Below, piece after piece: positions 1 to 43,498 of a stretch of 43,498 nucleotides of DNA (position 1 is its first letter; each line of letters starts with the position of its first letter). The notes beneath the pieces are model-generated. The model was not told the DNA's origin. It saw nothing but the letters and a program-made list of their open reading frames with translations, and did not search any database. Source of the DNA: Campylobacteraceae bacterium (GTDB taxonomy: Bacteria; Campylobacterota; Campylobacteria; Campylobacterales; JALSKU01); assembly GCA_026993075.1 (NCBI GenBank), contig JALWUQ010000065.1:1-43498 (forward strand), written 5' to 3'. The position numbers and the translations under genes were made by a program.

Positions 1-48
1 TTATAGTGCGTAAGGTCAGTAAAGAATAAAATTTAAAGATATTTTGCT

Positions 49-1866
49 ATGAAAAGAACAATCAAATTATTTAAAGAACATGGACTTTTAAGAGTTATAG
101 ATGACGAAGTTGATATAGATCTTGAGGTTGCACATATAGCCTATATAGAGACGAAAAAAGATGATTCAAAAGCTTTGCTTTTTACAAATGTAGTTTCCAA
201 AAGACTAAATAAAAAGTTTTCAATGCCTGTTTTGATGAATACTTTTTGTTCATATGAAGCTACAAATTTATTATTTGGCAAAGACCCTGATACCGTAGCT
301 TCGCAGATAGAAGAACTTTTGCATTTGAAACCTCCAGTGGGATTTTATGGAAAAATAGAAATGTTTTCAAAGCTTTTTGGGCTTAGAAAGATATTTCCCA
401 AGAGAGAATCTGAAAAAGGTGAGTGTCAAGAAGTAGAGTTTAAAGGCGAAAATATAGATCTATTTGATATACCGGTTTTAAAAACATGGTCTGAAGATGG
501 CGGTGCTTTTATAACTATGGGGCAAGTTTATACTCGCTCACTTGATGGGAAAAAACAAAACTTAGGTATGTACAGGCTTCAAGTATATGATAAAAATAGG
601 CTTGGTATGCATTGGCAAATACATAAAGACGGTGCTCACTTTTTTCATGAATATAAAAAAGCAGGTAAAAAAATGCCTGTTTCCATAGCCATAGGAGGCA
701 GTCCACTTTATATCTGGTGTGGGCAAGCACCTATGCCAAATGGCATGTTTGAACTTTTGCTGTATGGTCTTATAAAAGAAGAAAATCCAAGACTTGTCAA
801 ATCTTTGACAAATGATATATACATACCTAAAGATGTTGATATAGTCATAGAAGGTTTTGTAGATCCTTTAAAAAGTGAGATAGAGGGTCCTTTTGGAGAT
901 CATACCGGATATTATACTCTAAAAGAGTCATATCCTGTGATGGATGTAACTTGTATAACCCACAAGAAAGAACCGGTCTATCAAGCTACGGTTGTGGGCA
1001 AACCTCCGCTTGAAGATAAATATATGGGATGGGCTACTGAGAGGATATTTTTACCACTTTTAAAGACAACCGCACCTGATTTAATAGATTATAAGATGCC
1101 GGAAAATGGTGTATTTCACAATCTTATACTTGCTAAGATGAAAACAATGTACCCAGGACATGCAAAACAGTTTATGCATGCTTTTTGGGGAGTAGGGCAA
1201 ATGAGTTTCGTAAAACATGCTATCTTTGTAGGAGAAGATGCGCCTGAGCTTAGCAGTTATGATGAACTTAGCGATTATATACTTGATAGAGTCAGTGTCG
1301 AAAATATAATTATAAGTGAGGGTGTATGTGATGCTTTAGATCACTCTTCACCTGGAAGTTGTTATGGTGGAAAACTTGGAATTGATTGCACTGAAGACAA
1401 TGTAAATTATCCTAAAAAAGAGATCATAAGTGATAACGAACTGTATGATAAAATGAGCGGTATATCACCGGAAATTACCCAAATAAAACAATACAAAACA
1501 TATACGAAAACTCCTATCACTATCATAAAAGTTAAAAAATTACATCCTGTAAGGGAGGTTTATGAGAAACTTTTTAATTTGCAAAAATATACAAAATTAT
1601 TGATTTTTGTAGATGATGAAAAAAATGATATCGATAATATATATATGCTTGTCTGGAGAATTGTAAATAATATAGATGCAAAAAGAGATATTTTTTTAAA
1701 AAAAGAGTTTATAGGAATAGATGCTACAAATAAAAATGAAATAGATGGCTTCAAAAGAGAGTGGCCAGGCGATACAGAGTGTGATTTGAAGGTTATAAAT
1801 AATTTACAAAAAAGAAAAATAATCAATATTGATGAAGAATTTTTGAGAAAATTTTATATCGTGTAG
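49..1866 (+). CDS. ubiD: UbiD-family decarboxylase (menaquinone biosynthesis decarboxylase-like)
   Basis: 605-aa ORF; UbiD-like motifs (EGPFGDHTGYY, QATVVGKPPLEDKYMG). Confidence 0.88.
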   Translation: MKRTIKLFKEHGLLRVIDDEVDIDLEVAHIAYIETKKDDSKALLFTNVVSKRLNKKFSMPVLMNTFCSYEATNLLFGKDPDTVASQIEELLHLKPPVGFYGKIEMFSKLFGLRKIFPKRESEKGECQEVEFKGENIDLFDIPVLKTWSEDGGAFITMGQVYTRSLDGKKQNLGMYRLQVYDKNRLGMHWQIHKDGAHFFHEYKKAGKKMPVSIAIGGSPLYIWCGQAPMPNGMFELLLYGLIKEENPRLVKSLTNDIYIPKDVDIVIEGFVDPLKSEIEGPFGDHTGYYTLKESYPVMDVTCITHKKEPVYQATVVGKPPLEDKYMGWATERIFLPLLKTTAPDLIDYKMPENGVFHNLILAKMKTMYPGHAKQFMHAFWGVGQMSFVKHAIFVGEDAPELSSYDELSDYILDRVSVENIIISEGVCDALDHSSPGSCYGGKLGIDCTEDNVNYPKKEIISDNELYDKMSGISPEITQIKQYKTYTKTPITIIKVKKLHPVREVYEKLFNLQKYTKLLIFVDDEKNDIDNIYMLVWRIVNNIDAKRDIFLKKEFIGIDATNKNEIDGFKREWPGDTECDLKVINNLQKRKIINIDEEFLRKFYIV

Positions 1867-1876
1867 TGGTCTCTCT
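1852..1876 (+). repeat. solo end-like copy of the 11044-11077 arm, spanning the ubiD stop codon
   Basis: TTTATATcGTGTAGTGGTCTCT versus TTTATATtGTGTAGTGGTCTCT at 11051-11072. Confidence 0.6.
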
Positions 1877-2123
1877 AACTTAAATATTTTTTTGTTTGTT
1901 TTATTTGAGTCATTTCCGTATCTATTTTTCTCATTTCTGTATTAATCAACTCTTTGGCTCTTTGTATAAGAGCCAAAAGTGTTTGTGATTCTTCAAGTGT
2001 TTCAAGCTTGGGGATATTACTTGTGTGCTTTATAATATCACTAATATCTTCATTTATAACAGCTACTTTCAAGCTATCAAGCCACTTTTGATTTGTGCTC
2101 ATTGACTTCTCTCCAGGCTTCAA
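1875..2123 (-). CDS. small helical protein downstream of fliS, possible flagellar export chaperone (FliT-like position)
   Basis: 82-aa ORF overlapping the fliS 3' end; probable internal start at MSTNQKW; operon position. Confidence 0.5.
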   Translation of the reverse strand: MKPGEKSMSTNQKWLDSLKVAVINEDISDIIKHTSNIPKLETLEESQTLLALIQRAKELINTEMRKIDTEMTQIKQTKKYLS

Positions 2124-2463
2124 GCAATCCTTTGACTACATTATTTACAGTTTCTAGAACTTTTGTGTCATTTTCTATATTTGCGATTGATAATAATTGT
2201 ATTTGGTAAGAATAAAGACCATTTAAATATTCGGCGACTTCTCCTCCATCATAGTTTAATGAGTTGATAAGTTCTATAAAAATATCAACTGATCTATTTA
2301 TCCAATATGATTTTTTTTCTAAATTATTATCTTTTATAGCTTTTTTTGTTTGATAATTAAATCTCAAGATTCCCTCATAAAGTAATTCTATAAGTTTATC
2401 TTCTGACTCAATAGAGATATTATTTGTATTATATTCGTTATATGCTGTATTTGTTCTCACCAT
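2077..2463 (-). CDS. fliS: flagellar export chaperone FliS
   Basis: 128-aa ORF; FliS-like AYNEYNTNNI...KLIELLYEGILRF; follows fliD. Confidence 0.9.
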   Translation of the reverse strand: MVRTNTAYNEYNTNNISIESEDKLIELLYEGILRFNYQTKKAIKDNNLEKKSYWINRSVDIFIELINSLNYDGGEVAEYLNGLYSYQIQLLSIANIENDTKVLETVNNVVKGLLEAWREVNEHKSKVA

Positions 2464-2466
2464 AAT

Positions 2467-3846
2467 TTATCCTTTTGTATTTATAAAGCTTGATATTTGC
2501 ATTTGCAAAGACTGAGAAGCTTGATTAAAATTTGCTATTATGCTGTCATAAGCGGCAAATTTTTTTGCCAATATATTATATTTATCCGTTAGTCTTTGTG
2601 TCTGTTGTGTTTTTTGGTTATTTAAATTTTTTAAATTTGTATCCAAATAACTTTTGTATAGTGGTATTTCACTATTTTGATTCATAAATATTGATTGTAA
2701 ATTATTATTTAAAGTAACAAATAAACCGTCATTTGGATTATTCGTAGTGCCACCTTCAAAAAAATCTTTTATACTTTGCGGATTAGTACTTAAAACTGAT
2801 TGAAATGTTGCATTGTCAAGTTGTAAGTGACCCGCACTGTTTTGAGTAATACCAAAATCACTAAGAAACTTTCCATTAACATTAAAACTAAATATTTGAT
2901 TATTTAAGCTGCTTTGTATATCTCTTATTTGGCTAACCCCTTGAAATATACCTGCTTTTTTTGTTTCGGTATTGTAACTTGTAGTTGTATTTAGGTTGTC
3001 TATTAGATTGTTATAGTTTGTAATAAATGAATTTACTTCATCGCTCAAGCTTTGTGTATCCTGAGATATCTTGATAGTAGTTGAGCCGCTACTTAAAAGC
3101 TTTATATCAACACCGGTGATTAAATCAGTTATATCATTTGAACTTCTTGAAACAGAAATACCGTTATATGTAAAACTTGCATCTTGGGCACCGCTTCCAA
3201 CAGTTGTAAGACTTAAGTCACTAGCAGCACTCCCGCCTCCTGTAGATGATACTGTTATAGCATTGCTTGCACCGGTTGCAGTGGATTTGATAACCAATTT
3301 ATAGGGATTTGTTCCTCCTACATTTAAGATTGAAGCTGAAACCGTACCGTTTGAATTGTTATTTATTGATTGCGCTAAGTCAGATATAGTTGTGGTAGCT
3401 TCCACATTAACACTAAAAGATGAACCTCCCTGAAGTGCAAATTTTAAAGTATCATTACTGCTTGTAAAAGTACTTGTTGTTGACGCAAAGGATTTTGATT
3501 CTTGTATGTCATTTGTAGCTATATTATTAACATTTAATGTGATAGTTTGATTGTTGACTCCACTTTGAGCAGTAGCGCTCGCTGAAGTTCCATTGGCGGT
3601 GACACTTGTTTGTGAATATATAGTATCGTACGATAATGCACTTGTTGAGCCTTTTAAAGTCGCCAATAAAGTAGTCAGCTTATCGAGGGCAGCCTCTTTT
3701 GATTTATCTGCGGTTATTTTATTGTCTATTGGCGTTATTATAGAAGCTTCATCTGCTTTTTTCAATTTGTCAATTGTGCTATAGCTAAGAGCTCCCTTGC
3801 TACCTAAGCCTAAACTGCTTAATGCACCCAAACTGTCTGCCATCAT
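2467..3846 (-). CDS. fliD: flagellar filament capping protein FliD
   Basis: 459-aa ORF, FliD-like N- and C-terminal regions, adjacent to fliS and flaG. Confidence 0.92.
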   Translation of the reverse strand: MMADSLGALSSLGLGSKGALSYSTIDKLKKADEASIITPIDNKITADKSKEAALDKLTTLLATLKGSTSALSYDTIYSQTSVTANGTSASATAQSGVNNQTITLNVNNIATNDIQESKSFASTTSTFTSSNDTLKFALQGGSSFSVNVEATTTISDLAQSINNNSNGTVSASILNVGGTNPYKLVIKSTATGASNAITVSSTGGGSAASDLSLTTVGSGAQDASFTYNGISVSRSSNDITDLITGVDIKLLSSGSTTIKISQDTQSLSDEVNSFITNYNNLIDNLNTTTSYNTETKKAGIFQGVSQIRDIQSSLNNQIFSFNVNGKFLSDFGITQNSAGHLQLDNATFQSVLSTNPQSIKDFFEGGTTNNPNDGLFVTLNNNLQSIFMNQNSEIPLYKSYLDTNLKNLNNQKTQQTQRLTDKYNILAKKFAAYDSIIANFNQASQSLQMQISSFINTKG

Positions 3847-4218
3847 TTATCCTTTTTTATCAAAAATCATGCCTATGACTTCTTTCATTTTCTCAGCAAG
3901 TTTCATAGCATCTTGAGTAGGTATTGTTCTTATAAGTTTGCCTGAACTTCTTTCTGTGACATCTACAAACAACTCATCAATTTTACTGTTAAATCCAAAT
4001 TTAATATTGATATTTAGCGATTGCATTTGATCATTTAGCTTTTTAATGGTATTTGACAAATGTTGCTGAATCTGCTTGTCATCTTGTTTATTTTGTACTT
4101 TACTTGATGTTGATTGCATAGTGTGTTGTACAGTTTTAGTGCTAATATTACTTGTTTGTTCTATATTGTAGTGTTGAGTAGAATCTACATGCTTGCTTAC
4201 AGCATTAAATATATCCAT
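3847..4218 (-). CDS. flaG: FlaG family protein
   Basis: C-terminal FlaG signature (IKFGFNSKIDELFVDVTERSSGKLIRTIPTQDAMKLAEKMKEVIGMIFDKKG). Confidence 0.88.
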   Translation of the reverse strand: MDIFNAVSKHVDSTQHYNIEQTSNISTKTVQHTMQSTSSKVQNKQDDKQIQQHLSNTIKKLNDQMQSLNINIKFGFNSKIDELFVDVTERSSGKLIRTIPTQDAMKLAEKMKEVIGMIFDKKG

Positions 4219-4250
4219 GATTTAACTCCTTGTATTATTAAATTCTAAGA

Positions 4251-4279
4251 TAAAATCGTCCATATATAAATAAACTTTA
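4251..4279 (-). promoter_or_regulatory. candidate sigma28 (FliA) promoter for flaG-fliD-fliS
   Basis: minus strand reads TAAA-N17-CGATTTTA, matching the TAAA-N15-GCCGATAA spacing of FliA promoters. Confidence 0.6.
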
Positions 4280-4341
4280 GAGTATATCTTATGAAAGTTT
4301 TGATAAAATATCGTATAACTTTTCAAAAAGGATAATTTTAT

Positions 4342-4707
4342 ATGAAAATTTCGATTTTATGTGACTCGTTATTGTTAAAAAACAGTTTAGAAATTTTTTT
4401 AAAAGATTATATAACATCTTACAAAAATTGTGATATTGTTATCAGTGATAAAAAAATACAAACTGATAAATATTTAGTATTGATAAATTCTTCAAAAGAA
4501 GCAGATGTGCAGATTCCTTTTTCCAAATCTACTTTATTGATGGACTTAAAAAAGATTTATGAAAATTCTATATTAGGTAAAAATAAAATTATTAAATATG
4601 AAGATAGTGAGAAAATGATTTGGAAATTAGAAAGAAAAATAGATAAATTAACTCTTGATTTTAGAGAAAATCTTATAAATACAATAAGGGAATTTTATGA
4701 AAAATAG
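4342..4707 (+). CDS. conserved hypothetical protein between flaG and rsmD
   Basis: 121-aa ORF preceded by AAAAAGGATAA; overlaps the rsmD start. Confidence 0.75.
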   Translation: MKISILCDSLLLKNSLEIFLKDYITSYKNCDIVISDKKIQTDKYLVLINSSKEADVQIPFSKSTLLMDLKKIYENSILGKNKIIKYEDSEKMIWKLERKIDKLTLDFRENLINTIREFYEK

Positions 4708-5275
4708 TTTATATACTACAATATGCAGTGGAAAATACAGAGGAAAAAAGCTGTTATTGCCATCATTAAATAGTACAAGAAGTACAAAATCAATCGTAAA
4801 AGAGTCATTTTTTAATACAATTCAGTTTGAAATAGTAAATAGTATCTTTGTTGAAGTTTTTGCAGGAAGCGGTTCTGTCGGACTTGAGGCTCTAAGCAGA
4901 GGTGCAAAAAAAATTTATTTTATAGAAAAAGATACAGATGCATATAAAATACTTTTGCAAAATATAAAAAGTATTGATGATGAAAAGTGTATCGCTGTAC
5001 TTGCAGATAGTTTTACAGAATTTCCAAAACTTTTAAAAAAGATAAATAAAAAAGCTTATTTTTATTTTGATCCTCCTTTTTCTATAAGAGATGGAATGGA
5101 TGAAATTTATCTAAAAACATATAATCTTATTGAAAACATTCCTATTGAAATATGTGAACTTGTATCCATCGAACATATAAGTGATATAGTCCCTCCACAA
5201 AATATAGCCGACTATAAAAAAATCAAAAGTAAAAAATTTGGTAAAACAACTATAAGTTACTATAAATATACTTGA
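4697..5275 (+). CDS. rsmD: 16S rRNA (guanine(966)-N2)-methyltransferase RsmD-like
   Basis: SGKYRGKKL, VFAGSGSVGLEALSRGA and FDPPF motifs. Confidence 0.85.
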   Translation: MKNSLYTTICSGKYRGKKLLLPSLNSTRSTKSIVKESFFNTIQFEIVNSIFVEVFAGSGSVGLEALSRGAKKIYFIEKDTDAYKILLQNIKSIDDEKCIAVLADSFTEFPKLLKKINKKAYFYFDPPFSIRDGMDEIYLKTYNLIENIPIEICELVSIEHISDIVPPQNIADYKKIKSKKFGKTTISYYKYT

Positions 5276-5277
5276 TT

Positions 5278-5294
5278 TGGAACACATATTGCTT
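5278..5294 (+). promoter_or_regulatory. sigma54 (RpoN) promoter for flgI
   Basis: TGGAAC-ACATA-TTGCTT, -24/-12 element about 34 bp upstream of the flgI TTG start. Confidence 0.75.
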
Positions 5295-5327
5295 TAATTC
5301 TTATAGAATTTGTTCTAAGGATTAAAG

Positions 5328-6377
5328 TTGAAAAAAGTACTATTTATACTATTTTTGGTTTTTACTTTTTTAAATGCTGAAAAAATAAAAAATTTGGCAA
5401 GTGTAGTTGGAGTAAGAAATAACCAGGTTATCGGCTATGGACTTGTCGTCGGACTAAATGGTACAGGAGATGGCACAACTTCAGCTTTTACGGTTAGATC
5501 CTTATCAAACTTGCTTCAAACGGTTAATGTAAAAATAGATCCAAAAGATATAAAATCAAAAAATATAGCAGCTGTTATCGTTACTGCAAAATTACCTCCT
5601 TTTACAAGACAAGGTGATAAGCTTGATGTTACAGTTTCATCCATAGGAGATGCGAAATCCTTAGAAGGAGGAACTCTCTTGATTACACCTCTAAAAGGAG
5701 TTGACGGTAAAATTTATGCTTTGGCTCAAGGCTCGATAAGCATTGGAGGCAGAAATGGCAGAGGAAGGGGTGAGCTAAATCATGCAACTGCTGGTACTAT
5801 TTTAAATGGTGGTATAGTTGAAAAAAGTGTAGTTTATGATATATATGATAAAAAGTATTTAAAACTTTCTCTAAAACAGTCAAGTTTTGAAACAGCAATA
5901 AATATACAAAAAAGTTTAAATGCTGCTTTTAACGAGAAAGTGGCAGTTGCGATAGATCCTAAAACCATCAAACTAAGAAAGCCAGATAATACAAGTGTTA
6001 TATCCTTTATGGCAAAAATTTTAAATACCAATGTGAAGTATAAACCTATAGAAAAGATAGTTATTGATGAGAGAACAGGCACCATAGTTGCTGGAGTAAA
6101 TATCAAAATAGATCCTGTTGTTATCACTCATAAAAATATAACTATAAAGATAGTACCGGTTAAAAATCTTAGCAATTCTAAAAACAATACTCTCATAGGT
6201 CAAAATATGGCACTAAATGTACAAAATAGTACACTTAGTGTAAGAAAAAATGATGTTACTATATCAAATTTGGCAAGAGCTTTACAAAAATTGGGAGCTA
6301 AGCCAAAAGATGTCATATCTATTATAGAAGGTATTAAAAGAGCCGGGGCTATAAGAGCTGATGTTGAGATAATTTAA
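5328..6377 (+). CDS. flgI: flagellar P-ring protein FlgI
   Basis: 349-aa ORF; IKNLASVVGVRNNQVIGYGLVVGLNGTGDGT. Confidence 0.96.
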   Translation: MKKVLFILFLVFTFLNAEKIKNLASVVGVRNNQVIGYGLVVGLNGTGDGTTSAFTVRSLSNLLQTVNVKIDPKDIKSKNIAAVIVTAKLPPFTRQGDKLDVTVSSIGDAKSLEGGTLLITPLKGVDGKIYALAQGSISIGGRNGRGRGELNHATAGTILNGGIVEKSVVYDIYDKKYLKLSLKQSSFETAINIQKSLNAAFNEKVAVAIDPKTIKLRKPDNTSVISFMAKILNTNVKYKPIEKIVIDERTGTIVAGVNIKIDPVVITHKNITIKIVPVKNLSNSKNNTLIGQNMALNVQNSTLSVRKNDVTISNLARALQKLGAKPKDVISIIEGIKRAGAIRADVEII

Positions 6378-6386
6378 AGGAAAAAA

Positions 6387-6674
6387 ATGAATCTAAATAT
6401 AGACAATTATAGTGTTATGAGAAGTTTAAACAGTGTTCCAAGTATCATTAAAACAGATAATGATGCAAAGCTGAAAGAGCAAACTGATAAATTTGAAGCA
6501 TTTTTTATAAAAAAAATATTGGATGTTTCAACAAAAAGTGAAAATACACTGTTTCCAAAAAGTGCCGGTGAAGATATATACAAATCTATGTATAATGATA
6601 CTATGAGTAATAAATTGAGTGGTCATTTTGGATTTAGTGAATTATTGTTTAATTATTTGAAGCATAGAGGTTAA
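6387..6674 (+). CDS. FlgJ N-terminal-like rod protein
   Basis: 95-aa ORF; KFEAFFIKKILDVSTKS...SMYNDTMSNKL; lies between flgI and flgM. Confidence 0.75.
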   Translation: MNLNIDNYSVMRSLNSVPSIIKTDNDAKLKEQTDKFEAFFIKKILDVSTKSENTLFPKSAGEDIYKSMYNDTMSNKLSGHFGFSELLFNYLKHRG

Positions 6675-6697
6675 TAATTTTTCTATAAAGACGATAT
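6671..6697 (+). promoter_or_regulatory. possible sigma28 promoter for flgM
   Basis: TTAA-N17-CGATAT about 32 bp upstream of the flgM ATG; -35 is imperfect. Confidence 0.35.
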
Positions 6698-6728
6698 AGA
6701 GACAGTAATAAACTCTAAAGGATATAAG

Positions 6729-6926
6729 ATGATTTCAAAGATTGATATTGGTGCTGTATCGATTAAAAGCCACAATGTTTCAAATAATAAAAGTAGTGAA
6801 ATTAAAAATAATATTAAAAATAAAGAAAATGATAAATTAGAGTCAATAAAAAAAAATATTTTAAATGGAAATTATAAAATAGATATTGAAAAAACTGCTG
6901 AAAAGATTGCACAGACTCTCGTTTAG
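6729..6926 (+). CDS. flgM: anti-sigma28 factor FlgM
   Basis: 65-aa ORF ending ILNGNYKIDIEKTAEKIAQTLV; position upstream of flgK. Confidence 0.75.
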   Translation: MISKIDIGAVSIKSHNVSNNKSSEIKNNIKNKENDKLESIKKNILNGNYKIDIEKTAEKIAQTLV

Positions 6927-6956
6927 ATATTTTCTCTTTTAAAAAAAAGAAGGAGT

Positions 6957-7391
6957 ATGAAAATGATACCTCATTATCTAAATAGTGTTGTAAAAAATAT
7001 AGATGATTTAATAAGATTAACCAAAGATGACATTGAAGATATAAAAAATGCTAAAAATGAGTCAATCTACAATAGAACAAAAATAAAAGATGAGATTATC
7101 GGTATTTTTGAAAACAATAAAGCCCTTTTGGATAATGAACTTGTAAAGTTGATTGAGAATGCTCAAGAAAAAGAACTTTCAAATATATTGAGCGAAGAAG
7201 AAAAACAAACACTTGATTTGCTTAAATTAAGATTGAAAGAATTACAAAAATTAAATAAAGAATATGCAAAATTTGTTGTAGTAGTCAATGAATTTTATAG
7301 TTCATTATTTGATAGAATTTTTCCAACAGAAATGGATGATTATAAAAAAATAAACCCAAGAAGTTTTTCTCTACTTAAGGTGATGGCATAA
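6957..7391 (+). CDS. flgN: flagellar export chaperone FlgN-like
   Basis: 144-aa coiled-coil ORF immediately upstream of and overlapping flgK. Confidence 0.65.
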   Translation: MKMIPHYLNSVVKNIDDLIRLTKDDIEDIKNAKNESIYNRTKIKDEIIGIFENNKALLDNELVKLIENAQEKELSNILSEEEKQTLDLLKLRLKELQKLNKEYAKFVVVVNEFYSSLFDRIFPTEMDDYKKINPRSFSLLKVMA

Positions 7392-9211
7392 TGAGTTTAT
7401 TTAGTACATTGGATACCGGATATACAGGATTGGATGTATCTCAGTTGCAAATGGGAACGACAGGTCATAATATCGCAAATGCAAATACACAAGGGTACTC
7501 AAGACAAAGGGTTATAACTCAGGCACAAACTCCTTTGCATACTGTACCGGGAGATGTAGGTCGAGGGGTAAAAGTTAAAGCTATCAAAAGGATTCATGAC
7601 GAATTTGTTTTTGGAAGACTTAGAAATAGTGCAAATTCTTTAGAATATAATCAATTTTCCAAATCTACTCTTGAAGAAATCGCAAGATATTTTCCAGATA
7701 CAAGTGGAGTAGGACTTCAAAATGATATGAAAAATTATTTTAACTCTTGGAACAGTTTTGCTTCCAATCCTACAAGTTCATCCAAAAAAACAGTTTTAGC
7801 CCAGGCAACTGAAACATTTACAAATCATATTCAAGATACAAGAAGCAAGTTAAGAGCTTCACAAAATTCTTTAAATGATCAGTTAAAAGTAAGTATAGAT
7901 GAAGTAAATAATATAGGTAAAAAAATTGCAGATTTAAATGCTCAAATAAGTAATGTAGAGTCTATAAAATATAATAATGCAAATGATTTAAGAGATCAAA
8001 GAGATAAATTAGAGCTTTCATTGTCAAAATTGCTTGGAGTTTCTGTATTTAAGGGGAATATGCAAAGTGATATATCTGTAAATCCGCAATTAAATGATGG
8101 TGGTAAAGAGTATTATCTAAATATTGCAGGTGAATCTTTTGTCGATGGTTCTACTTTTCATCCTCTGATGATAGATAATGATGGAAATAAAAGTAAGTAT
8201 TATTCTATCTATCAAGAGAGTTCAGACGGTTCAAGAGTTAACATGAGTACAAAAATACAAGGTGGTAAAATAGGTGCTATTTTAGATTTGCGTGGAAGGA
8301 ATATTGATTCTAAAACAGCTTTTCCAACTGATGGTAAGTTGCAAAATTATATTAACAGTTTGGATTCTCTATCCAATGGTTTGATACAAAAAACAAATTC
8401 TGTGTATGCATCAAGTGCTGTTAGCTCTATGAGTTCTTCCATGCTAAACCTTGCTAACAGTGCAGCCTTGATAAACAGTGGATATGATTTTAAGCAAGGT
8501 AGTTTCAATCTTGTTATGTACGATAACAGTGGTAAAAAATTGGCTGAAAAATCTATCGTTATCAACGATACAACGACCATGGATGACATAGTAACACAAA
8601 TAAATGCAATAACTGATGACAACCAAGACAATTCCACTCTTGATGATATACACGATTATTTTAAAGCATCTTATCTTAATGGTCAATTATCAATCCAAAA
8701 AATAAATACAAAACCATCAAATTATAAAATTTCTATTGAAGATAACGGAACAAATTTTGCAGGAGTTACCGGAATAAATTCTTTTTTAGATGGCACTAAT
8801 GCTGAAAATATAAGACTTAAAGAAGCTTTTCAAAATGATCCAACCAGTATAAACGCTTATCGCTCTCCAGCTGATGGCAATAACGATGTAGCAAATGCAA
8901 TGATACAAGTGCAATACCAAAAGATAGGCTTTACATATCCGGATAATACACAAGTAAATGATACTTTAAATGGATTTTACGGGAATCTAACTGCCGGCAT
9001 TGCAGTTGATGCACAAAACAGCACAAGAAATGTTTCCACATCGCAAGCTATATTTAATGCAGTCAATAATGAACAACAGTCAATAAGTGGAGTCAGTATA
9101 GATCAAGAGTTGACAAACCTGCTTAAGTATCAAACCGCATATAGTGCAAATGCAAAGATTATATCAACTATTGATAAAATGTTAAACACTCTTTTATCTA
9201 TAAAACAGTAA
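7391..9211 (+). CDS. flgK: flagellar hook-associated protein FlgK
   Basis: 606-aa ORF; GTTGHNIANANTQGYSRQR and C-terminal LLKYQTAYSANAKIISTIDKMLNTLL. Confidence 0.95.
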   Translation: MSLFSTLDTGYTGLDVSQLQMGTTGHNIANANTQGYSRQRVITQAQTPLHTVPGDVGRGVKVKAIKRIHDEFVFGRLRNSANSLEYNQFSKSTLEEIARYFPDTSGVGLQNDMKNYFNSWNSFASNPTSSSKKTVLAQATETFTNHIQDTRSKLRASQNSLNDQLKVSIDEVNNIGKKIADLNAQISNVESIKYNNANDLRDQRDKLELSLSKLLGVSVFKGNMQSDISVNPQLNDGGKEYYLNIAGESFVDGSTFHPLMIDNDGNKSKYYSIYQESSDGSRVNMSTKIQGGKIGAILDLRGRNIDSKTAFPTDGKLQNYINSLDSLSNGLIQKTNSVYASSAVSSMSSSMLNLANSAALINSGYDFKQGSFNLVMYDNSGKKLAEKSIVINDTTTMDDIVTQINAITDDNQDNSTLDDIHDYFKASYLNGQLSIQKINTKPSNYKISIEDNGTNFAGVTGINSFLDGTNAENIRLKEAFQNDPTSINAYRSPADGNNDVANAMIQVQYQKIGFTYPDNTQVNDTLNGFYGNLTAGIAVDAQNSTRNVSTSQAIFNAVNNEQQSISGVSIDQELTNLLKYQTAYSANAKIISTIDKMLNTLLSIKQ

Positions 9212-9238
9212 TATTTTATATTTATCTCATATAGTAGG

Positions 9239-10054
9239 TTGAATATGTCTAAAGTTCCGTATGCGAGTATCTTTTTTTTAATTTTTATTATTTTGCTTGT
9301 TTATTTTGGCGGTTATTTTTATCACTTCTCGCCATATACTATACATAAAAACGCTATTCTTTTACCTCCAAGTTTACATCATATCTTCGGTACAGATAGA
9401 TTGGGTAGGGATTTGCTGGCAAGGATTATACAAGGTGGCAAAGTTTCTATGACTATCGGAGTCGGAAGTTCTTTGATAACAAGTTTTATAGGTTTAATTG
9501 TAGGCATAAGTGCTGGTTTTTTTCAAAAAAGTACAGATAAAGTTTTCATTGTGGTTATTGATCTGTTTTTAACATTTCCAACTTTTTTCTTGCTTTTGGC
9601 ACTTGTGAGTTATATCAATGCTTCGATAATGGTTTTGATATTTGTTATTTCCATAACTGGTTGGATGGGAATGGCTAGAATGATAAGGAGTGAAAGTTTT
9701 GAAATCGCTTCGAAACCGTATATAAAGATATTAAAGCTTGCTAAGGTTAGTAATATCAAGATAATTTTTAAATATTTTGCTCCGCTTTTAGCACCAATAT
9801 TTTTTATAAGTTTTACATTTGGTGTCGGTGGAGCTATCTTGGCTGAGAGTGGGCTTAGTTTTTTAGGCATTGGCATAACTCCACCACAAATGAGTTGGGG
9901 CAGTATACTAAATGAAGGCAAGGCAGTTATTGATATAGCATGGTGGGTAAGTTTTTTTCCTGGTTTTTTTATATTCTTGGTTATTTTTTCATTAGTTAAT
10001 ATATCTGATTATTTACAGCACAAAACAAATAAACAAGAGAGTTTTGTTGGATAA
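9239..10054 (+). CDS. ABC transporter permease, DppC/OppC type
   Basis: 271-aa polytopic ORF; HIFGTDRLGRDLLARIIQGGKVSM and ILAESGLSFLGIGITPPQMSWG. Confidence 0.88.
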   Translation: MNMSKVPYASIFFLIFIILLVYFGGYFYHFSPYTIHKNAILLPPSLHHIFGTDRLGRDLLARIIQGGKVSMTIGVGSSLITSFIGLIVGISAGFFQKSTDKVFIVVIDLFLTFPTFFLLLALVSYINASIMVLIFVISITGWMGMARMIRSESFEIASKPYIKILKLAKVSNIKIIFKYFAPLLAPIFFISFTFGVGGAILAESGLSFLGIGITPPQMSWGSILNEGKAVIDIAWWVSFFPGFFIFLVIFSLVNISDYLQHKTNKQESFVG

Positions 10055-10793
10055 GATAAAGAGACTACTTGAAAAAGAGGTTTTAAAAAGAAATTCAAAA
10101 AATGAACTAACTCTTGATAGACCAGATCCCTTGCTTGTCGCAACCAAATACAAAGATGAATATATCGCTTTGATTTGTGCCCTGTTTGCCTATGGAAATG
10201 TCAATCAAATCATTAAATTCTTACATAGCTTGAACTTTAAGCTTTTAAATGAAAACGACGACAAGATAAGAGATGGTTTACAAAATCACTATTACAGATT
10301 TCAAAAATCAGAAGATATTATACAATTTTTTATAACTTTAAAAACTTTAAAGCAAAAGTATGTATTGGAGGATATTTTTTATCAAGGTTACAAAATCAAG
10401 CAAGATGTAACAGATGGATTAAAAGAGGTTATATCTTTAATTTATGACATAAATACCTACAGATCAAGAGGTTATGAGTTTCTTATAGGTAAAATTCCGG
10501 GGAAAAAGATAAGTTCACCATACAAAAGATGGAATATGTATTTAAGATGGATGGTTAGAGAAGATAATATTGATTTAGGCTTATGGAAAAAAATAGATAA
10601 AAAAGATTTACTTATACCTTTGGATACGCATACATTTAAAATTTCGCAAAAAATAGGACTTTTAAAAAGAAAAACTTATGACTTTAAAGCTGTTATGGAA
10701 CTTACAAAAGCATTAAGGTTTTTTGATGCAAATGATCCTGTAAAATACGATTTTGCGATTTACAGAATAGGGCAAGAGAAATTATTAGATTAA
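10044..10793 (+). CDS. TIGR02757-like family protein
   Basis: 249-aa ORF with DPLLVATKYKDEYIALICALFAYGNVNQI, RWMVREDNIDLGLW, PLDTHTFKIS. Confidence 0.75.
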   Translation: MLDKIKRLLEKEVLKRNSKNELTLDRPDPLLVATKYKDEYIALICALFAYGNVNQIIKFLHSLNFKLLNENDDKIRDGLQNHYYRFQKSEDIIQFFITLKTLKQKYVLEDIFYQGYKIKQDVTDGLKEVISLIYDINTYRSRGYEFLIGKIPGKKISSPYKRWNMYLRWMVREDNIDLGLWKKIDKKDLLIPLDTHTFKISQKIGLLKRKTYDFKAVMELTKALRFFDANDPVKYDFAIYRIGQEKLLD

Positions 10794-10804
10794 TCCAAAT
10801 TTAG

Positions 10805-11077
10805 TTTAAGAGACCATTACACAGTATAAATACCCATAAAAGTCTAGTTTTAGGTGAGATTTGTGATATAAATTTTGAAGGACTAACTAAAGTTAATTCA
10901 AAAAATTTATCTTACAAAGATTGCCTAAAAATAGACTTCCCTTTGGGTATCAACAGGTAGCTTATATACTTCGTTAAACTTCATTGACTTAAATACTTAA
11001 GCCTGCAGAAGTTTGCCTCGTCTATAAACTACCTGTTGATATTATGGATATTTATATTGTGTAGTGGTCTCTTTAAA
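10805..11077. repeat. nested inverted-repeat element (MITE-like or structured-RNA-like)
   Basis: outer arms 10805-10837 and 11044-11077 (about 90% complementary); internal arms 10841-10876/10900-10937 and 10949-10966/11023-11040; no convincing ORF. Confidence 0.75.
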
Positions 11078-11134
11078 GAACTATTAAATGATTTTTTGGT
11101 AAAATTTGGCTAATTTATTAATAGGAAATTCAAG

Positions 11135-11821
11135 ATGAATGAAGTTTTTACCTTTTTAGGATTATTTGGAGAGGGTCATACTTATCTTTTTGCTTCACAT
11201 GTTATACTTTCTGCCTTGATTGTACTGGTTTTAGCTAAGACTGCTACATCTTCTTTGCAGATAGTTCCTAAAGGTATGCAAAATATTATGGAAGCATATT
11301 TGCAAGGCGTTATTGCAATGGGTACGGATGTTATCGGTAAAAGACGAGCTAAAAAGTATTTGCCTCTTGTAGCAACACTCGGGTTATTTATATTTGTTTC
11401 AAATATGATGGAGATAATTCCTGGATTTGAGCCACCATCTGGCAATATTAATATGACATTGACTTTAGCAATTATTGTATTTTTGTATTATAACTTTGAA
11501 GGTATAAGAAAGAATGGTGTAATTCATTATTTTGCTCACTTTATGGGTCCGGTACCTGTACTTGCACCCTTAATGTTTCCTATTGAGATAGTATCACATC
11601 TTTCAAGGATTATATCTTTGTCATTTAGACTTTTTGGCAATATTAAAGGTGATGATCTGTTTGTTGCTGTTTTGCTTATGTTGGCTCCTTGGATTGCACC
11701 ACTTCCTGGATTTGCACTGATGAGCTTTTCTGCCATACTTCAAACTTTTATTTTTATGATTTTAACTTATGTTTACCTTGCCGGAGCAGTTACTATTGCC
11801 GGCGAGTATGAAACCATTTGA
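11135..11821 (+). CDS. atpB: F0F1 ATP synthase subunit a
   Basis: 228-aa [18 protein letters not shown] and C-terminal [18 protein letters not shown]. Confidence 0.95.
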
Positions 11822-12084
11822 TGAATAAACATATCTTTGCTTTTATGATTAATTTTTTGCAGGGTGCATCTTGGGCACTTGCAATTATTATAGCTGTTTT
11901 TCTTTTTTTTAAAATGCTACCGTTTGGCATAATTACAGCTTTGTTTTCAGCACTGTTTGGTTCGTTTATTGGATTATTTTTTGTTTCATTTTTTGAGCTT
12001 ATCAATATACAAATGAAAAATCTATCTTTAAAAGAAGAAGAGGTAAGTCTGCTTCAAAAAATATCAGAAAAACTAACTAAATAA
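11818..12084 (+). CDS. small integral membrane protein coupled to atpB
   Basis: 88-aa ORF with two hydrophobic segments; ATGA overlap with the atpB stop. Confidence 0.75.
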
Positions 12085-12103
12085 TCTCTATTTATTGAGA
12101 TTA
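12082..12103 (+). terminator. weak hairpin downstream of the atpB operon
   Basis: TAATCTC-8 nt-GAGATTA stem; no clean U-tract. Confidence 0.3.
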
Positions 12104-12129
12104 AGTATATTTAAGATATAATAATTGAT

Positions 12130-12240
12130 CTTACACATGTTTTTCTCGAAAAGTCTTACTTTTTGTAAGCTTCAAAGGGATTGTGGGGACTTTAATCCCT
12201 GCCACCATAACGAGCTTTGCCCCATTATGGTGTGTGTAAG
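12130..12240 (+). ncRNA. candidate structured RNA or cis-regulatory leader (unclassified)
   Basis: outer stem CTTACACA/TGTGTAAG; hairpins CTTAC/GTAAG, AGGGATT/AATCCCT and CACCATAA/TTATGGTG; loop-loop TGGGG/CCCCA. Confidence 0.5.
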
Positions 12241-12281
12241 GTTAGATAATAAATTTAATTTTTTTAAAAGGAACTTTACGG

Positions 12282-12869
12282 GTGAAAAAATCAATTATAA
12301 TGGTGTTAGCACTTGGAGCCATGTCTATTCTTATAGCTAAGCAAAGTAAGTACTCTTTTGTTTTACAAACTGGTCAAACAAAAAGCTATAGTAAAACAAA
12401 TTATTTTAAAGCTGTAGATAATTCAAGTCCGGATGCGATACATGATGATGGCTGGTATGCTACAGTGAAAAAAATTGCTCCACAAAAGAGTTATACGAGA
12501 AACAATAAGACACAAATAGTAACTGATAATGTGACAAAGTTGCAATGGCAGGATGATATCGGAGCTGCTAAAGTTAGAAAAAATTGGCAAAACGCAAAGA
12601 GATATTGCCAAAATCTTACCCTTGGCGGCCATAAAAATTGGAGGCTTCCAACGATACAGGAATTACTTGGTATTACTGATTTGAGCGTATTCAAGCCAGC
12701 TGTTAATACTAAAATATTTAAAAATATTGTATCTGATTATTATTGGTCATCAACTCCTTGTGCAGTAAATGCTTCTGATTATTGGGATGTAGATTTTTAT
12801 GGTGGACACTCATCTCATGATATTAAATATATTTCTAACAATATAAGATGTGTAAGGTCTGAAAAATAA
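12282..12869 (+). CDS. secreted DUF1566/Lcl C-terminal domain-like protein
   Basis: GTG start after AAAAGGAACT; signal peptide-like N-terminus; TKLQWQDD, NWRLPTIQELLGI, YYWSSTP, IRCVR. Confidence 0.85.
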   Translation: MKKSIIMVLALGAMSILIAKQSKYSFVLQTGQTKSYSKTNYFKAVDNSSPDAIHDDGWYATVKKIAPQKSYTRNNKTQIVTDNVTKLQWQDDIGAAKVRKNWQNAKRYCQNLTLGGHKNWRLPTIQELLGITDLSVFKPAVNTKIFKNIVSDYYWSSTPCAVNASDYWDVDFYGGHSSHDIKYISNNIRCVRSEK

Positions 12870-12950
12870 GATGTTATATGGTAATTTTATGATGATTTGT
12901 TTGGAAGATATCTCGAGATTTATATATACATTTGTAAGGTAGGTACATAA

Positions 12951-13385
12951 GTGAAAAAGATTTTTTTGATTTTGATAAGTATAAATATTGTATTGTTTGC
13001 TGATTTTATTAGAAATAGTACAGGTGTAGTTACAGATAGTAATACAAAATTACAATGGCAGGATAATTATGGTTTAACTTCTAATGGTATAGAAAAAGCT
13101 TCCTGGTTAGGTGCTATTAATTATTGTAAAAATTTAAAGCTTGACGGTGGAGGATGGAAGCTTCCAAATAGAAATGAACTTTTATCTATAGTTGATTATA
13201 AAAAGTATGATCCTTCCATAGATAAATATGTTTTTAAGAAAACAGCTTCAGATGACTACTGGACATCAACAACTCATGCATATCGTCCATCTGGTGCATG
13301 GATAGTTAATTTTTATGATGGCAATTCTGTTTATGGCGATAAAAGTATCTATTACTATGTTCGTTGCGTACGATCTAAGCGATAA
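12951..13385 (+). CDS. secreted DUF1566/Lcl C-terminal domain-like protein (paralogue of upstream gene)
   Basis: GTG start; signal peptide; TKLQWQDN, WKLPNRNELLSIVDY, DYWTSTT, VRCVRSKR. Confidence 0.85.
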   Translation: MKKIFLILISINIVLFADFIRNSTGVVTDSNTKLQWQDNYGLTSNGIEKASWLGAINYCKNLKLDGGGWKLPNRNELLSIVDYKKYDPSIDKYVFKKTASDDYWTSTTHAYRPSGAWIVNFYDGNSVYGDKSIYYYVRCVRSKR

Positions 13386-13525
13386 ATACATATAATTAGC
13401 TATCCTAAGAATGCTCTGTAGCTATTCATAATGACCTTTTAAACAAAATAGTGGTAGAATAACTTATTTACTAAGCCAAATTTAGTTACTATTTTATACT
13501 AGATTTGGATATATAAAGGTTTATA

Positions 13526-14953
13526 ATGTTTGAAGTTGTTATAGGTTTGGAAGTACATATTCAGTTAAATACAAAAACCAAGATATTTTGTTCTTGTCCT
13601 ACATCATTTGGTGAAGAGGCAAATAAAAATGTTTGTCCTGTTTGTTTAGCACTCCCCGGAGCACTCCCCGTTTTAAATATAGAAGCTGTAAAAAAAGCTA
13701 TCAATTTCGGTAATGCCGTAAATGCAACTGTGCATAAAAAGTCTATATTCAATAGAAAAAACTACTTTTATCCGGATTTACCAAAGGGTTATCAAATAAG
13801 TCAATTTGAGATACCGATAGTTGAGGGTGGTGAACTTTTTATTGATTTTGAGGATGGAAGTAGTAAAAGAATAGGTATAACAAGAGCCCATCTTGAAGAA
13901 GATGCTGGCAAAAATATACATGAAAGCAGTTATAGCAAAGTTGATTTAAACAGGGCAGGAACTCCTTTGCTCGAGATAGTTAGCGAGCCTGATATGAGAA
14001 ATACCGATGAAGTTATAAGATACTTAAAAAAATTACACTCTATCGTAAGATATCTTGATATCAGTGATGCTAATATGCAAGAAGGTTCTTTTAGATGTGA
14101 TGTAAATGTTTCAATAAGACCAAAGGGCGATAATAAACTTTACACAAGAGCAGAGATTAAAAATATGAATTCTTTTAGATTTATTCAAAAAGCTTTAGAC
14201 TATGAAGTTCAAAGACAAATAGAAGCTTGGGAAGATGGTACTTATGAGATAGATGTTGTACAAGAGACCAGACTTTTTGATGTAACTTCTGGCGAAACTG
14301 TAAGCATGAGAGGAAAAGAAGATAGTGATGAGTATAGATATTTTCCAGAACCTGATCTTTTGCCTGTGATTTTAACTGATGAGATGATAGAGGAGGGTAA
14401 AAAAATACCTGAACTTCCGGATGAAAAGAAAGAAAGATATATAAAAGAGTATAAAATCAAAGAGTATGATGCTGCTGTTTTAACTTCTTCTATTAATATG
14501 GCAAATTTTTTTGAAAATCTTATTGGGTATGGGGCAAGTGCCAAAAATAGTGTTACTTGGCTTAGTGTTGAGCTTCAAGGAAGGCTTAAAAACGGATACA
14601 CTCTTGAAAACTCTCCTGTTGATTCAAAAAAACTTGCTGATTTGATTATAAGAATTGATGATGGTACTATTAGTGGTAAAGCCGGCAAGGAAGTACTTGA
14701 TTATCTTATGATACATGATATAAAAGTTGATGAAGTTATAGAAAAATTAGGCTTAAAACAAGTCAGTAATGATTCTGATTTGTATGATATTATAGATACT
14801 ATTTTAGAAAAAAACAGTGATAAAGTAAATGAATATAAAAATGGGAAAGAGAAGCTTTTGGGATTTTTTGTTGGTCAATGTATGAAAGCAAGCAAAGGAA
14901 AAGCAAATCCTTCCAAAATAAATCAACTTTTAAAAAAGAGACTTAGCAGTTGA
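13526..14953 (+). CDS. gatB: Asp-tRNA(Asn)/Glu-tRNA(Gln) amidotransferase subunit B
   Basis: 475-aa [40 protein letters not shown]. Confidence 0.97.
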
Positions 14954-16533
14954 ACAAAATAGCCAAAGCTATAGTTGATTTATCCTTTTTTTTAGAAGAA
15001 TCTAAAAATTATAATAGAATAAAAAAATTCCTTAAAAGTGTTTTAGAAGACAGTAATCATAAATACAGTAAATATTTTAATTATCTTATGATTTTTTTGA
15101 TTGTTTCAAGTGTTATTATAATCATAGATGAAGTTAAGCATCCTATTGAAAAATGGTTGATATTTTATGATATTTATATTGTTACAGGTATTTTTATTAT
15201 TGAATATATTTTGAGATTGTGGGTTTATAGCGATATTCACAAGGTAATTATACAAGAATTTCAAGATTCTGTATTTTTAGAGAGAAAATTTAATATATTT
15301 ATGGTGATGAAGTCAATAATAATGCAAAAGGTGCAATATATTTCTTCACCACTATCAATAATTGATATATTTGCAATTTTGCCCAGTTTCAGGGAATTGA
15401 GAATATTGAGGATTTTTGTACTTTTTAGAGCTTTTAAATTATTTAGATATTCTAGTCAGATTAATCATTTCTCGGAAGTAATTGTTTCTAAAAAATCAGA
15501 ATTGTTTATGCTTTTATTACTATTTATTTTTGTAGTTTTTTTATCTGGTGTAAGCATATATGTATTTGAAGAGCATAAAAATCCAAATATAAATACGATT
15601 TATGATGCATTTTATTGGGCTATTATCACCATAACTACAGTTGGATATGGTGATATTGTTCCAGTTACCAGTGAGGGTCGCAGTGTAGCGGCAATTATAA
15701 TTTTAATTGGAGTGGGGCTTGTATCTTTTGCTACTTCTATTATGGTTTCTGCTTTTAGAGAAAAATCAGATGAACTCAAAGCTCAGAAGGTCAAAAATAT
15801 TGTTTACGCTTTTACAAATTATTACTTGATTTGTGGATATAGTCATTTATCTGAAATACTTGCTGCAAAATTGAAAAGAGCAGGCGAGCATTTTATTATA
15901 TTGGATAATGATGAGAAAAAAGTTGAGCAAGCCGTAAGAGACGGAAATCTTGCATATAAAGCTGATGCAAGCAGCAAAAATGTACTAATTGATTTTGATA
16001 TCAATAAAAAAGTTTTAGCAGTTATAACGCTAGCTCAAGATGATATACAAAATATTTTTATTTCACTTAGTGTCAGGAGTGTTTCCAAGGATATTATGCT
16101 GATTTCAAGAATGAGAAATAAAAATTCATATAAAAAATTAAAATTAGCAGGGGTTGATAAAGTAGTCTCGGCAGCCAATATGACATCTATGCTGGTTTCT
16201 ACTTTAGTCGATAAGCCAATAGTTACAAATGCGATAAACAGTATATTATCAGGCAAAAGGAATGCAAGATGTGAACAGATTGAAGTTGTGCATGGTTGTA
16301 TACTTGAAGGACAAAGCATAAAAGATTTGAATATTGAGGCATACAAGCTGATTTTATTGGGCGTTTCAAAAAATACAGGTTTCAAAAAGAGAAAATTTAT
16401 CTTTAACCCTAATGATGATTTTGTTTTTTTAGAAGGCGATATTTTAATAGTTTTGGGTTATACAATAAGTATAGCCAATTTTAAATCAATTGTAGAAAAA
16501 AGTAGTATAAAATATGCAAGAAAAAATAGATAA
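14950..16533 (+). CDS. voltage-gated-type K+ channel with RCK/TrkA-N domain
   Basis: TTG start overlapping the gatB stop; S1-S6-like TMs; selectivity filter TTVGYGD; C-terminal RCK region. Confidence 0.9.
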
Positions 16534-17224
16534 AATTTTACTTTTTGGTTATAAAAAATATGGAAGTAAAATAGCCAATAATCTTAAACAAAACGGATAC
16601 TTTGTAATAGTGGTTGATAATGACAAAGATGCTATTGATAAAGCTATTAAACAAGGTTTTGATGCTTATCTTATTGACTTGGAAAATGATGAAGACATAG
16701 TAAATATATTGGTTAAGTATGATTTTAGCCATGTTTTTTGTGCTATGGATAAAGATGAAGAAAATATTTATATCACGATTACTATGAGGTCGCTTCAAAA
16801 TAATATTGATATTGTTTCTATTTGTGAATCAAAAGATAGTGAAAAAAAGTTAGAATTAGCCGGAGTAAAAAGTGTATTAAATACTATGGAAGCTACTGCG
16901 CAGAGTATTTATCATTTTCTTAAAAGCCCGGTTATGATAGAAGCAATTGAAAATATTTTATACTTAAATTCTGATATTGATTTTATAGAATTAAAAGTAC
17001 CAAAAGGATCTTTCTTAGATGGTATATTAGTCAGTGAAATAAATTTTAAAAAACAGTATAATCTTATTCTTATGGGTTTGGTTGATATGGAATTTGATAA
17101 TAATTTTATCTTTATTACAAAAGGTGTAAACCATAAGATAGATTTTGGTGATATTTTACTGCTTTTTGGTTTTGAGCATGATATTGAAGTTTTTAAAAAG
17201 AAATTGATAGAAAGTATATCATAA
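16514..17224 (+). CDS. stand-alone TrkA-N/TrkA-C (RCK) protein, partner of the upstream channel
   Basis: 236-aa ORF; LLFGYKKYGSKIANNLKQNGYFVIVVDND; overlaps the channel ORF by 20 bp. Confidence 0.85.
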   Translation: MQEKIDKILLFGYKKYGSKIANNLKQNGYFVIVVDNDKDAIDKAIKQGFDAYLIDLENDEDIVNILVKYDFSHVFCAMDKDEENIYITITMRSLQNNIDIVSICESKDSEKKLELAGVKSVLNTMEATAQSIYHFLKSPVMIEAIENILYLNSDIDFIELKVPKGSFLDGILVSEINFKKQYNLILMGLVDMEFDNNFIFITKGVNHKIDFGDILLLFGFEHDIEVFKKKLIESIS

Positions 17225-17238
17225 AATAAAGGAGGAAA

Positions 17239-18132
17239 GTGATGAAAATAGGCATTATAGGTGCCGGCAAGTGGGGGCAAGCTTTACACTTTGCCTTTTT
17301 AGAAGCACATCTTAATTCATTTATATCATCAAGGACAAAAAGAGATATTAAAAATTTTGTTTCATTTGACTTTATTTTGGACATGGAATATATCGTATTT
17401 GCATTATCTGCTCAGCATGCAAGGTCATGGCTTAAGAGATATTTTGTATTTAATAACCAAAAAATTTTAGTTGCATCAAAGGGGATTGAAGCTAAAACAG
17501 GTAAATTTTTAAATGATGTATTCAGTGAGTTTTTACCAGAATCCAATCTGTCCTTTATATCCGGGCCATCCTTTGCCTCTGAAGTAAAACAAAAATTACC
17601 TACTGCTTTGGTTATCAGTTCAACCAATAAAAATTTGGCTCAAATTTATGCAGATTTTTTTCCAGATTTTATCAAAACTTATGTAGATGATGATGTGATA
17701 GGTGCTGAAATATCAGGTGCATATAAAAATGTTTTGGCTATTGCGAGTGGAATATGTGATGGTTTAAAACTAGGCAATAATGCAAGAGCAAGTCTTATTG
17801 CAAGAGGTTTGATAGAAATGAACAGGTTTGGAAAATATTTTGGAGCAAAAGAGGATACTTTTTTAGGATTAAGCGGAGCTGGAGATCTTTTTTTGACTGC
17901 CAGCAGTGAATTATCCAGAAATTACAGAGTAGGTAAATTTTTAGCACTTGAGGAGAATCTTGAGACAATACTTAAAAAGATTGGTGAGGTTGCAGAAGGA
18001 GTTGCTACTTCCAAGGCAATATATCATATATCAAAAAAGTATGATATTTATACTCCAATAGCAAATGAAGTACATGAAATACTAAATGGAAAATCTGCAT
18101 TAAAAAGTTTAAAAGATTTATTGAAAAAATAA
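17239..18132 (+). CDS. gpsA: glycerol-3-phosphate dehydrogenase [NAD(P)+]
   Basis: GIIGAGKWGQAL, GPSFASEV, NVLAIASGICDGLKLGNNARASLIARGL. Confidence 0.95.
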   Translation: MMKIGIIGAGKWGQALHFAFLEAHLNSFISSRTKRDIKNFVSFDFILDMEYIVFALSAQHARSWLKRYFVFNNQKILVASKGIEAKTGKFLNDVFSEFLPESNLSFISGPSFASEVKQKLPTALVISSTNKNLAQIYADFFPDFIKTYVDDDVIGAEISGAYKNVLAIASGICDGLKLGNNARASLIARGLIEMNRFGKYFGAKEDTFLGLSGAGDLFLTASSELSRNYRVGKFLALEENLETILKKIGEVAEGVATSKAIYHISKKYDIYTPIANEVHEILNGKSALKSLKDLLKK

Positions 18133-18212
18133 ATTTACTTTTTTTGATTTATAGGTTTTTTTATATACTAAGAGTAAAATCTCTCTTGTAAAAAAAATAA
18201 CAGGAGTATAAA

Positions 18213-18527
18213 ATGATTGTAGTTTTAACAAGATTTCCAATCAAGCCGGAGTTTAGTGAAGAGTATTCAAAACATTTAAAAGAAGTGATTAGTACACATA
18301 AGGTTGAGGAGCAGCCAGGATATGTGAGATTGGATCTTTTAGCTCCCAAAAATGTTGAACATATATCAAATAATAATAAATTTGTTATAAAGACTGTTTG
18401 GGAAGATATGAAAAGTTTTATGGCTTATACGCAAAGTGAAGTATTTAAAGAATCACATAAAAATATGCCGTCAAGAGAGTGGTTTGCAGGTCAGCCAGAA
18501 GTAGAAATTTATGAAACTATTGATTAG
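18213..18527 (+). CDS. antibiotic biosynthesis monooxygenase (ABM)-like protein
   Basis: 104-aa ORF; ABM-like fold pattern. Confidence 0.7.
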   Translation: MIVVLTRFPIKPEFSEEYSKHLKEVISTHKVEEQPGYVRLDLLAPKNVEHISNNNKFVIKTVWEDMKSFMAYTQSEVFKESHKNMPSREWFAGQPEVEIYETID

Positions 18528-18604
18528 ATTTAATATAAAAAGGGTATAATGTACTCATTTAAATTTTTGTATTAAGCAAATAGTTTTTATAAAAAGGAAT
18601 CATT

Positions 18605-19927
18605 ATTCGTACGCGTGAGATAAAACTTATATTTTTAAGTTTTTTAGGTTTAATAATTGTCGGTGCCTTAATTTTATCATTACCATTTGCACATAATGGG
18701 CATTTGAGTCTTATAAATGCCCTTTTTACTTCTACCTCTGCAGTTTGTGTAACAGGTCTTATAGTAACAAATACCGCTACACAATTTACTTTTTTAGGTC
18801 AATTAATCATCATACTATTGATTCAAATCGGTGGATTGGGATATATGACATCTGCAACATTTTTAGCAGTAATTCTTAATAAAAAGTTAAATCATCGTGA
18901 TAGACTAATATTAAAAGAGTCATTAAATTATGCCGGAATGAATGGTTTGGTTAGATTTTTAAAGATAGTATTTCTTTTTACTTTGATGATAGAAACTACC
19001 GGAGCTATAATACTAGCTATAAGATTTAGCTTTGACATGTCTATTGGAAAAGCTATATGGTTTGGTATTTTCCATGCTGTATCAGCTTTTAACAATGCCG
19101 GTTTTTCTCTTTTTAGCAACAACTTGGCAAATTACAGTAGTGATATTGTCATAAATCTTGTAATCCCTATACTTATCATATTGGGAGGCATTGGCTATCT
19201 TGTATTAATAGAGCTTTATTATTACAAAAAATATAAGATTCTGCGAATTTCAACAAATACTAAAATCGTTCTTATTATGACTGCATTATTATTGATTTTA
19301 GGAATGGTTTTATTGTTGTCAGTAGAATGGAACAAAGCATTTGAGCATATGAGTTGGTCAAATAAAATTTTAGCAGCGTGGTTCACATCGGTTAATTATA
19401 GAACTGCTGGATTTAATACCATAGACATGTCATCTCTTAGCAATATCTCTCTTTTCTTTTCAACAATTTTTATGATGATAGGTGGAGCACCGGGGGGAAC
19501 CGCCGGAGGAATAAAAGTAACTGTCGTGGCATTGGCTTTTATTGGAGTATGGTATACGCTAAGAGGCGATACAAATGCACATATTTTTAATCGTTCCATT
19601 TCACAATATCAAATAAATAAATCTTATGCCATTATATTAATTGCCTCAACATATGTAGTAGTCTCAACAGTCCTTTTGAGTGAGTTTGAGCATTTACCTT
19701 TTATTAAAACACTGTTTGAAGCTTGTTCGGCATTTGGCACAGTCGGCTTGTCAACCGGTAATGGCGGTAATCTTAGTTTTAGTGCTTTGTTTGATGATTG
19801 GGGTAAAATGAATATAATTATATTGATGTTTATGGGAAGAGTAGGTGTTTTTGCTTTTACAGTAGCAATTATAGGTAAAATTGATAAAAGTCGTATAAAA
19901 TATCCAGAAGCAAAGGTGGTGATATGA
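18605..19927 (+). CDS. TrkH/KtrB-type K+ uptake membrane subunit, apparent ATT start
   Basis: track ORF begins at TTG 18704; the frame is open upstream giving xRTREIKLIFLSFLGLIIVGALILSLPFAHNGHLSLINALFTSTSAVCVTGL; AAGGA lies 6 nt before ATT 18605. Confidence 0.85.
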   Translation: MRTREIKLIFLSFLGLIIVGALILSLPFAHNGHLSLINALFTSTSAVCVTGLIVTNTATQFTFLGQLIIILLIQIGGLGYMTSATFLAVILNKKLNHRDRLILKESLNYAGMNGLVRFLKIVFLFTLMIETTGAIILAIRFSFDMSIGKAIWFGIFHAVSAFNNAGFSLFSNNLANYSSDIVINLVIPILIILGGIGYLVLIELYYYKKYKILRISTNTKIVLIMTALLLILGMVLLLSVEWNKAFEHMSWSNKILAAWFTSVNYRTAGFNTIDMSSLSNISLFFSTIFMMIGGAPGGTAGGIKVTVVALAFIGVWYTLRGDTNAHIFNRSISQYQINKSYAIILIASTYVVVSTVLLSEFEHLPFIKTLFEACSAFGTVGLSTGNGGNLSFSALFDDWGKMNIIILMFMGRVGVFAFTVAIIGKIDKSRIKYPEAKVVI

Positions 19928-20574
19928 AAAGTTATGCAGTGATAGGATTAGGTAAGTTTGGATTTCATGTAGCAAGAGGATTGGTTCAGCAGGGTTTGCA
20001 GGTGATTGCAGTAGATAAAGATGAGGAGCAGATACATGAAATAAATGAATATGTTGAAGATACTGTTATTCTTGATTCTAGTGATATTAAAGCACTTCGT
20101 GAAGCGGGTATTGGCAATGTAGATATCGCAATCATCAGTATAGGTGAGAATATAGAATCAAGTATTTTAACTGTTATGGCCATTAAAGACTTAGGTGTTG
20201 AGACAATATATGCAAAAGCACTAACTCCTATCCATGGTCAAATACTCTCAAAACTTGGTGCAACAAAGGTAATATATCCTGAAATGGAGTCTGCTAGAAA
20301 ACTTGTTAGACGAATAGTAGATAACTTAAACTATGAAACTATTGATTTGTCTGCATCAATGAAAATTGCAAAACTTATAGTGCCGACTTTTTGGATAGGA
20401 ACTTCAATCTTATCATCAAGTTTTGAGAAAAAATATGAAGTAAAACCTATAGCATACAAACATGACAAAGTATGGCATACATCATTTGAAAATGATGATA
20501 TTTTAGAGAAAGATGATATTTTAGTTGTTTTAGGAGATAGTGCTCATATAGAAGAGTTAAGTAAAAAAGTTTAA
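19924..20574 (+). CDS. TrkA/KtrA-type K+ uptake regulatory subunit
   Basis: 216-aa ORF; AVIGLGKFGFHVARGLVQQGLQVIAVDKDEE; overlaps the trkH-like gene (ATGA). Confidence 0.92.
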   Translation: MKSYAVIGLGKFGFHVARGLVQQGLQVIAVDKDEEQIHEINEYVEDTVILDSSDIKALREAGIGNVDIAIISIGENIESSILTVMAIKDLGVETIYAKALTPIHGQILSKLGATKVIYPEMESARKLVRRIVDNLNYETIDLSASMKIAKLIVPTFWIGTSILSSSFEKKYEVKPIAYKHDKVWHTSFENDDILEKDDILVVLGDSAHIEELSKKV

Positions 20575-20585
20575 TTGCAAGAGTG

Positions 20586-21260
20586 CTAAGTTTTAAATAT
20601 TGTACTACCCAATCTCAGCATATTTGAGCCGCATTTTATAGCTGTTTCAAAATCACTGCTCATACCCATGGAGCAGTACTTTGCACCATTTTGTTTTAAT
20701 TTTTCAAATATATAATAAGTTTTTTCAAAACTTTTTTGTATCTCTTTTTTATCATCCGTATGTGCTCCGATACTCATAATTCCTTTAAGGTTTACAAAAG
20801 AGCAGTTTTCTTGAATATTTAAATATGTTTCAATGGCATATTCTGGATATACACCCGCTTTGCTTTCTTCTTTTGCACTATTGACTTGCAATAAAATATC
20901 TACCGATATATTTTTTATTTTTGCTCTTTTGTCTATTTCTTTTGCAAGCTCAAGGCTATCGCATGATTGGATAAGAGTAGGGGAGAGATCTAAAAGTGTA
21001 TTTATTTTATTTTTTTGTAATCGCCCTATAAAATGCCACTGTATTGGTAAATCTTCCAAATCAAGTGCTTTTAGTTTTAAATCTTGAACTTTATTTTCAC
21101 CAAATGCTCTTTGTCCAATATTGTATAAATCTTTTATGTCATCAGCACTGCTATATTTACTAACAGCAATTATGTTTACAATATTATACTCGTTTGCTTC
21201 TATTCTGGCTTTTTCAATTCTTTGCAAAATTTTATCAAAATTTTCTTCATACCTTTTCAT
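20586..21260 (-). CDS. YggS family PLP-binding protein
   Basis: VSKYSSADDIKDLYNIGQRAFGENKVQ, WHFIGRLQKNK, SMGMSSDFETAIKCGSNMLRLGSTIF. Confidence 0.93.
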   Translation of the reverse strand: MKRYEENFDKILQRIEKARIEANEYNIVNIIAVSKYSSADDIKDLYNIGQRAFGENKVQDLKLKALDLEDLPIQWHFIGRLQKNKINTLLDLSPTLIQSCDSLELAKEIDKRAKIKNISVDILLQVNSAKEESKAGVYPEYAIETYLNIQENCSFVNLKGIMSIGAHTDDKKEIQKSFEKTYYIFEKLKQNGAKYCSMGMSSDFETAIKCGSNMLRLGSTIFKT

Positions 21261-21269
21261 TTTTTCTCC

Positions 21270-22322
21270 TTAGCTAAATACCCTAATAAGGTCGTTATAT
21301 GTTGAAAATATCATCAATGAAAGTAAAATAGCCCATCCCATATATGTCAATCTGTTTAAAGCTTTTTCACTTGGAGCTTTTTTAAAAAATATTTCATAAA
21401 GATTAAACATAATATGTCCACCATCAAGTGCAGGTATAGGAAAAAGATTTAAGATACCCAAATTAACAGATATAAGTGCAGTCAATCCCAAAAGCGTGAT
21501 CAAACCATTTGCCGCAGCTTGAGAAGTTATTTTCACTATAGATATAACACCACCAATGTCTTTTGCAGGAACAACTCCTTCTATCATTTTTTCTATGCCA
21601 AGAATGATAAATTTAGAAGCTTTAATGATTTGTTCATAAGCAAATCTAAATGAACCAAAAAATGAGTATTTCACTTTTATTATTTTTCCATTTGGCAAAA
21701 TGCCGATAATTTTTCTCTTTACATTGTCCCCAAAAATACTTTTTGTTTCTTTAATTTTTGGAATTATAACTTTTTTTATTAAACGATTATTTCGTTTTAT
21801 TGTAAGTGTAAGACTTTTGCCTGAGTTTTCAATGATGTCCCTTAGCTCACCCCAAGTCTGTATTTTTTTGTTATTGATTTGAATAATTTTATCATTTTTC
21901 TGAAGGTTTGCCTGTTTGGCAGCTGAATCTGGAAAAACTTTACCTATTATTGGTGCAAGCTTGGCAACACCAATATTTGCCATAAAAACATATAAAACAA
22001 AAGCAAGTAAAAAATTAGCACCAGGACCCGCTAATAGTATCATTATCCTTTTCCAGGGTGATTTAGCTCCATAACTGTCTGCATCAAAGTTAACTTTTGT
22101 TGGATTGGAGTCATCTTGACCTTTCATCTGAACATATCCGCCAAGCGGAATGGCACTTATGCAGTATTGTGTTCCTTTATGAATTTTTTTAAATATTTTT
22201 TTCCCAAATCCAATACTAAAGACTTCAACTTTTACTCCAAAAAGTTTAGCTATGCTAAAATGACCTAATTCATGAAAAAAAATTAAAAAAGATAAAATTA
22301 ATATAGAGATGATAATACCCAA
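21270..22322 (-). CDS. rseP: site-2 protease RseP (M50 zinc metalloprotease with PDZ)
   Basis: HELGH motif, PDZ region, NLFPIPALDGGH. Confidence 0.93.
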   Translation of the reverse strand: MGIIISILILSFLIFFHELGHFSIAKLFGVKVEVFSIGFGKKIFKKIHKGTQYCISAIPLGGYVQMKGQDDSNPTKVNFDADSYGAKSPWKRIMILLAGPGANFLLAFVLYVFMANIGVAKLAPIIGKVFPDSAAKQANLQKNDKIIQINNKKIQTWGELRDIIENSGKSLTLTIKRNNRLIKKVIIPKIKETKSIFGDNVKRKIIGILPNGKIIKVKYSFFGSFRFAYEQIIKASKFIILGIEKMIEGVVPAKDIGGVISIVKITSQAAANGLITLLGLTALISVNLGILNLFPIPALDGGHIMFNLYEIFFKKAPSEKALNRLTYMGWAILLSLMIFSTYNDLIRVFS

Positions 22323-22336
22323 GTTATGCCTTTAGT

Positions 22337-22873
22337 TTAATTATTTTTGATATATTCGTAAACATATTCTATTCCTGAATATAGGGTTGTAAATACGGCA
22401 AGCCAAAGTAAAAATGTAGCATAAGGCCAATTCATAAGCAAAAATCCAATAGCAATCATCTGCGATACTGTTTTTATTTTTCCTATAAAAGAAGCTTTTA
22501 TGCTTTTATTTTCACTTGCCATCAAAACTCTTAATCCTGTTATGAAAAATTCTCTAACCAATATAATCATAATAGCCCACGCAGATGCTCTGCCTAAGTA
22601 CATAAGTCCCAAAAATGCTGATAGAGTAAGCATTTTATCAGCCAATGGATCTAAAATAGCTCCTAATTTAGTAACCTGGTTCCAGTTTCTAGCTATATAT
22701 CCATCAAAAAAATCAGTAATACTGGCTATCACAAAAAGAAGTGCGGAAAAATAATCAAGCCAGCTGACATTTACATTATAAAAAAGTGGGATGCTTCTGT
22801 CTACTAAGAAAAAAAACATCAAAGGAGCTAACAAAATCCTTGTGAAAGCTAAAATATTTGGTAAATTGAACAA
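22337..22873 (-). CDS. pgsA: CDP-diacylglycerol--glycerol-3-phosphate 3-phosphatidyltransferase
   Basis: CDP-alcohol phosphotransferase motif DFFDGYIARNWNQVTKLGAILDPLADK. Confidence 0.93.
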   Translation of the reverse strand: MFNLPNILAFTRILLAPLMFFFLVDRSIPLFYNVNVSWLDYFSALLFVIASITDFFDGYIARNWNQVTKLGAILDPLADKMLTLSAFLGLMYLGRASAWAIMIILVREFFITGLRVLMASENKSIKASFIGKIKTVSQMIAIGFLLMNWPYATFLLWLAVFTTLYSGIEYVYEYIKNN

Positions 22874-22887
22874 AATTATACTTCTTT

Positions 22888-23673
22888 TTATTTGAAGGTC
22901 GTTCCGCCATCAATGATGAGCGTTTGCCCCGTAATCCAATCAGCCTTTTCGCTACATAAAAAAAGGCAAGCTCCTGCTAAATCTTCCGGCTTACCCATTC
23001 TATTTAAAGGAGATAATTCAGCTGTTTTGGTTTTTACTTCTTCATAGTTTGTAAATGCTTTTAGTGCATCTGTATCTATTGGGCCACCACTGACAGCATT
23101 AACTCTTATACCCATCTCTCCAAGCTCGGCCGCACCATATCTAACCATAGCTTCAACAGCTGCTTTATTTGTGCCATGTCCTGAATAGTTTTGTATGTAA
23201 ACAAGGTTCCCTGTACTGCTTATGGATATGATGCTACCTTTACCATTTTTTTGCATTCTTTTTGCTGCTTCTTGAGATCCGATAACAAAAGCTACAACGG
23301 TGGCAGTGTAGATATTGTTAAGCCCTTTTGGCTTCAATCTCATAAATTTGCCATATCCACCAACTACTGAACGACCTGAAATAATAGCATTTGAAATAAA
23401 AAAATTTATTTCATCAAAATCCTTATCAATTTCTTTAAAAATATCTCTATACATTTCTGGTTCAAGAATATTTAATTGATAATATCTAACTTTTATATTG
23501 TATTTTGATTCTAAATCTTGAGCTATTCTTTTTGCTTCTTCTACATTTGTATGATATGTAAAAGCTATATTTGCTCCTGCATCAGCAAATTCATAAACAA
23601 TAGCTTTTCCTATTCCTCTAGTACCACCACTAATAACCAGAGTTTTGCCTTCAATACTACTTTGTACGCTCAC
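22888..23673 (-). CDS. SDR oxidoreductase, FabL-like enoyl-ACP reductase candidate
   Basis: GGTRGIGKA; catalytic Y-X6-K (YSGHGTNK) as in enoyl-ACP reductases rather than YxxxK. Confidence 0.8.
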   Translation of the reverse strand: MSVQSSIEGKTLVISGGTRGIGKAIVYEFADAGANIAFTYHTNVEEAKRIAQDLESKYNIKVRYYQLNILEPEMYRDIFKEIDKDFDEINFFISNAIISGRSVVGGYGKFMRLKPKGLNNIYTATVVAFVIGSQEAAKRMQKNGKGSIISISSTGNLVYIQNYSGHGTNKAAVEAMVRYGAAELGEMGIRVNAVSGGPIDTDALKAFTNYEEVKTKTAELSPLNRMGKPEDLAGACLFLCSEKADWITGQTLIIDGGTTFK

Positions 23674-23674
23674 T

Positions 23675-24565
23675 TTAAAGTCCTTCTATATCAAAATTCG
23701 TCATAGCTTTTTCCAATTTTACCAAGTTTTTGTTACTCGGCATTGTAAGAGGAAGTCTGTATTCTAATGTATCAATAAGTCCAGCAATATACATTGCAGC
23801 TTTTATTGGAATTGGATTACTTTCTATAAAAAGGACTTTATTTATGGGATAAAGCATATCGTTTATCTCTTTTGCTTTTTCGAAATTACCTTCTAATGCA
23901 CTATGCACCAAATCGCTTTTTAATTTTGGAAGTAAATTTGCTGTGACTGAAATGATACCTTTTGCACCATTTGCAAGCATAGGATAATCAATGGCATCAT
24001 CCCCGCAAAAAAGATATAAGCCAGACCTTTGACTTAACAAGTTGATTGCCCTGTCAACTGAGCCGGTAGCCTCTTTTATAGCAAATATATTTGGCACATC
24101 ATCATACAATCTAAAAACACTCTCAGGAAGTAAATCAACTCCTGTTCTTCCTGGAACATTGTACAATACTACAGGAATTTCCACTGCATTAGCAATAGTT
24201 TTAAAATGTTGATATAAGCCTTCTTGAGTTGGTTTGTTATAATAAGGAGTAACAGATAATAATCCATTGGCTCCTTCTTGTTGTGCAAATTTAGCTAAAT
24301 CAACAGCTTCATGGGTTGCATTACTTCCTGCACCTGCCAAAACTTTTACATTTGTATTTTTACAAGTATTTACTGCTATTTCAATACACCTTTTATGCTC
24401 ACTATGTGAAAGTGTTGCACTTTCTCCAGTTGTTCCAACAGGCACAACTACATCAATTCCATTTTTTATCTGTCTTTGTATCAGTTGTTCGTATGTGACT
24501 TCGTCTAATTTTCCATCTTTAAATGGTGTTATAAGAGCAGTCATCGCACCTTTGAAATATTTCAT
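23675..24565 (-). CDS. dapA: 4-hydroxy-tetrahydrodipicolinate synthase
   Basis: MTALITPFKDGKLD, GTTGESATLSHSEH, YNVPGRTGVDL. Confidence 0.97.
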   Translation of the reverse strand: MKYFKGAMTALITPFKDGKLDEVTYEQLIQRQIKNGIDVVVPVGTTGESATLSHSEHKRCIEIAVNTCKNTNVKVLAGAGSNATHEAVDLAKFAQQEGANGLLSVTPYYNKPTQEGLYQHFKTIANAVEIPVVLYNVPGRTGVDLLPESVFRLYDDVPNIFAIKEATGSVDRAINLLSQRSGLYLFCGDDAIDYPMLANGAKGIISVTANLLPKLKSDLVHSALEGNFEKAKEINDMLYPINKVLFIESNPIPIKAAMYIAGLIDTLEYRLPLTMPSNKNLVKLEKAMTNFDIEGL

Positions 24566-25863
24566 TTCTCATCCTTTTTAAGTATTAGAATTGTTGAATT
24601 TTTTTTATTAAAATATTTATTTGCTATTTTTTTAATATCGCTCAATGAGAGAGAATTTATATTTTTTTCATATTCTAAAAGAGGTTTTATATCTCCTTTG
24701 GCAAAATAACTTCCAAAAAGAGATGCTACTGATGAAGAGCTTTCAAGTGAGTATATAAAGTCTGCTCTTGTATTTATTTTAATCTTTTCAAGTTCTTTTT
24801 CTTTTACATCGCCTTTTTTAATCTTTTCTATCTCGTTTAATATATTTTTTTTTACAACTTTTGCATCAATACCAGGATTACAAACAGCTATTATTAAAAA
24901 AAGTCCGGGAGCTTTGTTTTCCATATTGTAAGCAAATATTTGGTTTACTTCTCTTTTTTTATCTACAAGCTCTTTTACGAGCCTACTGCTTTTACCTCTA
25001 CTTAAAAGTTCTCCTATCGCTGATAGTGCTATTTGATCTTTACTTCTAAAATCAGGTATATGATATGCTATGGCAATCATTTGCACTTGTGTATCTTTTC
25101 TTATAATAATATTTTTTTCTCCATCTTGGACAGGCTCTTTTTGGTGAGATCTTCTTATATATCCACTATTTTTTATTTTCCCAAAATATTTTTTTGCATA
25201 TTTAAATACAGTTTTGGGATCTATATCCCCAGATACTACTATTACAGCATTTTTAGGTTGATAATACATTTTATGAAAATGTCTGATATCTTTAATAGTC
25301 CAGTTTTTAATATCATCTATAAAACCAATGGGTGTCCAGTGATATGAATTATAAATATAAGCATTATTAAATAATCTAAAATACAAATATCCCATTGGAG
25401 AATTATCAGTTCTCCAATATCTCTCTTCTAATACAACTTTTCTTTCTGTTTGAAACTCTTTATTTTTCAAATTCAAATTTGCCATCAGTTCAGCAAAAAG
25501 CTTTAAGGCTTTTGCAGCATTTTTGGAACTGCTTGTTATATAATATTGAGTATAGTCAAACCCTGTTGAAGCATTATCAACACCGCCAAATCCTTTGACT
25601 ATCTTATCAAATTCACCGGCTTTTAAATGTTTTGTTGATTTAAAGTTCATGTGTTCAAGCATATGGGCTATACCGCTTTTGCCCATTATCTCATCTCCGC
25701 TTCCTACTTTATAAAAAATATCAGTTGTGATAACATTACTATTTTTATTTATAGGTATAACAACGATTTTTAAGCCATTGTTTAATATTTTTGTATAATA
25801 TTTGGGTAAAGTGTTTCCCATTAAAACTCCTGTAATTATTATTAAATATATAAAATATTTCAT
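24562..25863 (-). CDS. M16 family zinc peptidase
   Basis: HxxEH motif (HMLEHMNF) and RxxxR/Y-type C-terminal half. Confidence 0.92.
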   Translation of the reverse strand: MKYFIYLIIITGVLMGNTLPKYYTKILNNGLKIVVIPINKNSNVITTDIFYKVGSGDEIMGKSGIAHMLEHMNFKSTKHLKAGEFDKIVKGFGGVDNASTGFDYTQYYITSSSKNAAKALKLFAELMANLNLKNKEFQTERKVVLEERYWRTDNSPMGYLYFRLFNNAYIYNSYHWTPIGFIDDIKNWTIKDIRHFHKMYYQPKNAVIVVSGDIDPKTVFKYAKKYFGKIKNSGYIRRSHQKEPVQDGEKNIIIRKDTQVQMIAIAYHIPDFRSKDQIALSAIGELLSRGKSSRLVKELVDKKREVNQIFAYNMENKAPGLFLIIAVCNPGIDAKVVKKNILNEIEKIKKGDVKEKELEKIKINTRADFIYSLESSSSVASLFGSYFAKGDIKPLLEYEKNINSLSLSDIKKIANKYFNKKNSTILILKKDEK

Positions 25864-25949
25864 TTAAATATCTCCTTTTTCAAAGATTTAAAAACCTTAT
25901 AAATTCTATGAATTTATATTTTGTCTTTTAAGCAATTGTAAAACATTTA

Positions 25950-27047
25950 TTATCTTAAGTCAGCACCTATAGCCTCGCTTATATGCGTAAAACCATCTTT
26001 TTTTAAAAGCTCTATTATGCCAAGATTGATTTCTTGTAACACTTTTGGACCTTTGAAGATAAAAGAACTGTAGATTTGTACAAGTGATGCTCCCGCTTTT
26101 ATCCTTTTGTAGGCTTCTTCACTTGAGTCTATACCTCCTACACTAATCAATGTAATTTTACCAAATAATTCCTTTGCGATTTTTTTAAAAAAATTCCGAC
26201 TTTTTTCCTTTAGGACTTCTCCGCTTATTCCTCCAAAATCTTTTGCATTCGGTAAAAGAGAATATTGAGTTGTCGTATTTGTAGCTATGATGCCTTTGGC
26301 TCCACTCTTTAGAGCTGTTGTAGATATATCTAAAGCCATTTCGATAGGCATATCCGGTGCTATTTTTAAAAAAATTGGCTTATTTGTCTTGCTTGTTCCC
26401 ATTTTAAATACCGATTTTACAAAGTCATTATTTTGTAAATCTCTCAAGCCTTTCGTGTTGGGTGATGAGATATTGATGGTGATATAATCTGCTAAATTTT
26501 TAAACCTATCTATTAAAACAGCATAATCATCCAAAGCATTTTCAAGAGGAGTTACTTTGTTTTTACCTATATTTGCTCCAAGAGGAGTTGAAAAAGGATA
26601 TATTTTTTGTACTCTTTTTGATATTTTTTCCATACCGTCATTGTTAAATCCCATAGCATTTTGCAAAGAATTAAACTGTGGATATCTAAAAAGTCTTGGC
26701 TTTGGGTTGCCGTTTTGTGGCTTTGGGGTCAAGGTTCCGTATTCTATGTGAGCAAATCCCAAAGAAGACAGTGCTCGTATCATGGTAGCATTTTTATCAA
26801 ATCCGGCAGCCAATCCGACAGGATTTATATAATCTATTCCATGTATATTTTGATGTAAAATCTTATCTGTTACAAAATGTTTTTTGGCATAGTTTGAAAG
26901 TAAAAAAGGGCATACGAAAGAACTGTTTTTTAAAATAAATTCTGCTAAATTATGCGCACTTTCCGGATCTAATAAAAATAAAATTTTTTTTAAATATTCA
27001 TACATAATCTGCCTTAATCTAATAATAATACTTGTAATAAAGCTCAC
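25950..27047 (-). CDS. pyrD: dihydroorotate dehydrogenase (quinone)
   Basis: NPVGLAAGFDKNA, NAMGFNNDG, NISSPNTKGLR; likely start at the internal MYEYLKKILF. Confidence 0.95.
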   Translation of the reverse strand: MSFITSIIIRLRQIMYEYLKKILFLLDPESAHNLAEFILKNSSFVCPFLLSNYAKKHFVTDKILHQNIHGIDYINPVGLAAGFDKNATMIRALSSLGFAHIEYGTLTPKPQNGNPKPRLFRYPQFNSLQNAMGFNNDGMEKISKRVQKIYPFSTPLGANIGKNKVTPLENALDDYAVLIDRFKNLADYITINISSPNTKGLRDLQNNDFVKSVFKMGTSKTNKPIFLKIAPDMPIEMALDISTTALKSGAKGIIATNTTTQYSLLPNAKDFGGISGEVLKEKSRNFFKKIAKELFGKITLISVGGIDSSEEAYKRIKAGASLVQIYSSFIFKGPKVLQEINLGIIELLKKDGFTHISEAIGADLR

Positions 27048-27180
27048 ATTATAACCAAGATATACTGAATATTATATAATTAAGATATTTTAATGCGAAA
27101 TTTGGGTTAATATACATTTTATATTTTTTTGTTAACAAATAGTGATATAATATCATATATTAAATCAAAAAGGAGATATT

Positions 27181-27453
27181 ATGTTGAGAGATATGTTTTA
27201 TACCGGTATTGGTGCAGCCACACTTTTTAAAGAAAGAGTTGATTTGGAAATAAAAAAACTTCAAGATAATGGTAAAATAAAAACTGAGGATGCAAAAAGT
27301 TTTTTAGAATCACTGGAAAAAAAAGGTAAAGAAGAGGATGAAAAAGTGAAAGATTTATTTAAAAAAGCTTTAAAAGATGTGATTGGTGAATTGGATTTGG
27401 CAACTAAAGAGGATATTGCCAAATTGAAAGAGGAGATTTTATCAAAAGTTTAA
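27181..27453 (+). CDS. small coiled-coil, phasin-superfamily-like protein
   Basis: 90-aa ORF with AAGGAG RBS; charged helical C-terminus. Confidence 0.65.
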   Translation: MLRDMFYTGIGAATLFKERVDLEIKKLQDNGKIKTEDAKSFLESLEKKGKEEDEKVKDLFKKALKDVIGELDLATKEDIAKLKEEILSKV

Positions 27454-28991
27454 AATACTATAATCCAAAAAGAATTTATGCAGTCTTTTCTTTTCTTATT
27501 ACACTTTACTTGATTATTAGAAAGAAAGACAGCTTTTTATATTTTTTTAAACCGCTTGCTCCAAAAAAATTAACAAAATCTATCATAATGCTTGGAGCTA
27601 GTTTTATAAAACTAGCACAAGTTTTAGCAACTAGATCTGATTTTTTCTCGCATGAGTATATTGAAGAGTTAAAGAAGCTGCATGATAAGTTGCCAAGTAT
27701 GAATAAGTATGAATTTGAGACAGTCTATAAAGCTTCATTCGGAGATAAAAATATTTTTAAAAGTTTTGAAAAAGACCCGATAGCATCAGCTTCAATAGGG
27801 CAGGTTCACAGGGCATGTCTTAATGATGGTAAGCAAGTAGCGGTAAAGCTCAGAAGATATAATATTAAAAAACAAGTTAGGGCAGATTTAAAAATTATAA
27901 ATTTTTTCAATAAATTATTTAAACCTTTGTTTACAACTTATACCAAAAATTCTATTGATGCTGTGATTGATGAATTTTCAAAAATGATATTAGAAGAAGT
28001 TTCTTTTAATATTGAGTTACAAAATTTAAAAACATTTTCCAAAATTTATCAAAACAGCGGCATTAAGTTTCCTATTGCTTATGAAGAATTTTGCAATGAT
28101 AGTGCAATTGTTATGAGTTTTGAAAAAGGTTTTAGATTTGATGATAAAGAAAATTTATTAAAATACAATATTGATTTTAAGCCATTAATTGTCAAGCTTA
28201 TAAACTTTTATACCGACCAAATGCTTATAGAGGGATATTTTCATGCCGACCCACATCCTGGCAATTTACTGGTTTCAGAAAAAGGAGAATTGATACTACT
28301 TGATTTTGGAATGGTAAAAAGGATTCCAAACAGTACAAGAGTTGCCATAATAGAGCTTATAAAAGCCGCAAATGAGCAAGATTATGAACTATATATAAGT
28401 GCAAATAAAAGACTCGGAACAATAGCTTATGAGGCACCTACTGCCCAGTTAGCCGAATTTACTTCTAAAATGTTTAATATTTTTTCAAATGATAATCTAA
28501 GTAGCGAGTCAATGCAGCAATTAGCTTTTGATGTATTAAGCACTACTAAAAATCTTCCGTTTAAACTTCCAAGTGATGCCATTTATATCTTAAGAGTAAG
28601 TGCTATCATAGAAGGTTTGGGGACAACATATATAGAAAATTTTAATGGTATAAAAGATATATTGCCAATACTTAAAAATAATATACCAAAAGCTTTAGGG
28701 AAGAAAGAAAGTTTTATTGAGTTTTTCATAGATTCTATAAAAGAAGCTCCTTTTTTTATTCAAAATACACAAAAATCTATGCAAAATATCGCTCAAGGTG
28801 AAGTTGGTATAGTCGCATCAAAAGACCAACTTTATTGGATATCAAAAGAGTTAAAAAAGTATGTAAGATCTCAATTTCGCAGTTTAATACTTATAGTGAG
28901 CGGATTTTTTATATTGTTTTATGATAAGAATTTAAAACTTATTGCCTTAGTGCTTTTTTTATTAGGAGTTGCTAAAATTTGGTACAAGTAG
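27441..28991 (+). CDS. UbiB/AarF (ABC1) family kinase-like protein, apparent ATC start
   Basis: KxGQ-like LGASFIKLAQVLATRSDFF, SIGQVHRA, FHADPHPGNL; frame open upstream of track TTG 27510 with AGGAG 5 nt before ATC 27441. Confidence 0.85.
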   Translation: MKSLKYYNPKRIYAVFSFLITLYLIIRKKDSFLYFFKPLAPKKLTKSIIMLGASFIKLAQVLATRSDFFSHEYIEELKKLHDKLPSMNKYEFETVYKASFGDKNIFKSFEKDPIASASIGQVHRACLNDGKQVAVKLRRYNIKKQVRADLKIINFFNKLFKPLFTTYTKNSIDAVIDEFSKMILEEVSFNIELQNLKTFSKIYQNSGIKFPIAYEEFCNDSAIVMSFEKGFRFDDKENLLKYNIDFKPLIVKLINFYTDQMLIEGYFHADPHPGNLLVSEKGELILLDFGMVKRIPNSTRVAIIELIKAANEQDYELYISANKRLGTIAYEAPTAQLAEFTSKMFNIFSNDNLSSESMQQLAFDVLSTTKNLPFKLPSDAIYILRVSAIIEGLGTTYIENFNGIKDILPILKNNIPKALGKKESFIEFFIDSIKEAPFFIQNTQKSMQNIAQGEVGIVASKDQLYWISKELKKYVRSQFRSLILIVSGFFILFYDKNLKLIALVLFLLGVAKIWYK

Positions 28992-28995
28992 AGGG

Positions 28996-30387
28996 TTACT
29001 TTTCCCATACTGTTCCATCTGGAGTATCCATAATCTTTATATCCATATCAAGAAGTTTTTTCCGTATTAAGTCAGCTTTATTGTAATTTTTTTCTTTTTT
29101 TGCCTCATTTCTTTGTTTTAGCAACTCTTCTATTTTATTTTTTTCTTCTTCTAAAATTCCTAGTTGAAAATATTTGAAACTATCTTTTAGTCCGACGCCA
29201 AGAAGTTTTGCTATAAAATTGATATTGGCTGCTATCTCTTTTTGTACTGATTTGTCTTTTGGATTATCATCAAGTTTTTCATTGGAAATATTTATCATCT
29301 CATCTATAATGCTTAGTGCTTTTGATATATTCAAATCATCGCTCAAGGCATTGAGTATAGCTTGTTTGAATTTTTTATTCGTGTTTGAAGCTGGTTTGTT
29401 ATAAATTCTTTTTTTGAGTCTGTATAGTTTATCAAGTCTTTTTTTAGATACCAACAAGTCTTCTTCATTAAAGTTAAAATTAGATCTGTAATGGGTGCAA
29501 AGAAGGTAATATCTTAGTATTTCTCCATCATAAACTTTTAAAGCATCTTTTATAAAAAAACTGTTGCCTAAAGATTTGCTCATTTTTTCACCGTTTATGT
29601 TAACAAAACTATTATGCATCCAATACTTTGCAAGGCTTTGGTGCGATGCACATCTTGTCTGAGCGGCTTCGTTTTCATGGTGAGGAAACAAAAGATCCAC
29701 TCCACCTCCGTGTATATCTATCTGAAACGCTCCGTCATTTGCCAAATGTTTTTTTATCATGCATGAGCATTCTATATGCCAGCCGGGTCTTCCTTCCCCA
29801 AAAGAGGCAGGGTAACTTGGTTCATTTTCTTTTTGAAATTTCCAAAGGGCAAAATCCTTTTGATCTTTTTTACCAAGGTGACACTCGACTCTGTTTTGAG
29901 TTTCATCTTCAACTCTGTGGCTCAAACTAAGATATTGACTGTCTTTTGCAGTATCAAAATAAATCCCGTCATTTAGCCTATAGGCACACCCATTTTTTAA
30001 GAGTATATCAGTCATAGCAATGATTTCATCAATACTCTCAGTAGCTTTTGGTTCTATATCAGCATCTAAAACATTTAGTGCTTGCATCTCTTTTTTATAT
30101 CTTTTTATATAATAAGAAGTTATTTCTTTTAAAGTTTTTCCACTTTTTTTCATTTTATTGATAATCTTATCATCAATATCAGTAAAATTTTTTACAAAAG
30201 TTACTTCATATCCAAGTTCTATCAGAGTTCTTCTTAAAAGATCAAATACTATAGAACTTCTGGCATGTCCTAAATGAGCATCATCATATACGGTAGGTCC
30301 ACATACATATATGGAGACTTTATCTTTTGCTATCGGTTCAAAAAGTAATTTTTGCTTTTTCGAGCTATCAAATATATACATCAACAA
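28996..30387 (-). CDS. cysS: cysteinyl-tRNA synthetase
   Basis: YVCGPTVYDDAHLGHARS, KMSKSLGN. Confidence 0.97.
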   Translation of the reverse strand: MLMYIFDSSKKQKLLFEPIAKDKVSIYVCGPTVYDDAHLGHARSSIVFDLLRRTLIELGYEVTFVKNFTDIDDKIINKMKKSGKTLKEITSYYIKRYKKEMQALNVLDADIEPKATESIDEIIAMTDILLKNGCAYRLNDGIYFDTAKDSQYLSLSHRVEDETQNRVECHLGKKDQKDFALWKFQKENEPSYPASFGEGRPGWHIECSCMIKKHLANDGAFQIDIHGGGVDLLFPHHENEAAQTRCASHQSLAKYWMHNSFVNINGEKMSKSLGNSFFIKDALKVYDGEILRYYLLCTHYRSNFNFNEEDLLVSKKRLDKLYRLKKRIYNKPASNTNKKFKQAILNALSDDLNISKALSIIDEMINISNEKLDDNPKDKSVQKEIAANINFIAKLLGVGLKDSFKYFQLGILEEEKNKIEELLKQRNEAKKEKNYNKADLIRKKLLDMDIKIMDTPDGTVWEK

Positions 30388-31777
30388 ATCCCTTAAAAAT
30401 ATATAAAATTATACCCTCTAAAATCAAAAGAATTATCAAGTATATCAATTTTTTATCCCAAATTATACCTAAAAACTCTTTGAGTCCAAACTCTTTTATG
30501 GTCAGATAAAATAAAATAAAACCTGAGAGTGAGCTTGCTAGAGCCAAGCCGGCCGCTTTTAAAGGGATTATTAAAGCAAGAGACAATATTATATTTACTC
30601 CAAGAGAAATGGATGAAATTTTTGCAGCAATCTTTTGTTTATGCAAAGAGTACAGCCATAGTGAAAATATTTTGGTAAGACCAAAAGGTACTAATCCTAT
30701 CATATACATACTAAGAACCAATGAAGTTTTTGCAGTATCTATATCGCTAAAGGCACCTCTTTGAAAAATCAGCCAAATAATTTCTTTTGAGAGAATAATA
30801 CCTCCAATCATGGAAAAACTTAAAAGATACGCTAACAGCCAAAAGCTTTTTTTAATAAGAGCATAAGCTTTGATTTTGTTTTGGTGTTTTAAAAATTTTG
30901 CGATTTTTGGAAAAATGGCAACTGAAACCGCTATGGCAAAGAGAGCTAAGGGTAGCTGAAAAATTCTATTTGCATAGTAGAGAAAACTTATACTTCCACT
31001 AACTAAAAAAGTTGCAAGATATGTATCTATAAAAGCCGATAGTTGGGCAGTAGAATTGCCTAGAATAGCTGGAAAAAATAATTTGTAAAATCTATTTAAC
31101 TCATTTTTCAAATTGTATTTTCTAATCTTTAAAGAAGTTGCTCCAACAGTAAAAATCTTAAAAAGACCCAATTTTTTAATAGCAATAAAATGTACAATCA
31201 GCTGAAAAACTCCCCCGGCTACAACAGCGTAACTCATATAATATACTATAACCTCTGCACCCATTCCCTTTGAAATCAAAAGAGCTGTTATGATGGAGAT
31301 ATTTAAAAGAGCAGTTGAAAAAGCAGTAGTTGCAAAATGGTTTTTGTATTGCAAAAGAGTTGCTAAAAAGGTTACGGAAAAAATCAATATAAGATAATAA
31401 AAATTTATAGCCACGAGAGGGGCGGCTTTTGCTACAATCTCTTTGGAAAAACCCATAGCTATAAGTTTTGTGAAAAAAGTATCAAACAGTGTTACCAATA
31501 ATGAAAAAAAAGCTAAAACAATAATAAATCTTATAAAAACAGCTACCGCAAAAGCTGATTTATTTTTTGATTTTGCAAAAGATGGTAGAAAACTTTGCGT
31601 AAAGGCACCTTCGGCAAAAATTCTTCTAAAAAGATTTGGTAGTTTGAAAGCTATAAAGAACATATCACTGTAAATATTTGCACCAAGCACTGACGCAGTT
31701 AACAAATCTCTAATCAAGCCAAATATTCTTGATATCAAGATGCCAAAGCTATTTGTAAAAATTGATTTTAAAAACAT
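30368..31777 (-). CDS. murJ: lipid II flippase MurJ
   Basis: 469-aa polytopic ORF; SRIFGLIRDLLTASVLG, FRRIFAEGAFTQSFLP. Confidence 0.95.
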   Translation of the reverse strand: MFLKSIFTNSFGILISRIFGLIRDLLTASVLGANIYSDMFFIAFKLPNLFRRIFAEGAFTQSFLPSFAKSKNKSAFAVAVFIRFIIVLAFFSLLVTLFDTFFTKLIAMGFSKEIVAKAAPLVAINFYYLILIFSVTFLATLLQYKNHFATTAFSTALLNISIITALLISKGMGAEVIVYYMSYAVVAGGVFQLIVHFIAIKKLGLFKIFTVGATSLKIRKYNLKNELNRFYKLFFPAILGNSTAQLSAFIDTYLATFLVSGSISFLYYANRIFQLPLALFAIAVSVAIFPKIAKFLKHQNKIKAYALIKKSFWLLAYLLSFSMIGGIILSKEIIWLIFQRGAFSDIDTAKTSLVLSMYMIGLVPFGLTKIFSLWLYSLHKQKIAAKISSISLGVNIILSLALIIPLKAAGLALASSLSGFILFYLTIKEFGLKEFLGIIWDKKLIYLIILLILEGIILYIFKGFVDVYI

Positions 31778-31854
31778 GTATTTTAGCTATCCTCTGCATC
31801 TTTTTACTCAAATAATACCAAAGATTTACTTAATTTTAATCTATTTTGTATATA

Positions 31855-33795
31855 ATGAAACTTAAAAAAGGTATGAAGTTGGCTTTGTTTGGAAAATCTA
31901 AAGAAGAAAAAAGCAGTAGCACACAAAATAAAGAGAAAGATTTTCAAAATATTATTGTTGATACTGAAGATATAAACAAAGAATTAAAAAGTTTATCTTC
32001 TATAAAAAACATCCCTCTAAAGCAACTTGATTTTACAATAATCTCATTTAAAAGTGTTTACAAAGCCCATGAAGATGATGAGTGGATGGAGATAAATAAA
32101 AATAATATTGACCAATTTAAAGATGATGATTTTTTGTTAAATGAGGATTTGCAAATAAAACAGCAATATAAAGTAGAAATCTTTAAAAAAGATGCTAATG
32201 AGTCACCAATTTTAGATATTGTTCTTGGTGGAAATAAATATTTAACTAAAATAGTTGCTACAGTAAAGAAAAATTTAGATGTAAAATACAGCAGTAAACT
32301 AAAAGATTGCATAGTAGGACAAATTTATAAAAGACTTATAAAACAATCTATACTTATATCTATTTTTCAAAATGATATGGAGCAGGAGATAAGTAAAATA
32401 ATATCTAAAATAAGAATAAATAACTTTTTAGAAGAAGATCATGTTTTTACAGTTTGCAACTGTATTGATCCAGTTTGGCCTATCAATGATAATCTTATCT
32501 TTCATTATAAAAAGAATTTGAATAAAAAAGATAAACAAGGCAGGGTTGACTACTCAAAAAGAGGGTATATCCAAGCAGTTAAAAAAGGCGATATTGTTAT
32601 AGAATACATAAAAGCCAAAGTTGGCAAAAACGGTAGAAACTGCAAAAGTGAATATATAAAAGTTAATGAACCTGAAGAGAAATACAGCATTAATTTTGGA
32701 GTAAGTGAAAATATACAGAGAAAAGAGGATGAAAACAGGATAATATTTGTTGCAAAAAAAGATGGATATGTAAACTTAAATGGCGATAAATATGATATTG
32801 ATGATAATATGGAACTTAACGAAATTTCATTTAAAACAACAGGTTCGATTGAGGCCGGTGTAAATACCAATGTTGCTATTAATATCAAGGAAAATGATGT
32901 CTTAAAAGATGCTATAGGTGCTGGCATGAGTGTCGAAACAACTGAACTTAAAGTTGAAGGCAATATTGGAAGTGGTGCTGTTGTCAAAGCTAAAAAAGCA
33001 GATATTGCAGGACAGACACACAAAACAGCCTGTATTTATGCTGATAATATTGATATAAATGTCCACAGAGGGTATGCACAAGGTGATATCGTAAATATAA
33101 ACAGATTAGAAGGTGGAAAGATAAATGCTAAAACAGTAAAAATAAATCAAGCAATAGGCGGAGAAGTGATAGCAGAAAAAATCTTCATAAAACAGCTTGT
33201 CTCAAATGTCAATCTTACTGCTTCAAAGATTATAGAAATATCTGAATTAAAAGGTAATAATAATAAACTGACTATAGATCCATCCATGGTCACTGGTTTT
33301 CAGGAAAAAATTGATAATTTAAATCTTGAATTGAAAAAAATAGAGGGTTTGATAAAAGATATCAAAAAAACAGTCAAACAAAAAAAGATTCTGATAGAGA
33401 GAAACAGAGAATCTGCCGAAATGGTAAAATTAAAAATAATAGAATTAAAAAAAGCCAGGCAAAAACCCGCTATAACACTGGTAAAAAAAATAAAAGATTT
33501 TCATCAGTTAGTAAGTCTTTATAATGCATTATTGGAAAAATATAAAAAAGAAAATATCGAAAGAGATAATATAAAAAAAGAGATTGATGATATACAGTCA
33601 ACTATATTGCAAGCTAAGATTATAAATCACTCTGTATGGACAGAATATAATGAGATTAGGTTTGTGCTTCTTTCGCCAAAGATAGAGATATCTCATACTA
33701 CAAAAGAAGGTGAAATATCAAAGGAGATTACATTGATGAAAATGGGAGAAAATGAGTATAGCATAAGTAGAAAAAGCGAGTTTGACAGCAAATGA
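31855..33795 (+). CDS. FapA/DUF342 family protein
   Basis: central Gly-rich repeats typical of DUF342 plus C-terminal coiled coil; ATG 31855 preferred over TTG 31846. Confidence 0.8.
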   Translation: MKLKKGMKLALFGKSKEEKSSSTQNKEKDFQNIIVDTEDINKELKSLSSIKNIPLKQLDFTIISFKSVYKAHEDDEWMEINKNNIDQFKDDDFLLNEDLQIKQQYKVEIFKKDANESPILDIVLGGNKYLTKIVATVKKNLDVKYSSKLKDCIVGQIYKRLIKQSILISIFQNDMEQEISKIISKIRINNFLEEDHVFTVCNCIDPVWPINDNLIFHYKKNLNKKDKQGRVDYSKRGYIQAVKKGDIVIEYIKAKVGKNGRNCKSEYIKVNEPEEKYSINFGVSENIQRKEDENRIIFVAKKDGYVNLNGDKYDIDDNMELNEISFKTTGSIEAGVNTNVAINIKENDVLKDAIGAGMSVETTELKVEGNIGSGAVVKAKKADIAGQTHKTACIYADNIDINVHRGYAQGDIVNINRLEGGKINAKTVKINQAIGGEVIAEKIFIKQLVSNVNLTASKIIEISELKGNNNKLTIDPSMVTGFQEKIDNLNLELKKIEGLIKDIKKTVKQKKILIERNRESAEMVKLKIIELKKARQKPAITLVKKIKDFHQLVSLYNALLEKYKKENIERDNIKKEIDDIQSTILQAKIINHSVWTEYNEIRFVLLSPKIEISHTTKEGEISKEITLMKMGENEYSISRKSEFDSK

Positions 33796-34343
33796 TTATA
33801 GAAATAGAGGGAGAAATAGTAAAAAAAGAGCCAACTTTAATACACTTGAAAACTTATGGCATAACAAGGGTTATACATATTTCTTTAAATTGTAGCTCTA
33901 AAATCAACAGTAGCAATATATCATTGCAAATTACTCAAATTATAAAAGAAGACAGTAATAACTTATATGGATTTCTTGATTTGCAGGAAAAACTTATGTT
34001 TGACAGAGTTATAAAAATAAGCGGAGTCGGTCCAAGTACAGCTATGGCTATTTGTTCAACCTTTACTCCTTCAGTTTTTGCAAAGGCAATAGCGGGAAAT
34101 GACATAGGCAGTATAAAAATGGTTCCGGGCATTGGTCCAAAAAGTGCAAAAAGGATATTGGTAGAGTTAAGTGATTTTTCAGTTGATACAATTATCACAA
34201 ATGAGAATAAAAATTTTAATGAAGCCCTTCAAGCCCTTGAAAGTCTGGGCTTTAAAAAAGAGAAATTAAACAAAATATTGCTTGAATGCAAGTCAAAAGA
34301 TACTTCATCTCTTGTAAAAGAAGCACTTAAAAAACTAAGTTAA
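33792..34343 (+). CDS. ruvA: Holliday junction branch migration protein RuvA
   Basis: IEGEIVKKEPT, SGVGPSTAMAI, VPGIGPKSAKRI. Confidence 0.95.
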   Translation: MIIEIEGEIVKKEPTLIHLKTYGITRVIHISLNCSSKINSSNISLQITQIIKEDSNNLYGFLDLQEKLMFDRVIKISGVGPSTAMAICSTFTPSVFAKAIAGNDIGSIKMVPGIGPKSAKRILVELSDFSVDTIITNENKNFNEALQALESLGFKKEKLNKILLECKSKDTSSLVKEALKKLS

Positions 34344-34359
34344 TCAAGGATTTAAAAAT

Positions 34360-35400
34360 ATGAAAAATTATGCTATTGTTTTTGGTGGTATTAGTTATGA
34401 ACATGAAATAAGCATTATCAGTGCCATAACTCTTAAAGATGTTATAAAAAAAGATAAAATATTTATTTTTTGTGACAAGAAGAGGGATTTTTATCTTATT
34501 TCCAAAGAGAATATGAAAGCTAAATACTTTAGTTCCGGTGAGTATAAAAAAAGTGAACAAATCTATCTGAAATATAGTGGATTTTATAAAAAAGCACTTT
34601 TAAAAGATAAAAAAATAGAATTTGATTTAGCTATTAATTTAATACATGGAAAAGATGGTGAAGATGGGTTGTTGTCGTCTTTGTTTGAATTTTTTGATAT
34701 CAATTACATAGGACCGAGAGTAGAGGCCAGTGTTGTAAGTTTCAATAAAGAATTTACAAAACTCTATGCAAGCAGTAAGAATGTTCCGACTTTGTCATAT
34801 CAAGTTATCAATAAATTTGACAAACAAAAGCCAAAACCTAAATACCCTGTTGTTATAAAACCGTTAAGATTAGGCAGTTCTATAGGCTTAAGTGTTGCAA
34901 ACAATAAAGATGAATTTGAATATGCTTTGGATGTAGCCTTTGAGTATGATAATGATGTATTGGTTGAGCAATTTTATGATAACATTAAAGAGTATAATTT
35001 AGCAGGTATAAAAGGTAAAGACGGATTTTTATATTCTATTATCGAAGAACCAAAAAAAGAGAGTATTTTGGATTTTGATAAAAAATATCTTGATTTTTCA
35101 AGAAGCACAGGGGCAAATAAAGCAGAATTGCCATCAAAAATTATTTCCCAGATTTATAGTGCATTTGAGAGTATTTATGAGCCGCTGTTTGAAGGAGCTA
35201 TTATAAGGTGTGATTTTTTTATGCTTAATGAAAAAGTTTACTTGAATGAGATAAATCCCGTTCCTGGCAGTTTAGCCAATTATCTTTTTGATGATTTTAA
35301 TCTTATTCTTGATAAAATTTCATCAAATCTTCCAAAAAAAAGGAAAATTAATATTGATTATAGGTATATAAACTCTATAAATGCAGTAAAATGCAAATAA
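34360..35400 (+). CDS. ddl: D-alanine--D-alanine ligase
   Basis: GGISYEHEISIISA, HGKDGEDG, PLRLGSSIGLSVA, NEINPVPGS. Confidence 0.95.
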   Translation: MKNYAIVFGGISYEHEISIISAITLKDVIKKDKIFIFCDKKRDFYLISKENMKAKYFSSGEYKKSEQIYLKYSGFYKKALLKDKKIEFDLAINLIHGKDGEDGLLSSLFEFFDINYIGPRVEASVVSFNKEFTKLYASSKNVPTLSYQVINKFDKQKPKPKYPVVIKPLRLGSSIGLSVANNKDEFEYALDVAFEYDNDVLVEQFYDNIKEYNLAGIKGKDGFLYSIIEEPKKESILDFDKKYLDFSRSTGANKAELPSKIISQIYSAFESIYEPLFEGAIIRCDFFMLNEKVYLNEINPVPGSLANYLFDDFNLILDKISSNLPKKRKINIDYRYINSINAVKCK

Positions 35401-35409
35401 TATGATATA

Positions 35410-35445
35410 ATTTTACATAAAATTATATGTAAAATTATATGTAAA
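35410..35445. promoter_or_regulatory. dyad plus tandem-repeat operator candidate upstream of the Phd-like gene
   Basis: ATTTTACAT-N8-ATGTAAAAT dyad and AAAATTATATGT repeated twice (35419-35430, 35431-35442), just 5' of the ATG. Confidence 0.5.
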
Positions 35446-35454
35446 GGTTTTTAA

Positions 35455-35682
35455 ATGTCTGCAGCATACCGCAAGGAAGATATCTATACAGCGACTGAAG
35501 TTGTAAGAAATTTCAGTTCAATCTTAAAAAGTGTAGTAAATAAAGAAAAAGATAGAATAGTGATAGTAAAAAATAATAAATTTGAAGCAGTTCTTTTGCA
35601 TATAGATGAGTATGAAAAACTAAAAGACTCTGTTTTACTGCTTGAAAAAATTTACAACAAAACAAAAAAAAGCACTAAATAA
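35455..35682 (+). CDS. Phd/YefM-family antitoxin-like protein (orphan)
   Basis: 75-aa ORF; TATEVVRNFSSILKSVVNKEKDRIVIVKNNKFEAVLLHIDEYEKLK. Confidence 0.75.
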   Translation: MSAAYRKEDIYTATEVVRNFSSILKSVVNKEKDRIVIVKNNKFEAVLLHIDEYEKLKDSVLLLEKIYNKTKKSTK

Positions 35683-36407
35683 TGGCCTTGAAAGGTATTT
35701 TATATAAAGAAAGGATATTTGATATATCTTATGAAATATTAAATAAAAATAAAAAATGTGATATTGTATTTTTACATGGCTGGGGGAGTAATAAAGAAAT
35801 AATGAAGCAAGCTTTTGGTAAAACCTTGCAAGATTTTAGACATATCTATATAGATTTACCGGGTTTTGGCAATAGCTCTAACAGCATGAGTTTGTGTAGT
35901 ATGGATTATTGCAACATAATCGAACAATTTTTAAAACATGTAAAATTTGATAAAAATATCATCATTGGACACTCTTTTGGTGGGAAGATTTCTACTTTGT
36001 TAAATCCAAAACTTTTAGTGCTGTTAAGTAGTGCCGGTATTCTTACTCCAAAGCCTATACATATAAAAGTAAAAATATATATATTTAAACTTTTAAAAAA
36101 ATTAGGCTTTGAGCATTTTTATAAAATATTTGCCACGAAAGATGTTAAAAATATGGATAAAAACATGTATGAGACTTTAAAAAATGTTGTAAATGAGGAT
36201 TTTTTTAATAATTTTAATAATTTTTCAAATAATGCACTTATATTTTGGGGAAAAGATGACAAAGCTACACCTTTAAGCTCTGGCAGAAAAATATCAAATT
36301 TTATAAAAAGCAGTAAATTTTATGAGCTTGAGGGTGATCACTTTTTTTTTATGAAAAATAGCTTATTTATAGCAGAACAGATTAAGGCAAATAAAACATG
36401 TATATGA
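35682..36407 (+). CDS. alpha/beta hydrolase
   Basis: HGWGSN oxyanion region, GHSFGG nucleophile elbow, GDHFFF His region. Confidence 0.9.
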   Translation: MALKGILYKERIFDISYEILNKNKKCDIVFLHGWGSNKEIMKQAFGKTLQDFRHIYIDLPGFGNSSNSMSLCSMDYCNIIEQFLKHVKFDKNIIIGHSFGGKISTLLNPKLLVLLSSAGILTPKPIHIKVKIYIFKLLKKLGFEHFYKIFATKDVKNMDKNMYETLKNVVNEDFFNNFNNFSNNALIFWGKDDKATPLSSGRKISNFIKSSKFYELEGDHFFFMKNSLFIAEQIKANKTCI

Positions 36408-37840
36408 TAATTTTTAAGACAATTTCGCATATTATTTTTACTGTAACACTCGGATGGTATCTTATTGTTAATTTACAGTGGTATAATTATAAAATTGACA
36501 GGGTTATATTTAGGCACAAAAAATATCTGTGGCATATACTTTTATTTATTGTACCTGTTATGGCATACTATCTAACCGGTAAATACTTTTGGATATATTT
36601 TTATTTTGCTTTGCTGCCTGCTTATTATATATGGCAAAGAGGGCTTGACAAAAAGCTTGTTTTTACAAGCAGAGTTAAAAGATTTTTTCTTTTTTTGATA
36701 TTAGCTGTTGTTTTTCAAGATATTCTTTGCCTTGTTAGTGGAAGATGCTATATTCTCGGTGTTATACTACCTCTTATCGTTGCTGTAATCGTGAGCAATA
36801 TTTTTGAGAAGATTTTATTTGAAGGGTTTAAAAAAGAAGCCAAGAAAAAATTAAAAAATATGAATAATTTAAAAATTATTGCCATAACAGCAAGTTATGG
36901 CAAAACCAGTATGAAAAATTTTTTATATCAAATATTGGATGACAACTTTAATGTATATATAACTCCAAAAAGCGTAAATACTGAAGCTGGGATCATAAAA
37001 GATATCAATACATCATTACCAAAAGATACTGAAATTTATATAGTAGAAGCAGGAGCAAGACAAAAAGGAGATATCAGAAAGATTGTTGATGTTATTCAAA
37101 ATGATTATGCAATAGTCGGTAAAATTGGGCCTGCTCATATAGAATACTTTAAAACTTTACAAAATATCAGAGATACCAAAATGGAGATTTTACAAAGCAA
37201 AAATTTGAAAATTGCTTATGTTCATGAAAGTGCAGCGGTAAAGCCAGAAGAAAATATCATAGTTTTTGGAGAAAATATTAAAAATAGTTTCTCAAGTCTT
37301 GATGGGTTAAAATTTGATATTGAAATTGATAATAAACTGGAAAATTTTTATGCAGAAAATATTTTAGGTGAATTTAACGCTGTAAATATAACTGCTGCTG
37401 TATTGATGGCACTAAAGCTTGGAATGACTATGGATAGCATAAAAAAAAGAGTTTTGCACCTCAAACAAGTACAACACAGACTTCAAAAAATACAAGCCGG
37501 TGGAAAACTTATCATAGATGACAGTTATAATGGCAATTTGGAGGGTATGGTTTCTTCGTATGAATTGGTATCTTTTTACAAAGGCAGAAAAGTTATCGTA
37601 ACCCCGGGTATTATGGAGAGTACAAAAGATGCAAATATCGCCTTATCTAAGAAAATAGATGAAGTTTTTGATCTTGCTATTATAACAGGAAAAACAAATA
37701 GTATGACTTTACTTGATAATTTAAAAAAATGTAAGAAGTTAATTCTTGCAGATAAAAAAGAGTTGCAAAATATTCTTGCAAAAGAGACAAATGATGGTGA
37801 TTTAATACTATTTTCAAATGATGCACCAACATTTATGTAA
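36398..37840 (+). CDS. murF: MurF-like Mur ligase with N-terminal membrane region
   Basis: ASYGKTSMKNFL P-loop, VEAGARQKGDI, QVQHRLQKIQAGGKLIIDDSYNGN. Confidence 0.88.
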   Translation: MYMIIFKTISHIIFTVTLGWYLIVNLQWYNYKIDRVIFRHKKYLWHILLFIVPVMAYYLTGKYFWIYFYFALLPAYYIWQRGLDKKLVFTSRVKRFFLFLILAVVFQDILCLVSGRCYILGVILPLIVAVIVSNIFEKILFEGFKKEAKKKLKNMNNLKIIAITASYGKTSMKNFLYQILDDNFNVYITPKSVNTEAGIIKDINTSLPKDTEIYIVEAGARQKGDIRKIVDVIQNDYAIVGKIGPAHIEYFKTLQNIRDTKMEILQSKNLKIAYVHESAAVKPEENIIVFGENIKNSFSSLDGLKFDIEIDNKLENFYAENILGEFNAVNITAAVLMALKLGMTMDSIKKRVLHLKQVQHRLQKIQAGGKLIIDDSYNGNLEGMVSSYELVSFYKGRKVIVTPGIMESTKDANIALSKKIDEVFDLAIITGKTNSMTLLDNLKKCKKLILADKKELQNILAKETNDGDLILFSNDAPTFM

Positions 37841-37899
37841 TTTTTGGTATATACTGTTATAATTATAATAAAAATTTTATACTCTAAGAGGATATCAAC

Positions 37900-40002
37900 A
37901 TGAAAATTGAAAGTTTATTTGTGGCTTCTTTGGAGCCCAATGCCGGTGGCTTGGTGGTATCTATGGGGCTTATGGGTGTATTAAAAAAGAAGATAGAAAA
38001 AGTTGCCTTTTTTAGACCTATTATTTTGGAAGATTCTCCTGAAAAAAATGATGATATCAGATTTATGATAGAACATTATAATTTGAAGATTGACTATGCG
38101 CAGAGTTATGCATTTACTTTGGTTGAGGCTGCCGGTCTTATAGCGGATAATAAGCTTAATCTTCTTTTTGAAAAGATAATAGAAAAATTTGCAGCACTTG
38201 AGAAAAAATATGATTTTGTTTTATGCGAAGGGATAAGCAAATCACTTTTTACTTCATCTGTTGATTTTGACATAAATCTTGAGATTGCAAAAAATATTGG
38301 GAGTCCGGTTGTAGGTGTTTTAAATGGAAAAGATAAAATCTCTAAAGAAATTTGGGAAGAAGCAAAGATTGAAGGCGATACTATAAAAGAAGAGGGATGT
38401 CCTCATTTTGCAACATTTATCAACAGACTAGACCAGCAAGCACTTATAGATTTGACAAATAAAGTAAGATTTTTAAGTAGTGATGAAGCTCCGATATATC
38501 TTTTTCCGGAAGTCCAAGAATTATCATATCCAACAATAGGTGAAGTGAATGAATATTTGAATGCAAAATGTATTTTTGGAGGTGGCAATGACTTAAAAAG
38601 GTTAGTCAGACAAAGTAAAATTGCCGCTATGAATCTGGATCATTTTTTAATGAGACTTGAAGATGGCGACCTTATCATAGTTCCAGGTGATAGGCTTGAT
38701 ATGATATTAGGCTCAATAGCAGCAAATTATTCTAAAGACTTTCCTTCGATTTCCGGCATTGTGCTTACTGGAGGATATATTCCAAATGATATATTTATGA
38801 AACTTATAGGCGGTGTAGGAGAGTTTACAATACCAATAATAAGTTCAAAAGAAGATACTTTTAAAACAGCGATGAAGGTCAATAAAACAGAAGCTAAAAT
38901 TATGCCCGGTAGTTTAAATAAAATTGCAATTATTGAAGGTCTTTTTTCTACTTATATAAATTTAAAAAATCTTGAAGATAAAATAGAAACTATATCTTCT
39001 TCTTCTGTAATGACTCCTGCAATGTTTGAATATAAAATGTTTGAAAAAGCAAGAGCAGATATTAAAACTATAGTATTACCAGAAAGTGAAGATGAAAGGA
39101 TTTTAAGAGCATCTGATATTCTTTTAAGAAGAGGAGTGGTAAACATAATACTTCTTGGAAAACCTGAAGAGATAACTTCTAAATGTTCTTCTTTAGGAAT
39201 TGAGCTCAATAAAAATATTAAAATAGTTGATCAATCATCAAGTAAGTTAAAAGCAAAATATGCTAAAAAATTTTATGAATTAAGACAGAAAAAAGGTATG
39301 ACACAAGAAGGTGCTCTTGATATAATGAATAATAAAAATTATTTTGCTACTATGATGATATATATGGGTGATGCTGATGGCTTGGTCTCTGGTGCAAATA
39401 ATACAACTGCCGATACAGTAAGACCTGCACTCCAAGTAGTAAAAACAAAACCAAATATTTCTATAGTTTCAAGTGTTTTTTTTATGTGTCTAGAAACTAA
39501 AGTTTTAGTTTATGGTGATTGTGCTGTTAACCGTGATCCTAATGCCGAGCAATTAGCACAAATTGCTGTGTCTTCTGCCGATACAGCTAGGCTTTTTGGT
39601 ATTGAGCCTATAGTTGCTATGCTTTCTTATTCTACCGGTAACTCAGGTACCGGAAAAGATGTTGAGAAAGTAAGTGAAGCTACAAAAATAGTAAAAAAAT
39701 TGAGACCGAATTTATTGGTTGAAGGACCAATTCAGTATGATGCGGCTATTGATAAAGAAGTTGCGAAGAAAAAGCTTCCAAACTCAAAAGTAGCAGGAAG
39801 GGCAACTGTGTTTATATTTCCGGATTTAAATACAGGAAATAATACTTATAAAGCAGTACAGAGAAGTTCAAATACTATTGCCGTAGGTCCTGTTCTTCAA
39901 GGTTTAAAAAAGCCTGTTAATGATTTAAGCAGAGGTTGTCTGGTAGAAGATATAGTAAATACAGTAGCTATAACGGCCATACAGGCACAAGTAGATGAAT
40001 AA
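37900..40002 (+). CDS. pta: phosphate acetyltransferase (BioD-like/DRTGG plus Pta domains)
   Basis: 700-aa ORF; LPESEDERILRASDILLRRGV, DGLVSGANNTTADTVRPALQ. Confidence 0.96.
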   Translation: MKIESLFVASLEPNAGGLVVSMGLMGVLKKKIEKVAFFRPIILEDSPEKNDDIRFMIEHYNLKIDYAQSYAFTLVEAAGLIADNKLNLLFEKIIEKFAALEKKYDFVLCEGISKSLFTSSVDFDINLEIAKNIGSPVVGVLNGKDKISKEIWEEAKIEGDTIKEEGCPHFATFINRLDQQALIDLTNKVRFLSSDEAPIYLFPEVQELSYPTIGEVNEYLNAKCIFGGGNDLKRLVRQSKIAAMNLDHFLMRLEDGDLIIVPGDRLDMILGSIAANYSKDFPSISGIVLTGGYIPNDIFMKLIGGVGEFTIPIISSKEDTFKTAMKVNKTEAKIMPGSLNKIAIIEGLFSTYINLKNLEDKIETISSSSVMTPAMFEYKMFEKARADIKTIVLPESEDERILRASDILLRRGVVNIILLGKPEEITSKCSSLGIELNKNIKIVDQSSSKLKAKYAKKFYELRQKKGMTQEGALDIMNNKNYFATMMIYMGDADGLVSGANNTTADTVRPALQVVKTKPNISIVSSVFFMCLETKVLVYGDCAVNRDPNAEQLAQIAVSSADTARLFGIEPIVAMLSYSTGNSGTGKDVEKVSEATKIVKKLRPNLLVEGPIQYDAAIDKEVAKKKLPNSKVAGRATVFIFPDLNTGNNTYKAVQRSSNTIAVGPVLQGLKKPVNDLSRGCLVEDIVNTVAITAIQAQVDE

Positions 40003-40011
40003 GGATATCTT

Positions 40012-41190
40012 ATGAAAATTTTAGTTTTAAACGCAGGCAGTTCTTCTATAAAATTTCAACTATTTCAAGTTAAAAGCTGGGATGTTGTATGTATAGGACT
40101 TATTGAACAGATTGCACAAGAGCAGGGACATATCGCACTAAAATACAACGGTAAAGATATAGAAAAAGTACTTACTATAAAAGATCATGCTGAGGGCATA
40201 AGAATATTACAAGAGTTACTCTCAGAGCTTGGTGTATTGAAAGATTTTGACGAGCTTATTGGAGTGGGGCATAGAGTGGTTCACGGTGGAGAGTATTTTA
40301 GTGAGCCTACACTGATAAATAAAGATGTTATAGGTAAAATAAAAGAGGTATCGTCGCTTGCGCCACTTCATAATCCTGTAAATCTTATAGGCATTGAAAT
40401 TATAGCTAAAAAATATAAAAATATAAAACAAGTAGCTGTTTTTGATACGGCATTTCATCAAAGTTTGCCTAAAAGTGCATACATATATGCTTTGCCTTAT
40501 AAATTTTACGAAGATCAACAAATAAGAAGATATGGATTCCATGGAACATCTCATCATTATGTTGCCAAAAAAGCTGCAAAATATTTAGGCATAGATAAGA
40601 AAAAAGTAAACCTGATAACTTTACACCTGGGAAATGGCGCAAGTGTTACAGCGATAAAGAGTGGGAAAAGTATCGATACATCTATGGGGCTTACTCCCTT
40701 GGAAGGTCTTGTTATGGGTACAAGAAGCGGAGATATTGATCCTGCTATTATATTGTATTTATCTAAATGTTTGAATTTGAATATAGATGAAATGGATGAC
40801 ATACTAAATAAAAAAAGTGGTTTAAAAGGGATATGTGGCTTAAACGATATGCGGGAAATAGAACAAAAGGTTGCCAAAAAAGATTTTTATGCAAATCTTG
40901 CACTTGAAATATTTTGCTATAGAATAAAAAAATATATAGGTGCTTATACCGCTAGCATAGGAAAAGTGGATGCTATTGTTTTTACGGGCGGTATTGGCGA
41001 ACATTCTGTTCTTGTAAGAGAGAAAGTTTGTAAAGATTTAGATGAGAGTATTGGAGCAAAGATAGACTTGAAAGAAAATACAAAAAATTCTATTTTTATC
41101 AGTGCGAATGATTCTAAAATAAAAATTTTGGTTGTCCCTACTGATGAAGAACTTGAAATCGCAAAACAGACATATAAAATAGTTAGCTAA
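40012..41190 (+). CDS. ackA: acetate kinase
   Basis: VLNAGSSSIKFQLF, GHRVVHGGEYF, HLGNGASVTAIKSGKSIDTSMG. Confidence 0.97.
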   Translation: MKILVLNAGSSSIKFQLFQVKSWDVVCIGLIEQIAQEQGHIALKYNGKDIEKVLTIKDHAEGIRILQELLSELGVLKDFDELIGVGHRVVHGGEYFSEPTLINKDVIGKIKEVSSLAPLHNPVNLIGIEIIAKKYKNIKQVAVFDTAFHQSLPKSAYIYALPYKFYEDQQIRRYGFHGTSHHYVAKKAAKYLGIDKKKVNLITLHLGNGASVTAIKSGKSIDTSMGLTPLEGLVMGTRSGDIDPAIILYLSKCLNLNIDEMDDILNKKSGLKGICGLNDMREIEQKVAKKDFYANLALEIFCYRIKKYIGAYTASIGKVDAIVFTGGIGEHSVLVREKVCKDLDESIGAKIDLKENTKNSIFISANDSKIKILVVPTDEELEIAKQTYKIVS

Positions 41191-41203
41191 AAGTGAGAAA
41201 ATT

Positions 41204-41662
41204 ATGAATAAATGGATGAAAATAGCTTATAATGAAGCAGTGAAGAGTTTAAGCAATATGGATGGTGGTCCTTTTGGAGCAGTTATTGTAAGAAATGAAA
41301 AAATTATAGCAACAGGACGAAATGAAGTGCTGTTGAATAATGACCCAACAGCACATGCAGAAGTAAATGCCATAAGGAAAGCTTCAAAAATTTTAAAAAG
41401 ATTTGATCTTAAAGATTGTACTCTTTATACAACCTGCTTTCCTTGTCCTATGTGTATAGGTGCGATATTTTGGGCGAGGATTCCTATTGTATATTATGGT
41501 GCAACTGAAGATGATGCATCCCATGGCGGATTTGATGATAAGATTTTTTACAAAATGATTAAAAAGAAAAATAGATATGCTATCTTACATCAAATAGACC
41601 ATAAAAAAAATGCGAAACTTTTTGACAAATGGAATAACCTAAAAAATAAAAAGATATATTAG
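41204..41662 (+). CDS. cytidine/deoxycytidylate-type deaminase (guanine deaminase-like)
   Basis: HAEVNAIRKA and PCPMC zinc motifs. Confidence 0.9.
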   Translation: MNKWMKIAYNEAVKSLSNMDGGPFGAVIVRNEKIIATGRNEVLLNNDPTAHAEVNAIRKASKILKRFDLKDCTLYTTCFPCPMCIGAIFWARIPIVYYGATEDDASHGGFDDKIFYKMIKKKNRYAILHQIDHKKNAKLFDKWNNLKNKKIY

Positions 41663-41742
41663 CTTCTGAGCTTATGCACTATAAGGTCAGATATAATATC
41701 TCGCGACATAACAATATCTATTGGGTAGTTCACTTGACTCAT
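41659..41742 (-). CDS. candidate 27-aa small protein MSQVNYPIDIVMSRDIISDLIVHKLRS
   Basis: minus-strand sORF with AAGGAG 8 nt before ATG; stop overlaps the convergent deaminase stop. Confidence 0.45.
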   Translation of the reverse strand: MSQVNYPIDIVMSRDIISDLIVHKLRS

Positions 41743-41760
41743 ATTGACAACTCCTTAACA

Positions 41761-41777
41761 TGGAACTTTTTTTGCTT
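41761..41777 (+). promoter_or_regulatory. sigma54 (RpoN) promoter for flgH
   Basis: TGGAAC-TTTTT-TTGCTT about 37 bp upstream of the flgH ATG. Confidence 0.75.
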
Positions 41778-41813
41778 TATATTTTTGTATTATAGTAGAA
41801 TATCGGAGTAATT

Positions 41814-42533
41814 ATGAAATTTGGAGTTATGTTATTTATGTCTATTGTTGCCTCATTGGTTTTTAGCGGCTGCACTGCAAAAAGTGTTGACCCTACTATA
41901 GCTATGAAACCTCCTGCTTATGTGGAACAGTTGCCATCAAAAGAAAAAGAAGCAGCATTCCCAAACGAAGGAAGTCTTTTTGGAAGAGGCGACAACCCTC
42001 TGTTTTCAGATAGGAAAGCTATGAATGTAAATGACTTGGTTACTGTTGTTATAGATGAAACAGTAGCTCAAAGTTCAAGTTCTCAAAAAAGTTTATCAAA
42101 AAATAATTCAGATAAGCTTGGTGGAGGTATTTTCACGAATGCTGGCACAAATGCTGCAGTAAATGGTGCAGTAAATAAAATAAACGGTATAACAAATTTA
42201 GGTTTTCAAACAGGCTCACAAAATAGTTTTTCAAGTAAAGGAGATAATACAAGAAACGAACAGTTTACAACTACCATCTCAGCTAGAGTCATAAAAATAC
42301 TAAATAATGGTAATTATTTTATATCAGGAAGTAGAGAAATGCTTATAAATGGTGAAAAGCAAATCATTGAGATAAGCGGAGTCATAAGACCTTACGATAT
42401 AGATCAGACAAATACCATAAATTCCAAATATATAGCAGATGCAAAAATACTGTATAAAACAGAGGGGCCGATGGATATAAACAATAAAAAAGGATGGGGT
42501 ACCAAGCTAATCGAAAGTATTTGGCCGTTTTGA
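41814..42533 (+). CDS. flgH: flagellar L-ring lipoprotein FlgH
   Basis: lipobox VFSGC; SLFGRGDNPLFSDRKAMNVNDLVTVVIDETV. Confidence 0.95.
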   Translation: MKFGVMLFMSIVASLVFSGCTAKSVDPTIAMKPPAYVEQLPSKEKEAAFPNEGSLFGRGDNPLFSDRKAMNVNDLVTVVIDETVAQSSSSQKSLSKNNSDKLGGGIFTNAGTNAAVNGAVNKINGITNLGFQTGSQNSFSSKGDNTRNEQFTTTISARVIKILNNGNYFISGSREMLINGEKQIIEISGVIRPYDIDQTNTINSKYIADAKILYKTEGPMDINNKKGWGTKLIESIWPF

Positions 42534-42548
42534 TTTTTTACAGTAGTC

Positions 42549-43151
42549 TTATCCAGTAGAAATCATTTCCCAAAAAAAGTCTATATGCTTTTCAAAAAGA
42601 GTAGCAACTTGTGATGAGTTTTCTTTATCAATTCTAAGAATAGTTGCTTGCATTCTGTAAAAGAATAGGGGGGATAAAAATTCTTGAGCCATTAGCATAG
42701 GATCGCTTGAATGTATCATGCCTTCTTGCATCATAATAAAAAAGGCTTGAGAAAGAATTTTAAGATGACTTTTGTGAAAGTCATTGAAAAAAATTTCTCT
42801 TATCTTTTTGCTTTGCATAAGTTCAATCATCATAAACCTAAAAAATTTCTCACTTTTGTTATCATAAGATAATAGTTTAAAAGAAGCAGCAAATTCCCTT
42901 AGAAAACTTTTGCCCTTTAATGCAAATTCATTGATAGGTTTTTGTGAAATAAGTAATGATAAAGAAGAGGAGGCGAGTGAAGAAACGATAGTGTCTAAAA
43001 TATCTTCTTTATTTTTAAAATGATTATATATTGCACTTTCTCTTATACCCACTTTTCCCGAAATCATGCGTATAGAAGTTCCTTTGTAACCTTTTTGTGA
43101 AAACAACTCCAATGCAACATCCAAAATCTTATCTTTAGTACTTTTTTCCAT
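42549..43151 (-). CDS. TetR/AcrR family transcriptional regulator
   Basis: N-terminal HTH KDKILDVALELFSQKGYKGTSIRMISGKVGIRESAIYNHFKNKEDIL. Confidence 0.95.
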   Translation of the reverse strand: MEKSTKDKILDVALELFSQKGYKGTSIRMISGKVGIRESAIYNHFKNKEDILDTIVSSLASSSLSLLISQKPINEFALKGKSFLREFAASFKLLSYDNKSEKFFRFMMIELMQSKKIREIFFNDFHKSHLKILSQAFFIMMQEGMIHSSDPMLMAQEFLSPLFFYRMQATILRIDKENSSQVATLFEKHIDFFWEMISTG

Positions 43152-43180
43152 TTAAACTCCTAAATTATGGTATTTGTTAT

Positions 43181-43263
43181 TATACAGAACAACTGTTCAT
43201 TTGTCAAGTAATTTTATATGAACGATTGTTCTGTATAGCAAAAATATATAAGAACGATTGTTC
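43181..43263. promoter_or_regulatory. three TetR-type operator copies GAACRAYTGTTC
   Basis: GAACAACTGTTC 43187-43198, GAACGATTGTTC 43220-43231, GAACGATTGTTC 43252-43263; spacing 33 and 32 bp. Confidence 0.7.
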
Positions 43264-43460
43264 ATATAAGAAAATATATTGATTAATATATAAGTATATT
43301 TGTATCAAAAATAAATATAAAATAGATGGTATTATTGCTGTAAATTAGGCAATAGAGATAGTATATAAATACATAAGATGTCATTGCCGTAAAAATATTT
43401 AAGTTTAAAACTATTTACTCTTAGCTTAATAAATTTTGCGAACAACTGTTTTTATAAATA

Positions 43461-43498
43461 TGTATTATTATACATAAAATTTTATGTATAATAATACA
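43461..43498. repeat. 38-bp perfect palindrome at the window end
   Basis: TGTATTATTATACATAAAA|TTTTATGTATAATAATACA, each half the exact reverse complement of the other. Confidence 0.85.

Follow-up and report, generated by a model that had tools for sequence, protein, structure and literature searches.

The stretch of DNA analysed here (the window, 43,498 nucleotides from a Campylobacteraceae bacterium) contains, upstream of atpB, a MITE, that is, a non-autonomous DNA transposon (Table 1). Comparison of copies sets its ends at GAGACC...GGTCTC and its length at 262 bp, and a 5-bp target duplication, TTTAA, lies on both sides. An initial annotation had described the locus as a nested triple inverted repeat of 273 bp. 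The nested arrangement holds: a repeat search in the window recovered all three arm pairs, and the sequence folds far beyond shuffled controls on either strand (z-score -14.8 for the plus strand and -13.0 for the minus strand, with 0 of 200 shuffles equally stable). The arms are real, but the outermost 5 bp or so on each side belong to the target duplication and not to the unit. Likewise, the two inner hairpins stand, but a conserved mini-hairpin, CCCTTTGGG, had been overlooked; it sits between hairpins A and B and makes the fold a four-way cloverleaf.

Table 1. Features of the element upstream of atpB and of a related remnant, in window positions.
Feature	Position	Strand	Basis or remark
Outer arm pair	10805-10839/11042-11076		89% identity, repeat search
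Hairpin A arm pair	10840-10876/10902-10938		81% identity, repeat search
Hairpin B arm pair	10948-10969/11020-11041		91% identity, repeat search
Left target-site duplication TTTAA	10805-10809		Same as 11072-11076; TTTAA occurs once at the empty site of G004 (L211)
Complete 262-bp MITE, GAGACC subfamily, hairpin A first	10810-11071	+	97% and 94% copies in the same genome; relatives with identical ends
Left TIR (5' arm of outer stem)	10810-10839	+	Repeat search, copy comparison
Hairpin A	10840-10938	+	Lower stem covaries; tandem G.A (GTGAGATTT / AAAGATTGCC); middle stem; tip conserved
Hairpin A tip motif AGGACTA...TAATTC	10879-10899	+	Kept in 32 non-redundant elements
Mini-hairpin CCCTTTGGG, junction centre	10939-10947	+	Position constant among family members
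Hairpin B	10948-11041	-	Lower stem covaries; internal loop CGTTA / GCCTCG; tip motif inverted
Hairpin B tip motif, AGGCTTAAGTATTTAAGTC on minus strand	10986-11004	-	Constant 86-nt spacing from tip A
Right TIR (3' arm of outer stem)	11042-11071	+	Repeat search, copy comparison
Right target-site duplication TTTAA	11072-11076		Matches left copy; empty site of G004
Decayed single TIR, GAGACC subfamily	1853-1873	-	Sequence matches to element end

The decayed terminal repeat (TIR) forms the 3' end of a ubiD-like gene (49-1866), with GTG TAG in GTGTAGTGGTCTC supplying its last codon and stop codon.

Copies and insertion sites

The host genome holds four full copies: the window copy (C65), one on C11 (97%), one on C71 (94%), and a fourth, broken by a contig break, across the end of C74 and the start of C75. 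It also holds several single ends and end-to-end remnants of 22-60 bp. TIR-like matches occur at 23 places in this genome, against 2 for the reversed control. Host copies are flanked by the 5-bp duplications TTTAA/TTTAA, TTGAA/TTGAA and TTAAA/TTAAA; the flanks of the C11 copy, which lies about 5 nt behind a tRNA-Leu gene, differ (ACTAT/ATTAT). In the relative G004 the site upstream of atpB is empty, reading ...GATTTAAAGAACTATTAAATG... with one TTTAA. In G003 an element occupies the identical atpB site, inverted and shortened to about 170 bp. Because of this empty site and this inverted copy, the element is to be read as a MITE and not as part of a conserved atpB leader. Its TIRs, short length and absence of a transposase gene are those of a MITE, as are the target duplication, the unoccupied site in a relative and the multiple dispersed copies in one genome. 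The earlier proposal of a non-autonomous mobile element is borne out by the same copies, duplications, empty site and remnants, and by relatives across the order.

The ends also occur in several other arrangements. The G003 copy upstream of atpB (L209, G003:C224) combines the same insertion site with opposite orientation and an internal deletion, which suggests that the element inverted via its palindromic ends or that one target site was used twice. Elsewhere in G003 (L216, 377-2440 of G003:C280), a pair of GAGACC ends separated by about 2.06 kb surrounds half a MITE core together with DNA methyltransferase genes (MethyltransfD12, N6_N4_Mtase), possibly a composite mobile unit with a methylase. 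Tiny palindromes of 22-60 bp, in which two TIRs abut, occur at L018, L039, L052, L202, L225 and other loci, often in AT-rich near-palindromic sites, and their 5-bp flanks may differ at the central base. At L054 (G001:C64) a second TIR is stacked directly outside an element end, as if one copy had inserted at another's edge.

Position relative to genes

A folded RNA leader affecting atpB had also been raised at first. That reading finds no support, as the atpB gap of G004 lacks the element and the wobble bias described below favours no single transcript. Orthologous atpB loci do not conserve the element as they would a cis-regulatory leader, with G004 empty and the G003 copy inverted and shortened. 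The conserved 60 bp or so before atpB lie downstream of the insertion. Copies precede many different genes, adjoin tRNA-Leu and occupy divergent and convergent gaps; across 24 tandem, 14 divergent and 6 convergent contexts, no terminator-like positional preference relative to genes was seen. None of the 51 tested elements lay inside an ORF.

A structured core shared across Campylobacterota

Relatives in Campylobacterota are elements of 262-276 bp that share the cloverleaf, made up of an outer stem, hairpin A, the CCCTTTGGG mini-hairpin and hairpin B. Their arms share nearly no sequence with the window copy, yet they take the same folded shape. Of 200 genomes of the order, 24 contained the tip-motif pattern and none its reversed control. 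A scan of species-representative genomes returned at least 117 stretches with the tip motif; among the 80 matches listed, nearly all belong to Campylobacterota (Sulfurovum, Sulfurimonas, Sulfurospirillum, Nitratifractor and unclassified members), and about a third of the tip matches in the listed stretches sit at contig edges, as repeats would. At the tip matches in WOR-1 and "marine rock biofilm" the remaining structure is absent. Twelve tip matches in viral contigs lacked both a partner tip and an outer stem and were treated as chance, and plasmid and phage collections searched with the window copy gave no match. In Rfam 15, all matches to the window at the E-value threshold fell far below gathering, and eight relatives at the gathering threshold had no match. 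No description of the element was found in openly accessible papers. This MITE family is apparently widespread in Campylobacterota and undescribed as far as our searches reach; we regard it as a new family with an unusual conserved core. A single-hairpin variant of roughly 160-168 bp, with the same tip motif and unrelated ends, occurs at L064, L074, L085 and L108 (G026). In G015 (C31:4986-9802), GGGAACCTCTAAAAACC recurs seven times at exact 800-bp intervals, which is either a tandem array or an assembly artefact.

The family layout is near-constant. An outer stem formed by the TIRs (about 30-35 bp) encloses hairpin A, a CCC-loop-GGG mini-hairpin and hairpin B, with 85-87 nt between the two tips, about 67-75 nt between ends and tips, and a total of about 262-276 bp. 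In each hairpin a lower stem with covarying pairs leads through an internal loop to a middle stem, which ends in a bulged tip. The internal loop is a tandem G.A in hairpin A (GGGTAAGATTT against AAAGATTGCCC) and CGTTA against GCCTCG in hairpin B. The bulged tip, GMAGGACTA...TAATTCAA, is inverted in B relative to A. Column entropy averages about 1.6 bits over the outer stem and 0.6-0.7 bits over the tip and internal loop of A.

Covariation was measured on 32 non-redundant elements with a mean identity of 54%. Watson-Crick pairs fill 81% of cells; sliding the partner by 1-3 columns lowers this to 26-38%, and shuffling to 50%. At least two Watson-Crick types occur in 87 of 100 pairs, and all four in 35. 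By mutual information, the top 20 of 33,411 column pairs, and 45 of the top 50, fall within the structure. The compensatory changes for which a search had been proposed are thus present and very strong, which upholds selection on the fold, but they are no evidence that an RNA controls atpB. The mismatches (the tandem G.A, the tip bulges and the CGTTA/GCCT loop) are among the most conserved columns, while the paired columns vary. Within the family the inner hairpins have kept their shape while the terminal repeats have changed many times, and the core would be maintained by selection although the ends diverge.

Subfamily ends and candidate transposases

Subfamilies end in GAGACC, GGGCAYCTCTAAAAACC, ATYACCGCACC, CCTGAGTTCGA, GTACCTGAAC, GACTTCTTGC and other sequences. 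Target duplications are 5 bp for the GAGACC subfamily and mostly 4 bp for GGGCAYC. IS5-family transposase elements (NF033581; DUF772 + DDE_Tnp_1) bear GGGCACCTCTAAAAACC or GAACCCTCTGAAWAAC ends, and for the GGGCAYC and GAACCCTCTGA subfamilies the same TIRs flank a transposase gene, as in IS5-family derivatives. Such TIR-matched elements (L358/L173, 1350 bp; L368; L355; L356) occur in the same order as the MITEs. They carry no convincing core tip motif, only chance-like matches with 1-2 mismatches. GAGACC ends flanking an IS5-family transposase gene were not found in the host or the relatives searched; G001, which has many GAGACC ends, gave no DDE_Tnp_1 match, and the complete genomes G011 and G151, with abundant GGGCAYC ends, have no DDE_Tnp_1 gene. 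The DDE_Tnp_1 match in G000 was rejected as a mover, being a 176-aa fragment without GAGACC ends.

Apparent strand preference of the two hairpins

Two of three substitutions between the outer arms had been noted as G-U compatible. This is correct for the window copy, but across the family the wobble bias of the outer stem is inconsistent (GT:AC 37:24 in one alignment and 16:24 in another). A first GT-versus-AC count over the fold, 259:85, was set aside because its pairs came from the plus-strand RNA fold and were biased. The recount took only pairs common to the folds of both strands, and each cluster at 70% identity was counted once. No net bias was left, and a flip between the hairpins appeared: GT:AC was 21:13 in A against 13:24 in B in alignment one (p 0.03), and 31:12 against 15:25 in alignment two (p 0.002), both clustered. 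The two alignments overlap, and the wobble evidence is moderate and varies with alignment and clustering. On the inward strands of A and B, the tip motif and the purine mismatches read alike. For each hairpin, selection seems to act on the strand that leads inward from the end next to it.

Discussion

We consider it likely that the atpB-upstream element is a trans-mobilised MITE with a selected core of subterminal hairpins, and that its insertion at atpB is most likely neutral, lying in front of the conserved promoter-proximal region that belongs to the gene itself. DDE transposases acting in trans, with the terminal repeats as the only part they read, would move it; at least for the GGGCAYCTCTAAAAACC and GAACCCTCTGA subfamilies, these would belong to the IS5 family. 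In the inner core, each end would have its own subterminal hairpin; the two hairpins would be equivalent, and each would fold on the strand whose 5' to 3' direction leads inward from that hairpin's end of the element. A putative protein may recognise the internal-loop mismatches and the bulged tip as single-stranded or cruciform DNA. More tentatively, the cloverleaf core could itself be the selected unit, combined with many terminal-repeat sets and transposases, its two hairpins recognised strand-specifically, in the form of folded single strands, by a factor of the host or one acting in trans that helps its spread or upkeep.

The main rival is a functional structured RNA, an sRNA or leader carried on a MITE, with selection acting on the RNA. 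The very strong covariation, conserved internal loops and very stable fold would suit such an RNA, and bacterial MITE transcripts elsewhere have been described as stable stem-loops (PMC10969869). Against it, Rfam holds no match, insertions are tandem, divergent and convergent with no fixed relation to genes, and G004 lacks the element upstream of atpB. The tips are inverted, and the opposite wobble bias of A and B would not arise from a single transcript. These two features disfavour a single functional RNA, which we judge unlikely, and favour single-strand recognition at both ends, in which the nucleic acid is probably DNA. Two opposite transcripts, one per strand, are possible instead of DNA recognition. 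We prefer a two-fold symmetric DNA element in which a folded single strand or cruciform arm would be exposed at each end.

Template switching can generate compensatory changes without selection. The elements could therefore be ordinary IS5-type MITEs, as their TIR matches to IS5-family elements would allow, with inner complementarity arising by quasi-palindrome correction and a core without function. We find this improbable. Template-switch repair should also erase the conserved mismatches, yet these persist uncorrected, in columns that are better conserved than most, and it is the paired columns that vary; arm lengths are also constant over elements averaging 54% identity.

Two inverted, imperfect hairpins with conserved mismatches recall REPINs and BIMEs, which are associated with RAYTs, and many genomes with the family do encode RAYT-like Y1 proteins. 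A reading of A and B as REP-like repeats that depend on a Y1 (RAYT) transposase for movement is nevertheless very unlikely. Y1 genes occur in 14 of 24 tip-positive and 78 of 176 tip-negative genomes (p 0.27) and are absent from G001, which has several copies; the tip motif was at none of 30 Y1 loci inspected, and the arrangement of a Y1 gene flanked by the repeats was not found. The family also lacks the GTAG foot and, unlike REPINs and BIMEs, is enclosed in TIRs and target duplications, which indicate a DDE enzyme, and has covarying stems at 262-276 bp. Mobilisation by PD-(D/E)XK (Rpn/YhgA-like) proteins, to which a Thiomargarita MITE has been linked in a proposal (PMC4853749), is the least credible reading, since among 18 searched genomes that bear the element or are related, only 1 had PDDEXK_2 above its cut-off; neither these nor Y1/RAYT proteins track the element across the genomes searched.

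The proposed trans-mobilised MITE with a selected core has several partial parallels. With IS5-derived bacterial MITEs the family shares non-coding content, TIRs, short AT-rich target duplications, intergenic location and presumed mobilisation in trans, and two of its TIR subfamilies match IS5-family elements (NF033581). It differs in that IS5-family insertion sequences lack the core, and in that the GAGACC subfamily has 5-bp duplications and no candidate enzyme among the genomes searched. QMITE2 of Coxiella, Correia and other foldable MITEs are likewise intergenic and fold over their whole length into a long, stable structure, but the stem-loops in the review PMC10969869 include no conserved multi-branched core across unrelated TIRs. 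AAV-type terminal hairpins also join an outer stem and two inner hairpins in a single fold; the analogy is one of shape only, as the present element is chromosomal, mobile and without a Rep protein. IS200/IS605 ends and integron attC sites act as folded single-stranded DNA whose unpaired bases are recognised strand-specifically. This is the kind of mechanism proposed here for the core, although the family differs from both in its target duplications, its symmetric hairpin pair and its lack of a link to a Y1 transposase or tyrosine integrase.

MITEs are usually regarded as deletion remnants with meaningless interiors, and typically they keep their TIRs while the interior drifts. The cloverleaf family reverses this pattern: the structure and loops of the interior are kept, and the ends, which are the enzyme recognition sites, change by subfamily. 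Interior hairpins that are conserved, covarying and strand-specific while the ends change indicate that the interior does work. The family thus offers a testable case of a non-autonomous element switching transposase, and its structure model can be used to annotate repeats that break many Campylobacterota assemblies.
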